Source: Sulfurimonas autotrophica DSM 16294 (GTDB lineage: Bacteria > Campylobacterota > Campylobacteria > Campylobacterales > Sulfurimonadaceae). Taken from it: a DNA stretch of 64,000 nucleotides. The notes below the pieces were generated by a model. The model had not been told where the DNA came from. It saw only the letters and a program-made list of their open reading frames with translations, and made no database searches. The DNA lies in assembly GCF_000147355.1 (NCBI RefSeq), contig NC_014506.1:806001-870000 (forward strand). Direction: 5' to 3'. The translations under genes and the position numbers were made by a program. Positions within the stretch are counted from its first letter, which is position 1. Every line of letters starts with the position of its first letter. This document shows, piece after piece, positions 1 through 64,000 of the stretch.

Positions 1-255
1 GATTGTTCTTCTCATTTTATTTTCACATATGATAGTTTTGCCTTCATTGAAAATTTCTTTGACACCATTCATTCTTTTTGTTGTCACAAAGTAATGAATG
101 CCTATCATAATTGCAAATATGGCAAATATACCAGTCATACCTTTTTTGAAGGCACCTTTGGGCATAAAGTCTCTTGTGGTTACAAAAGCTGTAATAACGA
201 GAAAAAATATGCCTATTACAATATATGCTATTTCTAATTCAAAAAATCTTTCCAT
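1..255 (-). CDS. Small membrane protein, C-terminus cut by the window edge
   Basis: An open frame starts at an ATG (253-255) preceded on the minus strand by a strong AAAGGAG site with an 8-base spacer, and runs off the left edge after 85 residues. It begins MERFFELEIAYIV and shows two hydrophobic segments (about residues 8-25 and 39-56) with a charged, Lys/Arg-rich tail. It follows nirDLGH by 13 bases, so the two are probably co-transcribed. I do not recognise the family. A role near heme d1 or nitrite respiration is suggested only by position. Confidence 0.7.
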   Translation of the reverse strand, partial: MERFFELEIAYIVIGIFFLVITAFVTTRDFMPKGAFKKGMTGIFAIFAIMIGIHYFVTTKRMNGVKEIFNEGKTIICENKMRRTI

Positions 256-268
256 AATATATGCTCCT

Positions 269-1288
269 TTAAGCGACTGTTGTGTGTTTTTCTTCCCACT
301 CGGCAAAAGCTGGTGTGAAGTATTCTATACGTACTTTTTTAAACTCTTTTGATGAATACAGTGGCATGTGTGATTTTGACTGGATCTCTTGTGCCATCTC
401 TTCAATCATCGCATTTGTTTCCTCTGTTGTTTTTCCATGAACCATTGTAAAAAGATTATATGGCCAATTTTCATATTTTGGACGCAGGTAGCAGTGGCTT
501 ACAGCAGAAAAAGCCGCTGCTTTTGCTCCTATCTCTTCACCTATTTCTTCATCTACATCCCAAACAACCATGGCATTTGCATTAAAACCGGCTTTTCTGT
601 GATTTAAAATTGAGGCAAAACGTCTCATGACGCCAGCTTCTTGCAGTTCTTGTAGAATATTAAAGAATGTTTCATAATCTATATCAAGTTCATTGACAAT
701 GTTTGCAAATGGCTCACTGACAAAATCAATATCATACTGTGCTCTTTGAATGATTTCATGATGTAAAGGCGTGAGTTCTATATCGGTATGAACAACTTTT
801 TTTACCTCTTCTTTTTTCTCATCTTTTCCGGTTGTATTGAGTTTTACGTTGATTTTAAAGAGTTTCAATGTCGGAAGCACAATATAATCATCCGCATCCG
901 TAAGCTCTGCAAGTACTTCTATAGTCTTTTCCAGACCCAATGAAGAATCAGGGGCAACTGCCATAGTGAACCAGATGTTAAAATCATGATTTCTTTCATA
1001 GTTGTGAGAAACACCGGGATGTGAATTAATAATTTTTACGGCTGCGCTGATATTTTCCTCAGGAATTTTAAAAGCAACCAAAGAAGACTTATATCCCAAT
1101 CGTTTTGTGTCAAATATGGCAGAAGTCTGTCGTATAATATTTGCTTTTTTTTCTGCTTGAAGTATCTCTAACACTTCACCTTCACTCATGCCAAGTTCAT
1201 TTGCAATGACCTCAAAAGGCTTTTGCACCAATGGAAATTTCTTTTGTATTCTTGAGAGTATTTCTTGTTTCATCTTTGTAACTTTCAT
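269..1288 (-). CDS. nirDLGH: Fused siroheme decarboxylase NirDLGH (Lrp/AsnC-like, tandem)
   Basis: Heme d1 synthesis enzyme that decarboxylates the C12 and C18 acetate side chains of siroheme to give didecarboxysiroheme. The 339-residue protein is two tandem AsnC/Lrp-like units (about 1-150 and 172-335), each a winged-helix part followed by a RAM-like part. Family-typical stretches are RNHDFNIWFT in the first unit and YENWPYNLFTMVHG in the second. This is the size of a fusion of NirD/L with NirG/H (or AhbA with AhbB), not of a DNA-binding regulator. The other nir genes nearby support the enzymatic reading. The start may be 1288 or the second Met at 1273; neither has a clear ribosome site. It is divergent from the precorrin-2 dehydrogenase gene across an FNR-type box. 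Confidence 0.88.
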   Translation of the reverse strand: MKVTKMKQEILSRIQKKFPLVQKPFEVIANELGMSEGEVLEILQAEKKANIIRQTSAIFDTKRLGYKSSLVAFKIPEENISAAVKIINSHPGVSHNYERNHDFNIWFTMAVAPDSSLGLEKTIEVLAELTDADDYIVLPTLKLFKINVKLNTTGKDEKKEEVKKVVHTDIELTPLHHEIIQRAQYDIDFVSEPFANIVNELDIDYETFFNILQELQEAGVMRRFASILNHRKAGFNANAMVVWDVDEEIGEEIGAKAAAFSAVSHCYLRPKYENWPYNLFTMVHGKTTEETNAMIEEMAQEIQSKSHMPLYSSKEFKKVRIEYFTPAFAEWEEKHTTVA

Positions 1289-1307
1289 TTAATTTTTTAG
1301 CATAATG

Positions 1308-1376
1308 ATTGTATCTATCTTTATCTGAATTTAAATTGATATTTGTCAATAACTTTATGGTTCTATATGTTATGAT
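1308..1376. promoter_or_regulatory. Shared FNR/CRP-type box with divergent -10 elements
   Basis: The sequence TTGATATTTGTCAA lies at 1336-1349, one base off the perfect TTGAT-N4-ATCAA palindrome. A rightward -10-like TATGAT is at 1371-1376, its centre 31 bases from the box centre. A leftward -10-like TACAAT is at 1308-1313, its centre 32 bases away. Both distances fit a class II activator site (about -41.5). One box could therefore activate both the nirDLGH operon and the precorrin-2 dehydrogenase/cytochrome operon under oxygen limitation or nitrogen oxides. Which FNR/NNR/DNR-type protein binds is not shown. Confidence 0.6.
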
Positions 1377-1410
1377 TACATTACAAAAACTTAATTGAGG
1401 ATATTTGGAT

Positions 1411-1977
1411 ATGGCTTATTTCCCCGCATTTTTAAAACTTGACAATAAAAAAATTCTCATCGTAGGCGGAGGAAATATTGCATATGAAAAATTAGATCAT
1501 CTTTTAGACTTTACAAAAGATATACATGTAATAGCGCAGGAATATTCTGATGAAATGCTCCAACGCATAAAGAGTGAAAATCTTGAGTATGAAAAACGTG
1601 CATACAAAGAGGGTGATATAAAAGAATTTGCTGTTGTCATAGTAGCAGTAGACTCTATAGAACTCCAGGCAGAGATATTTCAAGAGTCAAAAAAATATAA
1701 CTGCTTGTGTAATGCTGTCGATTCGGTGGATTATTGTGATTTTATTTTTCCCTCATATATAAAAAAGGGTGACTTAACAATTGCAGTATCAACTTCAGGA
1801 GCATCTCCCGCTATGGCAAAACATTTGAGAAGATATTTGCAAAATATGATTCCAAACACAATATCTGAGTTTTTAAAAGAGATGAAGGCATTACGTAAAA
1901 GTTTGCCTAAAGGCAAAGAGAGAATGAAAATGCTTGATGAAAAAGCAAAAAACTATATAGAAAATTGGAGTAAGTAA
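1411..1977 (+). CDS. Precorrin-2 dehydrogenase / sirohydrochlorin ferrochelatase
   Basis: Oxidises precorrin-2 to sirohydrochlorin with NAD+ and may insert iron, supplying siroheme for NirDLGH. The product has the N-terminal Rossmann fold of CysG/Met8p/SirC with an early KKILIVGGGNIAYEK dinucleotide motif, followed by a conserved SPFIP-like region (FIFPSYIKKGDLTIAVSTSG) and helical C-terminal part. At about 189 residues it matches stand-alone proteins of this family. A TTG at 1405 is in frame, but GAGGA at 1397-1401 is correctly spaced only for the ATG at 1411. It is the first gene of an operon whose next start abuts its stop codon. The methyltransferase partner NirE/CobA is encoded at 7818-8552. 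Confidence 0.87.
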   Translation: MAYFPAFLKLDNKKILIVGGGNIAYEKLDHLLDFTKDIHVIAQEYSDEMLQRIKSENLEYEKRAYKEGDIKEFAVVIVAVDSIELQAEIFQESKKYNCLCNAVDSVDYCDFIFPSYIKKGDLTIAVSTSGASPAMAKHLRRYLQNMIPNTISEFLKEMKALRKSLPKGKERMKMLDEKAKNYIENWSK

Positions 1978-2355
1978 ATGAACGCTAAAAAAGGATTGTT
2001 TCTAGGACTGTTATTCGCATTTTTTGCAATAGGTTTTATAGCCATACAAAAGGCTACGCCGGATGCCAAACCACATAGAATTTATAAAGAAATTAAAGTG
2101 TACAGCCCATATAAGTTTGAAAAGACAATTGGCGGTTTAGCAATAATTGACAGTAGGACTGGAACAAAAGAAAAACCTGACGCTGCAGATTCACTCTACC
2201 GAATGGATGAACTTGACCAACAGTGGGGAAAAAATCATTTAAAAATTGTTGAAAATGATGTCGTTGTGCTAGGCGATAACAACCAAACTGTTAGCAAAAT
2301 ATTTATTCAAACACAAAAAGAAAGAGACTGGTTGAAGAAGTTTTTCGGAATTTAA
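1978..2355 (+). CDS. Periplasmic or membrane-anchored protein of unknown function
   Basis: The 125-residue product starts with Lys-flanked hydrophobic residues (about 6-24), a signal anchor or uncleaved signal, and the rest is soluble and charged. No cysteine and no recognised motif is present. The ATG begins immediately after the stop of the precorrin-2 dehydrogenase gene, so translation is probably coupled. The position between a tetrapyrrole enzyme and a heme peroxidase suggests a periplasmic accessory role in the nitrite/heme d1 system, but this is inference only. Confidence 0.75.
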   Translation: MNAKKGLFLGLLFAFFAIGFIAIQKATPDAKPHRIYKEIKVYSPYKFEKTIGGLAIIDSRTGTKEKPDAADSLYRMDELDQQWGKNHLKIVENDVVVLGDNNQTVSKIFIQTQKERDWLKKFFGI

Positions 2356-2379
2356 TTACATGTAAGAAGGGAGTTTAAT

Positions 2380-3582
2380 ATGTTGCGATTAAGTTTATTA
2401 GCAATAATTATTATTGTTGCCTGGATAGAAGTCCTTCCCTATTTAATACCGAAAAAACCAAAAAAGACTTATAGTGACGAACAGTTACGCGAAATTGCTC
2501 TGAGTAGGGGAATGCATCCTATTCCAAAAGAATATGATGCATTTTTAAAACTTCTTGATTCTAAAGAAAACCCTATTACAAAAGAAAAAGTTACACTTGG
2601 AAAAAAACTTTTTTTTGATACAATTCTTTCAAGTGATAAAACCATCAGTTGTGCATCCTGTCACCTTTTAGGTAAAAATCCTCATAATAAAAATCAGTTT
2701 TTAGATGATATCAGTCATCCTCAGAGTAAAACAGACTGTATGGTTTGTCATATAAAAGATGAAAGCGGTTCGGATAGACTCGCAACTGCTATAGGAGTGC
2801 AAGGCAGAACTGCCCCAAATCATTTAAATACACCTACAATTTTGAATTCTGCCCTGGCAAAGTACAGAATGTGGGACGGCTCAGCCAAAACTTCACTAGA
2901 TGCCGTTGCTCCTATGATACATGATAAATACAAAATGAATCTTACATCCGCAGAAGTAGTTAAAAGATTGAAAAACGATACTGCTTATAAACAAATATTT
3001 GCACAGGTTTTTACAAATGGTGTAACATTTGAAAATCTACAAAAGGCATTGGATGTTTATCAAAAGACACTGCTTATAAGAAGTGCCTATGACAGATTTT
3101 TAGAAGGAGACAATCAAGCACTGAGTGAAGAAGCAAAAAGAGGGTTTAGAAATTTTATACAACTTGGCTGCAAGGGTTGTCATACCGGTATAACAGTCGG
3201 TGGACAGACAATACAAAAGTTTCCTGTACGTAACTATAACCATATCATTGATGTTACGGGAATTTTCAGTACAGAGTATATAGGAAGAGATGTTGCTGCA
3301 TTTAACTTTAATTTTAAACAATATCACAGGTACCCTTTTGAAAATAAAGGTGAGTATTTAGGCAAAGACAATAATCAACTTTTTCGTGTGCCAATTTTAA
3401 GAAATGTTACGAAAACTTCTCCCTATTTTCATAATGGGGCTGTATTTGATATACGTGAGGCTGTACGTATAATGGGAAAATATCAACTCAGTATGGAACT
3501 GACAGAAGTACAGATAGATGAGCTTGTTGCCTTTTTAAAGTCACTTGAGGGTGATGTAGTAGAGTATAAGGAATTAAAATGA
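2380..3582 (+). CDS. Cytochrome c peroxidase family protein with three CXXCH motifs
   Basis: Member of the bacterial di-heme cytochrome c peroxidase/MauG family, anchored by an N-terminal membrane segment (about residues 3-20). Heme motifs are CASCH near residue 91, CMVCH near 120 and CKGCH near 264. The first and last have family-like separation once the insert is allowed for. The middle motif sits in an insert of about 30 residues and is additional to the usual two hemes. The C-terminal block with YFHNGAVFDIREAVRIMG and VAFLKSLEG is typical of the family. Its likely role is reduction of hydrogen peroxide or another periplasmic oxidant. The next gene overlaps it by four bases (ATGA) and may supply electrons from the membrane. 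Confidence 0.85.
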   Translation: MLRLSLLAIIIIVAWIEVLPYLIPKKPKKTYSDEQLREIALSRGMHPIPKEYDAFLKLLDSKENPITKEKVTLGKKLFFDTILSSDKTISCASCHLLGKNPHNKNQFLDDISHPQSKTDCMVCHIKDESGSDRLATAIGVQGRTAPNHLNTPTILNSALAKYRMWDGSAKTSLDAVAPMIHDKYKMNLTSAEVVKRLKNDTAYKQIFAQVFTNGVTFENLQKALDVYQKTLLIRSAYDRFLEGDNQALSEEAKRGFRNFIQLGCKGCHTGITVGGQTIQKFPVRNYNHIIDVTGIFSTEYIGRDVAAFNFNFKQYHRYPFENKGEYLGKDNNQLFRVPILRNVTKTSPYFHNGAVFDIREAVRIMGKYQLSMELTEVQIDELVAFLKSLEGDVVEYKELK

Positions 3583-5384
3583 AAATATTATTGATAAACC
3601 TTGATATGCTTTTTATGTTTCTAAGCGGTATTTTATTAATGGACTACTTTCATGTAATATGGTCCTATTTCAGAGTTATTGAGTTTCTACATGTATTTGG
3701 TTCTATCGCTGTGACTGTTTTGTTTGTATTACCTTTTTTATATAAACACATCAAAGAAAGCATGGTGCAGTTCAAGCATAAAAGTTTGAGTGGTGTTTTA
3801 TTCGGGCTGGTCTTTTTTATTATTATTGTAAGCGGAGTTTATCTCTTTTTAGTTGGAAACAGAGGAGGAGATGTTTTTGGTCTTCTCTCTTATTATATTC
3901 ATCTTTACGGCTCTTTTGTTCTTGTTTTATTGTTGATTGTGCATTTAAAGAAATATTTTCTCTTAAAATATGCTTCTGTTGTCGCATCTGTATTTATCCT
4001 GTTTCTGCCGAGTAACTCTTATGCAAAAGAGGAAAAGCTTACAAATATTGTTTATGCTGATGGTGTAAAAAGATACCATAATATAGACTGGACGAATTCC
4101 ACTACATGTAAAGAGTGTCATCCAAAGATTTTTCAACAATGGGCTGATTCAAATCATAGACATCTGGCAGATTCAAATCCATATTATATGGTGCTTGAAA
4201 ATTTGGCAGAAATGGATAGAGGCAAAGAGTTTAGAAAATGGTGTATGGGATGCCATAATCCGAGTGCTGTGAGTATGCATCAAGAAAGAACAACACACTT
4301 TATGAAAGATAATATTATGCCGGAGCCTCTTTTTGTCAGCGGGTCTCAAAATCTTATAAATGAATATAAAGTGCATCCAAACAGATTAGAGCAGGGTGTT
4401 TCGTGTATAGCCTGTCATAGAATAGTCGATGCAAAACCAAAAGGGAACAGCTCTTATGCACTCAGCCTCAGTAAAAGAAAGAAATACCTCTTTGAAGACT
4501 CTCATTCCGAGGCAGAAGTTTGGATAAGTCATAAGCTTATTAATGCCAAGCCGACAGTTCACAAAGAAGAATATATGAAGCCTTTGTATAAAAAAAGCCA
4601 ATACTGTGCATCTTGTCATAATGAGTTTTTACCGCATTCGCAAAAAAAAGTAGTCTCTACTTATGAGCAGTGGAAAGAGTCTTCATTTAACAAATCAAAA
4701 GACCCTAAAAAACATAAGGAATGCCTTGATTGTCATATGAGTTATATAAAAGATGGAGAGTTTATTGGGCAAAGCGGTACTTCTACAGTGGGCGGCAAGA
4801 AAAAAAAGGCAATAAAAACACACTATTTTACCGGAGCAAATCATTTTCTGGCAGGACTTAAGAGCAAGGAACATGAACAGCAGTCTATAGAACTTTTAAA
4901 AACATCAGCAGCTTTAGATGTCGCTTTAAAAAACAATCAGCTTTTTGTGGGTGTGAAAAATGTAGGAGCAGGGCATAAACTTCCAACAGGGGCAGCTGAC
5001 TTTAGAGAGTTATGGCTTGACATAACAGTAAAAGACAGCAATGGCAAAACTGTATTCAGCAGTGGAAAACTTGATAAAAAGGGCGATATAGAAAAAAATT
5101 CTATCATTTATAACAAGATTTTTGGCGATAAAAACGGGAAACCGGTAGGGTTGTTTTTTTGGCGGTATGAAAAATTATTAAAAGATACAAGAATACCGGC
5201 AGGCAAAAGAGTTGTAGAAAGATTTACACTTCCTAAAAATATCCAGTATCCATTGAGTGTAGAGATAAAACTCAACTTTAGAATTTATCCGCAATGGGTA
5301 ACAAATATAGTCAAGGCGGCATATCCCCAGTTGACTGATCCTCCCATTATTACAATCAAAGAAGTAGAGAAGCAGTTTGATTAA
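3579..5384 (+). CDS. Membrane-anchored pentaheme cytochrome c (c554-like) with b-type-like membrane domain
   Basis: The first 150 or so residues form four or five membrane helices with histidines in helices (LHVFGS, IHLYGS, IVHLKK), as in di-heme b quinol-oxidising domains. A large periplasmic part follows with five CXXCH motifs near residues 177, 222, 276, 343 and 382, in an arrangement like cytochrome c554/multiheme nitrite and hydroxylamine proteins. The C-terminal 170 residues are heme-free and contain AGHKLPTGAADFRELW, a block seen in c554-like proteins. Coupled start with the peroxidase gene. Inference: it passes quinol electrons to the peroxidase. A direct reductase role is also possible. 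Confidence 0.8.
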   Translation: MKILLINLDMLFMFLSGILLMDYFHVIWSYFRVIEFLHVFGSIAVTVLFVLPFLYKHIKESMVQFKHKSLSGVLFGLVFFIIIVSGVYLFLVGNRGGDVFGLLSYYIHLYGSFVLVLLLIVHLKKYFLLKYASVVASVFILFLPSNSYAKEEKLTNIVYADGVKRYHNIDWTNSTTCKECHPKIFQQWADSNHRHLADSNPYYMVLENLAEMDRGKEFRKWCMGCHNPSAVSMHQERTTHFMKDNIMPEPLFVSGSQNLINEYKVHPNRLEQGVSCIACHRIVDAKPKGNSSYALSLSKRKKYLFEDSHSEAEVWISHKLINAKPTVHKEEYMKPLYKKSQYCASCHNEFLPHSQKKVVSTYEQWKESSFNKSKDPKKHKECLDCHMSYIKDGEFIGQSGTSTVGGKKKKAIKTHYFTGANHFLAGLKSKEHEQQSIELLKTSAALDVALKNNQLFVGVKNVGAGHKLPTGAADFRELWLDITVKDSNGKTVFSSGKLDKKGDIEKNSIIYNKIFGDKNGKPVGLFFWRYEKLLKDTRIPAGKRVVERFTLPKNIQYPLSVEIKLNFRIYPQWVTNIVKAAYPQLTDPPIITIKEVEKQFD

Positions 5385-5775
5385 AAGTATAGTTATTATT
5401 ACTCTTTTGACTTTCTATGCTAATGCTTTTATGGTGGAGAGTTCTTATGAAAAAGCACATGCAAAGGCTCTAAAAGCAGGAAAATCTTTGGTCGTTTTTT
5501 TGACGAAAAAGAATTGTCCGCAGTGCAATGTAGAACTTGCAAAAATTATTCATAATAAAGCAATATCCTTGGCTATTAACAAGTATGCTGTTTTTGTTAT
5601 AATAAAAGAAGGGCAAAAAGAGAGTTATCCTATAGAAATGCTTTATACAACACAATATCCTGCACTCTTTATCCTTGATAATAATGAATTGCCTCAATGC
5701 AGTGCATCAATTGCGAAGTTTGACATTCAACATATTATTCAATGTTTTTCTTTTAACGGAGATTGGTATAACTAA
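5377..5775 (+). CDS. Periplasmic thioredoxin-like protein with CPQC motif
   Basis: A 132-residue product with a signal peptide (about residues 1-17) and a thioredoxin-fold sequence carrying a CPQC redox motif near residue 46 and a cis-proline-like TQYPALFIL segment. It resembles DUF255/thioredoxin_7 type proteins used in cytochrome c maturation or periplasmic disulfide reduction. The start is a TTG that overlaps the end of the multiheme cytochrome gene by eight bases. Its stop overlaps the convergent gene by four bases. Being the last gene of a c-type cytochrome operon suggests it keeps heme-binding cysteines reduced. Confidence 0.78.
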   Translation: MIKSIVIITLLTFYANAFMVESSYEKAHAKALKAGKSLVVFLTKKNCPQCNVELAKIIHNKAISLAINKYAVFVIIKEGQKESYPIEMLYTTQYPALFILDNNELPQCSASIAKFDIQHIIQCFSFNGDWYN

Positions 5776-6665
5776 TTTAAAGCCTCAAAAGCTTCCTCAA
5801 TACTATCATATTTCTGTGCTATAAAAAGATATACGGCAGCATTTAACTGTGCTAGTTTCAAATATTCGTCAGAAGGATTGTTTAGCTGATTTAGTGAGTC
5901 TTGAAGTGTTATTTTATCCCATGATTTTTGATAGTGAATGCCGTAATATTTTGGGTCTATTATTATTTCCTCTACATCATCTCCCTTTGCAATCCATAAA
6001 CGGCCTTTACTGAAGAGTTCCGGTGTTCCTTCGTTCCCTTGAATAAGTGCAAATCTTTCATATTTATCTGAGAAAATTTCAACATATTTCTTGACATAAG
6101 GTTTATGAAATACCCCTGTAATGGCATAACTGCTGTTGGCAACTTTTGGTAGTTTTTCTATAGTGTTAAAACCGCTTCTAAGTCCTAATTTATTTCTTGT
6201 ATTGGTAAGATTATGAAGTTTGTTAAGGTAGTTTTTTCTGTCAAAATATTTGATGTTTTTATGTAAAGATATATTTTCACATATGTTTTTAATGGTAATA
6301 CCGTCTTTTGCCGGTTGCTTCTCATCACCCATTATGACCAAATTGAGGTCTGTTTTTTCAAGCATTCTTGCAACAAGCGGAAAAATATATGGATTTTTTG
6401 CTTTGCCGTCAAACGGGTAGCCGAGTTCTATAGAATTTGGTACGTTTTCTTTTTGTGTCTGTTCATCACATGCAGCCAGTGCTCCGCGAAACTCTTCTGT
6501 TGTCTCCGGCTTCAGCCTCCAGCCAAGTAAAAATGCAGCAATCTGCTCACTCGGCACGCTTTGGTCTAAAACCTGCTGCATCATGTCTTTGCTTTCTTCA
6601 AAACTTAAGTCTCTGTTCCCTTTGGGACCGGTGCCGACTGCATGTATATACTTAAAAAAATCCAT
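5772..6665 (-). CDS. Glycosyltransferase family 3 protein, TrpD2/YbiB-like
   Basis: The 297-residue product has the helical N-terminal domain of the anthranilate/pyrimidine phosphoribosyltransferase fold (about residues 1-75) and a larger alpha/beta domain. It is shorter than TrpD and lacks the phosphoribosyl-diphosphate glycine loop in canonical form, as in TrpD2/YbiB proteins, which are nucleic-acid-binding rather than tryptophan enzymes. No trp genes are near. It is convergent with the thioredoxin-like gene and transcribed alone. The exact function is unknown; the annotation is by overall family resemblance. Confidence 0.65.
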   Translation of the reverse strand: MDFFKYIHAVGTGPKGNRDLSFEESKDMMQQVLDQSVPSEQIAAFLLGWRLKPETTEEFRGALAACDEQTQKENVPNSIELGYPFDGKAKNPYIFPLVARMLEKTDLNLVIMGDEKQPAKDGITIKNICENISLHKNIKYFDRKNYLNKLHNLTNTRNKLGLRSGFNTIEKLPKVANSSYAITGVFHKPYVKKYVEIFSDKYERFALIQGNEGTPELFSKGRLWIAKGDDVEEIIIDPKYYGIHYQKSWDKITLQDSLNQLNNPSDEYLKLAQLNAAVYLFIAQKYDSIEEAFEALN

Positions 6666-6718
6666 TTTATACCTTTATAAATTATCTTATAAAGTGTATC
6701 AAAATTAGAGAAATATAA

Positions 6719-7057
6719 CTAGTTATTTAGCTCTTTTTCTATTGCTTCGTGTAAATCACTGTCTTTTGGTGAAATACCAAAATAATGTTGGGTAAAAGTA
6801 ATAGTTACTGCTTTCATACTGCCATTTTCTTCTTTTTCAGCAATAAGCTCATTTTCTTTAAATTCAGTCATTCTCCAGCCATTTTCTTCACCTGCTTTTA
6901 AAATCAGTTTATGAACCTTTCCTAATGGCATCTCATGTTCTAAATGTGTAAATGAAGCAGTTTTTGTATCTTCTGCATTCATAGATGTTGTTGAACAGGC
7001 ATTAAAAATAACACCGCTTAAAACTATTGAAATGGTTGAAATTATAATTTTTTTCAT
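6719..7057 (-). CDS. Small putative lipoprotein
   Basis: A 112-residue product with an N-terminal signal and a lipobox-like FNAC sequence at about residues 17-20, followed by a short charged domain. The start at 7055-7057 is chosen because AAGGGG lies just upstream and the signal peptide begins there. A longer in-frame extension to 7228 would cover the neighbouring divergent promoter and gene and is rejected. The family is not recognised. It is probably attached to the outer membrane or the periplasmic face. Confidence 0.72.
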   Translation of the reverse strand: MKKIIISTISIVLSGVIFNACSTTSMNAEDTKTASFTHLEHEMPLGKVHKLILKAGEENGWRMTEFKENELIAEKEENGSMKAVTITFTQHYFGISPKDSDLHEAIEKELNN

Positions 7058-7123
7058 AGCTAACCCCTTTGTTATATGATATAATAATAATTCTAAAGAA
7101 AAATTTAATTTAGAGGAATTTGA

Positions 7124-7318
7124 ATGACAGCGCACGATATTATGATTATTTTGGTGATGACTTTTCCAATGTTCATTTTTACAATCTATCCGGGCATTTG
7201 GCTGAGTGATTATTTGGAACAGCATCATAATATAAAAGAATCACAAAAACGTACTGTTATGATTGTTATAACATTTTTGGGTGCATTGTTACTCTCTTCA
7301 TTATTGTATTATGTATAA
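7124..7318 (+). CDS. Small two-helix membrane protein
   Basis: A 64-residue product with two hydrophobic helices (about residues 6-27 and 44-63) joined by a charged loop. AGAGGA precedes the ATG by about seven bases, and a TATAAT at 7080-7085 is a plausible -10. It is read divergently from the lipoprotein gene and 13 bases upstream of the Sel1 gene, so it probably shares that transcript. No known family is recognised. Confidence 0.65.
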   Translation: MTAHDIMIILVMTFPMFIFTIYPGIWLSDYLEQHHNIKESQKRTVMIVITFLGALLLSSLLYYV

Positions 7319-7331
7319 AACAGGAATTAGC

Positions 7332-7817
7332 ATGAAAAAATTAATGACTATACTTCTATTATTGACATCTATCCTGTATGCATCCTCTGATGCTGCGATG
7401 GATGCAATTAATGCAGGAAATTATAAAAAAGCTTTCAGTATATTGGATACAAAAGCCAAGCATGGAAACATAAATGCAACCTATAATTTATCACTGATGT
7501 ATTATAACGGTTACGGAGTAGATCAAAATATTTCAAAGGCAGCCCAGCTTTTGGAAGTTGCTGCCAAAGCAGGACACAAAAAAGCTGTGCAAAATGTGGG
7601 GCGTATTTACATGCAGGCAATGGATTTTGATAAAGCTGCTTTATGGCTTGAACAAAATGCAAAAGAGGGTGATATAGGCGCATATTATCTACTGAGTGAA
7701 ATTTATGTAGAGCAAGAAAAATTCAAAAAAGCGAAGCAGTGGGCAAAAAAAGCGATTGAAGCCGGAAGCCAAGAGGCTTCTATATTGTGGAAAGAGTATA
7801 ATTTACAAAATTATTAA
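7332..7817 (+). CDS. Secreted Sel1-repeat (TPR-like) protein
   Basis: A 161-residue product with a signal peptide (about residues 1-18, ending ILYAS). Several Sel1/TPR-type helical repeats follow, for example ATYNLSLMYYNGYGVDQNIS and KAAQLLEVAAKAGHKKA. Such solenoids bind proteins in the periplasm. The ATG at 7332 is supported by AGGA at 7322-7325; an upstream in-frame start at 7281 would remove the signal peptide from the N-terminus. It is convergent with nirE/cobA, and the coding regions meet without a gap. Confidence 0.8.
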   Translation: MKKLMTILLLLTSILYASSDAAMDAINAGNYKKAFSILDTKAKHGNINATYNLSLMYYNGYGVDQNISKAAQLLEVAAKAGHKKAVQNVGRIYMQAMDFDKAALWLEQNAKEGDIGAYYLLSEIYVEQEKFKKAKQWAKKAIEAGSQEASILWKEYNLQNY

Positions 7818-8552
7818 CTATGTATTAAACCAATCAAGTTGCTCTCTAAGTTGAACAACTTTTCCAACTATAATTAGTGCCGGAGTAGGTACTCCTTTGG
7901 CTTTTTGCACAATATCTTCTAATGTGCCGACAACAACACTTTGATCTTTTGTCGTACCTCGTGAAATTACAGCACATGGATACTCTTTAGGTTTTCCTAT
8001 TTCTCTTAATTTTGAAGATATTTTTTTGAGATTGTGCAGTCCCATAAGAAAGACAATCGTGTCATCTGTTTTAAAATTTTCCCATGGAATTTGTGATGTT
8101 TCTTTATTTGGTGATTCATGCCCGGTTACAACTCTAAAACTGACGGCAACTCCTCTATGTGTAACAGGGATACCTGCATATGCAGGTACACTTACAGCAG
8201 ATGTGATTCCCGGAATTATTTCAAATTTGATACCTCTTTCTTGAAGATAGGCACCTTCTTCACCGCCGCGTCCAAATACAAAAGGGTCTCCACCCTTTAA
8301 ACGTACGACAACATTATGTTTAAGCGCGTTTTGATATATAACCTCATTTATTTCATCTTGAGGAAGAGTGTGTCTGCCATCCTCTTTGCCGACATATACA
8401 AATTCACATCCGTCTTTTGCCATTTCGAGTAATTGCGGATTTGCCAGACGGTCATAAATTATAACATCAGCCTCTGTAATAACTCTGTGTGCTTTCATAG
8501 TTAAAAGTTCTATATCCCCAGGTCCAGCTCCGGTTAAGTATACTCTACTCAT
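7818..8552 (-). CDS. nirE: Uroporphyrinogen-III C-methyltransferase (SUMT)
   Basis: Methylates uroporphyrinogen III at C2 and C7 with S-adenosylmethionine to give precorrin-2, the entry to siroheme and heme d1. The 244-residue product is a stand-alone SUMT with the N-terminal VYLTGAGPGDIELLT motif, the conserved YVGKEDGRHTLPQDEIN stretch, LKGGDPFVFGRGGEE, and GIPVTHRG. Its start overlaps the nirF stop (TAATG), making it the last gene of nirC-nirJ-nirF-nirE. The position in a nir operon justifies nirE; cobA or cysG would be the neutral name. Confidence 0.93.
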   Translation of the reverse strand: MSRVYLTGAGPGDIELLTMKAHRVITEADVIIYDRLANPQLLEMAKDGCEFVYVGKEDGRHTLPQDEINEVIYQNALKHNVVVRLKGGDPFVFGRGGEEGAYLQERGIKFEIIPGITSAVSVPAYAGIPVTHRGVAVSFRVVTGHESPNKETSQIPWENFKTDDTIVFLMGLHNLKKISSKLREIGKPKEYPCAVISRGTTKDQSVVVGTLEDIVQKAKGVPTPALIIVGKVVQLREQLDWFNT

Positions 8553-9649
8553 TATTTACTTTCCTCATAGATAAAAATTCCTGATGGTTTTTGTATTGTG
8601 AATATTTCACGTTTTAACCACCATCCTTTTGTATTTAAAACTGCCACTTTATTTGTGTCATTTACAGAGACATATAGTTCAGGTTTTTCTTGAGACCATC
8701 TTACATGTAATACTTTTCCGTCAAATTCAAATCTTTTGATAACTTTTAATGTTTTTGTATCTATAATTTGAATAACAGGAAACTTTTTACCGCTGAATGT
8801 AACTGCCAAATATTTTTTATCAGGAGAGAGTGCTGTAAATACTGGTAAACCTTCTGTTGTAATAGCTTTAATAAATTTAAAATCCGGCGTGTAGACAAAA
8901 ACTTTATTGTCACCTACTGCGGGAATAAATACTTTAGAATCACTGATAGACCAAAATCCAAAGTGTGGAACTTTAAGTACCGGTTTTCTGTCATCGAGTT
9001 TGAGCTGAATTTTTTCAAACTTGAGCGTGTCCAAGTCTACAACACCAAACCATGGGGACTGAAAAAATCCATTGATATATTTGTCACCTTTTATCATGGC
9101 ATCAAAAGGCATCACACCAACATTTTTAAACTCTTTGACAAGTTTAAAATGAGGTTTGCCTTTGCCTTTGTTTGTATTTTCATAAATGGCGATGGTATCA
9201 TTGTCCATTTCAGAAAAAACAAGGTAATTTTTATAGATTTTTATTCCCACGTTACGTGAGCCTGTCTTGATTTTTTCTATTGGTTTTAAATCCCGTGTAA
9301 GAATATCTACACTTTTGTCATCATAATTGGCAACGGCTACATAGTTTTTGTTAATGACAAAACCAATGGCACTTTTACTTGTTTTATATTCATTGAGCTT
9401 TTTTTCACTGCGTGGATCAAATCTCATTATATAACCGTCACGTGATATAAGATAACCATCATCTCCATAAAATTTCATAACTCCATGGTTCATATTGTGC
9501 ATATTTTTCATATGATTTCTCGGCAATCCGTCTTCTATGACTGCAATAGAGCTGCTCTCTCTCTCAACTACGAAAACTTTTTCATGTGCACAAACATTTG
9601 TATATAATGAGGTCGCTGTAATAGCTCCAAGTAATAACTTTTTTATCAT
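8552..9649 (-). CDS. nirF: Heme d1 biosynthesis protein NirF
   Basis: A 365-residue beta-propeller protein related to the d1 domain of cytochrome cd1, with a short N-terminal signal (about residues 1-21, ending VCAHE). NirF converts a late heme d1 intermediate in the periplasm, probably removing the propionate-derived groups left by NirDLGH before NirJ or NirN action. Repeating blade sequences such as YVAVANYDDKSVDILTRD and KKYLAVTFSGKKFPVIQIID are visible. There is no CXXCH, which distinguishes it from NirS and NirN. It lies two bases after nirJ and overlaps nirE. Confidence 0.9.
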   Translation of the reverse strand: MIKKLLLGAITATSLYTNVCAHEKVFVVERESSSIAVIEDGLPRNHMKNMHNMNHGVMKFYGDDGYLISRDGYIMRFDPRSEKKLNEYKTSKSAIGFVINKNYVAVANYDDKSVDILTRDLKPIEKIKTGSRNVGIKIYKNYLVFSEMDNDTIAIYENTNKGKGKPHFKLVKEFKNVGVMPFDAMIKGDKYINGFFQSPWFGVVDLDTLKFEKIQLKLDDRKPVLKVPHFGFWSISDSKVFIPAVGDNKVFVYTPDFKFIKAITTEGLPVFTALSPDKKYLAVTFSGKKFPVIQIIDTKTLKVIKRFEFDGKVLHVRWSQEKPELYVSVNDTNKVAVLNTKGWWLKREIFTIQKPSGIFIYEESK

Positions 9650-9651
9650 GG

Positions 9652-10773
9652 TTAAATATTCTCTCTTTCTTCTTTATTTAAGTAACAAGACGGGTCTTCA
9701 CTCCATAAGTCGCCTGTTATCGCATAAGCACGAGCGCGTGAACCGCCGTTGCATATGTCTATCTGCTTACATGTACTGCAGATACCGCTGATTTGTTTTC
9801 TTGGATGAATTCTCAGTTCATCTAAGAGTTGACCGCTTTGCCAGATATCGCCAAAATCCTGATTGATAATATTTCCTACTATTAAAGGAAAAAACGGGTC
9901 AGGGCGTACATCTCCTTCACTGTTTATATTTAAAAGTTTACGTCCTGCGGAATTTCCGCCCCATTTGACAAGTCTATCCCTCATTTTATCTTTGAGCTGT
10001 GGATATTTTTGTGCAAATCTATTTAAAAACATAACAGCATCCATTTCCATATTGCCGGTTACTATTTCTATGTCACGTCCGGTATCATAATACTCAAATG
10101 CTTTGTCTAGTATAAAATCAACTGCTTTTCTTCTTTGCTCTTTTGTTAAGTCCATTTTTAAGTTATCTAATCCTCGCCCGGAATATACCAAATGAGAAAT
10201 ATATATTTTTGGAATGTTATGTTTTTCGACCAAATCAAAAATATACTCGAGTGAGTCGATTGTATCTTTTGTCATTGTAAATCGTATGCCGACTTTTGCG
10301 CCTGTTTCATTGGCTAGTAAAACAGATTTTAATGTCTCTTTAAAAGCGCCTTTAAGACCTCTAAAATAATCATGTGTTGCTTCATCACCGTCTATACTTA
10401 CGCCGACATAGTTAAAGGTATCTGTAATTTTTTTAATATTGCCTTTTGTAAAATAAAGACCATTACTGGAAAGATAGGTAATAATACCGTTTTCTTTACA
10501 AAAATCAGCTATTTCAAACAAATCTTTTCTTGTAAGCGGTTCTCCGCCTGAGAATATGATAAATTTGACGCCGTTGTCTTTCATCTCTAAAATAGTTTTT
10601 TTAATCTGCTCGGTTGTTAAAGTATCTACTTCATCCAAAGTTGACTTGGAGTAACAGTGCAGACACGAAAGATTACAGCGGTTTGTAAAGTTCCATATAG
10701 CAATGCTCCCGTCTAAAACTCTCTCTTTTTTATCTTCGACAACGGAAGATATGAGATTTGACAATCTAAACAT
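9652..10773 (-). CDS. nirJ: Heme d1 biosynthesis radical SAM protein NirJ
   Basis: Radical S-adenosylmethionine enzyme that replaces two propionate groups by carbonyls during heme d1 synthesis. The CX3CX2C cluster motif CNLSCLHC is at residues 33-40, followed by IIFSGGEPLTRKDLFEIA. A C-terminal SPASM-like cysteine set (CSTCKQIDICNGG and a later Cys) can hold a second iron-sulfur cluster. At 373 residues the length matches NirJ. Its start overlaps the stop of the small cytochrome gene, and nirF follows two bases later, so the genes form one translation-coupled unit. Confidence 0.92.
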   Translation of the reverse strand: MFRLSNLISSVVEDKKERVLDGSIAIWNFTNRCNLSCLHCYSKSTLDEVDTLTTEQIKKTILEMKDNGVKFIIFSGGEPLTRKDLFEIADFCKENGIITYLSSNGLYFTKGNIKKITDTFNYVGVSIDGDEATHDYFRGLKGAFKETLKSVLLANETGAKVGIRFTMTKDTIDSLEYIFDLVEKHNIPKIYISHLVYSGRGLDNLKMDLTKEQRRKAVDFILDKAFEYYDTGRDIEIVTGNMEMDAVMFLNRFAQKYPQLKDKMRDRLVKWGGNSAGRKLLNINSEGDVRPDPFFPLIVGNIINQDFGDIWQSGQLLDELRIHPRKQISGICSTCKQIDICNGGSRARAYAITGDLWSEDPSCYLNKEERENI

Positions 10774-11081
10774 TATTTTTTTCCTTTATATGAGAGAATA
10801 TAGTCACTGATGGCATCCAGCTCTTTTGCATTGAGATGCAGCTGTGTCATAACCGTTCGCTTATAGCCGAAAGCTTTATACATGGATTTTGGGGAAGCGA
10901 TGTAGGCTTCGATTTCGGCTTTGCTTCTTTTTGCTGCAATTTGAGAAAATGGAGGGCCAAAAGCCATTGCTGTTTGATGATGGCATCCCCAGCAGTAGGT
11001 TTGAAAAACTTTTTTGCCGTCTGAGTCATGCCCAGAAGCAAAAGAGAAGAGCAAAGCTATTAAAATTGTAATTTTTTTCAT
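10773..11081 (-). CDS. Small monoheme cytochrome c, NirC-like
   Basis: A 102-residue class I cytochrome c with a signal peptide (about residues 1-17), a CWGCH heme site near residue 30 and a methionine in VMTQLHL as the probable sixth ligand. Location between nirS and nirJ fits NirC, a small cytochrome that assists heme d1 assembly or donates electrons to NirS. Sequence alone does not separate NirC from other nitrite-reductase electron donors. A hairpin lies between its promoter side and nirS, so it may be read at lower level than nirS. Confidence 0.8.
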   Translation of the reverse strand: MKKITILIALLFSFASGHDSDGKKVFQTYCWGCHHQTAMAFGPPFSQIAAKRSKAEIEAYIASPKSMYKAFGYKRTVMTQLHLNAKELDAISDYILSYKGKK

Positions 11082-11239
11082 TTGTACTTCTTTCTTTTTA
11101 GTATATATATTCTAGCAAAATATAGCTTGAAATATAGCTTAGAAAGCCGAAAATTTCGTAATTTCATAGGAGTTCGTTTAGGAAAAAGAATATAAGAATT
11201 ATTTATAAAATTATTAGTTTTGAAGAAGAATTTGAAGAA

Positions 11240-11265
11240 AATTTCTCCCGAAAGGGGGAGAAATT
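11240..11265 (-). terminator. Hairpin after nirS (terminator or attenuator)
   Basis: A perfect 10-bp stem pairs 11240-11249 with 11256-11265 around a six-base GAAAGG/CCTTTC loop. It starts 11 bases after the nirS stop. On the minus strand the stem is followed by a T-rich run (TTTCTTC). This fits a Rho-independent terminator that stops most nirS transcripts, with possible read-through to the nirC-like gene. Confidence 0.65.
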
Positions 11266-11276
11266 AGAAGTGCAGC

Positions 11277-12914
11277 TTATGCACCAGGAATAGATTGTCT
11301 ATGCTCGATAGAGTAAGTAAAAGTAGGTGTTGTTAAACCTTTAATGTATTTAACAAATTTACCAGTTTTAGCTTCATAAATACCGATACGACCAGCATTC
11401 CACTCAGAAACCATTGTCCAGTGACCATGGTTAGCAGGTTCAGCATGTAAGATACGAGGAACTACAACTTTACCTTTTTTATTTTTTACAGTTGGAACTT
11501 TCCATTTGTAAAGAAGTTTATGAGTAACAGGATCAGTGATAGTACCTTGTTTAGTACCAACAGTTAAAATTCTATCAACTTCTAAAGTTTGTTTATTGAT
11601 AAGATGAATTTTATTCCAGTTGTCCGGACCACCTAAAACATTATCAGACCAGATAAATGGTGTATGTTCACTTGTACCGACAAAAAGACCACCACCTGCA
11701 GTTCTAACATGAGCTACAACATCCCAGTTGCTGTCCCAAATAACAACATCACCAACATTCATGCTGTTTGTAGCATAAAGCTGACCATATCTGTCATTAT
11801 ACCAAGATGAACCTTGTCCTGGGTGCGGCTTGCTTCCTGGACCAGTGTAAACTTTAGCAACTAAAGATTTAGTTTTAAAGTCAACTACACCCATAACATC
11901 AGAACCTTGTGATGCTTGCATTAAGTATCGACCAATCTCTTTACCCTCATTTTCAAAACCATCATGAAGAATTTTACCAATATTTGGAATATCTCCAACG
12001 ATTGGGAAATTAGGTTTAGAATAATCTACAATATACACATGTCCCGCATCTTTAAGAGCAAATGCAATATATGGTCCGTATGGAGTGTCATAAATACCTG
12101 CAACACGAGATGAACCGATGTCTCCGTCCATATTAATTACAGATGAAGTAGGATAAACTTTTAATGGCTCAAGAGTCATTGCATCCATAAGAATTGCTCC
12201 ACCCGGTACATAGTTTCCTGCCATAAGGTATTTACCATCTGGTGAAACTGCCAGACCGCGAGAGTCAGAACCAACTTGTACCTGAGCAATTTTTTGTTGC
12301 CCTTTTGAAGCAAGGTCAAACATTGTTACTAAACCTGAACGAGAGATCGAGTAAGCATAACGTGGCTGACGCTTATTTGTCACAGTTACGTGTACAGCAA
12401 AACCGGCAGGGTGTTTAGATAAAACTTTACCACTTGTTCCATCAATAAAAACAACACGTGCTGCATCTCTTTCAGTTACAAAACAAATGTCTGTGACTTT
12501 TTTAACATCAACAGCATGTGGATATTTCTTCAATAATGCAGTTCTATCATTGAGTTTTTTCCAACCAGCTTTTACAGCTTCCATTGAAAGAACAGACATT
12601 TTTTTGCCTTTAAAATGTTGAAGATAATCAACCATTTTTTGAGCATCTGCCTGATTCATCTTTTCATTAAATGGTGGCATTGCCGTACCTGGACGACCAT
12701 TGAGAATGACCTCTGATAAAGTATAAGCATTTTTCTTAGCTATTTTATTTGGACGTAAATCCGCACCAACACCACCTTCATGGTTTGGACCGTGACACCC
12801 TTGACACTCTTTTTCGAACATTTTTGCAACATTCATATGTGAAGTGCCTGCAAATAGACCTGAGCTGACAACTGCTAAAGCTGCTACTGATGTAACTAAT
12901 TTATTTAATCTCAT
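11277..12914 (-). CDS. nirS: Cytochrome cd1 nitrite reductase
   Basis: Reduces nitrite to nitric oxide in the periplasm as a homodimer with heme c and heme d1. The 545-residue precursor has a signal peptide (about residues 1-22), a cytochrome c domain with CQGCH near residue 37 and MPPFNEKM, and an eight-bladed d1 propeller (about 130-545). The d1-family blocks include RYAYSISRSGLVTMFDLAS, DSRGLAVSPDGKYLMAGNYV and a histidine-rich C-terminal part with LHAEPANHGHW. GAAGGAG lies eight bases before the ATG. The leader contains a strong inverted repeat. It is downstream of norCB, an arrangement that helps keep free nitric oxide low. Confidence 0.95.
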   Translation of the reverse strand: MRLNKLVTSVAALAVVSSGLFAGTSHMNVAKMFEKECQGCHGPNHEGGVGADLRPNKIAKKNAYTLSEVILNGRPGTAMPPFNEKMNQADAQKMVDYLQHFKGKKMSVLSMEAVKAGWKKLNDRTALLKKYPHAVDVKKVTDICFVTERDAARVVFIDGTSGKVLSKHPAGFAVHVTVTNKRQPRYAYSISRSGLVTMFDLASKGQQKIAQVQVGSDSRGLAVSPDGKYLMAGNYVPGGAILMDAMTLEPLKVYPTSSVINMDGDIGSSRVAGIYDTPYGPYIAFALKDAGHVYIVDYSKPNFPIVGDIPNIGKILHDGFENEGKEIGRYLMQASQGSDVMGVVDFKTKSLVAKVYTGPGSKPHPGQGSSWYNDRYGQLYATNSMNVGDVVIWDSNWDVVAHVRTAGGGLFVGTSEHTPFIWSDNVLGGPDNWNKIHLINKQTLEVDRILTVGTKQGTITDPVTHKLLYKWKVPTVKNKKGKVVVPRILHAEPANHGHWTMVSEWNAGRIGIYEAKTGKFVKYIKGLTTPTFTYSIEHRQSIPGA

Positions 12915-12936
12915 TTTATTTCTCCTTCTAAAATAT

Positions 12937-12977
12937 GACTAGGTATGACTCCGAATAAGGAGTCAATACCGACTAGT
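12937..12977 (-). repeat. Long inverted repeat in the nirS leader
   Basis: TGACTCC (12946-12952) pairs with GGAGTCA (12959-12965) around GAATAA. The arms extend outward through GGTA/TACC and ACTAG/CTAGT with small bulges. On the minus strand it overlaps the stop of the 50-residue gene and ends about 25 bases before the nirS ribosome site. There is no T-run after it. It may protect or process the nirS mRNA, or end the nor transcript inefficiently. Confidence 0.5.
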
Positions 12978-13125
12978 TCTCGTTTTCTAAACGTTTTTTC
13001 TCTTGAAAATAAATCCAAATCATTGGAAGTATTATCACAGTGTGTAGAAAAATTGTTAACGTTAAAGGACCTTGGTTGAGCCAGCCAAAAAAGCTAGGCA
13101 CAACATCTGTAAATGGTTCAAACAT
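12973..13125 (-). CDS. 50-residue single-helix membrane protein between norB and nirS
   Basis: The ORF begins at an ATG (13123-13125) seven bases after the perfect AAGGAG-type site that overlaps the norB stop, and ends at TAG 12973-12975. The product starts MFEPFTDVVPSFFGWL, has one strong hydrophobic helix (about residues 21-40) and ends in a charged QEKKRLENEN tail. Size and topology resemble CcoQ-like small subunits of heme-copper oxidases. That suggests an accessory subunit of the NorCB nitric oxide reductase, but no homology could be tested here. The strong ribosome site and coupling to norB argue that it is translated. Confidence 0.75.
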   Translation of the reverse strand: MFEPFTDVVPSFFGWLNQGPLTLTIFLHTVIILPMIWIYFQEKKRLENEN

Positions 13126-13134
13126 TTTATCTCC

Positions 13135-14583
13135 TTATCTTTCATGTACTGGGTTTTTACCAGTAGTAAGTAAATCTTTTGCCAAGAATATGAAACCTAA
13201 GAATGTAACTGTACCCATAATAAGTCTCCAGTCCATTGCTTGAGAAAACCACATTCCGCTTTGTCCGTCAAAGTATGCTGCCCATGTTGCACCCATTTGT
13301 GCACGAGATACAAGAACTTGTACATATCCTGCGATTGTTAGAGCGATACCCATTCCTACAACACCACTAGTAATCATACTAACAGCCCAAATAGAAGCTT
13401 TTGTATTTTTGAGTACTTTGATGCCATTTGTACCTTGAACAGCGATATACATCATACCTATAAGAATAGTTGCATATGCTCCAAAGAATGCAAGGTGACC
13501 GTGCGCTGAAGTAAACTGTGTACCGTGTGTATAAAGGTTTACCTGCGGTAATGTGTGGAAAAATCCCCAAATACCGGCACCTAAAAAGTTACCGAATGCA
13601 TTAAGTACAACCCATGTAAATGCTGGCTTGTTGTTAACAGTATGACCAGTAATGGAATGACCTTCACTGCCTTCTGCAATTTGGATACCTGTCTCTTTAC
13701 CCCAGTCATAAAGTACGTGGATAAACATTGCTACAAGCGGTAATGGCTCTAGTGCAGAGAATAGTGCCCCGATTTCCCACCAATACTCAGGTGTTCCAAT
13801 CCAGAAATAGTGGTGACCAAGACCAAGAATACCTGAACCAAACAGCATAGCTACCTCAATCCATAACCACATTTCAACAACTTTACGGTGTGCGCCAATC
13901 ATAGTAATAAGAGCATATGCAGCAATCGCACCAACAAATACTTCCCAAGTAGCCTCAACCCATAAGTGGATTACCCACCACCACCAGTACTGATCAACTG
14001 AAATATTGTCTGTAAAAAACATACCGGCTAAATAAAGACCTGCGAAAGCAATCATATCTGCCATTAGAACTGTTACGATACCAGTTTGCTTACCTTTCAT
14101 ACCTGTTAAAAATAAATTTCCAACAAATCCTAATGCAACAACAACGATACCCCAGTCAGCCCAGCGAGGTGCTTCAATATACTCACGCCCTTCTGTAATA
14201 AACCAGATAGTTGTTGCATCTGCAGGACCTACTTGGATAAATAGGTATACAAGAACAACTACAACGATTGCCGCTGCAAAAATCCAAAATAAAAGCTTTC
14301 CAATTTTGATACCAACAGTTTCGATTCCTGTTTCATCTGGTAGTAACCAGTAAACAGAACCAAACATTGCAAATACCATCCAAACAACGAGTGCATTAAT
14401 ATGTATAATTCTAGCAATTGAAAAGTCTAGAACCCCATAAAGGAAACCAGGCATTACATACTGAATCGCTGCCACTAACCCAAAAAGTAATTGAGCGCCA
14501 AAAATAATAGCTGCAAAAGTAAAATACCATGTTGCTAACTGTTTTGATTCACTTCCGGCACCTGTTAAATATTTACTTGCCAT
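13135..14583 (-). CDS. norB: Nitric oxide reductase catalytic subunit NorB
   Basis: Large subunit of cytochrome-c-dependent nitric oxide reductase, reducing two NO to N2O at a heme b3/non-heme iron site in the inner membrane. The 482-residue product has about 12 helices. Metal and heme ligands fall in IIHINALVVW, in HLWVEATWEVFVGA (histidine and conserved glutamates), in GLGHHYFWIG (adjacent histidines) and in TSAHGHLAFFGAY. There is no N-terminal quinol-oxidising extension, so it is cNor with NorC as partner. The start overlaps the end of norC by 11 bases. Confidence 0.95.
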   Translation of the reverse strand: MASKYLTGAGSESKQLATWYFTFAAIIFGAQLLFGLVAAIQYVMPGFLYGVLDFSIARIIHINALVVWMVFAMFGSVYWLLPDETGIETVGIKIGKLLFWIFAAAIVVVVLVYLFIQVGPADATTIWFITEGREYIEAPRWADWGIVVVALGFVGNLFLTGMKGKQTGIVTVLMADMIAFAGLYLAGMFFTDNISVDQYWWWWVIHLWVEATWEVFVGAIAAYALITMIGAHRKVVEMWLWIEVAMLFGSGILGLGHHYFWIGTPEYWWEIGALFSALEPLPLVAMFIHVLYDWGKETGIQIAEGSEGHSITGHTVNNKPAFTWVVLNAFGNFLGAGIWGFFHTLPQVNLYTHGTQFTSAHGHLAFFGAYATILIGMMYIAVQGTNGIKVLKNTKASIWAVSMITSGVVGMGIALTIAGYVQVLVSRAQMGATWAAYFDGQSGMWFSQAMDWRLIMGTVTFLGFIFLAKDLLTTGKNPVHER

Positions 14584-15226
14584 GAACTGCTCCTTTTATT
14601 TTTCCAAAGTTTCTTGGAAAGCCATTTGTGTCTATAGATGACATATGTTTCAAGAATGCAACTAAACCTTTAGCCTCTTTTGCTGTTATGCCTAAATCCG
14701 GCATCATACGAGCATGTGTAGGGTATTGGTCCGGGTGCTGTAAGAATTCAGCCATAGCTTCTTCTTTTGTACTTTTTCCTGTTAAAGCCTGCATAGCACC
14801 ATCTGGTCCCCATGCTGGGTCTAACCATGCCTTTGTTAAATCTGGTGCATAGTAAGCGCCATTTCCTAAAAGTGTATGACAATCCATACAGTTTTTCGCT
14901 TGTGAACCGAGTTTACCTAAGTGAAGTAAAGCACCAGCTTCTTCTTCAGAATAGTCATCACGACCAAAAAACTTTTCTTTTTCCCCAATCACCGGAACTT
15001 CATGACCACGTTTAGCGCTCATTTCATACGTAATTTTGTAATTTATAACGGTAGGTCCTGGAACCCTCTTCGTCACCTTATTTTGTAAATCTTGATCATT
15101 TCCCATTGCAATTTGAGCTGACGTATCAAACGTTAACCAAATTAAAAGAATTGATGCAAAACCTGTAACCCACGTTGCTGTACGCTGCCAGAAACGATTG
15201 TCACTCCATACAGATTTATTAGCCAC
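14573..15226 (-). CDS. norC: Nitric oxide reductase cytochrome c subunit NorC
   Basis: Electron-entry subunit of NorCB. The 217-residue protein has one N-terminal membrane anchor (about residues 14-32) and a periplasmic cytochrome c domain with CMDCH at about residues 113-117, the family-typical LLGNGAYYAPDLTKAW stretch and a methionine ligand in ARMMPDLG. It is longer than many NorC proteins because of extra sequence between anchor and heme site. AGGAGG-type sequence precedes the ATG. It overlaps norB, so the two subunits are probably made in equal amounts. Confidence 0.93.
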   Translation of the reverse strand: MANKSVWSDNRFWQRTATWVTGFASILLIWLTFDTSAQIAMGNDQDLQNKVTKRVPGPTVINYKITYEMSAKRGHEVPVIGEKEKFFGRDDYSEEEAGALLHLGKLGSQAKNCMDCHTLLGNGAYYAPDLTKAWLDPAWGPDGAMQALTGKSTKEEAMAEFLQHPDQYPTHARMMPDLGITAKEAKGLVAFLKHMSSIDTNGFPRNFGKIKGAVHGK

Positions 15227-15268
15227 TGTATCCTCCTATAAATTTATTGTCAAAATATATATTAACTA

Positions 15269-15595
15269 TCAATGTTCATTTTCTTCATGAACTTGATTTT
15301 GCATATAATAAACGGCAAATGGAAGTAAAAATAATCCAATTGCTGCGACAACTAAAGCTTTTGCAGTAAACTCCCCGACATGCATTAAACTTCCCATTAA
15401 ATACAAACAATAGGCAGTCAATACCCAAAACATGTATGCAAAAAGCATAGTCCATGGTTTTAGTAGTTTAACTTTTACTGCAGTATATATACCAACATAA
15501 AATCCTCCAAAAACTAACACAAGTGCTGACGATACAAATATAGGTAGAAAATCATCCAATGCAATCTCTGGTCTTATTATAGATGGATCTATCAT
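15269..15595 (-). CDS. Three-helix membrane protein heading the nor operon
   Basis: A 108-residue product with three hydrophobic helices (about residues 17-38, 48-69 and 78-97) and an acidic/histidine-rich C-terminus (VHEENEH). It is the first gene after the FNR-type promoter and has AAGGAG before its ATG. norC follows 42 bases later. The topology suggests an accessory factor for assembly or stability of nitric oxide reductase, as NorE/NorF-type proteins do elsewhere. I see no clear sequence match to those families. Confidence 0.75.
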   Translation of the reverse strand: MIDPSIIRPEIALDDFLPIFVSSALVLVFGGFYVGIYTAVKVKLLKPWTMLFAYMFWVLTAYCLYLMGSLMHVGEFTAKALVVAAIGLFLLPFAVYYMQNQVHEENEH

Positions 15596-15637
15596 TTTGC
15601 TCTCCTTGAACTCTGTTAATATTTTAGAATCATATGT

Positions 15638-15679
15638 ATTCTAGTCTTTTCTGATACTAATAAAGTTGATATAAATCAA
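15638..15679 (-). promoter_or_regulatory. FNR/NNR-type promoter of the nor-nir operon
   Basis: The palindrome TTGATATAAATCAA (15666-15679) is a perfect TTGAT-N4-ATCAA box. On the minus strand a TAGAAT -10 element sits at 15638-15643, with its centre 32 bases from the box centre, exactly class II activator spacing. The transcript would start near 15631 and read the membrane protein gene, norC, norB, the 50-residue gene and possibly nirS. This implies control by an FNR/CRP-family sensor of low oxygen or NO. Confidence 0.75.
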
Positions 15680-15809
15680 TTTTATTAACTAACATAATGA
15701 TTTTAGCTTAATTTTATAATTAGTGTTACATTACGTGAAAGAATTTTATTATTTATTTAAGGAATGATTAATATGTGTAGATTCGTAATAGTTTTTTCTT
15801 ATATGTAAG

Positions 15810-16799
15810 CTAGTTACATGTAAGAAAATAATTGTTAATAGCTTGGATTAACTCTTGAAGTTTTTTACTATAATCAGTAAGATTTACTGGTTCATTACTA
15901 TTTATACTATTCTTTATGTCGGTTGCACAAGAAGTCAGTGCATCGGCACCAATATTTGCCGAAACACCAACGATGTCAAGCAATAATTGATCTGCTTGGA
16001 CTGCTTTGTTGTTTTTTAATAAAACTTCCAATTCTTGCGCCGAGTTACTATATGTAGATAAAAATTCTTTTAAAATATCATGGTAAAAGTTCACATCATT
16101 ACCAGATATTTGCAAACCTCTTTGTGTGTCCAGAATTTCTAAATCTGCAGAAGTCTTTTCTGCTTTTGATATATTTGAATATTGATAAAGAATGTCATAC
16201 AAAGCATCTATTTTTAGCGGTTTTTCAAGATGTTCCTTCATACCGGCATCTTTCATCTTTTTAATGTCATCACTTGCAATGTCTCCGCTCAATGCGACGA
16301 TTGTTATATGATCATATTGAGAATCTTTTCTGATAATTCTTGTTGCTTCAAAGCCATCGACCTGCGGCATATGGGCATCCATTAATATAATTATAAAGTC
16401 TTTGTCTTTTTGCAGTATGTCAAGTGCTTCCTGCCCGTCATTTGCTACAACAACTTCAATACCGCTGTCTCCTAAAACACCTAAAATTACCTTTTGATTA
16501 ATAAGGTTGTCCTCGGCTAAAAGTATTCTCTTTCCGCTGAAAAGTTTAAAATCATCTTTTGTAATTTTTCCATGTTTTGGAGTTATTTGTTTTTCCGCTT
16601 TTTTTTGAGGAGCCGTATGCGCAACAGTTTCGACTTTATTAACGTCATCGGTTACAGTTTTTTGGGCTGTTTTTTCTTGAGAGAGGTCTTGTGCAGTTTT
16701 TTGTGCAGGGAGTGTTTTTCTTTTGATATATAAATAAATGAGTAGAAGTATAAAAATTGCTGCCAAAGCGAGTAGCTCATTTTGGTATTGTAAAATCAT
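15810..16799 (-). CDS. Membrane-anchored response regulator with Hpt-like domain lacking histidine
   Basis: Domains in order are an N-terminal membrane helix (about residues 9-25), a polar linker rich in Lys, Gln and Thr, a receiver domain (about 90-205) with acidic pocket ED at 96-97, Asp141 in MDAHMP, Ser171 and Lys193, and a C-terminal Hpt-like helical domain (about 230-325). In the Hpt motif the phosphorylatable histidine, expected at 274 before GVSANIGA, is leucine (LLLDIVGVSANIGA). No kinase domain is present. The receiver looks active, but the Hpt part cannot relay phosphate in the usual way. A partner kinase is not in the window. Confidence 0.85.
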   Translation of the reverse strand: MILQYQNELLALAAIFILLLIYLYIKRKTLPAQKTAQDLSQEKTAQKTVTDDVNKVETVAHTAPQKKAEKQITPKHGKITKDDFKLFSGKRILLAEDNLINQKVILGVLGDSGIEVVVANDGQEALDILQKDKDFIIILMDAHMPQVDGFEATRIIRKDSQYDHITIVALSGDIASDDIKKMKDAGMKEHLEKPLKIDALYDILYQYSNISKAEKTSADLEILDTQRGLQISGNDVNFYHDILKEFLSTYSNSAQELEVLLKNNKAVQADQLLLDIVGVSANIGADALTSCATDIKNSINSNEPVNLTDYSKKLQELIQAINNYFLTCN

Positions 16800-16907
16800 A
16801 AAAAGACCCCTTTTTCTTGTTAAGTCTCAATCATACACTATAAAAAATTAAACCTAAATCAAATTTGCTGTATAATCATTAATAAATTTTTATAGATAGG
16901 GTGTCAT

Positions 16908-17834
16908 TTGCAAAATATTCCACATATTCCGGTTTTATATAAAGAAGTTATAGAGGCTTTTAAAGACTTGAAAGAGGGTATTGTTATAGACTGTACCATG
17001 GGTTATGGTGGTCATTCATCTCTGCTGCTTGAAGCCAACCAGAATATAAAACTTATTGCAATAGACCAAGACCAGACTGCCATAGATTTTTCTTCAAAAC
17101 GGCTTGAAAAGTATGGAGAAAGAGTTAGTATACGAAAAGGGCGTTTTTCCGCTGTCATTAAAGAGATACTCCAAGAAGTAAACCCCAATGAAATAAAAGG
17201 TATCCTCGCAGATATCGGTGTCTCTTCTTTACAACTTGACCAAAAGGAGAGAGGCTTTTCTTATGAGAGCGATAATCTTGATATGCGTATGGATAAAGAT
17301 GCACAACTTAATGCTTCAAATGTTGTCAATGAGTACTCAAAAACTGAATTGGAAAGAATACTTTTAGAATATGGAGAACTCAGAAACTATAAAAAAATAG
17401 CAGATGTTATTGTGCAAAACCGTCCATTTGTTTCGGCAAAAGAGTTAAGCGAAGCAGTAAGACCACATATGTCTAGAGGAAAAAAGATTCATCCTGCAAC
17501 ACTTCTTATGCAGGCGATTCGTATAGAGGTAAATGATGAGCTTGGCGAACTTAAATCACTTCTGCAAAGTATAGAAGAAGCAAAACTGCCAGAAGCAAAA
17601 GTAGCCATTATATCTTTTCATTCACTTGAGGACAGAATTGTAAAAAAAGAATTTTCAAAGTGGTCAAAATCATGTATTTGTCCTCCCGAAGCGTTTCGCT
17701 GCAGTTGTGGAAACAACCATCAGTTGGGAAAAATTTTAACTAAAAAACCTATTATGGCACAGGAAGATGAGCTTAAAGAGAATGTACGAAGCCGTAGTGC
17801 AAAAATGCGTCTGTTTCAAATGGATGTAAAATGA
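16908..17834 (+). CDS. rsmH: 16S rRNA (cytosine-1402-N4)-methyltransferase RsmH
   Basis: Methylates N4 of C1402 in the ribosomal P site. The 308-residue product shows the HIPVLYKEV start, SAM-binding DCTMGYGGHSSLLLE near residue 27, ADIGVSSLQLDQKERGFSY, and the C-terminal ISFHSLEDRIVKK and RSRSAKMRLFQ blocks. The start is a TTG at 16908-16910 placed where homologues begin; TATAAT at 16871-16876 is a likely -10. It overlaps the next gene by four bases, the mraW-ftsL order of division clusters. Confidence 0.94.
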   Translation: MQNIPHIPVLYKEVIEAFKDLKEGIVIDCTMGYGGHSSLLLEANQNIKLIAIDQDQTAIDFSSKRLEKYGERVSIRKGRFSAVIKEILQEVNPNEIKGILADIGVSSLQLDQKERGFSYESDNLDMRMDKDAQLNASNVVNEYSKTELERILLEYGELRNYKKIADVIVQNRPFVSAKELSEAVRPHMSRGKKIHPATLLMQAIRIEVNDELGELKSLLQSIEEAKLPEAKVAIISFHSLEDRIVKKEFSKWSKSCICPPEAFRCSCGNNHQLGKILTKKPIMAQEDELKENVRSRSAKMRLFQMDVK

Positions 17835-18109
17835 GTGAAAAGAACGAATTATTAGATGAACTTGACACATTAGTAGCATCAAAACAAAAATTAGGACTCA
17901 ATTACTTTTTATATATGTTACTTGTATTAACATTTATAGCAATGTTTGCGTTTCCTAAGATTTATATTACACAGCAGATTTACTTTAAAAGTAGAGATAT
18001 CGCAAAATTGAAAGTAGAGTATGATACGCTTAAAGAAGAGAACAAACTCATCAGTGCCTCTGTTGAGTCGATAAAATTTAAAAATCAAATACTTGATACA
18101 CTCTTTTAA
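17831..18109 (+). CDS. FtsL-like division membrane protein
   Basis: A 92-residue product with a cytoplasmic N-terminus, one membrane helix (about residues 25-45) and a periplasmic coiled coil (about 55-85, SRDIAKLKVEYDTLKEENK). This is the architecture of FtsL/septum-formation initiator proteins that join FtsB and FtsQ in the divisome. FtsL sequences diverge strongly, so the call depends mostly on topology and on its overlap with rsmH, the usual neighbour. Confidence 0.7.
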   Translation: MSEKNELLDELDTLVASKQKLGLNYFLYMLLVLTFIAMFAFPKIYITQQIYFKSRDIAKLKVEYDTLKEENKLISASVESIKFKNQILDTLF

Positions 18110-18118
18110 GGAATTACA

Positions 18119-21100
18119 GTGATTCGTAAGTTTATAGAGTTTGCTATAGATAAACCGCTTTTAAATCATATATTATTACTATTTATTTTTATGCTCTCCA
18201 TCTTTGCATACATAAATATTCCAAAAGAAATTTTCCCACCTATGAATATGGATAAAATAACCATAAAAGGCGCTTATGCAGGAACATCGGCTGATATACT
18301 TGACAAGATGGTTGTGCAGACTATTGAAGATGATTTGCAAAATATTGATGAGCTTGAAGAGATAAAAAGCAGTATAAAAAACGGCTCATTTATTATCAGT
18401 GCAGATATCAAAAATGGTTCAAACAACATTACGGTGCTCAATGATGTTAAAGATGTTGTCAGCAGTGTTAAAAAAGACTTGCCTGCAGATATGAATGAAC
18501 CTGTTGCCAAAATTAAAACACATGCATTTCCTCTTGTTTTAATAGCCCTCTCAGGGGATGTATCAAAAGAGATGTTACTTAAACGTGCAGATGAACTCAA
18601 AACTGAGCTGAGTAAGTTTAAAGATTTAAGCGATATAACAATTCGCGGTGATGCGGAAGAAGAGTTAGATATAAAACTTAACCTTCAAAAAATAAGAGCT
18701 TATGGACTTTCCTCAACATTAGTCATAGCACAGCTCTCTAAAATAAGCTCAATTTTTCCTATTGGAACTATCAAGCAAAAAGCAAATCATCTTTATATTT
18801 CGACATATAATGGTGAAAAAACAAAAGAAGCGGTTGCCAATACACTCATAGCTGTAGGTGGAAAAAAGGTTAAAATAGGTGATATTGCAGAGGTTTCTTT
18901 TAAATTGAGCGATGAAGTAGAACTTTCTCATTACAATGGTGTGAGAAATGTTTCTATTAATGTAACAAAAAGTGAAAACGGTAATGCCATAGCTTTAGTA
19001 AAAGAGATAAGAAATCTTTTAAAAAAACAAGAAGCAAAACATTCTGACTTGGATTATAATATTTATACAGATACATCTGTCTGGATTAAAAACCGCTTGA
19101 ATACTGTCTTTTCAAATATAGTATTTGGTTTAATGCTTGTCTTCTTGGCCATGCTTGTTTTTATAAATAGAGGTATTGCTTTTGTCGTGGCTTTAGGAAT
19201 CCCTGTAAGTTTTATGATAGGTCTTATAGTCACTGAAATACTCGGTGACAGTTTAAATATGCTTTCTCTTTTGGGGGCATTGATTGCGTTGGGGATGCTT
19301 GTTGATGAAGCAATAGTGGTTGCTGAAAATATTTACAGGCATCTTGAAGAGGGAATGGATAGAAAAGAAGCTGTTATCAATGGTGCGGCAGAGATGTTTC
19401 CAGCTGTGCTCACAGCAACACTGACAACAGTTTTTGCCTTTTTACCTATGCTGCTGATGACGGGTGAGATGGGAATGTTTATAAAAATAATCCCTATTAT
19501 GATTACGGTGCTTTTACTCTCTTCATTATTTGAAGCATTTTATTTCCTGCCATTACATGCGCATGATTTTTTAAAAGTTTCTAAAGAAGGAAGTTTTACA
19601 AAACGATTTTGGCAAAAAATGTATGTGTGGTACAGTAAAGCATTGCATTTTCTTTTTAGAAGAAAGTATGTTTCCCTTGTTTTGATTGTTTTGAGCATTA
19701 TTTCTCTTGAATTTGTGATGATTAAAAATGCCAAGTTTCAGCTTTTTCCGGATTTTGACAATACTCAAATTTACGTATATGGAAAAGTAAATATAAATAA
19801 TGAACTTAAAGATACTGAAAAAATTGTAACAAAACTTGAAAATATCATACTTAAAAATATTAATGGCGAAAATGTCTCCTCTGTTACGTCTGTAATAGGT
19901 TTCAAAATGGATGCCAAAAATAGAGCTGAACTGGGTGAAAATATGTTTCATATTTTTATTGATTTACATGAGCGAGCACCTGAAAACTTTTTTGATAAAT
20001 ATATAAGCCCTTATCTCTCAATCGAATATAATCCAAGTGTCCAAACTCGTAAAAAAGATGCAAAAGCAATAGCTAAAGAAATTAAAAAAGAATTGGCAGA
20101 TCAAAAGCAAAATTTTGAAGAACTTGTAGTAAAAGTTCCTGGTGCCGGTGTTATAGCCCATGATGTTGAAATTGGCTTGAGCGCTAAAAATGGCAAGAAT
20201 GTTGTGCCGTATCTCAAAACTTTAGAAAAAGAGTTGTCCGGCATCAAAGGTGTATTTAATATAGCTGATGATGCAACTTTAGGCGAAAAAGAGTTAAAGT
20301 TACATGTAAACAGATATGGACAGGAATTAGGTTTTACCGAACAGGATATTTCCAATGAATTACGAGCATATTACCTCAAAGGTGAGTATGGCAAGTTGTT
20401 TAATGATAAAGGTTTGGTCCGCATACGGCTTGAAAGTAATGTTGATAAAGACATCAATTCAATAAATACAATAGAACTGCAGATTCCATCCTCAGATAAA
20501 TATGTAGCATTAAAAGAGATATGTGATTTTGAATATATACAAAGTTTTGTAACATTGAAAAAAGAAGATGGAAAAAGAGTGCGCAGCTTATATGCCTCTA
20601 CTGATAAAAAAATCATTACATCCTCTGAACTTATGAGAAAAATAGAACCGACACTGCAAAAATTTAAAAAAGATGACATTGTAGTAGATATAAAAGGGGA
20701 AGAAAAAGAGAATAACAAAAACAAAAAGGAGATGATGCAGTCTGCACTCATAGCAATATTTTTGATTTTTATTACGTTGGTGTGGCTCTTTGATTCTATA
20801 AAAAAATCTTTAATTGTTATCAGTACTATTCCTCTAGTACTTCTTGGTGTTTATGTTGGACACTGGCTTATGGGGCTCAACCTTACAATGCCGGGACTCA
20901 TCGGTATAGTAGGCCTTGCAGGAGTAGTTGTCAATGACGGTCTCATTATGGTTGATTTTATTAAAAATGCCAAAGATACTGAAGATCTGATGAACAGGGC
21001 TAAAACAAGACTCAGACCGATTCTGCTGACATCACTGACAACAGTGCTTGGCCTTTTAACACTCATATTCTTTGCTTCCGGCCAAGCAAAAATATTACAA

Positions 21101-21220
21101 CCAATGGCAGTATCTTTAGGATACGGTATTGCATGGGCAACAGTACTGAACTTACTGTATGTTCCACTGCTTTATGCCGTTGTATATAGAATTAAAGCAC
21201 CACAAGAAAATAAAGGATAA
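18119..21220 (+). CDS. RND-family efflux or transport protein
   Basis: A 1033-residue AcrB/CusA-type proton-driven pump with the usual twofold repeat: helix 1 near residue 15, a large periplasmic loop, a helix bundle (about 320-520), a second loop and a final bundle (about 860-1020). Typical motifs are LIALGMLVDEAIVVAENIYRH (with helix-4 acidic residues), GAAEMFPAVLTATLTT, and GIVGLAGVVVNDGLIMVDF. The GTG start follows TAAGGA. No membrane-fusion or outer-membrane partner gene is adjacent, so partners must be elsewhere. The substrate cannot be read from the sequence. Confidence 0.9.
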   Translation: MIRKFIEFAIDKPLLNHILLLFIFMLSIFAYINIPKEIFPPMNMDKITIKGAYAGTSADILDKMVVQTIEDDLQNIDELEEIKSSIKNGSFIISADIKNGSNNITVLNDVKDVVSSVKKDLPADMNEPVAKIKTHAFPLVLIALSGDVSKEMLLKRADELKTELSKFKDLSDITIRGDAEEELDIKLNLQKIRAYGLSSTLVIAQLSKISSIFPIGTIKQKANHLYISTYNGEKTKEAVANTLIAVGGKKVKIGDIAEVSFKLSDEVELSHYNGVRNVSINVTKSENGNAIALVKEIRNLLKKQEAKHSDLDYNIYTDTSVWIKNRLNTVFSNIVFGLMLVFLAMLVFINRGIAFVVALGIPVSFMIGLIVTEILGDSLNMLSLLGALIALGMLVDEAIVVAENIYRHLEEGMDRKEAVINGAAEMFPAVLTATLTTVFAFLPMLLMTGEMGMFIKIIPIMITVLLLSSLFEAFYFLPLHAHDFLKVSKEGSFTKRFWQKMYVWYSKALHFLFRRKYVSLVLIVLSIISLEFVMIKNAKFQLFPDFDNTQIYVYGKVNINNELKDTEKIVTKLENIILKNINGENVSSVTSVIGFKMDAKNRAELGENMFHIFIDLHERAPENFFDKYISPYLSIEYNPSVQTRKKDAKAIAKEIKKELADQKQNFEELVVKVPGAGVIAHDVEIGLSAKNGKNVVPYLKTLEKELSGIKGVFNIADDATLGEKELKLHVNRYGQELGFTEQDISNELRAYYLKGEYGKLFNDKGLVRIRLESNVDKDINSINTIELQIPSSDKYVALKEICDFEYIQSFVTLKKEDGKRVRSLYASTDKKIITSSELMRKIEPTLQKFKKDDIVVDIKGEEKENNKNKKEMMQSALIAIFLIFITLVWLFDSIKKSLIVISTIPLVLLGVYVGHWLMGLNLTMPGLIGIVGLAGVVVNDGLIMVDFIKNAKDTEDLMNRAKTRLRPILLTSLTTVLGLLTLIFFASGQAKILQPMAVSLGYGIAWATVLNLLYVPLLYAVVYRIKAPQENKG

Positions 21221-21222
21221 AA

Positions 21223-21660
21223 ATGAATTTAGAAATAAGCCGGGCACAGTTTGGCGTCAGACCGCCTGTTACAAAACCAATACCGGAATTTTTACTAGAA
21301 GTTAAAGAAGAAGGAATAAGAGAGCTCATTTCAAAACATTATGATGCAATTAAGCAGAGTGATATTAGCCATCTTTTTCCTCAAGACAATGCAGAGTTTG
21401 AAAAAGCAACAGTAAACTCGGCAGACTTTTTTATTCAAATATGCGGAGGACCTAAATATTTTAATACTAATAGAGGTGCACCGCAAATGGTTGGCCGCCA
21501 TGCACCGTTTAGAATTGATGCAAAAGCACGTCAAACATGGCTGGAACTTTACAAACCTCTTTTGAAAGAATTAAAAGAGCAGGGTGTTACAGAGACTTCA
21601 TTAAACTCATTTTGGGGATATTTAAATATATTTTCTATTTGGATGATAAATACACAGTAA
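21223..21660 (+). CDS. Truncated hemoglobin (group II-like globin)
   Basis: A 145-residue globin whose central region fits group II truncated hemoglobins: a FFIQICGGPKYF stretch, then RHAPFRIDAKARQTWLEL, where the histidine is the likely proximal heme ligand. Such proteins bind oxygen or NO and often serve in nitrosative stress defence, which suits a denitrifier. It starts three bases after the RND pump stop, so it probably shares its transcript. tRNA-Met lies downstream. Confidence 0.83.
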   Translation: MNLEISRAQFGVRPPVTKPIPEFLLEVKEEGIRELISKHYDAIKQSDISHLFPQDNAEFEKATVNSADFFIQICGGPKYFNTNRGAPQMVGRHAPFRIDAKARQTWLELYKPLLKELKEQGVTETSLNSFWGYLNIFSIWMINTQ

Positions 21661-21697
21661 CACTCCTATAATAAGGATTATATAAGGAAGCTCCTTG

Positions 21698-21703
21698 TAT
21701 AAT
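21698..21703 (+). promoter_or_regulatory. Probable -10 element of the tRNA-Met promoter
   Basis: TATAAT lies 21 bases before the mature tRNA 5' end, the distance expected for a tRNA promoter with a short leader. No clear -35 hexamer is visible, which is common in this group. Confidence 0.5.
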
Positions 21704-21724
21704 TCCGACCTACCAACAAAAAGT

Positions 21725-21801
21725 GGGTTCTTAGCTCAGTTGGTTAGAGCTCTCGGCTCATAACCGAGCGGTCGAGTGTTCGAGTCACTCAGAACCCACC
21801 A
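21725..21801 (+). tRNA. tRNA-Met (anticodon CAT)
   Basis: A full cloverleaf can be folded: acceptor stem GGGTTCT/AGAACCC, D arm GCTC/GAGC, anticodon stem CTCGG/CCGAG with loop CTCATAA, T arm GAGTG/CACTC with TTCGAGT loop, discriminator A and encoded CCA. Length is 77. The anticodon CAT and the paired first base point to elongator Met, but a tRNA-Ile2 read by lysidine modification cannot be fully excluded. Its 3' end is the probable integration site of the island that follows. Confidence 0.95.
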
Positions 21802-21805
21802 CTTA
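21779..21805 (+). repeat. Left attachment-like repeat in tRNA-Met 3' end
   Basis: The 27 bases from the T loop through CCA and four bases beyond recur at 25364-25390 with two mismatches, both C to T. The intact copy inside the functional tRNA is the natural chromosomal target for a tyrosine integrase. Confidence 0.8.
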
Positions 21806-22128
21806 CAAACTCTCTTAATAACGATAATTTAAGATATTTTCAAACTACTTTTACAATAATATTTTTCAACAAATAGATAAAAATATGCATAAATTTGATA
21901 AAATTTGTAAAAAAGCAACACTTTTATTCATGTTGCAAAAAAATGATAAATTTCAACTGCAACCTATTCCAATTTTAGGCTTTTACATATCTGACCCTAT
22001 CATTATATTTAACTGTTATCTATCCTTTGTTTGACAACATGAGAATATTCAAACTACTATGATCTATGCCGGAATGATGATGGGGCTATGATTGAGGCGG
22101 TTAATATGAGTTGAAGTTGTAACTGCAT
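21806..22128. other. Gene-free AT-rich stretch inside the island
   Basis: About 320 bases between the tRNA and the toxin promoter. It holds only very short open frames, including fragments such as a ten-codon ATG frame near 22060. I see no RNA gene, repeat array or convincing gene remnant. Confidence 0.5.
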
Positions 22129-22163
22129 TTGACAATCAAATTTGAATTGTATATAATAACAAT
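22129..22163 (+). promoter_or_regulatory. Consensus promoter and operator-like repeats of brnTA
   Basis: TTGACA (22129-22134) and TATAAT (22152-22157) are both perfect and 17 bases apart. Between them is the palindrome TCAAATTTGA (22136-22145), and ATTGT-N8-ACAAT (22146-22163) covers the -10. These are good candidate sites for autorepression by the BrnT-BrnA complex. Confidence 0.75.
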
Positions 22164-22177
22164 ATACAAGGATAGAG

Positions 22178-22477
22178 ATGGAATTTGATTGTTTAGACAC
22201 AAAAGCTATTGTTGGTTTTGAATGGGATGAAGGAAATACCCATAAAAATGAAAAGAAACATGGACTGAAGTGGACAACAATTGAAGAGATATTTTTTAAT
22301 GAGCCATTACTTGTTGTAGAGGATTTTAAAAACTCCCTTGGTGAGTGTAGATGTGTAGCGTTAGGGAAGAATGATTTTGATGATTTGATTACAGTTATTT
22401 TTACCTTACGAGAGAAAAAAATCAGAGTAATCTCTGCAAGAGCTATGAGGAAAAAAGAGAGGATAATTTATGAATAA
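22178..22477 (+). CDS. brnT: BrnT-family type II toxin
   Basis: A 99-residue ribonuclease toxin of the RelE-like fold. Family features are FEWDEGNTHKNEKKHGLKW at about residues 14-32, a central EDFKNSLGECRCVALGKN region, and IRVISARAMRKKERIIYE at the C-terminus. AAGGAT precedes the ATG. It overlaps the antitoxin gene by eight bases, the usual toxin-first order of BrnTA. When free it would cut RNA and stop growth; in the pair it is held by BrnA. Confidence 0.9.
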   Translation: MEFDCLDTKAIVGFEWDEGNTHKNEKKHGLKWTTIEEIFFNEPLLVVEDFKNSLGECRCVALGKNDFDDLITVIFTLREKKIRVISARAMRKKERIIYE

Positions 22478-22733
22478 GCTTAAAACATTACCTAAATTTA
22501 AAAATGAAATAGAAGAGGCAGCTTTTTGGGATGAGCATGATGTGACTGACTATTATGATATGGAACAAGCAAAGCCTGTTAGGTTCTCACATCTAAAAAA
22601 GACAACTAAAAGTATATCTCTTCGTCTGCCTGTAGATATGATAGAAGAGTTAAAAGTTAAAGCTAATGCGATGGATGTGCCTTATCAATCGCTTATTAAA
22701 ATGTTTTTAACTAACGCTCTTAAAACTGCTTAG
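22470..22733 (+). CDS. brnA: BrnA-family antitoxin
   Basis: An 87-residue partner of BrnT. The N-terminal half (FKNEIEEAAFWDEHDVTDYY) is the toxin-binding segment typical of BrnA/CopG-type antitoxins. The C-terminal half (KSISLRLPVDMIEELKVKA) is a ribbon-helix-helix DNA-binding domain that would repress the brnTA promoter. The start overlaps the toxin end. Confidence 0.9.
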   Translation: MNKLKTLPKFKNEIEEAAFWDEHDVTDYYDMEQAKPVRFSHLKKTTKSISLRLPVDMIEELKVKANAMDVPYQSLIKMFLTNALKTA

Positions 22734-22792
22734 TGATAATTTTTGAGAATCAGTTTATTGTCAATGCAATTACTGAATTAAAGTTTGTTTAG

Positions 22793-22902
22793 TTTATTGG
22801 GGACATTCCACTTCCAGAATCTGGCCGGTTGCACTGGGTATGCCACTTGCTCTGCTACTTTTAATGACTTTTGTATGGATACGAAGAAAAAAGAATGTGT
22901 AA
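22793..22902 (+). pseudogene. Remnant of a CorA-like transporter C-terminus
   Basis: Two reading frames join across about position 22822: GDIPLPES in one and WPVALGMPLALLLLMTF, then WIRRKKNV and stop, in the next. A short polar loop followed by a last membrane helix and basic tail resembles the C-terminus of CorA/ZntB metal transporters. No start, GMN motif or upstream domain remains. Identification is tentative. Confidence 0.35.
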
Positions 22903-22998
22903 AAAAATATGAGTTGACTCAACATCTATAAAGTGATTATTGAGTATATCATTTTACAGTTTATATAGTTGCAGAAATTAGAAAAAACGGATCATCAA

Positions 22999-25026
22999 AT
23001 GTCAGATATACTGAACCATTCTATTTTACCCTTTGTTGAGCATTTTCAGCATTATGCTGTATGGGTGGTCTTTTTTGCAGCATTCAGTGAAACACTGATC
23101 GGTCTTGGTTTTTTATTACCTGGATCAACATTCCTACTTCTTCTCGGTGTTCTGGCGGGGCAGGGATATTTTGATATTACATCACTGCTGCTGTTTGCAG
23201 TAGCAGGAGCTTATCTTGGAGATATTACCAACTATCATATCGGTAAACATTATGGTACTGCACTATTGGGTAAAACATGGATGCCTTTTTCCAATGAGCA
23301 ACTTAGTAGAGCTCATAAGTTTTTAAATACACATGGGGCAAAGTCTGTTTTTTTAGCACGTTTTTTACCCGGATTAAAAGAAAGTGTGCCTTTTCTTGCA
23401 GGTTCTGTGAAAATGAAACAAAGTAAATTCCTATTTTGGGATTTCTTTGGAACAATTGGCTGGAGCTTTGAAGTTATTGGCATAGGATATCTTTTCTCTG
23501 CATCACTTGTCCTTGCACAAATATGGCTGGGTCGTACGATCACTGTCCTAGCTATACTCATTTTTCTTTTAGCCCTGCTATATCTCTTAAAACAGTTTGT
23601 TGTAAGCAATGCACACTCAGCCAAAATAGTACTGCTCTCATTGTGCCACTCTTTTTTACGAAATCCTTTTGTATCAGGAATAATAAAAGCCCATCCTAAA
23701 TCCGCAGTATTCATCAAAAGTCGTTTTGATCAAACAGAATTTTATGGCTTGCCGCTTACACTGCTTGGTGTTGCATTGGTTTTTGTACTTGCTCTTTTTA
23801 CTGGTATTATCGAAGATTTTCTTACTCAGGATCCAATTGTGTATGTTGATCACATTGTTGCCAACCTCATGGTGGGATGGAGAACACCAGAGATAACCAA
23901 TTTCTTTACCTGGATCACCTATCTTGGTAGTAAAGATATTGTTATGCTTTTTCTTGCAGCAGCTACCATTGTTTTAGTTTTATATAAAAAATATAATGAC
24001 TTTGTTGCACTCTATCTTTCTGTTTTGGGATCAGCTGTTTTTCTGTATTTATGTAAACTTGTTTTTCAGCGCCCACGGCCAGAAACAGCACTCTATATTG
24101 AATCATCTTACTCCTTTCCAAGTGGACATGCGACTATTGCTGTAGCATTTTACGGGTTTTTAGGCTATCTTCTGATACGGCATGTAGATGCTTTAAAAAG
24201 CAAGATCAACATATTTTTTATTACAACTATTTTAGTTCTGTTGATTGGTTTAAGTCGTATATATCTGGGAGAGCACTATATCAGTGATGTCTACAGCGGA
24301 TATTTGATAGGTTCTTTGTGGGTGATTACAGCAATTGTTTTACTACAATGGCTCTCTTACCAAAAGTTTTTTCTGCAGGATAAACCTTTTGGTAAAGCAA
24401 AAACAATTAGTATAACAGTAGCATCCATAGGAGTAGGACTTTTTCTGTTTTCTGGTTTGAATGTTGATTACAAACTTGCCGTTCATCCCAAAATAAAAAT
24501 AGTCAAACTCGATAAGTTCAAAACATTGTTTGATATAAATTCCAACAGGTTTGCTCAAAACATCTTTGGTTTTGACTCTCAATCGATAAATATCATTATA
24601 ACAGTAGAGCAGAAAGAAGAGATCTGCCCTATTCTGAAAAAAGTCGGCTGGAAAGATCTGCACAATAATGAAAATCTCAATATACCTATCTTCTGGCAGG
24701 CTAAAGAACCGATATGCAGTTTGAATATGAAGAAAGAAAGCAGACTGTATATATTGCAAATATGGGATACAAATGCATTATATAAAGGTAAGCGGGTATA
24801 TGTTACCGGTGCCAATGCCATTGTAGGTGAACGGTGGGGCATTATACCGGTTTTTATAAAAGATCTTGACGATGCCAGAGATTTTGTAGTGAAGGATCTT
24901 CTAATGAAGGCCCATTTCAAAAAGGATAAACCTGTTCAGATAAATAAACCTTTTATCAAAGAGAATCTTTTTGGAGATTCCTATTTTAGCGATGGAGGGG
25001 CGGAGGTGTTATTGCTTGAAAAATAA
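22999..25026 (+). CDS. DedA - PAP2 phosphatase - LssY-like membrane protein
   Basis: A fused integral membrane protein of about 675 residues. The first 200 residues are a DedA/SNARE-associated domain (FLLPGSTFLLLLGVLAGQG, RFLPGLKESVPFLAG). The middle is a PAP2 lipid phosphatase with all three motifs: KLVFQRPRP, PSGHAT and SRIYLGEHYISD. The last 170 residues form an LssY C-terminal-like domain with GANAIVGERWG. The predicted task is dephosphorylation of polyprenyl or phospholipid phosphates together with lipid handling. A TTG at 22969 would add ten residues; neither start has a strong ribosome site. It is the main cargo of the tRNA-Met island. Confidence 0.85.
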   Translation: MSDILNHSILPFVEHFQHYAVWVVFFAAFSETLIGLGFLLPGSTFLLLLGVLAGQGYFDITSLLLFAVAGAYLGDITNYHIGKHYGTALLGKTWMPFSNEQLSRAHKFLNTHGAKSVFLARFLPGLKESVPFLAGSVKMKQSKFLFWDFFGTIGWSFEVIGIGYLFSASLVLAQIWLGRTITVLAILIFLLALLYLLKQFVVSNAHSAKIVLLSLCHSFLRNPFVSGIIKAHPKSAVFIKSRFDQTEFYGLPLTLLGVALVFVLALFTGIIEDFLTQDPIVYVDHIVANLMVGWRTPEITNFFTWITYLGSKDIVMLFLAAATIVLVLYKKYNDFVALYLSVLGSAVFLYLCKLVFQRPRPETALYIESSYSFPSGHATIAVAFYGFLGYLLIRHVDALKSKINIFFITTILVLLIGLSRIYLGEHYISDVYSGYLIGSLWVITAIVLLQWLSYQKFFLQDKPFGKAKTISITVASIGVGLFLFSGLNVDYKLAVHPKIKIVKLDKFKTLFDINSNRFAQNIFGFDSQSINIIITVEQKEEICPILKKVGWKDLHNNENLNIPIFWQAKEPICSLNMKKESRLYILQIWDTNALYKGKRVYVTGANAIVGERWGIIPVFIKDLDDARDFVVKDLLMKAHFKKDKPVQINKPFIKENLFGDSYFSDGGAEVLLLEK

Positions 25027-25059
25027 TACCAGATCATTCATGCATACAGATATACCTCA

Positions 25060-25326
25060 AGGGCAGGCTTCGCGCATTTCGATTTTACAGTTGGTGTAAA
25101 TTGCAGGTAGACAGAAGAACTTTCTACATTGGAGTTTGTAAAACGCAAAGAGAATATTATATTACTTGGACAATCAGATGTTGGAAAAACTCATTTGACG
25201 ATTGCATCTGCTTATGTTGCTGTACAAAAACACATTTTAGTAAGTTTCAACAAAATTATACTCTTTTTTGCTACAATGTTGAAACGATTGAGAATATCTA
25301 AAACTCCAATAATAAAGGAATTGTAG
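25060..25326 (+). pseudogene. Fragment of IS21-type istB helper ATPase
   Basis: From 25060 the frame reads RAGFAHFDF, then after a TAG stop at 25108-25110 it continues TEELSTLEFVKRKENIILLG and QSDVGKTHLTIASAYVA, matching the N-terminal and Walker A region of IstB (TLEF..RKEN..LLG..GVGKTHLA). The match decays after about 25235. No istA and no terminal repeats are visible. It is a dead insertion-sequence remnant next to the right attachment repeat. Confidence 0.65.
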
Positions 25327-25363
25327 GGCTTTGTTGAAGTCTGAAAAAGTGTTTTATTTGGTC

Positions 25364-25390
25364 TTCGAGTCATTCAGAACCCACTACTTA
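25364..25390 (+). repeat. Right attachment-like repeat (partial tRNA-Met copy)
   Basis: Copies the tRNA-Met T-arm, acceptor 3' strand and four following bases with two C-to-T changes relative to 21779-21805. One change destroys the encoded CCA. Only the tRNA 3' end is present, so it is not a second tRNA gene. Confidence 0.8.
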
Positions 25391-25433
25391 TATCGTTTCC
25401 AAAAATAATTAAAAATTTCAGTATAATTCTTCT

Positions 25434-26582
25434 ATGAAAAAGTATTTAACAATTTTACTTATTACATTTCTTCTGGCCGGTTGTGCAAGCAGTGATTACA
25501 ATGCAATTGTGCGGGCTGGTATGTCAAAAAATCCATCCGCTGCTTTTAAAGGTTTTGCGCGTAATAAATCCGTTCACTATATACAACATCCAAAACAGCT
25601 ACAATCAGACATTAGATTTTTAACTAGTTTTATGAAGAATATTTCAAAATCATGGGGTAAAGAGAATGTGCTTATACCTCAGAAAAAAGAGTATGTAAAA
25701 TACCTGCAAAACTATAAGAGCAGAGCATTAATTGATTTTACAAAAGGCACTGTACGGGTAGAAACACTCGGGGATAAAAAAAATTTAAAGCAGAGTATAG
25801 TTATTACACTGTTATTGCCTGATGACCCAAGAAGTGTTGATCTGTTTGGGACCAAAAATGCCAAGCTCGGAGGCACACCTTATCTTTTTGGTGAAGTTAA
25901 AGATGATATGAATAAAAATATCCGCTACCAGTGGCGGGCAAACAGATATGCGAATATCTTGCTGAAAAACAACTATAAAACTGCAACTATCAAGCGTAAG
26001 GGCAAACCTGTAAAAATGAGCTATGTTGAATTTCCTATGGTGCGTGACCATGCAAATATACGGATTGCAAAATTTAAACCACTGGTAAAAAAGTATGCTA
26101 AAAAGTACAATATAAGTGAAAATTTAGTTTATGCCATTATAAAAACAGAGAGTGATTTTAACCAATTTGCCGTCAGTGGTTCCGGTGCTTACGGACTAAT
26201 GCAGATTATGCCAAAAACTGCAGGGCGTGATGCGTACTTACATGTAAAGGGCCAAAAACATACACCGTCAAAAATCTATCTTTTTAATGCAAAGAATAAT
26301 ATTGAATTGGGTGTAGCCTATTTAAATATATTAAATAAAAAATACTTGAGCGGTATTTACAATCCTGTATCACGCGAGTATTGTGTTATCAGTGCTTACA
26401 ATACCGGAAGCGGAAATGTATTAAAGACCTTTAATAAAGACAGAAACAGGGCAAAAAAAACTATTAATACTTTAAAACCAAACGTTGTATATACTAAGTT
26501 GCGTAATAATCTTCCTTATAAAGAAACACGAGATTATTTACAAAAAGTTGTTACTGCCAAAAAAGAGTTTGTACATATATAA
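25434..26582 (+). CDS. MltC-like membrane-bound lytic transglycosylase (lipoprotein)
   Basis: Cleaves the glycan strand of peptidoglycan from the periplasmic face of a membrane. The 382-residue product has a lipobox LLAGC at about residues 13-17, an N-terminal MltC-like domain (about 40-200) and an SLT lysozyme-like domain (about 215-375). The SLT part shows the catalytic glutamate in AIIKTESDFNQFAVSGSGAY, GLMQIMPKTAG, and ISAYNTGSGNV. It is the first gene to the right of the island and probably the original neighbour of tRNA-Met. Confidence 0.88.
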   Translation: MKKYLTILLITFLLAGCASSDYNAIVRAGMSKNPSAAFKGFARNKSVHYIQHPKQLQSDIRFLTSFMKNISKSWGKENVLIPQKKEYVKYLQNYKSRALIDFTKGTVRVETLGDKKNLKQSIVITLLLPDDPRSVDLFGTKNAKLGGTPYLFGEVKDDMNKNIRYQWRANRYANILLKNNYKTATIKRKGKPVKMSYVEFPMVRDHANIRIAKFKPLVKKYAKKYNISENLVYAIIKTESDFNQFAVSGSGAYGLMQIMPKTAGRDAYLHVKGQKHTPSKIYLFNAKNNIELGVAYLNILNKKYLSGIYNPVSREYCVISAYNTGSGNVLKTFNKDRNRAKKTINTLKPNVVYTKLRNNLPYKETRDYLQKVVTAKKEFVHI

Positions 26583-26597
26583 TTATAAGGAATATCA

Positions 26598-27401
26598 GTG
26601 CGAAACATATATTTGATTATTGCCAAGCAGATTGTGGAAGAAGCAGGTAGAATTATTAAAGAAGCTAGAGAAACAAATACGTTTTCTTATGAATTTAAAG
26701 ATGATGATACACCTGTAAGTAATATCGATCAGCAGGTTCAAGATTATATGACAAAACGTTTAAAAGATAGTTTTGATATACAGGTCATGGGAGAAGAGCA
26801 GTGCGATGATATTGACACTTCACAGCCGTACTGGGCAATCGACCCAATAGATGGTACATGGGCTTTTATAACGCATGAGAATACAGCTGCGATAAATCTT
26901 TCCCTTATAGAAAATGGGGAGGTGAGTGTAGGTATAGTCTTTAATCCGTTTACAAATGAATTTTTTCAAACTGAAAAGGGTGCGAAGTCTTATATTGGGA
27001 TGTTGACCTTACCATTAAGGGAGAATCCTACAGTTGCTGTAGTTAATTTCAAGCCTGAACGTTCCCATCCTATTGTAAGAAGTCTTAATCAGCTTTTTAA
27101 AGAGGATAGGGTGAAAAAGCTAACGTCTATAGGCGGTTCTATCACCTACTCAATGTGTATGGTTGCAAAAGGTGCTTACAGCAATTATATAGCGTATTTT
27201 CCTAAGTCTGCCAATGCATGGGATCTCTCAGCGGCATGTTTGATTATAAAAAATGCCGGAGGTTTTGTTACTGATTTACAAGGGGTGGAAATTGATCCTA
27301 TCAATCATCAAGGTTATATAGTGGCAAGTGCAAATGCAACAGCGCGTAATGATTTTTTAAATATGATTAATCCTCTGTTGGCAGTCCAAACTTCTGAGTA
27401 A
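26598..27401 (+). CDS. Inositol monophosphatase family phosphatase
   Basis: Mg2+-dependent sugar or nucleotide phosphatase of the IMPase/CysQ fold, 267 residues. The metal-binding motifs are GEEQCDD (about 72) with the preceding Asp-rich region, WAIDPIDGTWAF (about 86-97) and AWDLSAACLIIKNAGG (about 211-226). The substrate cannot be decided; CysQ-type PAP phosphatase, inositol phosphatase or a sugar phosphatase are all possible. The GTG start follows ATAAGG. Its end overlaps the convergent ThiF-like gene by 35 bases. Confidence 0.85.
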   Translation: MRNIYLIIAKQIVEEAGRIIKEARETNTFSYEFKDDDTPVSNIDQQVQDYMTKRLKDSFDIQVMGEEQCDDIDTSQPYWAIDPIDGTWAFITHENTAAINLSLIENGEVSVGIVFNPFTNEFFQTEKGAKSYIGMLTLPLRENPTVAVVNFKPERSHPIVRSLNQLFKEDRVKKLTSIGGSITYSMCMVAKGAYSNYIAYFPKSANAWDLSAACLIIKNAGGFVTDLQGVEIDPINHQGYIVASANATARNDFLNMINPLLAVQTSE

Positions 27402-28044
27402 TAAGTTCTCCTTCATCATTAAAAAAGAGATAATACAGCAGGTCTTTTTTTACAGCCAAATCTGCCAAAAATCTTAAAGCAAGATTTGCCTGCAGAGATG
27501 CTATATGCATAACAATAGGTGCTGCAATTCCGGCAGGTGTTTTTTGCACGATTTTAAAAGCGTCATTAAATGAGGATTTATCGATAAAACAAACCTGTCC
27601 GTGAAAAGCTTCAACACTTCCATATATCCAAGGCATATTGACTTTTTTTGCATAGGTATTAATGTCCCCGCGTGTAGGAAGGTTGTCTGTTGCATCTATG
27701 ATGAGGTCAACGGAAATATTCTTTTTCGTCCACTCTTCGAAATTACACTCATGGGCAATTGCTTTTGTAAATGGACATTTTTGCTCTATAGTCTGGATAT
27801 TGATTTTGGCTTTATTTTTTCCTTCATCCCCCATTTTGAATGCAATCTGTCTATGAATATTGTGCAGACTTACTTCATCAAAATCTATAATATGTATTTC
27901 TCCGATTCCTGTTGAACCTAATGCAAAAGCAAGTGAAGAACCAAGTCCTCCTGCACCAACGATTGCTATTTTTTTAGTTTGAAGTCTGTTTTGCGTCTCT
28001 TCTCCCCAAAGCTGTACCTGTCTGTGAAAATATTGCATCATCAT
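27367..28044 (-). CDS. ThiF/MoeB/HesA-family adenylyltransferase, short form
   Basis: E1-like enzyme that adenylates the C-terminus of a sulfur-carrier protein. The 225-residue product has RHRQ-like YFHRQVQLWG, nucleotide motif VGAGGLGSS, DFDEVSLHNIHRQ and DATDNLPTRGDIN. It lacks the two CXXC zinc pairs usual in MoeB/ThiF; the region between VEAFHGQV and AGIAAPIVMHIASLQ is shortened. It ends an operon with metY, metX, xseB and a nitrilase-like gene, so a link to sulfur transfer in methionine synthesis is plausible. Three adjacent ATGs are possible starts; the second or third has better spacing to AGGA. Confidence 0.82.
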   Translation of the reverse strand: MMMQYFHRQVQLWGEETQNRLQTKKIAIVGAGGLGSSLAFALGSTGIGEIHIIDFDEVSLHNIHRQIAFKMGDEGKNKAKINIQTIEQKCPFTKAIAHECNFEEWTKKNISVDLIIDATDNLPTRGDINTYAKKVNMPWIYGSVEAFHGQVCFIDKSSFNDAFKIVQKTPAGIAAPIVMHIASLQANLALRFLADLAVKKDLLYYLFFNDEGELITQKFGLPTED

Positions 28045-28055
28045 AAATCCTTTTT

Positions 28056-28850
28056 TTAGTGAGTTCTTTTACTTATAGCTTCTTTAAATCCCCATGTGCG
28101 CCTGGCACGTACAACATCAGTATGGCTCATGTCCACTATCATTAACTCTTCTGTGTTGCCTAAATGGTTGAGCAGTTCCGCATTGGGAGATGCCAAAATA
28201 GAATCACCGTAAAATTTCCATATAAACTCTTTATCTTGATACTCACCGATTCTGTTGGCTCTTAGTATATATATATTGTGTGTAAACGCTCTTGTAAGTA
28301 CTAACGCTTTCCATCTTTCATAAGATTCAAAAGTCGAAACACTCGGAACCAGTAAACAGTCTATATTTTTATTCCTAAGTTTAGCAAAAAAATCATCAAA
28401 ATGAAGTTCAAATCCATTCATCACTGCAAATTTAAAGCCGTCAATTTTAAAAACCATAGGTGCCTGTAGCTGTGTAATCTCATTTGCAAAAAACTTTTCT
28501 TCATTCCAGTGCGCATAGTTTATAAGAATTTGTTGATTATAGTAAGAGGTAGATGCAGGCGCAAATTTTGCTATACATTTATAGATTTCATCTTTTTTTA
28601 CAATGACAAGAGGAGCAATTATCGTCATATTATATGTTAAAGAGAGTTCTTTTAAAATTTTAATTTGGTGAAGAGCCTGTTCTTTTATCATAGATACAGA
28701 CATATGTTCAAGCTCTTTAAAAAAAGGGTTCAAGACATATTCACCAAGCAGCAATACTCTTACCTCTTTTTTACTTGCGATTCTTACATAATTATAAAGT
28801 TTTGTTGAACTCATGCCCTGAGCATTGAGTTGTAAAACTGCGGCTTTCAT
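28056..28850 (-). CDS. Nitrilase-superfamily protein without catalytic cysteine
   Basis: A 264-residue protein with the carbon-nitrogen hydrolase fold: LLLGEYVLNPF contains the family glutamate (residue 37). The segment equivalent to the catalytic ICYE motif reads MNGFELHF, putting glycine 146 where the nucleophilic cysteine should be. The lysine normally found before the HL pair also appears to be replaced (INYAHW). It is therefore probably not an amidase and may act as a binding protein or regulator. It is translation-coupled to xseB (ATGA) and 11 bases from the ThiF-like gene. Confidence 0.8.
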   Translation of the reverse strand: MKAAVLQLNAQGMSSTKLYNYVRIASKKEVRVLLLGEYVLNPFFKELEHMSVSMIKEQALHQIKILKELSLTYNMTIIAPLVIVKKDEIYKCIAKFAPASTSYYNQQILINYAHWNEEKFFANEITQLQAPMVFKIDGFKFAVMNGFELHFDDFFAKLRNKNIDCLLVPSVSTFESYERWKALVLTRAFTHNIYILRANRIGEYQDKEFIWKFYGDSILASPNAELLNHLGNTEELMIVDMSHTDVVRARRTWGFKEAISKRTH

Positions 28851-29035
28851 CGCTCAGTTTTTAGATTTTGAATTTTAATTTGAGCATCTTCGAGCATTTT
28901 TTGTGCCTGGGCTAACTCTTTCATCCCTTTTTCATAGGCTTTGACACTCTCTTCTAGGGTGATTTCCGGATTCATAAGTGTTTCCAAAATTTCTTTGGCA
29001 CTTTGCAGTTTTGTTTCAAATTTTTCTTTAGCCAT
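28847..29035 (-). CDS. xseB: Exodeoxyribonuclease VII small subunit
   Basis: A 62-residue helical hairpin protein with family features FETKLQSAKEILETLMNPE and LEESVKAYEKGMKELAQAQ. Several XseB copies bind one XseA to form the single-strand DNA nuclease. The ATG at 29033-29035 has AAAGGA eight bases upstream; an in-frame ATG at 29044 overlaps that site and is less likely. It overlaps the ends of metX and the nitrilase-like gene. Confidence 0.9.
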   Translation of the reverse strand: MAKEKFETKLQSAKEILETLMNPEITLEESVKAYEKGMKELAQAQKMLEDAQIKIQNLKTER

Positions 29036-30134
29036 TGAGTGCATCCTTTACATGGTTTTCAAATTTATTTAGTTCTACTAAAAATGCATCATGACCGTAG
29101 TCACTCTTCACATCTATATAGCTATGGTTTTTATTGCCGATCTTATCTAATTCATCAGCAATCTCTTTCATCTCAAAATTTTTAAATAACAAATCATTTT
29201 TAAAACTTACCAAATAAAGCGCAGAAGTTACGCGCTTAAGCGCTTCAGCCAAAGAATCAAACCCTCGAGACAAATCATATATGTTAATTGCTTTTGTTAT
29301 GTAGAGATACGCCAGCGGATCAAACCATTTTGTAAAATTATAGCCGTTGTACTCCAAATAAGACTCTACTTGAAACTTTCCAAAAAGTTCATAAAGTCCG
29401 TCTGTGAGTTTATAGTCTCTGCCGAATTTTTCACGCATAGATTCATGCGATAAAAAGCTGATATGTCCTGCCATACGACCGACTGCCATCCCAGAAAGGC
29501 CTTGTTCTTTGAGTAGATCCGGGTCATAATAACCTTGTTTAAAGTCAGGGTCATTGAGGATAGACTCTTGAGCAACTTTATTAAATGCAATAGCCCATGG
29601 CTGGGTTGCGTGTGTGGTGGCAAGTGCTATGATTTTATTGGCAAAATTCGGGTAGTGAATAGCAAATTGGAGTGCCTGCATACCGCCCATAGAACCGCCG
29701 ACAATTGCATGTACTCTGTGAATATCAAGTCTGTCAAACAAAATTCTTTGTGCTTTGACCATATCTTTTATGCTGACAACCGGAAATTTATAACGATAAG
29801 GTTCTTGGTATGGATGTTGTAGGCTCATAGGACCGGTCGAGCCAAAACAACTGCCTATAACATTTGAGCAGATAACAAAATATTTGTCAGTATCTATTGC
29901 TTTGCCGGAGCCAATAAAGCCGTCCCACCAACCGGGTTTTGTTTCATCTTCATACAAACCTGCAGCATGATGTGACCCTGTGAGTGCATGACAAACAACA
30001 ACTACGTTGCTCTTGTCTTCATTCATGGTTCCATATGTTTCATATGTTATATCATACGGCTCCAAAATACGCCCGCTTTCAAGATAAAGCGGATTAGTAA
30101 AGTGTTCTGTATATGTTTGCAGGTTTAAAGACAA
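29028..30134 (-). CDS. metX: Homoserine O-acetyltransferase
   Basis: Acetylates homoserine with acetyl-CoA, giving the substrate for direct sulfhydrylation by MetY. The 368-residue alpha/beta hydrolase has VVVCHALTGSHHAAG, GSGKAIDTDKYFVICSN, the nucleophile elbow GGSMGG (Ser near residue 147), and a C-terminal SDYGHDAFL carrying the catalytic His and nearby Asp. It lies 51 bases downstream of metY on the same strand. MetX or MetX-like succinyltransferase specificity cannot be fully separated by eye. Confidence 0.93.
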   Translation of the reverse strand: MSLNLQTYTEHFTNPLYLESGRILEPYDITYETYGTMNEDKSNVVVVCHALTGSHHAAGLYEDETKPGWWDGFIGSGKAIDTDKYFVICSNVIGSCFGSTGPMSLQHPYQEPYRYKFPVVSIKDMVKAQRILFDRLDIHRVHAIVGGSMGGMQALQFAIHYPNFANKIIALATTHATQPWAIAFNKVAQESILNDPDFKQGYYDPDLLKEQGLSGMAVGRMAGHISFLSHESMREKFGRDYKLTDGLYELFGKFQVESYLEYNGYNFTKWFDPLAYLYITKAINIYDLSRGFDSLAEALKRVTSALYLVSFKNDLLFKNFEMKEIADELDKIGNKNHSYIDVKSDYGHDAFLVELNKFENHVKDALNG

Positions 30135-30185
30135 GTGAATAATACTCCAAAAATTAATAATGGTATTTTAGCAAAAGAGTCTTAA

Positions 30186-31451
30186 TTATGCTTCAAGTGC
30201 TTGTTTCAAGTCTTCTATTAAATCTTTGACACTCTCTAAACCGCAGGAAATTCGTATGAGTCCTTCGGGAACACCACAGGCAATTAATTCTTCATGCGAA
30301 AGCTGCTGATGTGTCGTAGAAGCGGGATGTGTAATGATAGATTTTGAATCACCGATATTGACAACAAGAGAGTATAGTTTTGTTGCATCTACTATTTTTG
30401 TCGCTTCATCAAAATCTTCAACTTCAAAACTCAGCAGTCCGCTGCACAAACCGTCTTGAAAGTATTTTTGTGCGTTCTTATAGTTTGCATTGCTTTTTAA
30501 CCCGGGATAATTTACTTTTTTTACTTTTTTGTGTGATTCTAAAAACTCTGCGAGCATAAGCGCATTTTTGGAATGTTCTTTCATTCTTAAAGAGAGTGTT
30601 TCAATACCTTGAATAAAAAGCCATGAATTAAATGGAGAAACGACTGCACCCAAATCGCGAAGAAGTGATAAACGGGCACGCAGTGTATATGGAGGCAGCC
30701 CGGTATCAGTATATACAAGTCCGTGATAAGAAGCATCAGGCTCGTTAAAATGGCTGTATCTCGGATTGTTCTTTAGTTTGTCAACCAGTCCTTTTCTCTC
30801 TACTAAAATTCCGCCTATTGCCAATCCTTGACCTGTTGTATATTTGCTGGCACTGTGAACAGTTATGTCTGCACCAAATTCAAAAGGACGGCATAAAACA
30901 GGTGTTGCTACGGTATTGTCAACAATTGTTAAAATATTATGCTTATTCGCGATAGCAGTGAGTGCTTCTATGTCGGCAACATCAATACTCGGATTAGTCA
31001 ATGATTCAAAAAAAATCACTTTTGTCTTTTCATCAATAAGTACTTCTATCTGTTGCGGTTTATGCACATCAAAAAATCTGGCTTCAATGCCGAATCGTTT
31101 AAGCGTATGCGTGCTGAGTGTTAAGCTTCCACCGTAAAGCTGGTTAGCACAAATAATATTGTCTCCTGCTTGGGCCGCATTGGCTAGTGCAAAAAATATT
31201 GCACTCATACCGCTTGCAGTAGCGATTGCTGCCTCCCCGCCTTCAAGTGCGGTAAAACGTTTTTCAAAAACATCAGTTGTAGGGTTATTTAAACGTGTAT
31301 ATATATTGCCAAGTTCTTTTAGCGCAAAGAGGTTTGCCGCATGCTCAACATCACGAAATTCATAAGCAGTAGTTTGATAAATTGGAACAGCCATTGTTCT
31401 CTGGGAGTCTTTTTCATATCCGGCATGAAGCGCTAGTGTTTGTAAATCCAT
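30186..31451 (-). CDS. metY: O-acetylhomoserine sulfhydrylase
   Basis: Pyridoxal-phosphate enzyme that makes homocysteine from O-acetylhomoserine and sulfide or a thiocarboxylated carrier protein. At 421 residues with the extra segments of MetY, it shows LNNPTTDVFEKRFTALEGG, VDNTVATPVLCRPFEFGAD and the PLP-lysine motif SASKYTTGQG near residue 206. The metX gene follows. In Wolinella, a related MetY takes sulfur from a protein thiocarboxylate, which would suit the ThiF-like gene in this operon. Confidence 0.94.
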   Translation of the reverse strand: MDLQTLALHAGYEKDSQRTMAVPIYQTTAYEFRDVEHAANLFALKELGNIYTRLNNPTTDVFEKRFTALEGGEAAIATASGMSAIFFALANAAQAGDNIICANQLYGGSLTLSTHTLKRFGIEARFFDVHKPQQIEVLIDEKTKVIFFESLTNPSIDVADIEALTAIANKHNILTIVDNTVATPVLCRPFEFGADITVHSASKYTTGQGLAIGGILVERKGLVDKLKNNPRYSHFNEPDASYHGLVYTDTGLPPYTLRARLSLLRDLGAVVSPFNSWLFIQGIETLSLRMKEHSKNALMLAEFLESHKKVKKVNYPGLKSNANYKNAQKYFQDGLCSGLLSFEVEDFDEATKIVDATKLYSLVVNIGDSKSIITHPASTTHQQLSHEELIACGVPEGLIRISCGLESVKDLIEDLKQALEA

Positions 31452-31454
31452 AGG

Positions 31455-31907
31455 TTAACCTTTATTCTGATTGAGTGTTTCATCTTTGATTTTTTGTAAA
31501 AATTCTAAAATATTTTCTTGATATGCCAAGGTGTCATTGTCGTAGGTATATTTTAAAAATTCTCTGAGTGCATCGACATCTATTTTTTTTGCATAACGAG
31601 GGACAATTTTCAACTCTTTTTGTATATTGAATGCCAATGAATCAATATCTAAACCATTATTTTCTTTTACTTTTTTGACAAGCTCTTTGGATGATAACAT
31701 GAGCAGATTTGCTCTATCTGTATCATCCTTATATAATTTGAGACCGATATTTTTAATTAGAACGTAGTTTTCTACAGTTGCTTCTTCATTGGCTGCAATC
31801 AAGAGGGCAAAAATTTTTGCACGAAATTCCAGTGAACCGTGATGGTGTACAAATAGTTCCCGAAATGCACTAAAAAAATGATGTTTTAGTCTAAAACCGA
31901 GTCTCAT
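31455..31907 (-). CDS. Conserved-looking protein of unknown function
   Basis: A 150-residue, mostly helical, soluble protein beginning [15 protein letters not shown], with a histidine-rich [10 protein letters not shown] segment near residue 20 and a charged C-terminus. There is no signal peptide. It lies three bases upstream of metY, so it is the first gene of the methionine operon. A TATAAT on the minus strand at 31926-31931 is its likely -10. I do not recognise the family. Confidence 0.75.
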
Positions 31908-31989
31908 TAATCTTCCTTATGTCGTATTATACATTTTATCCATTGAAAATGGTATAATTTCAAAAATAATTGTAATAAGGAATTTTTTT

Positions 31990-32700
31990 ATGGGTAGAGC
32001 CTTTGAATATAGAAAAGCATCAAAGTTAAAAAGATGGGGAGCAATGTCTAAATTGTTTCCAAAACTTGGGAAAGTTATCACTATGGCGGCAAAAGAGGGT
32101 GGTGGTGACCCGGATATGAATGCAAAGCTTAGAACTGCAATTTTAAATGCAAAAGCTGAAAATATGCCAAAAGATAATATTGATGCAGCTATAAAAAGAG
32201 CGACTGCCAAAGACAGTGCTGATATGAAAGAAGTAAATTTTGAAGGAAAAGCACCCCATGGTGTACTTCTTTTCATAGAGTGTGCAACTGATAATAATAC
32301 AAGAACAGTTGCAAATGTAAAAAGTACCTTGAACAAAAACGGTGGAGAAATGCTTACAAACGGTTCTTTAGAATTTATGTTTTCCCGTAAAGCTCTTTTT
32401 GAATTTCCACTTTCAAACGATATGGATATTGAAGAGTTGGAATTGGAACTTATAGATGCAGGACTTGAAGAGATAGAAGCAGAAGACGGTGTTGTCTTGG
32501 TAACAGCTGATTATACAAGTTTTGGTACGATGAATGAAGCTTTAGAAAAAATGGGTGTAGAGATAACGAAAGCTACACTGGAAAGAATTGCAAATACCCC
32601 GATTGAAATCAGTGATGAAGAACATGCTGATGTAGATAAAATTTTAGAAAGACTCGAAGATGATGAAGATGTTCAAAAAGTTTATACAAATTTAGCATAA
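31990..32700 (+). CDS. yebC: YebC/PmpR-family protein
   Basis: A 236-residue protein of the YebC family, with the N-terminal [21 protein letters not shown] block, [15 protein letters not shown], and [13 protein letters not shown]. Members act as transcriptional regulators or relieve ribosome stalling at proline-rich stretches. AAGGA lies eight bases before the ATG, with TATAAT at 31953-31958. The yigZ-like gene follows by five bases. Confidence 0.93.
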
Positions 32701-32705
32701 GATAA

Positions 32706-33284
32706 ATGTACTATATAAAAAAAGAGTATGAAAATACTCTTGAGGTGAAGCAGTCAAAGTTTATTGCACATCTCACACCTTATGCCGAATATGAAACACT
32801 TCTGCAAAAACTCAAACAACGACATCCTAAAGCACGGCATTTTGTAACAGCTTATAGATATTTAAATGAATATGAGCAGATTGTTGAACACTCCAGCGAT
32901 GACGGTGAACCGGCCGGAACGTCAGGCAAGCCCTCATTAATGGTTTTGCAGGGTAGGGAACTTATTAATACTGCTGTAATTGTTGTACGCTATTTCGGCG
33001 GAACAAAGCTGGGAACAGGTGGTTTAGTAAGAGCATACAGTGATGCTGTCAATTTAGTTATTGAAAAAGCAGATTTGTATGAGTATAAAAAAGAGCTGAC
33101 TAAAAATATTGTCTTTGATTATAGTGATGTTCGCTTTATAGATTATGAATGTAAAGAGTTTGACATTACTATATCCCACAAAGAATTTGACTCAAAAGTA
33201 TCATACAAAATTACAGCGAGTGAAGAAAATATGAAAAATTTTCTCACTAAAGCTGCTAGAATAATTACAATAGTAGAGAGATAG
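32706..33284 (+). CDS. yigZ: YigZ/IMPACT-family protein
   Basis: A 192-residue UPF0029 protein with the signature SSDDGEPAGTSGKPSLM near residue 64 and VVRYFGGTKLGTGGLVRAYSDA near residue 96. The C-terminal part is the shorter DUF1949-like domain. The biochemical role is not settled; relatives are linked to translation control. It is in the same transcript as yebC and convergent with the secretion cluster. Confidence 0.9.
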   Translation: MYYIKKEYENTLEVKQSKFIAHLTPYAEYETLLQKLKQRHPKARHFVTAYRYLNEYEQIVEHSSDDGEPAGTSGKPSLMVLQGRELINTAVIVVRYFGGTKLGTGGLVRAYSDAVNLVIEKADLYEYKKELTKNIVFDYSDVRFIDYECKEFDITISHKEFDSKVSYKITASEENMKNFLTKAARIITIVER

Positions 33285-33289
33285 ATAAA

Positions 33290-34537
33290 CTATCGTCTAC
33301 CTTGCACTGCATTACCCATATCCCACATTGGTAAGAAAATACCAAGCGCAAGTAATAGAACCATTGATGCTATCATAAGTAGCATAATAGGTTCTATAGC
33401 TTCACTTAAGCCATCTATAATTGCATCAAATCGCATTTTATAGTATTCAGCCACTTTTTTGATCATAGTATCAAGTGTACCACTGTCTTCACCTGCACGA
33501 ATCATTTGAATAATCATATTTTCGAAAAGACCTGTTTCTTCAAGACCCTTATTGAGTGTACCGCCTTTTTCTACAGTGCTTATTACTGATTGAAGTTTCC
33601 TTTTAAGAGGTAGATTGTCTACCATTGAAGTAGCAGTATCCAGGGCTTCGGCTATAGGAATGCCGGCACGAATAAGTTCAGAAAAGACAAGTGTAAATCT
33701 ACTTAAAGTCGCAAACTTTATAATGTTTTTTATTAAATATACTTTGAGCAAAAATTTATGCCAACCATATCTTAAATTTTCATAGTTATTGATTAAGTAT
33801 TTAAAAACAAAAAACACAATAGCAATAATGGCTAAAACATATGGACCAAAATTGTTGAAAATATATTCAAGTTTTAATAAAATAAGTGTTGGTAAAGGCA
33901 GTTGTGCATGGAGCTCTTCAAAAATTGATTTAAACTGAGGAACTACGTAAGAAATTAAAACGGTGAATGCAATAGCCATCGCAATCATAACATTTCTAGG
34001 ATATGCCATTGCTTTTTTAAATTTAACAACATTGGCTCTTATTTCTTCAAGCATATTTGCTAAAGAGTATAAAGCTTCATCCAAATTACCGGTTTTTTCT
34101 CCAAGTTCAACCATTGCAATAGTTAAATTTCCAAGTTCATAGCGAAAGTTTTGCATTGCTGAGGAAATCGAGTGCCCGGCATTAATATCTTCTGCAATTT
34201 TTGAAAAGACAAATTTTAGTGCTTCATCTGTTGTCGCACTTGCAATTTCACTGAGTGAATCATGTATAGAAATACCTGCATTCGTCATAACGGCTAATTG
34301 TCGAATCGCTGCAATAAGTGCATCCGGCTTGATTTTTCTCTTTTTTATATTTGATAAAAAACTTGTTTTAAATCTTTTAAATTGTGCTTCAAGAGGTTCT
34401 TGGGATTCTGTGACTTTGATGATAATGCCGGGAAATTTTAATTTAGCGTAACTATTTGCCTCTTTTTTGTTTTCAGCATAGAGTCCAATCTCTTCTTTTT
34501 TCCCTTTTGTTAAAACAGTTGCTACAAAATATTTCAT
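33290..34537 (-). CDS. Inner-membrane platform protein, GspF/PilC/MshG type
   Basis: A 415-residue protein of the type II secretion/type IV pilus F family. Two related repeats are seen (about 75-200 and 280-400), each with LAVMTNAGISIHDSLSEIA- or FSELIRAGIPIAEALDTA-type helices, and three membrane helices near 180, 235 and 385. It anchors the assembly ATPase in the membrane. The start overlaps the ATPase gene by four bases. It is the last gene of the cluster, corresponding to MshG or CtsF. Confidence 0.9.
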   Translation of the reverse strand: MKYFVATVLTKGKKEEIGLYAENKKEANSYAKLKFPGIIIKVTESQEPLEAQFKRFKTSFLSNIKKRKIKPDALIAAIRQLAVMTNAGISIHDSLSEIASATTDEALKFVFSKIAEDINAGHSISSAMQNFRYELGNLTIAMVELGEKTGNLDEALYSLANMLEEIRANVVKFKKAMAYPRNVMIAMAIAFTVLISYVVPQFKSIFEELHAQLPLPTLILLKLEYIFNNFGPYVLAIIAIVFFVFKYLINNYENLRYGWHKFLLKVYLIKNIIKFATLSRFTLVFSELIRAGIPIAEALDTATSMVDNLPLKRKLQSVISTVEKGGTLNKGLEETGLFENMIIQMIRAGEDSGTLDTMIKKVAEYYKMRFDAIIDGLSEAIEPIMLLMIASMVLLLALGIFLPMWDMGNAVQGRR

Positions 34538-36270
34538 CCTTTTGCCACCTTTAATACTTCTTCTATACTGGTTATGCCATCAATTGCTTTTTGGATACCA
34601 TTTTGAAAGAGTCCTATAAACCCTTCTCCTTTAGCTTGTTCAAGCATCTGTTCTTTGGAAGCACCTTTAGCAATTAAAGAAGAGAGTTCTTCTGAAATAT
34701 TAAGTACTTCACATATCATTTCCCTTCCCATATAACCTGTATCTGCACACTCTTTACAACCTTTTCCTTTGTAAAAAATTGTACCTTCTGGTACAACATC
34801 ATCTATTTCTTCTAAAACGGATGCAGAGAGTGTGTCTTCTGCTTTACAATACGTACATATTTTTCTAACGAGTCTTTGTGCCTGAATAGCTACAAGAGCA
34901 CCGCTGATCAGGTAATGCTCGATACCCATATCTGCCATACGTGGTATTGCACTAATGGCATCGTTAGTATGGAGTGTTGAAATGACCATGTGACCTGTTA
35001 ATGCTGCTTTAATCGCAATTTCAAGTGTTTCCTGGTCACGAATTTCACCAATCATAATCTTATCAGGATCTTGTCTTAGAATTGACCTTAGTGCATCAGC
35101 AAAACTAAGACCGACTTTCGCATTGACCTGGACTTGCTGAATGAGATTCATTCTATACTCAACAGGGTCTTCAACAGTAATTATTTTATCTTCGACATTT
35201 CTGAGTTCATTTAACGCACCATACAATGTAGTAGTTTTACCACTTCCTGTAGGCCCGGTAACCAAAATGATCCCATATGGTGCTTTGAGACCTTTGAGCA
35301 GTTTTTGATAACTAACAGAATCCATGCCTGCATCTTCAAGTCTCACAAGTGCTTTTTGTTTATCTAAAACACGCATAACAATTGATTCACCGTAAAGTAT
35401 TGGCAGTGTTGATATCCGAAAGTCATATTCTCTGGCTCCAACCATGGTAGAAAATCGGCCGTCTTGTGGTTTTCTTTTTTCAGCAATATCTAAATTTGCA
35501 AGAAGTTTTAGCCTGGAAGCCAGAGGTGGATAAATATCTTTTTCAAAAATAAACATTTCAGTTAATTTTCCATCTACACGCCCTCGAACCATGCAGTTCT
35601 TTTCAGTTGGTTCAATATGGACATCACTTGATCTGGAGTTAATACATGTCTTTAAAACAACATCTATAAGAAGTAAAATTGAAGATGCCTCTTGTTGCTC
35701 TTCTATAGTACTGATAGAGTTTAACTCATCGCGTATTTTTTTTACCAAATCTTTAATACTGTCTTTGAGACTAATTTTATACAAAGAAGACAAAATTTGT
35801 TTTTTTGTAGCTAAAGCGATTTTAAGAATTTTTCTTGGAAATAGTCTTTGAATGGCCTCTTGAGCATCTATATCCAATGGATCGCTAAAAGCAACAGTGA
35901 CACTCATATCATCTTGAGATATTGGTATTGCATTGTGCTTTTCGAGTTGATTAAGAGGGACTTTTTCTATAAGATTATAATCCATGTCAATAGAATCAAG
36001 ATCTAAAAAGAGAAGGTCAAGCTCTTGTGCCAGTCTTTCAAGTACTGCTTTTTCTTCTATGTAATCATAATTATCAATGATAGAAAGGTCATAAACACCT
36101 TCTCTTATTTGATGAACAATAAACCTGACAAGTCGTTCCATAGTCATAAAGCCAGAGAGAGTAATATCTCGAAGGATTAGGTTTTCACTAATACCTTTTG
36201 ATAAAAGCCTGTCTACTTGCCCCTTCATTATTGAACCGTTAGCAAGTAAGTCAGTTGTTATTCTATCCAC
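34534..36270 (-). CDS. Assembly ATPase, GspE/PilB/MshE type
   Basis: Hexameric ATPase powering the secretion or pilus machine. The protein (about 578 residues) has an N-terminal MshEN-like domain, then Walker A GPTGSGKTTTLYGAL, the Asp box around TVEDPVEYRM, Walker B ILRQDPDKIMIGEIRD, and a zinc tetracysteine (CTYC and CKEC). TAGGAG with a five-base spacer supports the GTG at 36268-36270; a TTG at 36285 overlaps the preceding gene and has no ribosome site. It corresponds to MshE or CtsE. Confidence 0.92.
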   Translation of the reverse strand: MDRITTDLLANGSIMKGQVDRLLSKGISENLILRDITLSGFMTMERLVRFIVHQIREGVYDLSIIDNYDYIEEKAVLERLAQELDLLFLDLDSIDMDYNLIEKVPLNQLEKHNAIPISQDDMSVTVAFSDPLDIDAQEAIQRLFPRKILKIALATKKQILSSLYKISLKDSIKDLVKKIRDELNSISTIEEQQEASSILLLIDVVLKTCINSRSSDVHIEPTEKNCMVRGRVDGKLTEMFIFEKDIYPPLASRLKLLANLDIAEKRKPQDGRFSTMVGAREYDFRISTLPILYGESIVMRVLDKQKALVRLEDAGMDSVSYQKLLKGLKAPYGIILVTGPTGSGKTTTLYGALNELRNVEDKIITVEDPVEYRMNLIQQVQVNAKVGLSFADALRSILRQDPDKIMIGEIRDQETLEIAIKAALTGHMVISTLHTNDAISAIPRMADMGIEHYLISGALVAIQAQRLVRKICTYCKAEDTLSASVLEEIDDVVPEGTIFYKGKGCKECADTGYMGREMICEVLNISEELSSLIAKGASKEQMLEQAKGEGFIGLFQNGIQKAIDGITSIEEVLKVAKG

Positions 36271-36278
36271 AATAACTC

Positions 36279-36824
36279 CTACCAATATACGTGACGTTTT
36301 AAAATTATTGTATCATAATATTCTTCAATAACCATTTTACTGACTCTATCACCTTTTGAAATATATAGTTTGTAACTTAGCTTCATATCAGTTGGATCTT
36401 CAAACAGGTAAAAAGCTCTTGGTTCATGTTTACCGAGTTTTATATACAAATCAAAGACTCTTGATAAAACATAATCTGTTGAAGGAAGAATATACTTAGA
36501 CAAATCATATCCGTCAATTAGAGCATGGTATAAAAGCTTTTTTTGCATTAAAATAACTGAAAAATAAGCTGAATTTGCGCGAGCTTCTTTTGAAAATTTC
36601 AATGTGGCTATTGGTATAGCCAATCTATCTATATAGTCGGAATTTAAACATCCAAATGCATATAAACTGACAAATTCTTCATCTTGTTTATATTTTTGAA
36701 AATTATTAAAACCTATACTACAAACTTTTTCATATTTTTTATTTTGATATAAAGTAAATAAATTCTGCTTTATATCATATGCAAAAAGATTATAAGTGAG
36801 TATAAAAAGTATGATTAATTTCAT
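36279..36824 (-). CDS. Secreted protein of unknown function in the secretion cluster
   Basis: A 181-residue product with a clear signal peptide (MKLIILFILTYNLFAYD). The mature part is helical and TPR-like (LFTLYQNKKYEKVCSIGFNN), with two cysteines that could form a disulfide. No known domain is recognised. It sits between the MshN-like and ATPase genes, with four-base overlap upstream, a position not filled in the standard MSHA order, so it may be a lineage-specific periplasmic component. Confidence 0.78.
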   Translation of the reverse strand: MKLIILFILTYNLFAYDIKQNLFTLYQNKKYEKVCSIGFNNFQKYKQDEEFVSLYAFGCLNSDYIDRLAIPIATLKFSKEARANSAYFSVILMQKKLLYHALIDGYDLSKYILPSTDYVLSRVFDLYIKLGKHEPRAFYLFEDPTDMKLSYKLYISKGDRVSKMVIEEYYDTIILKRHVYW

Positions 36825-37648
36825 TTAAATTTTCCTGATTTGATTTCATTTAAAAGTATTTCAGCATTACTTGAATGCGAAACTTTTATATACTCTTGAA
36901 GTGTATGAATTGCTTTATCTTTTTTATGAAGTTTTACGAGTGATCTTGCAAAAACAATCCAGCTGGCTTCTATATTGGAATTAATCTGATTGGTAATTAG
37001 CGCATAATTATATGACTGTTCATAGTTACCAAGTTCATAATATTTTTTTGCAACAAACAGACTAAGAGCAGGGTTGTTGTTCTTCTTAAAGCGTTTAATA
37101 ATTTCAAAAATATCGTTTTGAGTCTCTTTTCTTTCAATTGTAATGGCAACTTTTGGTTCTTGTTTAACAGTAGTTTCAGGTGTAATATCCTGAATGACTT
37201 CCTGCACTACTTTTGGCTTTACTACTCTTCTCTTTTTTTTCACAATTCGCTGTTTTTTTGGGGTTTGTCGCTTTGAATACTGTGGTTGTGATGCTTGATG
37301 TTGAATATTTTTCATAAAATTCATTGATGGTTGCAATTTCTGAGTTTGTACAGGTGTTTGAATACTTCTTTGCGTTTTTTTGACTGGAATCGGTTTTGTA
37401 ATTAGAACTTTTTTTTTCACTGCAACTGGTTTTGCCTTGGTCTTTTTCTTTTCTTGAACAACCGCTACTTGAACATTCTTTTTTTGTAGAATTTGTTTTT
37501 TTGGAGGAATACTACTATTTATATTTGTGTAAAAGCTATATACAATGGGAATAATTACTAATAGACTTATTCCTATTATTATATAAGGCAAAAATGATTT
37601 TATTTTATATATTTTCCAACGTTTTTCTAAATCATGAATATTAAGCAT
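36821..37648 (-). CDS. Membrane-anchored TPR protein, MshN-like
   Basis: A 275-residue bitopic protein: short cytoplasmic N-terminus, one helix (about residues 19-41), a long Lys/Pro/Gln/Val-rich linker (about 45-165) able to span the periplasm, and a TPR-like C-terminal domain (about 185-270). The layout fits MshN and periplasm-spanning scaffold proteins. It overlaps the ATPase gene upstream by eight bases and the next gene by four. Confidence 0.8.
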   Translation of the reverse strand: MLNIHDLEKRWKIYKIKSFLPYIIIGISLLVIIPIVYSFYTNINSSIPPKKQILQKKNVQVAVVQEKKKTKAKPVAVKKKVLITKPIPVKKTQRSIQTPVQTQKLQPSMNFMKNIQHQASQPQYSKRQTPKKQRIVKKKRRVVKPKVVQEVIQDITPETTVKQEPKVAITIERKETQNDIFEIIKRFKKNNNPALSLFVAKKYYELGNYEQSYNYALITNQINSNIEASWIVFARSLVKLHKKDKAIHTLQEYIKVSHSSNAEILLNEIKSGKFK

Positions 37649-38450
37649 TAATGAGCCCTGTATGTATTGCAGCCATTTCTACAAATTTATTTGGAATATG
37701 GGTTGTGTTAATTGGATATATACGGCTGTTTTGCTCATAGGTATCATAAATATCAAAGAGTGTATAAAGCAATTTATTTGTGTCCCTATAGTTTCCATTT
37801 GTAAGTTTGTAAATTTTATTTACTGTTTTTGTATTAAACATATTTGCAGTATCAAAACAGTTTGCCTTCATAAGTTTTTTTTGTATATAAATTTTCAGTT
37901 CTGTAGTTGAGGCATTTTCAAGCTCAAATGTTTCCCAAATTCTGGTTTGAAAGTGCTCTTTTGCAATGAGATCTTCTTTTTCTGTTTTATGTAATGTTAT
38001 AACAAATTTAATACTTCTGGTATCAGACAAAAGCCTTATTTTTTCCATCAATGTCTCAGAATAAAGCTGAGCTTCATCTAATAAAACAATCGGAATTTGC
38101 TCTATTTCTCTATCTTTTACAATTTTCATAAATTGGGTGAAATTTAACGTGTCATTATATTTTATATTAAATATATCTTGTGCAAGTGTTTTATAGAATT
38201 CATTTTCATCTAAAATAGGTGTTTGATAGAGGTAAATATTATTTTCTTGGCATAAATCATTATGGAGTTTTGTTAGAAATATACTTTTACCCGTTCCCGG
38301 TTTTCCAAACAGGAGTATCATTTTAAGAGGTTTCTCTATTGAGTCTTTTAAAGATTGGTATATAGTAGACACTCTGTTTAACTGTATATAATCTTTTGCA
38401 TTGACTGTATCTAAGAAAACATTTTTGGAATTTACAAAGATACTGTCCAT
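37641..38450 (-). CDS. ExeA/MshM-type AAA ATPase
   Basis: A 269-residue cytoplasmic AAA ATPase with Walker A LFGKPGTGKSIFL near residue 47, Walker B IPIVLLDEAQL near 118 and an arginine-containing sensor region. There is no peptidoglycan-binding tail, as in MshM rather than ExeA. Such proteins help insert the secretin through the cell wall; the Campylobacter competence counterpart is CtsP. It lies three bases after the secretin gene. Confidence 0.87.
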   Translation of the reverse strand: MDSIFVNSKNVFLDTVNAKDYIQLNRVSTIYQSLKDSIEKPLKMILLFGKPGTGKSIFLTKLHNDLCQENNIYLYQTPILDENEFYKTLAQDIFNIKYNDTLNFTQFMKIVKDREIEQIPIVLLDEAQLYSETLMEKIRLLSDTRSIKFVITLHKTEKEDLIAKEHFQTRIWETFELENASTTELKIYIQKKLMKANCFDTANMFNTKTVNKIYKLTNGNYRDTNKLLYTLFDIYDTYEQNSRIYPINTTHIPNKFVEMAAIHTGLINA

Positions 38451-38453
38451 ATG

Positions 38454-40082
38454 TTATTTACCTTCTTTCTCTTCATCATCTTTTTGATTTAATTTGACTT
38501 CTTTTTTTTCTTTTGAAGCTGATTCAAGTGTAAGTAAATCATCACTAAGACCTTCGTATCCTAAATCACTGAGTGAAATTGAATCTTTTTCTTTGTGGAT
38601 AATATGCGGTTCTATAATAATTACAAGTTCTTCAACAGTTTTTACTATTTCTTCATGTTTAAATAAATAACCAAGGACAGGAATACTGCCTAAAATCGGC
38701 ACCTGATTCGTATCACTTGTGTTTTTGGAGTTAATAAGACCACCTAATATAATTCTATTACCATCTTTAACTGTTACAACAGAAGAGAGTTGACGGCGGT
38801 TTAAATCCGGAGGCATATCTCTTCCGCTATTTGACGTTTGTGAAATGTCTGTTGTTGTTTCTGACAATGACGGATTTATTTTAAGTGTAATTGTTTTATC
38901 ATCCGAAATCTCTGGAGTAATTGTTAAAAGGACACCGGCAAATACAGAATTAACTGTATCATTTTGTGTTGTCGCAGCCACTCCGCCACCTGTTCCTTGT
39001 TGATTTGTGGAAGAAATAATTTTATAAAAATACTCAGTTCCAGCGGTAATAAGTGCTGGTTGATTATTTAAAGTGAGTACTTTTGGGTTTGATATAGAGT
39101 TTACATCTCCTTGAGTTTTTAAGAACTTGATAACTTCTGTCAGTTGGCCACTAGCGCTCATACTTAATAGCTGTGATGCACCTGCACCTACAGCAGCAGT
39201 ATCAGTTATGATACCATCTGCAGGTATTGTTGTACCTATATTGTTATAGTTGGCTGTACTAGCAGAAAGCTTGATATTTTGAAGTGCATAAAGCTGCTTC
39301 CAATCAATACCTGTAGATTTTCCTTTACTCATTGTTACAGACAAAAGCTGTACATCTATAAGAACTTGTAGTTTTACCTTATCTTGCAGTTTTTTCAAAT
39401 AGCTTTCAAAACGTTTTAATTGCTTGTCAGTTGCAGTAACAGTAATGAGCCCTGCATTTTTATTAATAATTGGAGGAGTTGCTTTATATATGTCATGTGG
39501 ACGGTTGAGAACACTTTGAAATTCTGTGTCAAGTTGTTCCCAAAATTTCACTTCATCACTACTTACAATTTGTATGCCTGTTTCAGATGTAGAATTGCCT
39601 CCTGTTCCAGATTCGCTTCCACCTTGTGTGGAAGTTGAAGCAGTTGCACCACCTGCTGTACTTCCTTGCTGGGAGTTAGATGAAGAACTGAGGGTAACAT
39701 CAGTACTGCCACTACTTTTTCTTTGTGAAAGAATATAGTCTATATTAAATACCTTCGTTTTTAAATAAGAGATTTTCAGTAAATTGTTCTCAAGTGTATA
39801 AGAAAGGTTGTGTTCTGTTAAGATAATATTTAGTACTTCATCAATCGTTAAATTTTTTAAGTTTGTTTTATTCAATTTTGTATTTAAGAACTTTTTGGCA
39901 TTTGGATCAGTAACAATGATACTAAAACCACATTCATCACTAAGTTGTTCTATAAAATCAACTATTTTAGTGTTTTTTGCAGAACTGATACTAAAAAGTT
40001 CATAAGAACAGTCTGCAAAACTACTTGTTGAAAGCATAACGGTAATCATAGCCGTGTAAACCGATGTTTTTATAAATTTCAT
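38454..40082 (-). CDS. Outer-membrane secretin, MshL/CtsD type
   Basis: Forms the outer-membrane ring. The 542-residue precursor has a signal peptide (about 1-23), an STN/secretin N-domain (about 40-110), a Ser/Gly/Thr/Gln-rich linker (about 122-170), an N-type ring domain (about 195-240) and the secretin domain (about 250-515) with VPILGSIPVLGYLFKHE and EELVIIIEPHII. The linker is unusually low in complexity and may vary between strains. It corresponds to MshL. Confidence 0.93.
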   Translation of the reverse strand: MKFIKTSVYTAMITVMLSTSSFADCSYELFSISSAKNTKIVDFIEQLSDECGFSIIVTDPNAKKFLNTKLNKTNLKNLTIDEVLNIILTEHNLSYTLENNLLKISYLKTKVFNIDYILSQRKSSGSTDVTLSSSSNSQQGSTAGGATASTSTQGGSESGTGGNSTSETGIQIVSSDEVKFWEQLDTEFQSVLNRPHDIYKATPPIINKNAGLITVTATDKQLKRFESYLKKLQDKVKLQVLIDVQLLSVTMSKGKSTGIDWKQLYALQNIKLSASTANYNNIGTTIPADGIITDTAAVGAGASQLLSMSASGQLTEVIKFLKTQGDVNSISNPKVLTLNNQPALITAGTEYFYKIISSTNQQGTGGGVAATTQNDTVNSVFAGVLLTITPEISDDKTITLKINPSLSETTTDISQTSNSGRDMPPDLNRRQLSSVVTVKDGNRIILGGLINSKNTSDTNQVPILGSIPVLGYLFKHEEIVKTVEELVIIIEPHIIHKEKDSISLSDLGYEGLSDDLLTLESASKEKKEVKLNQKDDEEKEGK

Positions 40083-40091
40083 TTGAGATCC

Positions 40092-40538
40092 CTACTTATT
40101 GTTGATTTTAATTTTTTTACTTCTGCTCACTGTAGAAAGAAGAAGTTTTTTGTTTTTTCGAATTAATAGAACAGATTTTCTGTCAACCTTAACCAATTTA
40201 TAGCCATGTACATAACTGCCTTGTTTGTACCATTTTCCATTAATCATTGCTGATTTATTTAAGATGGCCTCTAGTCTGAAGTGTAAAGTTCTGCGTTTGA
40301 CGACTTTTTTGTATCTTGAATAAGCAGCAGGAACGATCCCTTTCTTTGCTCCTGATAGTTTTGAATCATCATTTTTATGCAAGAAAATAAAAGGGTCTTT
40401 GATTTTAGAAATCTCTTTGTCAGAAATTCCAACTCTTGCCGGCTTAATTGCCTCAACCTGCTCATCAACCCATGCTAATTCATTAGAAAACAGTTGTGTT
40501 ACTATGAGGAGTGTTAATAGTAAGTATAAATTTTTCAT
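40092..40538 (-). CDS. MshK-like periplasmic protein
   Basis: A 148-residue product with a signal peptide (about 1-18) and a compact C-terminal beta domain containing INGKWYKQGSYVHGYKLVKV, the pattern of MshK/PilP-like proteins that link the inner-membrane platform and secretin. The ATG at 40536-40538 overlaps the preceding stop (TAATG), favouring it over a longer in-frame start. It lies nine bases before the secretin gene. Confidence 0.8.
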   Translation of the reverse strand: MKNLYLLLTLLIVTQLFSNELAWVDEQVEAIKPARVGISDKEISKIKDPFIFLHKNDDSKLSGAKKGIVPAAYSRYKKVVKRRTLHFRLEAILNKSAMINGKWYKQGSYVHGYKLVKVDRKSVLLIRKNKKLLLSTVSRSKKIKINNK

Positions 40539-41170
40539 TAGTATGTAATCCCCCATACAGATATGTTTAAATCAGAATCTAGAATTTGATTTGCTTTAAT
40601 ATCAAAGTTGTGTATATCAACCACTAGCTCACTTTGTTCTAGTGAATTAATGAATTTTAAGGTATTTTTATAATCTGCTACTGATTTAATAGTGATATCC
40701 AATATATGACCAAATGAACTGTCAGCTTGAGCATACCTATTAGTTAAAGTAATTAATTTGACATCATATTTTTGAGCATTTTTGGTTATAGAATCTAAAT
40801 ATTCACCCCACGCACGTTCATCATATATTAAAGATGAAATTGTTTCAATTTTACTTTTTATATATGCATTTGTATCTTTTAATGCAATAATTTCATTATT
40901 TACTTTGTTTATTTCTCTTTCAAGTTGTACAATCTTCGACTCTGGATTTCCTTGTAAAAATACTTTATCTTCATTAATTTTAGTTTGAAGGTTATTTACA
41001 TTTGCCCTAGTACGTTCAAACTTTTCAAAAGAACTGTCCCAAAAAAGGAGATATGCAAAGGCAAAAATAACACCCACAACCATTGCATACGTCATATATG
41101 TATCTTTTTGACTTTTATCTTTAAAAGCAGCATCTATTCTATGGAGATAATCTTCAATATTTATTTTCAT
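40538..41170 (-). CDS. MshJ/PilO-like inner-membrane platform protein
   Basis: A 210-residue bitopic protein with a membrane helix (about residues 29-46), a coiled coil (about 50-105) and a ferredoxin-like periplasmic domain typical of PilO/GspM/MshJ. It overlaps the preceding gene by four bases and the MshK-like gene by one. The C. jejuni competence protein CtsR is a possible counterpart. Confidence 0.8.
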   Translation of the reverse strand: MKINIEDYLHRIDAAFKDKSQKDTYMTYAMVVGVIFAFAYLLFWDSSFEKFERTRANVNNLQTKINEDKVFLQGNPESKIVQLEREINKVNNEIIALKDTNAYIKSKIETISSLIYDERAWGEYLDSITKNAQKYDVKLITLTNRYAQADSSFGHILDITIKSVADYKNTLKFINSLEQSELVVDIHNFDIKANQILDSDLNISVWGITY

Positions 41171-42702
41171 AATATGCTCACCTTTAATTCACTAAAATAT
41201 TTATTTGTTTTTACATCAAAAGTAATCTCTTCCAATGTGAACTTGTATTTTCCTTCATGAATTTTAGTTACATACTCAACCAGTTGAGTAATTTTTCTGT
41301 CTTTGTCTGAAACTAAATAAAGTGTTAATATTTTTCCTTTACTTCCTTCACTATATTTGGCCGCTTCAATGTTAACACCATGTTTGTTTAAATCTTTGGT
41401 GAACATCGCTAAGAGCTTTGCTTTCATAGGATAATCTACTTTTACCTCATGAATTTTAACAAGTGTATTTTTCTTGTCTGTATATTCTTTTTTCTCTTTA
41501 GCAAGCAATGTAAACGCTTTGTCTTTATCTGCCCGTCTATTTTTAATTGTAGCTTCTCTTGTTATTTTAATATTATGAAGCTCTTTATATTTTTGTTGGA
41601 GTAAATCCTCTTGAAGTGCCTGTGCATAAGTTAAAATCCAGTATGTGATCGGATAAGCAAATGCAAGAGCAAATGAAGCCAATATTAAAATTATAAGTTT
41701 ACCACTTGCTCTTTTAATAAATTTTGGAGGACGTTTGTACTCGGTGAAATTACATTCGTACCTTTCATCTTTTGGTAATGTTGTATAAAGATGCATAAGT
41801 GCATGTAATTGATCTACATAGCTATTTTCTGTTTCAAAACCGTAGTCAAATTCAAATTCACTTGATTTTATATTTAACTCGACTTCCAACATTTCATAGA
41901 GTTTTGTGACAGTCGGAAGTTGCGTTCCTATATAAACATGCTCAAATTTTTCAATTTCGAAGGCTCTTTTTGCATATGTAAGAATATCATTAATATTCGC
42001 AAAAAATTCTTTATAAAGACGAATAAAGAATTCTTTATACTCGCTCGTAGTTTCTTTTAAATTTTCTTTAGAGAAAAAATGTATGAATTCTTCATATTCA
42101 ATTCTTTCACCATGTAATTCGCAAAAACGTTCGTGCATTTCCAAAAGAGAATATTTTAAAGATTTTGTATATATGAACTCTTTATTCCCGTAAATAGTTA
42201 AAAAAGCATCATTTTCTTGAATATATATGAAACAGTGAACACCATTACTATCAATTAGTTCTTTTGTATAAAGAGATTTTATTAAAAGAGGAGAAGGGAT
42301 TATTACATCAATATATTTTACTTTTTCAACTACTTTTAAAAAAGTATTTGTTATATCTAAAGGGTCTACAATAAAAACATGAAAATATCTATTCTCCTCA
42401 TCAAGTGTATTAAATGTTTCTATGTATTGAATTTTATACTCAACTGCCTGGTCGAGTGCTAATTCGTCATATGCTTTGTTGTTGATAGCGTCAAATAAGT
42501 CTTCTTCAGGAATATTTTTACTGATTTCAATCTGAGCATTTATAAACTCTTTTGTACTGATATATGAAATTACAAATTGATCTTTTGAAAATTCCGCTGT
42601 TGTTGTTTCAGTGATGAAACTTGATATTCCATTAAAGTATGTCTCTTTGTATGGATTAACAGACAATACACTTGAAAAAGAGTGTTGTGTTGATGTATTC
42701 AT
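41167..42702 (-). CDS. MshI/PilM-PilN-like platform protein
   Basis: A 511-residue protein: the first 320 residues form an actin-like cytoplasmic domain as in PilM/GspL, then one membrane helix (about 334-355), a coiled coil and a small periplasmic PilN-like domain. This fused layout is that of MshI or GspL. It opens the secretion cluster and lies 12 bases downstream of the Csd4-like gene on the same strand. Confidence 0.8.
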   Translation of the reverse strand: MNTSTQHSFSSVLSVNPYKETYFNGISSFITETTTAEFSKDQFVISYISTKEFINAQIEISKNIPEEDLFDAINNKAYDELALDQAVEYKIQYIETFNTLDEENRYFHVFIVDPLDITNTFLKVVEKVKYIDVIIPSPLLIKSLYTKELIDSNGVHCFIYIQENDAFLTIYGNKEFIYTKSLKYSLLEMHERFCELHGERIEYEEFIHFFSKENLKETTSEYKEFFIRLYKEFFANINDILTYAKRAFEIEKFEHVYIGTQLPTVTKLYEMLEVELNIKSSEFEFDYGFETENSYVDQLHALMHLYTTLPKDERYECNFTEYKRPPKFIKRASGKLIILILASFALAFAYPITYWILTYAQALQEDLLQQKYKELHNIKITREATIKNRRADKDKAFTLLAKEKKEYTDKKNTLVKIHEVKVDYPMKAKLLAMFTKDLNKHGVNIEAAKYSEGSKGKILTLYLVSDKDRKITQLVEYVTKIHEGKYKFTLEEITFDVKTNKYFSELKVSIL

Positions 42703-42713
42703 TAACTATAATC

Positions 42714-44006
42714 CTATTTAAAATGAACTAGTAACATGGAACAAAATTCATCATTGTCGTAAATTTCTATTCTGTAAGTTTTGTTAGTATTATCAATCGA
42801 ATATTTTTTATTCAAATTATTTAAAGATATATCAATCAGACTCTCGTCAGATGTGCCTTTTTTATAATAACCAATAACATTAACACGGTAGTTCTTAGCT
42901 TTGATAACTTTAAAATCGTCATTTACATAAAATTCTGAAGCTTTCGGTAGAGAAACTTCCTTGCCATCTACAACAAACTTAAATTTATTTTGACAATTTT
43001 TCGACATTTTAAAGTACTGAGGTCTCAGTGTGGTCACTAATTTGTTGCCTATGTACACTAAGTATCTACCTCTTTTCTTTTTTACTTCGCCCAATGGATT
43101 GGAAAAATAAAACTCGTTACTTTTTGATTCTATCGGAATATAGCTTAAAGATTTTTTTATATTATTTAAATTTAACAAAAAATTGTGATTTATTACTAAA
43201 GTGCCATAATTTTTTATTATTTTTGAAATCTCTTCTATATTTAGGTTAAAGTCCCTTGTATAGTCGATATCCATGATTTTCATATATTCTTCAATGGCGA
43301 CTAATTGATAAAATACTTTTTGAGCCAAAGAAGATAAGTTCTTACTTGTTTCTATAGCAAATGCAGGTTTTGAATGTTTTACTGCAAAATAAGTAAGGGA
43401 TTGCTGCATTTGTATATCCTCATTTTTAGTATTTGTATTTTTAACATTAAAACTATGGTGTTTTTTGAGCAGTTTTTTATTTATATTGTCTTTTACAGTT
43501 AATGCTATGCCGTTGAGATCACCAAAAGGCTGTGCTCGCAAGAGCTTACACTGGTCTATAACACAGGTTTGTCCCCATGCATCGGGATTATAAATATTTC
43601 CTTCACTCTTTTTGCGGTAAAATCCATGGCCGTCATGTAAATTTAAAATTAGTGAAATATTGGGTAAAAGAATAATTTTTTTGATTTCTTCAACAATTTT
43701 TTTATCTTTATCATTGTTTTTGATGTGGTTGAATTTTCTATTCATATCACCATGTATACCACGTTTGTTTGCAATAATACTCGCTTTATTTAAGGTTGGA
43801 ATTATCCATAAATTTTTTGATTTGATTGTATAATGTGTTGCTAAAATTTCAGGTGCAAAATAGCCGCCGGGTTCATTGCCGTGAATACCGCCTATAACTA
43901 ACAGAGTAGTGTTTGAGTCACTATTTTCTTTTTTTATTAAATTGATATTTGCACTCAGGACAGATGAGAGAATAAGCGCTATACATATTTTGAAAACAGG
44001 AGACAT
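42714..44006 (-). CDS. Csd4/Pgp1-like peptidoglycan DL-carboxypeptidase
   Basis: Zinc peptidase of the M14 fold that trims peptidoglycan tripeptides to dipeptides and so affects helical or curved cell shape in Helicobacter and Campylobacter. The 430-residue precursor has a signal peptide (about 1-18), the zinc motif GGIHGNEPGG near residue 39, LNLHDGHGFY near residue 122 and the catalytic-glutamate block KPAFAIETSK near 223. Two small beta domains follow. H. pylori Csd4 has a glutamine at one zinc ligand; here the histidine is kept. It directly follows the Csd6-like gene. Confidence 0.85.
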   Translation of the reverse strand: MSPVFKICIALILSSVLSANINLIKKENSDSNTTLLVIGGIHGNEPGGYFAPEILATHYTIKSKNLWIIPTLNKASIIANKRGIHGDMNRKFNHIKNNDKDKKIVEEIKKIILLPNISLILNLHDGHGFYRKKSEGNIYNPDAWGQTCVIDQCKLLRAQPFGDLNGIALTVKDNINKKLLKKHHSFNVKNTNTKNEDIQMQQSLTYFAVKHSKPAFAIETSKNLSSLAQKVFYQLVAIEEYMKIMDIDYTRDFNLNIEEISKIIKNYGTLVINHNFLLNLNNIKKSLSYIPIESKSNEFYFSNPLGEVKKKRGRYLVYIGNKLVTTLRPQYFKMSKNCQNKFKFVVDGKEVSLPKASEFYVNDDFKVIKAKNYRVNVIGYYKKGTSDESLIDISLNNLNKKYSIDNTNKTYRIEIYDNDEFCSMLLVHFK

Positions 44007-44999
44007 CTATTTCTCTGTTATTATATTAAATTTATTATCTTGCAGCTTAACAATTAGAACTTTTCGTCCATTAAAAGAAAAACTATTGGATTTATACTCT
44101 TCATCAAAAGTTATTCTATACACACTTTTCATATTTGGATAGGTGACAATATTGATATTGCGAAACAGTATAGTTTTACTTTCATACTTGGCAAAAATTC
44201 TTGTCTTATATTTTTTAAATCTTTTAAAATCCATTCCATCATATCTTTTAAATTCCGGTGCATAAAAATTAAGATAATTCTCTGTTTCATTATAGAGCCA
44301 AGCATAGCGCCATGCATAAAGTGTAGAGAGAAGCTGTGAGAGTGTTTTCTTAGAAGGAGTAGTACTGTCATTCGCATTTTCTTTAATAATAAGAACTGTT
44401 TTTTTAATATCTATATTCCTATTCATACACTCAATGCTTTTATTGTTAATAGCAATGCAGCCTTTTGTAAACGCATCTCTTTCTTGATTTGTAGGTAAAC
44501 CATGAATCCAGATACCTTGTCCTGTTTTACCTTCGTATCTATCATATAAATTTGGATAAGAAGTAACAAAAGCCATCGGACCGTAAAAAGAATCAACTTT
44601 AGATATTTTTTTTATGATATCATAAACACCAATAGGCGTTTTAAGGTCTCCTTCCTTTCTTTTGTCCCCTTTAAGTTTTCCGGTAAATGCGCTGTATTCT
44701 TTTCGGAGCTTGTATGTGTTGTTGGAATCTTTTGAATAGATTAAAAGCTCTGATTTTGACTTGTCACATAATAAGATATTTGTATATGATTCTATATAGC
44801 CAAATTTTGTGTCTTTATTTTTGAGATATTCTTTCCAATACGTTGTCTCTGTAAGACTTTTATCTAGTGCTTTTTCGATATTTTTAATACCATGGAGTCT
44901 ATAATTTGTTAATATTTTATTGTCTGAAGCAAAAATAGAAGTTGAAAGAAAAAGAGTCAATAAGATATTGACAGTTCTAGTGTAGAACTTATTTTCCAT
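44007..44999 (-). CDS. Csd6/Pgp2-like L,D-carboxypeptidase (YkuD fold)
   Basis: A YkuD-domain enzyme that removes the terminal D-Ala of peptidoglycan tetrapeptides, producing the tripeptide substrate for the Csd4-like enzyme. The 330-residue product has a signal peptide, the catalytic pattern WIHGLPTNQERDAFTKGCIAI (His and Cys near residues 166 and 181), and an NTF2-like C-terminal domain (about 215-330) as in Csd6. An upstream ATG at 45005 is possible, but AGGA spacing favours 44999. It overlaps era by 11 bases. Confidence 0.85.
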   Translation of the reverse strand: MENKFYTRTVNILLTLFLSTSIFASDNKILTNYRLHGIKNIEKALDKSLTETTYWKEYLKNKDTKFGYIESYTNILLCDKSKSELLIYSKDSNNTYKLRKEYSAFTGKLKGDKRKEGDLKTPIGVYDIIKKISKVDSFYGPMAFVTSYPNLYDRYEGKTGQGIWIHGLPTNQERDAFTKGCIAINNKSIECMNRNIDIKKTVLIIKENANDSTTPSKKTLSQLLSTLYAWRYAWLYNETENYLNFYAPEFKRYDGMDFKRFKKYKTRIFAKYESKTILFRNINIVTYPNMKSVYRITFDEEYKSNSFSFNGRKVLIVKLQDNKFNIITEK

Positions 45000-45873
45000 T
45001 GTCATATCCTATCTCTTTTAAGAAGTTTTTATCTTTTGTCCAGCCTTTTTTTACTGTTACTTGGAGATTAAGATAAGCTTTTTTTCCACTAAGTCTTTCA
45101 ATTTTTTCACGAGCAGATTTTCCTATTCTTTTTACTGCTTCTCCGCCTTTACCAATAATAATACCTTTTTGAGACTCTTTTTCTATAATAATAGTAGCAT
45201 AAATTCTGTCAATGCCGGCTTCTTCTTCAATTGAATCAATAATGACATCAGATTCGTAAGGCACTTCATCGCTGATATTTTCAAAAATAGCTTCACGGAC
45301 AAATCCTGCATAGATATCACGAACAAGTTCACTTGTTAAATCCTCGGGATCATAAAGATAAGGTGAGTCCGGCAAATTTTTTGCAATAATATCCAGTAAA
45401 TCTTTATGTCCGACTTTACGAGGTATAGCAACAGGAATAAGTGCTTCAAAATGATCAGCATATTTATTATATGAACCAATAGCCTTAAAAAGTTTTTCTT
45501 GAGAAACCTGATCAATTTTACTCAGTACTATTATATGCTTCACTCGTCCGTTATTGATTTGCAGAAATTTTTCATAATGCTCTGTGGAGTCAGTAACAGG
45601 AGCCAGATAAACGATGAGATCACAATCACCCATCGCTTTGAGTGCTTCATCAAGCATAAATTGATTCAACATTTTTTCTTTTTCATGCAGACCGGGTGTG
45701 TCAACAAAAATAATTTGTGCATTCTCATGCATAACAATTGCATTTGAGCGTTTTCTTGTAGCATTTGCCTTTTGGCTTACCATTGCAATTTTTTCACCTA
45801 AGAGTGAGTTCATAAGGGTACTTTTACCCGCATTTGGACGTCCGATTAAGGAAACGAAACCAGCTTTAGTCAT
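44989..45873 (-). CDS. era: GTPase Era
   Basis: Ribosome-assembly GTPase binding 16S rRNA 3' end. The 294-residue product has G1 GRPNAGKST, G3 DTPG, G4 SKID and a C-terminal KH domain with GIIIGKGGEAVKRIG. Length and domain order are standard. It lies nine bases after hslU and overlaps the Csd6-like gene. Confidence 0.95.
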   Translation of the reverse strand: MTKAGFVSLIGRPNAGKSTLMNSLLGEKIAMVSQKANATRKRSNAIVMHENAQIIFVDTPGLHEKEKMLNQFMLDEALKAMGDCDLIVYLAPVTDSTEHYEKFLQINNGRVKHIIVLSKIDQVSQEKLFKAIGSYNKYADHFEALIPVAIPRKVGHKDLLDIIAKNLPDSPYLYDPEDLTSELVRDIYAGFVREAIFENISDEVPYESDVIIDSIEEEAGIDRIYATIIIEKESQKGIIIGKGGEAVKRIGKSAREKIERLSGKKAYLNLQVTVKKGWTKDKNFLKEIGYDNGK

Positions 45874-45882
45874 TTAATTGTC

Positions 45883-47211
45883 CTATAATATATATCTTGA
45901 TAAATCTTCATCTTCTACGGCGTCATCCAGTTTTTCATGTACTAGTTTTGCTGTAATAATGAACTCTTTTCCTTTGTACTCAGCAGCATTAAAGCTAATG
46001 TCTTCAAGGATAAGCTCTAATACTGTGTGCAATCGTCTTGCTCCAATATCTTCAGCCGTTTCATTAGCTCGATGTGCAAGTTTTGCAATAGCTCTGACAG
46101 CCTCATCCTCAAATATTAATTCCATCCCTTCAACAGCCAAAAGGGCTTGATACTGTTTAAGCAGAGAACTTTGTGTTTGTGTTAAAATTTTATAAAGTGT
46201 ATCTTCTGTTAATGCTTCTAATTCAACACGTAAAGGAAATCTTCCTTGCAGCTCGGGAATTAAATCGCTCGGTTTACTGACATGAAAAGCACCGGCTGCA
46301 ATGAAAAGGATATGGTCGGTGTTAATAGTTCCATATTTTGTTGAAACACTGCTTCCTTCTACAATCGGGAGTAAGTCTCTTTGTACGCCTTCTTTTGAAG
46401 GGTCATTTCTACCCTGGCTTTTTTCACTAAGTGCTATTTTATCTATTTCATCAAGGAAAATAATGCCTCCGTTTTCAGCTCGTCTGAGTGCTTCGGCATT
46501 GACTCTTGTCATATCAAGAAGCTTTGTAGCCGCTTCTTGTCGAAGAAGTATTTTTGCGTCTTTTACAGTCACTTCTTTTTTGTTGTCTTCTTTGTTAATT
46601 GTTGCAAATACTTTGGAAAAACTTTCCTGGACTTTTGCCATTTCCGGCGGCAGGTTTGTATCGTTAAATTCTACATTGAGTTTTTCAATTTCAAGTTCTA
46701 TTACTTTGTCGTCCATTTCACCTGATTCTATGCGCTTTTCCATCGCTTCAAGCAGTCTTTGATAATCGTCTTTTTTACTTTCACTCGCACCTGCAGGAAG
46801 AGGGGGAAGCAGTTTTTCTGTAATTTTATTAATGATGTAGTTTTCTATTTTTTCTTTGTTGGCTTTTTCTTGTTCAGCTTTTACTATAGAGATAGAATTC
46901 ACAACTAGATCACGAATCATAGACTCTACATCACGACCGACAAAACCGACTTCTGTGTATTTACTTGCTTCCACTTTAATAAAAGGCACCTTCATCATTT
47001 TTGCCAAACGTCTAGAAATTTCAGTTTTTCCGACCCCTGTTGAACCTATCATTAAAATATTTTTGGGAGTAATTTCATTTTTAAGTTCATCATCAAGCTG
47101 CATACGTCTGTAACGTGTGCGCAGAGCAAGTGCGATAGTTTTTTTCGCATCTTTTTGAGCAATCACATAGTTGTCTAAATACTCTACAATTTCTTTAGGT
47201 GTTAAATTCAT
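45883..47211 (-). CDS. hslU: HslU ATPase subunit of the HslUV protease
   Basis: AAA+ unfoldase feeding HslV. The product (442 residues) begins MNLTPKEIVEYLDNYVI, has Walker A GSTGVGKTEISRR, Walker B IIFLDEIDKIA, an intermediate domain and the C-terminal DLSRYIL tail that docks into HslV. AAGGAGA eight bases upstream fixes the start at 47211, just after the 27-codon mini-ORF. Confidence 0.95.
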   Translation of the reverse strand: MNLTPKEIVEYLDNYVIAQKDAKKTIALALRTRYRRMQLDDELKNEITPKNILMIGSTGVGKTEISRRLAKMMKVPFIKVEASKYTEVGFVGRDVESMIRDLVVNSISIVKAEQEKANKEKIENYIINKITEKLLPPLPAGASESKKDDYQRLLEAMEKRIESGEMDDKVIELEIEKLNVEFNDTNLPPEMAKVQESFSKVFATINKEDNKKEVTVKDAKILLRQEAATKLLDMTRVNAEALRRAENGGIIFLDEIDKIALSEKSQGRNDPSKEGVQRDLLPIVEGSSVSTKYGTINTDHILFIAAGAFHVSKPSDLIPELQGRFPLRVELEALTEDTLYKILTQTQSSLLKQYQALLAVEGMELIFEDEAVRAIAKLAHRANETAEDIGARRLHTVLELILEDISFNAAEYKGKEFIITAKLVHEKLDDAVEDEDLSRYIL

Positions 47212-47212
47212 A

Positions 47213-47296
47213 CTATTTATCTCCTTGAATCGGAAGTAATTCCGCTTCAATTCCTTTCACTAAAGCTACGCCTGAAGGCGAGAAAAAATATTTCAT
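47213..47296 (-). CDS. 27-codon mini-ORF between hslV and hslU
   Basis: Starts at ATG three bases after the hslV stop and ends with TAG two bases before the hslU start. The peptide contains YFFSPSGVA near its N-terminus and ends GDK. It is a paralogue of the mini-ORF before hslV: same length (84 bases), same place relative to neighbours, shared YFSPxGVA...GI pattern. The SPSGV codons form a hairpin CGCC-TTCA-GGCG. The reading frame also contains the hslU ribosome site, so it may be a leader peptide coupling translation of hslU. Confidence 0.55.
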   Translation of the reverse strand: MKYFFSPSGVALVKGIEAELLPIQGDK

Positions 47297-47299
47297 ATT

Positions 47300-47839
47300 T
47301 TACGCATCCTCTAAAATTAAAGTTTTTATATTATGATTTGTATATATACATAAGTCAGCTGCGATGTGTAGAGATTCTTTGACAAGGTCTTCCTCATCGA
47401 GCGAAGCATGTTTTTTCAAAGCGCGTGCAGCGGATATAGCAAAATTTCCGCCGCTGCCAATGGAAGCTATTTCACCGTCTTCAGGCTCGACAACATCACC
47501 GTTTCCTGTCAGTATAAAAATATGTTCCTTGTTTAAAACAATCATCATGGCTTCAAGACGGCGTAAAACCTTGTCTTTTCTCCAAGCCTTAGAAAACTCA
47601 ACAACGGACTTGAGCAAATCCCCTTTTTTATTTTCTAAAAACTCTTCAAACATATCAAACAGGTTGAAAGCATCAGCAGTGCTTCCGGCAAATCCTGCAA
47701 GGATTTTACCGTGATACAGTGTACGAATTTTAGTTGCATTACCCTTTAATACGCTGTCTCCAAAGGTGACTTGACCGTCACCGCCGATAACGGATTTGTT
47801 TTTGCCTCTGTAGGCCAGTATGGTAGTGGCATCAAACAT
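47300..47839 (-). CDS. hslV: HslV protease subunit
   Basis: Proteasome-like threonine protease, 179 residues, with [19 protein letters not shown] at the start; the mature N-terminal threonine is produced by removal of four residues. [10 protein letters not shown] and [13 protein letters not shown] are conserved. The start overlaps the stop of a 27-codon mini-ORF (TAATG), so translation may be coupled. Confidence 0.94.
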
Positions 47840-47922
47840 TATTTGTCTCCTTTTACAAAGAAGTGAATTCTTTGAAAAATTCCTCTCGCTGAAGCTACAC
47901 CTAGCGGTGAGAAATAATACAT
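47839..47922 (-). CDS. 27-codon mini-ORF between rplI and hslV
   Basis: Begins at an ATG four bases after the rplI stop, with GGGAGAA upstream, and ends in TAA overlapping the hslV ATG. The peptide contains [14 protein letters not shown] and ends KGDK, matching the hslV-hslU mini-ORF in length and motif. Its SPLGV codons give hairpin CACC-GCTA-GGTG. Compared with the other copy the paired bases differ together (G-C to A-T) at synonymous codon positions. Confidence 0.55.
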
Positions 47923-47926
47923 ATTC

Positions 47927-48373
47927 TTATTCTCCCTGCACGTCTACATGTAATTTGGCATGAATACCATGACCAAGTTTTAAATCCAAATCGTGTTCAC
48001 CGACTGTTTTTACAGCCATTTTATCTGTAATTGCTTTTTTGTCTATTTCAATACCATGCTGCTCTTTGAGGACATTGGCAACTTCTTCTTTTGTAATAGC
48101 ACCAAAAAGATGACCGTTGTTTCCTACTTTTTTCGTGATAACAACTTCAATTTTATCGAGTTTTTGTGCTATTTCTTTGAGACTTGCAATTTCGGCTGCT
48201 TCGGCTGCTTTGAGTCTTTCTTGTTCAGCTTTATGCTCAGCTAAAATTTCAGGTGTTGCATGTTTTGCAAAGCCTTTACCTATTAAAAAGTTTTTTCCGT
48301 AACCATCTTTTACTTCTTTGACGTCGCCGGCTTTACCTAAACTTTTAACATCTTTTACTAACAATACTTTCAT
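47927..48373 (-). CDS. rplI: 50S ribosomal protein bL9
   Basis: A 148-residue ribosomal protein with the signature MKVLLVKDVKSLGKAGDVKE and YGKNFLIGKGFAKHAT, a long central helix and the C-terminal domain with GNNGHLFGAITKEEV. Length is normal for bL9. It is the first gene of rplI-hslV-hslU-era. Confidence 0.95.
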   Translation of the reverse strand: MKVLLVKDVKSLGKAGDVKEVKDGYGKNFLIGKGFAKHATPEILAEHKAEQERLKAAEAAEIASLKEIAQKLDKIEVVITKKVGNNGHLFGAITKEEVANVLKEQHGIEIDKKAITDKMAVKTVGEHDLDLKLGHGIHAKLHVDVQGE

Positions 48374-48394
48374 ATATTATTCCTAATTTTTATA

Positions 48395-49132
48395 TTATCT
48401 TTCAATTTCACCAGAGTAAGAAACAATACCATTTGTAAGGTTGCCAATTTTTGTGTAACCGTTATCTGTTAAAATTCTCGCAACATGTGCAGAACGGCTT
48501 CCTACATGGCAGTAAAGTATGATATTTTCATCTTTGCCGATTTTTGCTTCTTCCCATGTCTGGAAAAATGAACTTGTAGGTACCAATTTGTCCGCACCTT
48601 TAATGTGCCCCATTTGCCACTCCATGTACTCACGAACATCCACAAGTTTAAAATTAACCATCCCGAGTTCACGTGCTTCAAGAAGTGAAACAAGTTCATC
48701 ACCATCTAACTCATTTTTGTTTACAAGCAGTTCACACTCTTCTTTTGTAAGCCCTCTTGAATGTGTATGGGAAACCTCTTCCATTCCTAGTTCAACGCGC
48801 TTTTTCTCAGCATATTCTGGAGTACAGAAAATTCCACAGTGACAGACACCGTCTTGTGGTATCTCTTTTTCTATGGCAGGCTTACATGGGCAGACTCTGT
48901 CATCAACAGATTTTGGCTTTTCACCTGTAGTGTCAACCATAAAACAAGGGCAAAAACGTTTTTTGTACATCATTTTGTTACGCGCAAGACCCATCTGCAC
49001 ACCTTCGTTTACATCTTCTTGAGGGTTGTACACCCAGCCAAACTGCGCATTTACTTTATCGGTAAATTTGATTGTTTTTTCTAGTTCAGCCTGAAACTCC
49101 GGCGAATTCATATCAATTTTAATCATACTCAT
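48395..49132 (-). CDS. Ferredoxin-thioredoxin reductase catalytic domain fused to rhodanese
   Basis: The N-terminal half (about 10-110) holds the FTR beta-chain cysteines: CPC at 61-63, CPC at 81-83, CHC at 97-99 and Cys103, which bind a 4Fe-4S cluster beside an active disulfide. The C-terminal half (about 140-245) is a rhodanese domain with DVREYMEWQMGHIKGA and active Cys208 in CHVGSRSA. No FTR alpha chain is nearby. Such a fusion could pass ferredoxin electrons to a persulfide or thioredoxin-like target. AGGAAG precedes the ATG at 49132. Confidence 0.87.
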   Translation of the reverse strand: MSMIKIDMNSPEFQAELEKTIKFTDKVNAQFGWVYNPQEDVNEGVQMGLARNKMMYKKRFCPCFMVDTTGEKPKSVDDRVCPCKPAIEKEIPQDGVCHCGIFCTPEYAEKKRVELGMEEVSHTHSRGLTKEECELLVNKNELDGDELVSLLEARELGMVNFKLVDVREYMEWQMGHIKGADKLVPTSSFFQTWEEAKIGKDENIILYCHVGSRSAHVARILTDNGYTKIGNLTNGIVSYSGEIER

Positions 49133-49141
49133 CTTTACTTC

Positions 49142-50368
49142 CTACTTGTTTTTGAATTTATTTCTTGCTTTACCTTCAATGATAAAACGTAATGCATTGA
49201 GTTTAATAAAACCTTCCGCATCTTTTTGATTATAGACTTCATCTTCTTCAAAAGTTGAGTATTCCGGGTTAAAAAGTGATACATCAGAGCTTCTTCCGAC
49301 AACTGTAACATTGCCTTTATAAAGTTTTAATCTTACAGTTCCTTCAACCCACTTTTGTGTTTGATCAATTGCTGCTTGTAACATTTCACGCTCAGGTGCA
49401 AACCAAAAACCATTATATATAAGTTTTGCATAGCGAGGCATCATCTCATCTTTTAAATGTGCCGCTTCACGGTCAAGTGTGATTGATTCCATTGCGCGGT
49501 GCGCTTTTAGCATGATAGTTCCGCCCGGAGTTTCATAACATCCACGGGCTTTCATGCCGACAAAACGGTTTTCAACGATATCAACACGACCAATACCATG
49601 TTTGCCGCCTATTTCATTTAGTGTTTTAAGCATTGTCGCCGGGCTTAACTCTTCGCCGTTAAGTGCAATCGGGTCACCGTTTTTGTAAGTAAGTTCAATA
49701 TACTCAGCAGCATCAGGTGCTTTTTCAGGAGAAGCAGTCCAAAGCCACATAGACTCTTCAGGCTCTGCTGCAGGATCTTCTAAAATTCCGCCTTCATAAG
49801 AGATGTGAAGCAGGTTCGCATCCATAGAATAAGGAGATTTTTTTCCTTTTTTCTCAATTTGAATCCCATGCTCGGCTGCATAAGCCAAAAGTTTTTCACG
49901 AGAGTTTAAATCCCATTCACGCCAAGGTGCAATGATAGTAAGTGTTGAATCCTGTCCAAGGTAGCCCATTTCAAAACGAACCTGGTCATTTCCTTTTCCT
50001 GTGGCACCATGGGCAACACCGTCGGCACCGGTAATTTTTGCGATCTCTGCTTGACGTTTTGCTATAAGAGGACGGGCAATAGAAGTACCAAGAAGATATT
50101 CACCTTCATAAATTGCATTGGCTCTAAACATTGGGAAAACAAAATCTTTTACAAATTCTTCACGTAAATCATCAATAAAAATATTTTCAGGTTTAATGCC
50201 AAGTTCAAGTGCTTTTGTGCGTGCGGGTTCAAGCTCTTCGCCTTGTCCTAAATCTGCCGTAAATGTAACAACTTCGCATTTGTATTCATCCTGCAGCCAT
50301 TTTAGTATAACACTTGTGTCGAGTCCGCCAGAGTATGCTAAAACAACTTTTTTAACACTTTTTTTCAT
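49142..50368 (-). CDS. argG: Argininosuccinate synthase
   Basis: Joins citrulline and aspartate with ATP in arginine synthesis. The 408-residue product has the ATP-binding [14 protein letters not shown] near residue 11, the [13 protein letters not shown] block near 118 and EFNPEY-like [12 protein letters not shown] at the end. A TATAAT on the minus strand at 50403-50408 is a likely -10. The FTR-rhodanese gene follows by nine bases. Confidence 0.95.
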
Positions 50369-50532
50369 GTAAAAAACCTTTGATAATAAAATAATTACCG
50401 CGATTATAGCGAAAAATAAGTGAGAAGTTTCTTATGATATTTGTATTTGAGGTTTTAGATAAAGATTAGTAAAGGAAAGGGTTACATGTAAAGAAGTGCC
50501 GCAGAGAGATTAATGTCTGCAAGCAAGGAAAA

Positions 50533-50934
50533 TTATCCTTTTGAATCGAATAATATTCCACTTACTTCTTGCATCTTTGGAAGAAAATCTTGTGCTTGTT
50601 CAGCTGGAAATCTTCTAATCATTTTATCTGTTTTTACATCTATTGCCGCAACATAAAAGATGTCATTTCTATCCACACCGAATTTTATATTTGTGTTAAG
50701 CGGTGCAAGTGCATCATTGAGTTGTTTTACCAAATCTTCTACACTTTCTTTCGAATCCATTCTTTTTGTATTGTCTACTGCAGATTCCTGTATTTCTTTG
50801 ACTACATCAGACTGTTTTGTTCTTGTTTGCGTACTTTGTTGTACCTGTTGAGACTGTTCTTGTGCTCTTCCTTGAACTTCTGCAGAACCTACCTGTGATT
50901 GTTGCTGTCTTGCAACGTTTGCAATGCCATCCAT
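50533..50934 (-). CDS. flaG: Flagellar protein FlaG
   Basis: A 133-residue protein with a Gln/Ser-rich N-terminus and a C-terminal FlaG domain (about 65-133) containing VEDLVKQLNDALAPLNTNIKFGVD and a conserved DKMIRRFPAEQ segment. FlaG affects filament length. A sigma-28-type promoter lies directly upstream, and AAGAGGAG-type sequence precedes the ATG. No other flagellar gene is in the window. Confidence 0.88.
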   Translation of the reverse strand: MDGIANVARQQQSQVGSAEVQGRAQEQSQQVQQSTQTRTKQSDVVKEIQESAVDNTKRMDSKESVEDLVKQLNDALAPLNTNIKFGVDRNDIFYVAAIDVKTDKMIRRFPAEQAQDFLPKMQEVSGILFDSKG

Positions 50935-50971
50935 GACTTACTCCTCTTGAAAAGTATAATTATTAGTGACA

Positions 50972-50998
50972 AAATCGACCATTAGTTTAATAACTTTA
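50972..50998 (-). promoter_or_regulatory. Sigma-28 (FliA) type promoter of flaG
   Basis: On the minus strand TAAAGTTA (50991-50998) and GTCGATTT (50972-50979) are separated by 11 bases, close to the FliA consensus TAAAGTTT-N11-GCCGATAA. It is about 40 bases before the flaG start. Confidence 0.75.
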
Positions 50999-51054
50999 GA
51001 AAATATTTGATTTTTTTTTGTTTATCCTAAAAATTTTATGATAATCTTGCATTG

Positions 51055-52260
51055 ATGAAAGAATATATAACACTTTTAAAAGAAGAAAAAGTACTCAGAA
51101 AACTCTCTGCCATACAGCTGATTTCCTATTTTGGCGCATGGTTTTCCAACGTTGCTATTTATACGTTGCTTATTGAGTTACATGTATCGGCTTGGGTTAT
51201 TGGTTTTGTAGCAATGCTGAATTTTTTGGCAGGTGTTATTCAGGCACCGCTCTCTGGTCCTATAATCGACAGAATGAACCCGAAAAAATTGATGCTTTCA
51301 CTTATAGTTGTGGAAATTATTGCTACGATTTCTTTGATATTTGTCACACAGATTTCAGATTTATGGCTTTTATACCTGCTGATTTTTTTTAAAATGGCGG
51401 CAGCTTCGTTTTATTTTACGACGGAAATGTCACTTTTGCCGAAAATTTTGCATGGCAGTAAATTACAGCGCTCGAATGAACTGCATTCTATTATTTGGTC
51501 GCTTTCATATACATTGGGAATGGCTGTAAGCGGTTTTGTCGTTTATTGGTTTGGCATTAAAACCGCTTTTTTACTTGACGGTTTTATGTTTGTTATAGCT
51601 TTTGTGTTGCTTTATAAAACGCAGATACAAATTGAGATGCTTCATGTGGAAGAAAATATTTTTGCAATGATGAAAGAGACTTTTGTCTATGTAAAAAAGA
51701 ATCCTAAAGCACTGCATTTGATGCTGGTACACTCTTTTGTCGGGTTAACGGCTTTTGATGCTCTTGTAGCATTAATGGTAGAGAGATATTATGCATCTGT
51801 AATAGCTACATCTTTGGCTCTTGGTCTTTTGCACTCCGCACGGGCAGTCGGACTTGTAATCGGTCCCATATATATTGGCAAATGGATAAACAATAAAAGA
51901 CTAATGTATATATTCATAGCGCAGGGATTGGCCGTCTGGCTATGGGCATTTGTGATGCACAATTTTTATTTGTCACTTGCAGCAAGTGTCATTGTGGGAT
52001 TTTTTACGACGACTTTATGGTCTTACAGTTATACGCTGTTGCAAAAAAATATAGAAAAAAAATATTATGGGCGTATTGTTGCCTATAATGATATGCTCTT
52101 TTTATCATCCGCTGCCTTTACATCCTATATGATTGGATTTTTGGCGACACATTCATTTTCTTTAGAGGCAATTACAGCTATAATGGGCAGTGGTTTTTTT
52201 ATAGGAGCAATTTACTATAAATACGTACTAAAAAGTCAAAAAATTAAAGAGATTTCATGA
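51055..52260 (+). CDS. MFS transporter, Enterobactin exporter-like
   Basis: A 401-residue major facilitator with about 12 helices and the cytoplasmic loop motif GPIIDRMNPKKLM after helix 2. The overall pattern resembles the EntS/MFS_3 group of exporters; substrate unknown. A TTG at 51052 is also in frame, but the ATG at 51055 is preferred. The next gene overlaps by four bases. Confidence 0.82.
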   Translation: MKEYITLLKEEKVLRKLSAIQLISYFGAWFSNVAIYTLLIELHVSAWVIGFVAMLNFLAGVIQAPLSGPIIDRMNPKKLMLSLIVVEIIATISLIFVTQISDLWLLYLLIFFKMAAASFYFTTEMSLLPKILHGSKLQRSNELHSIIWSLSYTLGMAVSGFVVYWFGIKTAFLLDGFMFVIAFVLLYKTQIQIEMLHVEENIFAMMKETFVYVKKNPKALHLMLVHSFVGLTAFDALVALMVERYYASVIATSLALGLLHSARAVGLVIGPIYIGKWINNKRLMYIFIAQGLAVWLWAFVMHNFYLSLAASVIVGFFTTTLWSYSYTLLQKNIEKKYYGRIVAYNDMLFLSSAAFTSYMIGFLATHSFSLEAITAIMGSGFFIGAIYYKYVLKSQKIKEIS

Positions 52261-52508
52261 TAAGTTTTGCAATTATAGGCGGCATACTTTTAAATATCGG
52301 TGCATACCTTACATATAAAGGAAAGATATATCAGGCAGTTATTGTCTATATATTTGCGGATATCTGTTGGATAGTGATGGCAGTGCAAAAAGAGGATATG
52401 CTTGGTGCGGGGTTTATTATTACAGGCACGATATTTGGATTTTTAGCATTCATAAAGATGAAAAATGGTGCAATGGAGAAAAGTTTGAACAAAGAGGAAA
52501 CTGAATGA
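52257..52508 (+). CDS. Small membrane protein of unknown function
   Basis: An 83-residue product with about three short hydrophobic segments (residues 2-18, 26-43, 49-66) and a charged C-terminus. It overlaps the exporter gene before it and the gene after it by four bases each, so it is part of a tightly coupled operon. The family is not recognised. Confidence 0.75.
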   Translation: MISFAIIGGILLNIGAYLTYKGKIYQAVIVYIFADICWIVMAVQKEDMLGAGFIITGTIFGFLAFIKMKNGAMEKSLNKEETE

Positions 52509-52777
52509 TATATAAATCAAAAGAAGGTGATATTAGTCTGGAGAAGTTAACCCGGCTTTACGGTGCAGTTGTGATAGACATGCAGGGTGAAATTGCCGAA
52601 ATGAGTCTGGAATGGTTTGATCTGTATGGCGATAAAGTTAAATTGATGCATTATGTACTTGTGTTTGATTATACATTGCCGGGAGAAAATGTCAGAGATA
52701 AAAAAGTCTTAGAATTTGATACAAAAGAGGCACTTATAGAGACGATGCAAGAGGTAGCACAATTTTTTCAAAAATAA
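52505..52777 (+). CDS. Small soluble protein of unknown function
   Basis: A 90-residue product without signal or membrane helix, probably a small mixed alpha/beta domain (KLTRLYGAVVIDMQGEIAEMS). Its start overlaps the previous gene (ATGA), and its TAA overlaps the presumed beginning of the MATE reading frame. The family is not recognised. Confidence 0.75.
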   Translation: MIYKSKEGDISLEKLTRLYGAVVIDMQGEIAEMSLEWFDLYGDKVKLMHYVLVFDYTLPGENVRDKKVLEFDTKEALIETMQEVAQFFQK

Positions 52778-54090
52778 TTTCACAAGATACTAAAAAAGTA
52801 CTCTCACTGGCTTTTCCTGCGGCACTGAAACATCTTGTAGATATTCTTCAAGTCCTTATAGATATGCTGATGGTCGGAACGGTAAGTGTTGCAGCACTTG
52901 CAGCTGTAGGTATGAGTATGCAGTTTATGATGATAGTCAATGTTTTGATGACACTTTATGTCATTGGTGGAAATGCGCTCATTTCGCGTTTTATAGGGCA
53001 GGGGAGAAAAAACAGAGCCTCTGCACTGCTCTTTTCTCTTGTAATTCTTGCCGTCATTCTAGCTTTTTTTGTAACCATCGGCGGTTATTTCGGGAGTGAA
53101 CATTTTTACAGCTGGATGGGTGCAACACCGGCTGTTGTAGAGCAGGGAAGTATTTATTTTAAAATCCTTTCCCTCGGCATTGTCGTGATATTTTTGGATA
53201 ACCTGCTTTATAATGCCCTGAGTGCTGCGGGAGATACAAAGAGCTCTTTTTATATAAAGCTTTCCTCAGCAGGCATGAATGCTTTTATGAACTATGTATT
53301 GATATTCGGTCATTTCGGCTTTGAAGCGATGGGCATTGAGGGTGCGGCTATTGCAACGGTTATCTCTTATATATTTAATGTCATTGCTTACTATATATTG
53401 ATAAAAAAGATGAATTCTAGTCTTGATTTTGTACCGATAATACGGATAAAAGATGTGAAAAGAGTGCTGAAAGTCGGCTGGAGTGCAGCACTTGACCGTG
53501 GTATATCAAGTATGAGCTTTCTGGTTTTTGTCTCCATTATAACAGCATACGGAACGGCAGAACTTGCAGGGTATCAGGTCGGGCTTCGGGTTGAGGGTAT
53601 TGCTTTTATGCCCGGTTTTGGTTTTGCCATTGCCGCTATGGCTTTGGTCGGGCAGAATATAGGATCGAAAAACTTTGAACAGGCATACAATATGGGCATT
53701 ATTTCGGGACGAATTGCTTATATTTTTATGGGGAGTGTTGGTCTTGTTATGATACTTTTTCCTGAGTTTCTCGTCAGCTTTTTTACCAAAGATACGCTTA
53801 CGATTGCCGTTGCGTCACAGTATTTGATTTTAGTCGGGCTTGCTCAGATTCCACTTGCAATTATGTTTGTTTACTCTGCGGCACTTCGAGGCGCAGGGGC
53901 TACAAAAACAACACTTAAAGTCAATGTAACTTCTTTATGGCTTTTTCGTGTTATTCCCTCTTATATAGCTTATAAAATGGGCTTTGGTCTTGCAGTTATA
54001 TTTGCCATTATGAATATAGAAACCTTGATAAAAGGGATTATTTACTCTTATTTATATTCGAAAAAAGAGTGGCTCTATACCAAAGTCTAA
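52777..54090 (+). CDS. MATE-family efflux transporter with unclear start
   Basis: A multidrug/toxin extrusion transporter of about 437 residues and 12 helices. Typical features are LAFPAALKHLVDILQVLIDM at the start of helix 1, GTVSVAALAAVGM, and the repeated domain from about residue 245. The first ATG (52864) would delete most of helix 1, yet the same frame upstream codes for a normal MATE N-terminus with no ATG, GTG or TTG. Initiation must use ATT/ATA around 52774-52777, or come from a -1 slip at the CAA-AAA-TAA end of the preceding gene, or a base is missing. Confidence 0.8.
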   Translation: MSQDTKKVLSLAFPAALKHLVDILQVLIDMLMVGTVSVAALAAVGMSMQFMMIVNVLMTLYVIGGNALISRFIGQGRKNRASALLFSLVILAVILAFFVTIGGYFGSEHFYSWMGATPAVVEQGSIYFKILSLGIVVIFLDNLLYNALSAAGDTKSSFYIKLSSAGMNAFMNYVLIFGHFGFEAMGIEGAAIATVISYIFNVIAYYILIKKMNSSLDFVPIIRIKDVKRVLKVGWSAALDRGISSMSFLVFVSIITAYGTAELAGYQVGLRVEGIAFMPGFGFAIAAMALVGQNIGSKNFEQAYNMGIISGRIAYIFMGSVGLVMILFPEFLVSFFTKDTLTIAVASQYLILVGLAQIPLAIMFVYSAALRGAGATKTTLKVNVTSLWLFRVIPSYIAYKMGFGLAVIFAIMNIETLIKGIIYSYLYSKKEWLYTKV

Positions 54091-54114
54091 GTTTTTTTAG
54101 CAAGTTTAAGATAA

Positions 54115-56780
<2,666 letters not shown>

Positions 56781-56870
56781 TTTCTTTTAATTGAGAAAAA
56801 ATTATAGAAGTTAAATAAGTTAATATATACTATAATTCAACAAAGAATGATTTATAATTAAGAGGTGTGA

Positions 56871-57692
56871 ATGAACAAAACGACGACAATTTCCATAGGC
56901 GGATTTGATGGTATGCATATTGGTCATCAGGCACTTTTTGACAAGCTTGATGACAAGGGTACTATTGTAGTTATTGAAACAGGCTATGCAAATCTTACAC
57001 CTGACAGGTTTAGAGAGCGTTATACAACTCATCGTATTGTTTACTTGAAGCTTGATGATATACGTCATTTGGACGCAAAAGGCTTTGTCAACCTCTTAAA
57101 AGTTAAGTTTCCAAAATTAAAAAAAATCGTTGTTGGGTATGATTTTCATTTCGGTAAAGACAGAAAATACTCTTATGATGATTTAAAAAACATATTTAAA
57201 GGAGAAGTTGTGGTGGTAGAAGAAGTAAAACATAATAATGACTCGGTACATTCGCATAAAATACGTGCCAAACTTCAAATTGGTGATATAAAAGGCGCCA
57301 ATGAATTTCTCGGACATAATTATATGGTCGTAGGCAAAAGAATTGACGGGCAGGGGCTTGGCTCAAAAGAACTCTTTGCCACAATCAATCTAGATGTAAA
57401 GGACTTTTTATTGCCAAAAGAGGGTGTTTATGCAACACTCACACGAATAGATGATGAAGAACATTATCATCCTTCTGTAAGTTTTATAGGACATCGTGTA
57501 AGTACGGACGGCACTTTTGCAGTGGAGTCGCATATACTTGACGGAGAGCTTACATGTAAAGACAAGGCTGAAATAAGCTTTGTCGATTTTATAAGAAACA
57601 ATGAAAAGTTTGACTCGATACAAGAGCTCAAAGAGGCAATTAAAAAAGATATAGCAAAAGCTGGCAAAGAACTGAAGTTCTTACAACTCTAA
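56871..57692 (+). CDS. ribF: Riboflavin kinase / FAD synthetase RibF
   Basis: Makes FMN and FAD from riboflavin. The 273-residue product is short for the family. The N-terminal nucleotidyltransferase shows ISIGGFDGMHIGHQALF and VVGYDFHFGKDRKY. The C-terminal kinase part (about 155-270) has GLGSKELFATINLD, where most family members read GRxLGxPTAN. AGAGGTG precedes the ATG. truD follows by eight bases. Confidence 0.88.
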   Translation: MNKTTTISIGGFDGMHIGHQALFDKLDDKGTIVVIETGYANLTPDRFRERYTTHRIVYLKLDDIRHLDAKGFVNLLKVKFPKLKKIVVGYDFHFGKDRKYSYDDLKNIFKGEVVVVEEVKHNNDSVHSHKIRAKLQIGDIKGANEFLGHNYMVVGKRIDGQGLGSKELFATINLDVKDFLLPKEGVYATLTRIDDEEHYHPSVSFIGHRVSTDGTFAVESHILDGELTCKDKAEISFVDFIRNNEKFDSIQELKEAIKKDIAKAGKELKFLQL

Positions 57693-57700
57693 GGAAAAAC

Positions 57701-58723
57701 TTGAACAGAGAATATTTAGAAAACAAAAACACCATACACTTTCAATTTGAACAAAACAAAGAAGACTTTATAGTGGATGAAATTCCTCTTGCATTTAAAG
57801 GAAACGGTAATTTTGCCATTTTACATGTAAAGAAGGTGGAACTCACAACCTGGGATATGATAGCGGCTTTCGCCGAATTTTTAAACATTTCGGCTGAAAA
57901 AATCGGCTATGCAGGACTTAAAGACAAACATGCTACTACGACGCAGTATATTTCGGTTGAAGCCAAATATGAAAAACAGCTTAAAAGGTTCAAGCATCCA
58001 CAGATTAAAATACTAAATAGCACAAGGCACACACACTCCATCAGAATGGGTGATTTGGCGGGGAACCATTTTAGTATTAACCTTTTTGGAGTAAGCCCCA
58101 TAGAAGCAGGGCAGATTGAAAAAAGAGCTGCCAAGATTGCGAAAAACGGACTACCGAATTATTTTGGTTATCAGCGTTTTGGACGTGATGAGGACTCTAT
58201 AGAGCAGGCACGTGAGATGATAGCCGGTGAGTTACACATAAATGATGCAAAACTGAAAAAATTTCTTATCTCTATCTATCAATCTTATTACTTTAACGAG
58301 TGGCTGCATGAACGTGTTGTACTCTCACGCAATAAAAATGAAGGAAAATTTTTACTTTTAGAGGGGGATATTTATCTCACGCAAGATGGTAAACTCTTTA
58401 CACCTAAAAATATTGTGCAAAAAGATTTTGAAGCTCATAAGGTCGTACCAACAGGACTTTTATGTGGACGTGATGTTTATCGAGCGCGTGCTAAAGCGGG
58501 TGAGATAGAGGCAAAATATGATGATGCTTTTTTATATGACAAAGGATTGCGTCGTGAAGCTGTCATCTTCCCAACTGATATAAAACTTGACTATAAAAAT
58601 AATTTTGATATCTTGAATATCAGCTTTATGCTTCCAAAAGGCTCGTATGCGACAGTTTTTCTAGAAGCGATAGCAAATAACAATTTTAGAGCTAAAAGAT
58701 TAACTTCAAAAACTACTAAATAA
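57701..58723 (+). CDS. truD: tRNA pseudouridine synthase TruD
   Basis: Forms pseudouridine 13 in tRNA-Glu. The 340-residue product has the catalytic-Asp motif GYAGLKDKHATT near residue 70, the RMGDLAGNHF segment and GLPNYFGYQRFGRDED near 145. The TTG start is five bases after AAGGA. Confidence 0.93.
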   Translation: MNREYLENKNTIHFQFEQNKEDFIVDEIPLAFKGNGNFAILHVKKVELTTWDMIAAFAEFLNISAEKIGYAGLKDKHATTTQYISVEAKYEKQLKRFKHPQIKILNSTRHTHSIRMGDLAGNHFSINLFGVSPIEAGQIEKRAAKIAKNGLPNYFGYQRFGRDEDSIEQAREMIAGELHINDAKLKKFLISIYQSYYFNEWLHERVVLSRNKNEGKFLLLEGDIYLTQDGKLFTPKNIVQKDFEAHKVVPTGLLCGRDVYRARAKAGEIEAKYDDAFLYDKGLRREAVIFPTDIKLDYKNNFDILNISFMLPKGSYATVFLEAIANNNFRAKRLTSKTTK

Positions 58724-58758
58724 AATGTTATAATTTGTAGAATTTAACTCAGGATGAC

Positions 58759-60756
58759 ATGATGCTAATTACAAATCAAGATGTTTCAAATCTGCTGAAA
58801 TTCTCAAAAGAAATAGAAAAGAATATTGTTCTAATAGCAACTCGCGGGATTAAAGTCGATACTGTAGAAGCAATTTTTGAGAGAAGAAAAATATCTGCAA
58901 AAAAGTTTAGAGACTCTTATGGTATTCCAATTATTGAATATTTTTTAGCTGTCGTAGAGGGTGAAAAACCTTTGGGTGCATGTCCTTTTATGAGTAAATT
59001 GGTGCATTTTTTGATGCAAAAAGGTATTACACCTAGAGAAGTTTTTGATATCTGTATGGGATTACGCAAAAGCCTAGTAGCATTTTTGCTAAGAAAAGAT
59101 ATAGCAAATCCAGCATTGCTAATGGATGAAATGGCAATGGTGTTTGATGCCAACCTATCCGGAGTTCTTGAAAGTTTTACAGACCTCTATGATAAAATGC
59201 AAGAAAATTTAGAACATGCAAAGATGAAAAATAAAAGGTGGCAGCAAACTTCGCAGATTATAAATGCAATAAATACAAAAATAATTATTGTAGAAGATGG
59301 GCGCATCATACTTGCAAATAAAACATTTTTAGAGATGCTCAATGTTGACAATTTGAAGGAATTATATCAAAAGCACACAAACGTATTTTATTTTTTAGAA
59401 GGCGTGGATGTTTATGAAGATGAGTATCAAAAGAATATACAACAGTGGATAGAAAAAGTACATCAAAGCAATAAAACTTTTAAGACAAAAATATATAATC
59501 AAAAACTAAAAAAAGGGTTTGTATTCAGTGGGAATATAACAACGATGCAGATGCATCAAACGACCCAGTATATAATCACTCTGAATAATATTTCAAAATA
59601 TATACTGGATGAAAAAATATTAAAAGATATGCTTACCCATGATGAATTAACAGGTTTTAGAAATTATGCAACTTTTGAAAAATTGCTTGGAAAAATAATT
59701 CAAAGAGCTCAAAGAAATGACATAAAACTCTTTTTGGCCATTGCTGATATTCCAGAGTTACGAGAAATAAATGAAAACAAGGGCAGAAACAGAGGAGATA
59801 TGGTTATCTGTGAAGTTGCAGAGGATTTAAGATATTTAGTTGACAGTCATATATATCTTGCAAGATTAGAAGGGAGCAGATTCGGTATATTAATACAGTA
59901 TGAAAATGAACAAACAGCTTATGATTGGTGTGTTAAGTTATTTAATAAAATGGAACAAAGAGCTGAAAAAAAGACTTTAGCAATAACAGAAGTTGATGCA
60001 ACGGAAAGTATCAGCAAACTTATGGTGAGAGCTTATGCATTAATCGATCAGGCAAATACAATAGAAGATAGTTTTGTTCTTCATGACTTTCAAGATATTA
60101 TTGAATATAATAAATTGCCGTTACAAAGTCAGTTTACGGATAAATTATCGAAGTTAAATTCTATAGAAATAACTGTTTTTTATAAGGAATTACCTTTGGT
60201 TTCAAATGCAAAAATTTTATCGGTATCAGATGAGCGTATTAATGTAAAATTATCATTGAAGCAGATAAAAGCAGTTCAAAATGATATGATAATTTATTTT
60301 AAATTAACATTGTTTGATACTGTTAAGGCTTCTATACAAAGCATAGATATAGATAATCAAACTGTTTGGATTGATAGATTTAGATTTGATAAACATTCCC
60401 CATTAAGAAGAAAACTATATAGAATTGAAGCAGATAAAAATATCAAAGCATATCTTGCAGCTGGAGAGAGAGAAGATGATGTTGAGGTATTAAATATGAA
60501 TATACAATATATTGCAGTAAAAATAGGCAGAAAAAGAAGCTTGGATATTAATTCGCAAGTATATTTGGAGATGCAGTTACCTCTAAGAGATGTTTTTAAA
60601 CAATTTAGTTCAAATTGTACAGTAACAAGAATTGAAAAAATACTAGGTGGATATAAACTGGTTTTATTATGTCATTTAAACAATGAGAATCAAGATATGT
60701 TGTCACACTATATTGCAAATCATCAAAGAGATATTATTCATGACCTTCAGTTATAA
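58759..60756 (+). CDS. Degenerate GGDEF protein with PAS-like and PilZ-like regions
   Basis: A 665-residue cytoplasmic protein. An N-terminal helical sensor-like domain (about 1-155) with CPFM is followed by a PAS-like segment (about 170-285), a diguanylate-cyclase fold (about 292-455) starting LTHDELTGFRNYATFEKLL, and a C-terminal region (about 465-660) with RRKLYRIEADKNIKAYL that resembles a PilZ c-di-GMP receptor. The GGDEF site reads LEGSRF, so synthase activity is not expected. It probably senses rather than makes c-di-GMP. Two adjacent ATGs are possible starts, with TATAAT at 58729-58734. Confidence 0.8.
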   Translation: MMLITNQDVSNLLKFSKEIEKNIVLIATRGIKVDTVEAIFERRKISAKKFRDSYGIPIIEYFLAVVEGEKPLGACPFMSKLVHFLMQKGITPREVFDICMGLRKSLVAFLLRKDIANPALLMDEMAMVFDANLSGVLESFTDLYDKMQENLEHAKMKNKRWQQTSQIINAINTKIIIVEDGRIILANKTFLEMLNVDNLKELYQKHTNVFYFLEGVDVYEDEYQKNIQQWIEKVHQSNKTFKTKIYNQKLKKGFVFSGNITTMQMHQTTQYIITLNNISKYILDEKILKDMLTHDELTGFRNYATFEKLLGKIIQRAQRNDIKLFLAIADIPELREINENKGRNRGDMVICEVAEDLRYLVDSHIYLARLEGSRFGILIQYENEQTAYDWCVKLFNKMEQRAEKKTLAITEVDATESISKLMVRAYALIDQANTIEDSFVLHDFQDIIEYNKLPLQSQFTDKLSKLNSIEITVFYKELPLVSNAKILSVSDERINVKLSLKQIKAVQNDMIIYFKLTLFDTVKASIQSIDIDNQTVWIDRFRFDKHSPLRRKLYRIEADKNIKAYLAAGEREDDVEVLNMNIQYIAVKIGRKRSLDINSQVYLEMQLPLRDVFKQFSSNCTVTRIEKILGGYKLVLLCHLNNENQDMLSHYIANHQRDIIHDLQL

Positions 60757-60762
60757 GTTATT

Positions 60763-61656
60763 TTACCACTCTTCCTCTTCTTCATTTATTTCCGAATCAT
60801 CATAAGGGTCCATATGTGTTAAAATATGGACTTTTTTATCATCAAAAAGAGCTTTGATTTTTGCTTCTATTTTATCGGCGATTAGGTGAGCATCATATAA
60901 AGAGATACTGATATTAAAGACTAAATGATAGGAGATAAAGATGTGTGAACCGGATTCTCGTGTTTGCAGATAATGATAAGCGGTAATTTCCGGTTCACTT
61001 TTCAAAATAGCTTCTATTTTTTGTACATCTTCTTTTGCAAGTGCAACATCAAGAAGCATTAACACACCCTCTTTTATGATAGGAACAGCAGAATAAATCA
61101 TATAAAATGCAATAGCAATACCTAAAATCGGGTCAATTAATTGTTCTCCCGTATACTCAATAGCAACAAGTGCGAAAAGAACTGCACCGTTTGAAAAAAT
61201 ATCTGTTTTATAGTGAAGAGCATCGGCACGAATGACCATATTTTTTGTCTTTTTTGCGACATAATTAAGAAATACAACTAAAAAACCGGTAATTATAAAA
61301 GAAGCAACCATAACATAAATACTTGCACCCATATATTCCATAGGCGCAGGATGCATAATTTTTGATATAGCTTCATAGAGAATAAAGAGTGCCGAAAACG
61401 AGATAATCGTTCCCTCAATTACAGCTGCAAGCGGTTCTAGTTTACTACGACCGAAATGAAACTGCTCATCAGGGTGTTTTTCTGCGTTATGAAGAGCAAA
61501 GTAATTAAACATAGAAACAGTTAAGTCAAGCAAAGAGTCAATAGCTGATGCCAAAACAGCGATAGAGCCGCTTAAAATACCCACTGTTAACTTCAGTAAA
61601 ACAAGGAGAGCTGCTACACTGCTTGAGGCAACAGTTGCTTTTTTCTCTAATCGCAT
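60763..61656 (-). CDS. Cation diffusion facilitator (FieF/ZitB type)
   Basis: A 297-residue divalent metal/proton antiporter with six helices and a cytoplasmic C-terminal domain. Zinc/iron site residues are in [18 protein letters not shown] (helix 2) and [15 protein letters not shown] (helix 5). [18 protein letters not shown] is the conserved loop. It ends in an acidic EEEEEW tail. Metal specificity (Fe, Zn, Mn) is not decided. It is convergent with the GGDEF-like gene. Confidence 0.92.
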
Positions 61657-61710
61657 AAAAAACCTTTTTTAGATACAATTATATTCAAATTTATATATAA
61701 AAAGCATAAA

Positions 61711-62604
61711 ATGAACTTAGAAGAATTAAGAAAAGAACGACAAAAGTGGATGACATGGAAAAATATAGCACCGCTCAGAGAAGCAATACAAAGTCTTGAA
61801 GATGTTACATGTAATGTTACTCTTGGCGATGTTGTAAAAATATCTGGCGATTTCGATGAAAAAAAGATTTATGAAACAGCAAGAATGCTTATGCCATGGC
61901 GTAAAGGGCCTTTTGAAATTGGGAAGACATTTATAGACAGTGAGTGGAAAAGTTATGTAAAATATAATCTGCTTAGACCCTATTTTGATTTAAAAGATAA
62001 AAGAGTTGCCGATATAGGGTGTAATAACGGCTACTATATGTTTCGTATGCAGGAAGATGAGCCGAAATCGTTGGTAGGTTTTGACCCGTCACCGCTGTAT
62101 AAAACGCAGTTTGATTTTATAAATCATTTTGTCAAAAGTGATATTGTGTATGAGCTCTTAGGTGTTGAACATCTTGAGTTTTATGAAGAGAAGTTTGATA
62201 CCATCTTTTGTTTAGGTGTTTTGTATCATAGAAGCGATCCTGTTGCAATGCTGAAGTCATTATATAAAGGGCTGGATAAAAAAGGCGAAGTTATTTTAGA
62301 TACCTTTTATATAGACGGGGAGGAAGAAACGGCATTATGTCCGAAATTTTCGTATTCTAAAATACCCAATATTTATTTTGTACCGACGATAAAAGCATTG
62401 AAAAATTGGTGTCTGCGAGCAGGATTTAATGACTTTGAAGTGTTACATACTTCTGTAACTGATGCCGGAGAACAACGTAAAACGGAGTGGATAGAGGGAC
62501 AGTCATTAGAAGATTTTTTAGACCCTGAGGACAGCAGTAAAACAGTGGAAGGTTACCCGGCACCCCAAAGAGTGTATGTAAGATTGATAAAGGATAAAAA
62601 ATAA
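61711..62604 (+). CDS. cmoB: tRNA U34 carboxymethyltransferase CmoB
   Basis: Transfers a carboxymethyl group from carboxy-SAM to 5-hydroxyuridine 34 of tRNA. The 297-residue product has [22 protein letters not shown]-site [15 protein letters not shown] near residue 100 and [16 protein letters not shown], all CmoB hallmarks. Its stop overlaps the next start (TAATG). Confidence 0.93.
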
Positions 62605-63113
62605 TGGAAAATGAACAAGCTGAAGATGACTTAGAACTTGATGAGTATCAAAATCCTGAAAATCAGGTGATGATTAAAACGCATGAAAGAATAAACCAAA
62701 ATCTTTGCGGTGAAATTGTAAAGATGGAAGAGGGCTATGTTGAACTCAGCCTCACAACTATTCCTGATATGCTTGCCGATGATGTCGGACTGATTCATGG
62801 CGGCTTTATTTTCGGTGCTGCCGATTATGCGGCTATGCTTGCGGTTAATGAGCGCAATGTGGTGTTGGTTGCAAGTGACTGCCAGTTTCTCTCCCCTGTC
62901 AAGCTGCATGATGTTGTCGATGTAGTAGCCCGCCTCCGGCACAAAGAAGGACGAAAAAGAAATGTACATGTACAGGCCTTTGTCCTTGACATAAAAGTTT
63001 TTGAAGGAGAATTTAAAACTGTTATAACCGAAAAGCATATTCTTAAGTTAAAACTACTAGAAGATGAAGAGAAAATGAGCGGAACCCAAAATTCGCAAAG
63101 ACAGAAGTCTTAG
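62604..63113 (+). CDS. Hotdog-fold thioesterase family protein
   Basis: A 169-residue protein with an acidic N-terminal tail (about 1-20) and a PaaI-like hotdog domain: GLIHGGFIFGAADYAAML forms the central helix motif and VASDCQFLSPVKLHDVVDV the strand region. A thioesterase on acyl-CoA substrates is probable but unproven. It is coupled to cmoB, and its end overlaps the convergent methyltransferase gene by four bases. Confidence 0.82.
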   Translation: MENEQAEDDLELDEYQNPENQVMIKTHERINQNLCGEIVKMEEGYVELSLTTIPDMLADDVGLIHGGFIFGAADYAAMLAVNERNVVLVASDCQFLSPVKLHDVVDVVARLRHKEGRKRNVHVQAFVLDIKVFEGEFKTVITEKHILKLKLLEDEEKMSGTQNSQRQKS

Positions 63114-63709
63114 CATTTTTTAGCAGTGAGTAAAAATACTCCAAAATCTTTACGAGGTTTGTTGATAGTGTTTATATTTTGTATTTTTATATCATCAAAT
63201 CCATGCTTTTGTACGATTTCACATAGAGTTTGTGCATCAAACCCAAAATGGTGAACGCCCGTGTTGTCTGAATGAAAGCTTCCGTCTTCACTCTCTAAAT
63301 CAGCGATGGCTATAAATCCGTTTGTTTTAATATTGTTATAAATAGTTTTGAAAAAAGCATCTAAATCTTCTACATGATGCAGTGTCATAGAGCTGATAAG
63401 CCCGTCAAATTGCTGTTGAAGAGGCTCTTTTATAATATCTTGATGATAAGCTTTTATTTGTAACTCGGGCGTATTTTTTTCTTCAAGTTTTTCCAGCATT
63501 TTTGCAGAGGTATCAATACCGTAAACCTGTTTGACTTTTGGTGCAACACTGAAGCCTAGCAATCCTGTACCGACACCAAAATCTAAAATTTCCATATCTT
63601 TACTCAGCTGTATTTCTTTTTCTATGGCATCTGCAATTATTTTTGCTCCATTGACGCGTATGTCACCGCTGTCCCAGTTTTGTGCTTTATCTTTGAAGTG
63701 GTCTTGCAT
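63110..63709 (-). CDS. Class I SAM-dependent methyltransferase
   Basis: A 199-residue methyltransferase with motif I LDFGVGTGLLGFS near residue 42, YGIDTSAKMLEKL (motif II) and SSMTLHHVEDLDAFFKTI (motif IV region). The substrate cannot be inferred. It lies 11 bases after the metallo-beta-lactamase-fold gene, probably in one transcript. Confidence 0.87.
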   Translation of the reverse strand: MQDHFKDKAQNWDSGDIRVNGAKIIADAIEKEIQLSKDMEILDFGVGTGLLGFSVAPKVKQVYGIDTSAKMLEKLEEKNTPELQIKAYHQDIIKEPLQQQFDGLISSMTLHHVEDLDAFFKTIYNNIKTNGFIAIADLESEDGSFHSDNTGVHHFGFDAQTLCEIVQKHGFDDIKIQNINTINKPRKDFGVFLLTAKKC

Positions 63710-63720
63710 CTGTTTTGCCT

Positions 63721-64000
63721 TTATAGTTGATTTATCCAGTAATCTGCATACTGCTGTTCTTGTTGTATTGTTGTGTTTTCACCATGACCCGGATAGACAG
63801 TTTTATTATAAGGAATTTGTTTAAATTTTTGTAAAGATTTTTTCATATCTTGCGGGCTGGAGTATGGAAAATCTGTTCTTCCGATACTGCGGTTAAAAAT
63901 AAAATCACCGCTGAACATTGCATTGCCTATCTCAATTGTAGAACATCCTCTACTGTGTCCCGGAAAATGGGTAAATTTAACCTTGACACCGTCAAAATCA
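63721..64000 (-). CDS. Metallo-beta-lactamase-fold hydrolase, N-terminus outside the window
   Basis: The last 92 residues of a hydroxyacylglutathione-hydrolase-like protein are visible. Zinc ligands seen are the His in THFPGHSRGC, the Asp in MFSGDFIF and the His in YPGHGENT. The GRTDFPYSS segment is typical of this group. The N-terminal HxHxDH motif lies beyond 64000. A start at 63918 would miss conserved sequence, so the gene is treated as running off the edge. Confidence 0.87.
   Translation of the reverse strand, partial: DFDGVKVKFTHFPGHSRGCSTIEIGNAMFSGDFIFNRSIGRTDFPYSSPQDMKKSLQKFKQIPYNKTVYPGHGENTTIQQEQQYADYWINQL

Follow-up and report, generated by a model that had tools for sequence, protein, structure and literature searches.

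Why would a filament-building machine be encoded without its filament? The first-pass annotation of a 64-kb stretch of the Sulfurimonas autotrophica DSM 16294 chromosome (hereafter the window, positions 806001-870000 of a single 2,153,198-bp contig) had described an MSHA-order secretion machine without pilins, related to the Cts DNA-uptake system of Campylobacter jejuni and carrying an extra 181-residue protein outside the standard order. Judging from gene content and orthology, we consider it likely that the locus encodes the core of a retractable DNA-uptake pilus of the MSHA class, a full-length relative of Cts with its pilins encoded elsewhere.

A machine of the MSHA class

Nine intact ORFs lie in tandem on the minus strand, from 42702 down to 33290, in the order I-J-K-L-M-N-U-E-F, neighbours being either at most 9 bases apart or slightly overlapping. 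They and their conserved neighbours are listed below.

44989..47250, minus: era and hslU, conserved neighbours that mark the locus in the order
44007..45005, minus: adjacent YkuD/Cds6_C cell-shape enzyme, Csd6/Pgp2-like (PF24125 125 bits, PF03734 57 bits)
42714..44006, minus: adjacent M99 carboxypeptidase of the Csd4/Pgp1 family, outside the machine proper (PF17033 219 bits; 11 bases upstream of I)
41167..42702, minus: I, MshI-like by predicted fold, 511 aa; PilM-type actin-like domain, membrane helix, coiled coil and GspL-like periplasmic domain
40538..41170, minus: J, PilO/GspM-like inner-membrane protein, 210 aa; weak T2SSM/PilO match, operon place conserved
40092..40556, minus: K, MshK-like, CtsR homologue, 154 aa; weak T2SSB match, HMM match to the C. 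jejuni K at the ctsR position
38454..40082, minus: L, MshL-type secretin, CtsD orthologue, 542 aa (TIGR02519)
37641..38450, minus: M, AAA ATPase, MshM/GspA-like, CtsP homologue, 269 aa (PF13401 4e-11)
36821..37648, minus: N, membrane-anchored TPR protein, MshN-like, CtsX homologue, 275 aa (PF12895 9e-7)
36279..36824, minus: U, predicted secreted protein, 181 aa; TPR-like helices and a C-terminal four-strand domain
34534..36285, minus: E, extension ATPase, CtsE/MshE orthologue, 583 aa (PF00437 429 bits, PF05157 (MshEN) 59 bits)
33290..34537, minus: F (MshG position), platform protein, CtsF/MshG homologue, 415 aa (T2SSF, PF00482 174 bits)

The claimed MSHA gene order was confirmed by profile matches and by the fold of I. 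The secretin scored 264.5 bits against the NCBIfam MshL model (TIGR02519, cut-off 250.2), and J matched PF04612 (2e-4) and PF04350 (3e-3), both under the curated cut-off. Neither I nor U had a Pfam match. The AlphaFold model of I (pLDDT 87) had PilM as its best Foldseek match (E 1.6e-13); the PilM fold (Z 23.5 over 289 residues) leads into a membrane helix and a long coiled coil, after which comes a small domain resembling the periplasmic part of GspL. All four mandatory genes of the published MSH pilus model, mshE, mshG, mshL and mshM, are represented at the locus (T2SSE plus MshEN, T2SSF, MshL and AAA ATPase), and the model expects no prepilin peptidase in the locus while permitting the major pilin mshA as a loner gene (PMC6668835). 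A profile search of the 64-kb window found neither pilins nor prepilin peptidases, as the first-pass annotation had stated. MSH loci all have an unlinked prepilin peptidase, and such systems were previously known in Epsilonproteobacteria (PMC6668835). That the locus encodes a type IV pilus machine of the MSHA class, orthologous to Cts, is well supported. The machine shares with the Vibrio MSHA pilus, a type IVa pilus, the I-J-K-L-M-N-E-G order, the MshL family and the unlinked prepilin peptidase, but differs in having U between N and E, pilins outside the main locus and an extension ATPase that has lost its c-di-GMP motif.

The term secretion machine implies a T2SS-like protein secretion system without a pilus of its own. 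The families are indeed common with GspE, GspF and GspD, but the proteins missed the equivalog cut-offs for GspE (513.5 bits, cut-off 630), GspF (272, cut-off 424) and GspD (173, cut-off 351), and a T2SS-like locus with its own pilin set exists elsewhere in the genome (L021). Furthermore, two PilT-family ATPases accompany the machine even where it is the sole one (G001, G071 and G016), and we regard the secretion reading as very improbable. None of the nine locus proteins reached a VirB-type cut-off (Helicobacter ComB, type IV secretion-like uptake).

Of 56 long named loci surrounding the secretin, 44 have era beside the machine, as does the window; the exceptions are the C. jejuni group and L130. 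The M99 carboxypeptidase and YkuD/Cds6_C genes (42714-45005), both for cell-shape peptidoglycan enzymes, stand head-to-tail upstream of I; the M99 gene of C. jejuni adjoins tsaD and the ctsG-position pilin (L192). Scans for promoters (71 vs 67.6) and terminators (8 vs 5.9) stayed at the level of shuffled sequence.

Pilins, peptidase and retraction motors elsewhere on the chromosome

As a property of the whole system, the description "without pilins" did not survive a genome-wide search: pilins, PilD and PilT are encoded elsewhere on the chromosome. Fourteen pilin-motif genes passed the Pfam cut-off in the genome, none of them in the window. A lone prepilin peptidase (PilD) is located at 1262439-1263257, another one stands beside a Tad-like locus, and two PilT-family retraction ATPases scored above the family cut-off. 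The genome also has three further type IV filament loci, namely the T2SS-like one, L023 (a second cluster in MSHA order, with six pilins) and L020 (a third pilus). Outside these three, we found an unlinked pair of pilins (126 and 152 aa), a lone pilin of 235 aa, and a minor-pilin trio (208, 307 and 166 aa) behind a 1,397-aa protein. The pair is directly before priA, in a block about 7 kb from comEC. The 1,397-aa protein (1787703-1791896; L028 1704-5897) has no Pfam match; its position before the minor pilins is conserved in related genomes, and it is missing in C. jejuni.

A genome of the same genus (G001; two contigs, 100% complete) is a natural test of which pilins serve the window machine. 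Its only extension ATPase is of the window type, it has two PilT, and it has just five pilin-motif matches, i.e., the priA pair, a 199- plus 299-aa pair of the trio type, and a lone pilin that adjoins a ComEA-like gene. On coordinates, pilins are likewise near comEC in G001, G071, G010, G016, G014, G118, G132, G148, G135 and G196; gene neighbourhoods were taken from targeted genome stretches. The priA-linked pair is the best candidate for the major pilin of the machine, and pilins may also be shared among the window machine and the three other filament loci of the genome.

The lack of nearby pilins might also be expected of a relic or partial locus that has lost the ability to build a filament. 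Against this, every ORF is intact, the operon has held its syntenic position across families, and G001 retains exactly this machine along with its five pilin-motif genes; we give the relic reading next to no weight.

The Cts system and the choice between DNA uptake and attachment

The proposed kinship with the C. jejuni Cts system held up in gene order, in the tree of L and E, and in pilin homologues. K, L, M, N, E and F correspond, in the same order, to CtsR, CtsD, CtsP, CtsX, CtsE and CtsF in the named C. jejuni loci (L097 and L098). L is 34% identical to its C. jejuni counterpart, M is 27% identical to a 202-aa protein (E 8e-19), N matches a 195-aa protein (E 5e-7), and F is 26% identical (E 6e-51). 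The K-L-M-N-E-F lengths in L097 (103-470-202-195-519-393 aa) are near the published ones for ctsR (105 aa), ctsD (472 aa) and ctsP (202 aa) (PMC8308473), and the operon name ctsRDPXEF (PMC10893306) fits as well, which supports Cts orthology.

Trees were inferred with FastTree, with SH-like supports. In the L+E tree, which omits the fast-evolving F and adds L096, the C. jejuni group was nested within the Campylobacter part of the window-type clade (support 1.0). In the L+E+F tree, C. jejuni was instead sister of the clade and not nested (joint clade 0.95). We prefer the nested placement, and the conflict between the two trees stands. The second MSHA cluster of the genome fell outside the window-type clade in both trees.

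Once the N-terminal helix common to all pilins had been cut away, comparison of their C-terminal domains gave two families. One contains the 152-aa pilin of this genome, those of G001 (171 aa), G118 (140 aa) and G097 (140 aa), and the 145-aa C. jejuni pilin at the Cj0683 position; the 152- and 145-aa genes are both directly before priA. The other contains the 126-aa pilin, those of G001 (156 aa), G097 (186 aa) and G118 (184 aa), and the 171-aa C. jejuni pilin at the ctsG position, after what we take to be tsaD. The links of the S. autotrophica pilins to Cj0683 and CtsG are transitive, via intermediates, and in the same comparison pilins of the other three systems in the genome joined neither family. 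In C. jejuni, efficient DNA uptake depends on Cj0683, which also showed an interaction with CtsE in a yeast two-hybrid assay (PMC10046745). The minor trio is found where C. jejuni has ctsT, with a neighbourhood in common (a lipoprotein gene, and proC in G132) and the trio layout; this correspondence draws on gene order more than on sequence; C. jejuni CtsT (only 100 aa) had no significant match to the 208-aa pilin. The search for prepilins and ctsG- or ctsT-like genes that the first-pass annotation had proposed recovered homologues of CtsG and Cj0683, with a possible CtsT counterpart suggested by gene order. Across Campylobacter, the priA-linked pilin is immediately preceded by two conserved small ORFs of 76-81 and 78-80 aa (L181 6953-7435, L190 7318-7780 and L195 6390-6874).

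Cts has six of the nine genes in common order, together with pilin homologues that include the priA-linked one. In contrast to Cts, S. autotrophica has I, J and U, longer M and N, two PilT, the 1,397-aa protein and the lone 235-aa pilin, and its locus retains the era-hslU site that the C. jejuni operon has left. The C. jejuni genomes read contain neither I, J and U nor PilT. C. jejuni has a reduced form of the machine, so function is not simply transferable from Cts. A separate three-gene locus of M, N and U occurs in a family of the order, possibly Arcobacteraceae (L085 9268-11259 and L086 9142-11109); homologues of ctsP and ctsX were reported absent from Aliarcobacter butzleri by BLAST (PMC8308473).

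The extension ATPase differs from that of the adhesive Vibrio pilus. Vibrio MshE binds c-di-GMP via two 24-residue motifs, and a change of Gly11 abolishes binding (PMC5013675). The motif score of the window E was 6/9, no better than that of shuffled sequence, and the two glycines are replaced; by this motif test, as distinct from a binding test, its canonical c-di-GMP motif is lost. The other window-type ATPases checked, C. jejuni included, also have no motif, except for L096, the earliest branch. The second MSHA-order cluster (L023, 416000-435900) is complete, with four minor and two major pilins. It shares the I-J-K-L-M-N-E-G order with the window locus, and its E is 48% identical, but it has pilins of its own and intact versions of both c-di-GMP motifs (9/9 and 8/9 positions), lacks U and belongs to a separate clade.

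These results bear on whether the pilus serves attachment. An adhesive MSHA-like surface pilus for attachment to sulfur particles or surfaces, with DNA uptake secondary or left to another system, would agree with the MSHA gene order, the MshL score above cut-off, the retained PilT, and the minor pilins accompanied by the 1,397-aa protein, a possible tip adhesin. However, the window machine has lost the c-di-GMP motif through which the adhesive Vibrio pilus is controlled (PMC5013675) and the pilin-bearing second cluster has kept it, the candidate pilins are homologous to CtsG and Cj0683, and Cts, the only experimentally tested orthologue, acts in DNA uptake. Loss of the c-di-GMP site fits a machine that is not tied to the biofilm switch. 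We find a primarily adhesive role rather unlikely, although the 1,397-aa protein could be an adhesin, hinting at attachment as well.

Competence pili are themselves surface pili that retract, so the presence of pilins, which had been put forward as a sign of a surface pilus and against this reading, does not cleanly separate the two roles. Both comEC and ComEA are present in the genome; of 18 genomes that we examined, all had comEC and 17 had a ComEA-type domain, and their presence alone thus discriminates little. A literature search found no transformation data for Sulfurimonas autotrophica. Given Cts orthology and the links of the pilins to priA and comEC, DNA uptake is likely to be the main task of the machine.

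From gene content, we infer that the machine, pilins, PilD, PilT, ComEA and ComEC work together, with DNA as the cargo. I, J and K would form the inner-membrane alignment complex, and L would be the outer-membrane pore, probably assembled with the help of M (AAA), N (TPR) and U. Pilins from the priA/comEC pair, the minor trio with the 1,397-aa protein, and the lone pilin would be cut by the unlinked PilD and polymerised by E through platform F into a short fibre. The PilT motors would retract this fibre with bound DNA, which ComEA would hold and ComEC would thread inward as one strand.

Protein U

The Vibrio MSHA order presumably has no gene between N and E, and in that sense the 181-residue protein was correctly called extra. 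In this phylum the description fails. We found U in 74 of the 81 family genomes and in 102 of the 298 phylum genomes; in each of the 20 loci of the family that were checked it lies between N and E, and it has the same place in other families. Its wide occurrence and constant position make it part of the normal order here. Across Campylobacterales, U belongs to the standard order as an old, previously undescribed member that was lost independently several times. True absences, in which N directly adjoins E, occur in the C. jejuni group, the S. cavolei group, several vent lineages and gut lineages. The idea that loss of U follows loss of PilT was dropped, as G203 and G097 lack U although each has two PilT.

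Some genomes have a second, more distant copy of U, which is sometimes on its own. Stand-alone second copies lie away from pilus genes (L051 8987-9532, L053 9376-9948 and L054 8844-9371), and in L050 the second copy heads a second MSHA cluster.

The model of U (pLDDT 93) consists of TPR-like helices and a four-strand C-terminal end. Two cysteines, C35 and C59, are invariant in 30 sequences, which suggests a periplasmic disulfide. Searches of U against PDB sequences and Pfam gave chance-level matches only. A fold search on the whole model, strand domain included, returned generic TPR proteins (type III secretion chaperones, Z 9.4; CpoB/YbgF, Z 8.2); for helical repeats, such matches are no evidence of kinship, and this route was set aside. 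MshN has been described as a TadD homologue, and TadD is essential for secretin assembly in another system (PMC6668835). As N is of the TadD-like MshN type, U may add to the secretin-assembly step. U is probably a periplasmic helper for assembly or stability of the pore.

What is new here is U, the gene-by-gene match between Cts and MSHA, and the lost c-di-GMP site; an MSHA-class pilus itself is of a known kind. The Cts genes gain MSHA counterparts (K for CtsR, L for CtsD, M for CtsP, N for CtsX, E for CtsE and G for CtsF), the seemingly missing filament genes are located at other chromosomal sites, and Pfam has no family for the conserved component U. We tentatively suggest, as a possibility that we hold with less than even confidence, that Campylobacterales have an old DNA-uptake pilus made from a c-di-GMP-controlled MSHA pilus minus the switch, with U for the pore, of which Cts would be a stripped-down form without U, I, J and the retraction motors. 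C. jejuni, which takes up DNA without PilT, I, J and U, and its relatives, which retain all of these, offer a natural comparison. Furthermore, one genome has two sister MSHA machines that differ in the c-di-GMP switch, so that a free-living sulfur bacterium can be used to test directly whether attachment and DNA uptake are split between them.
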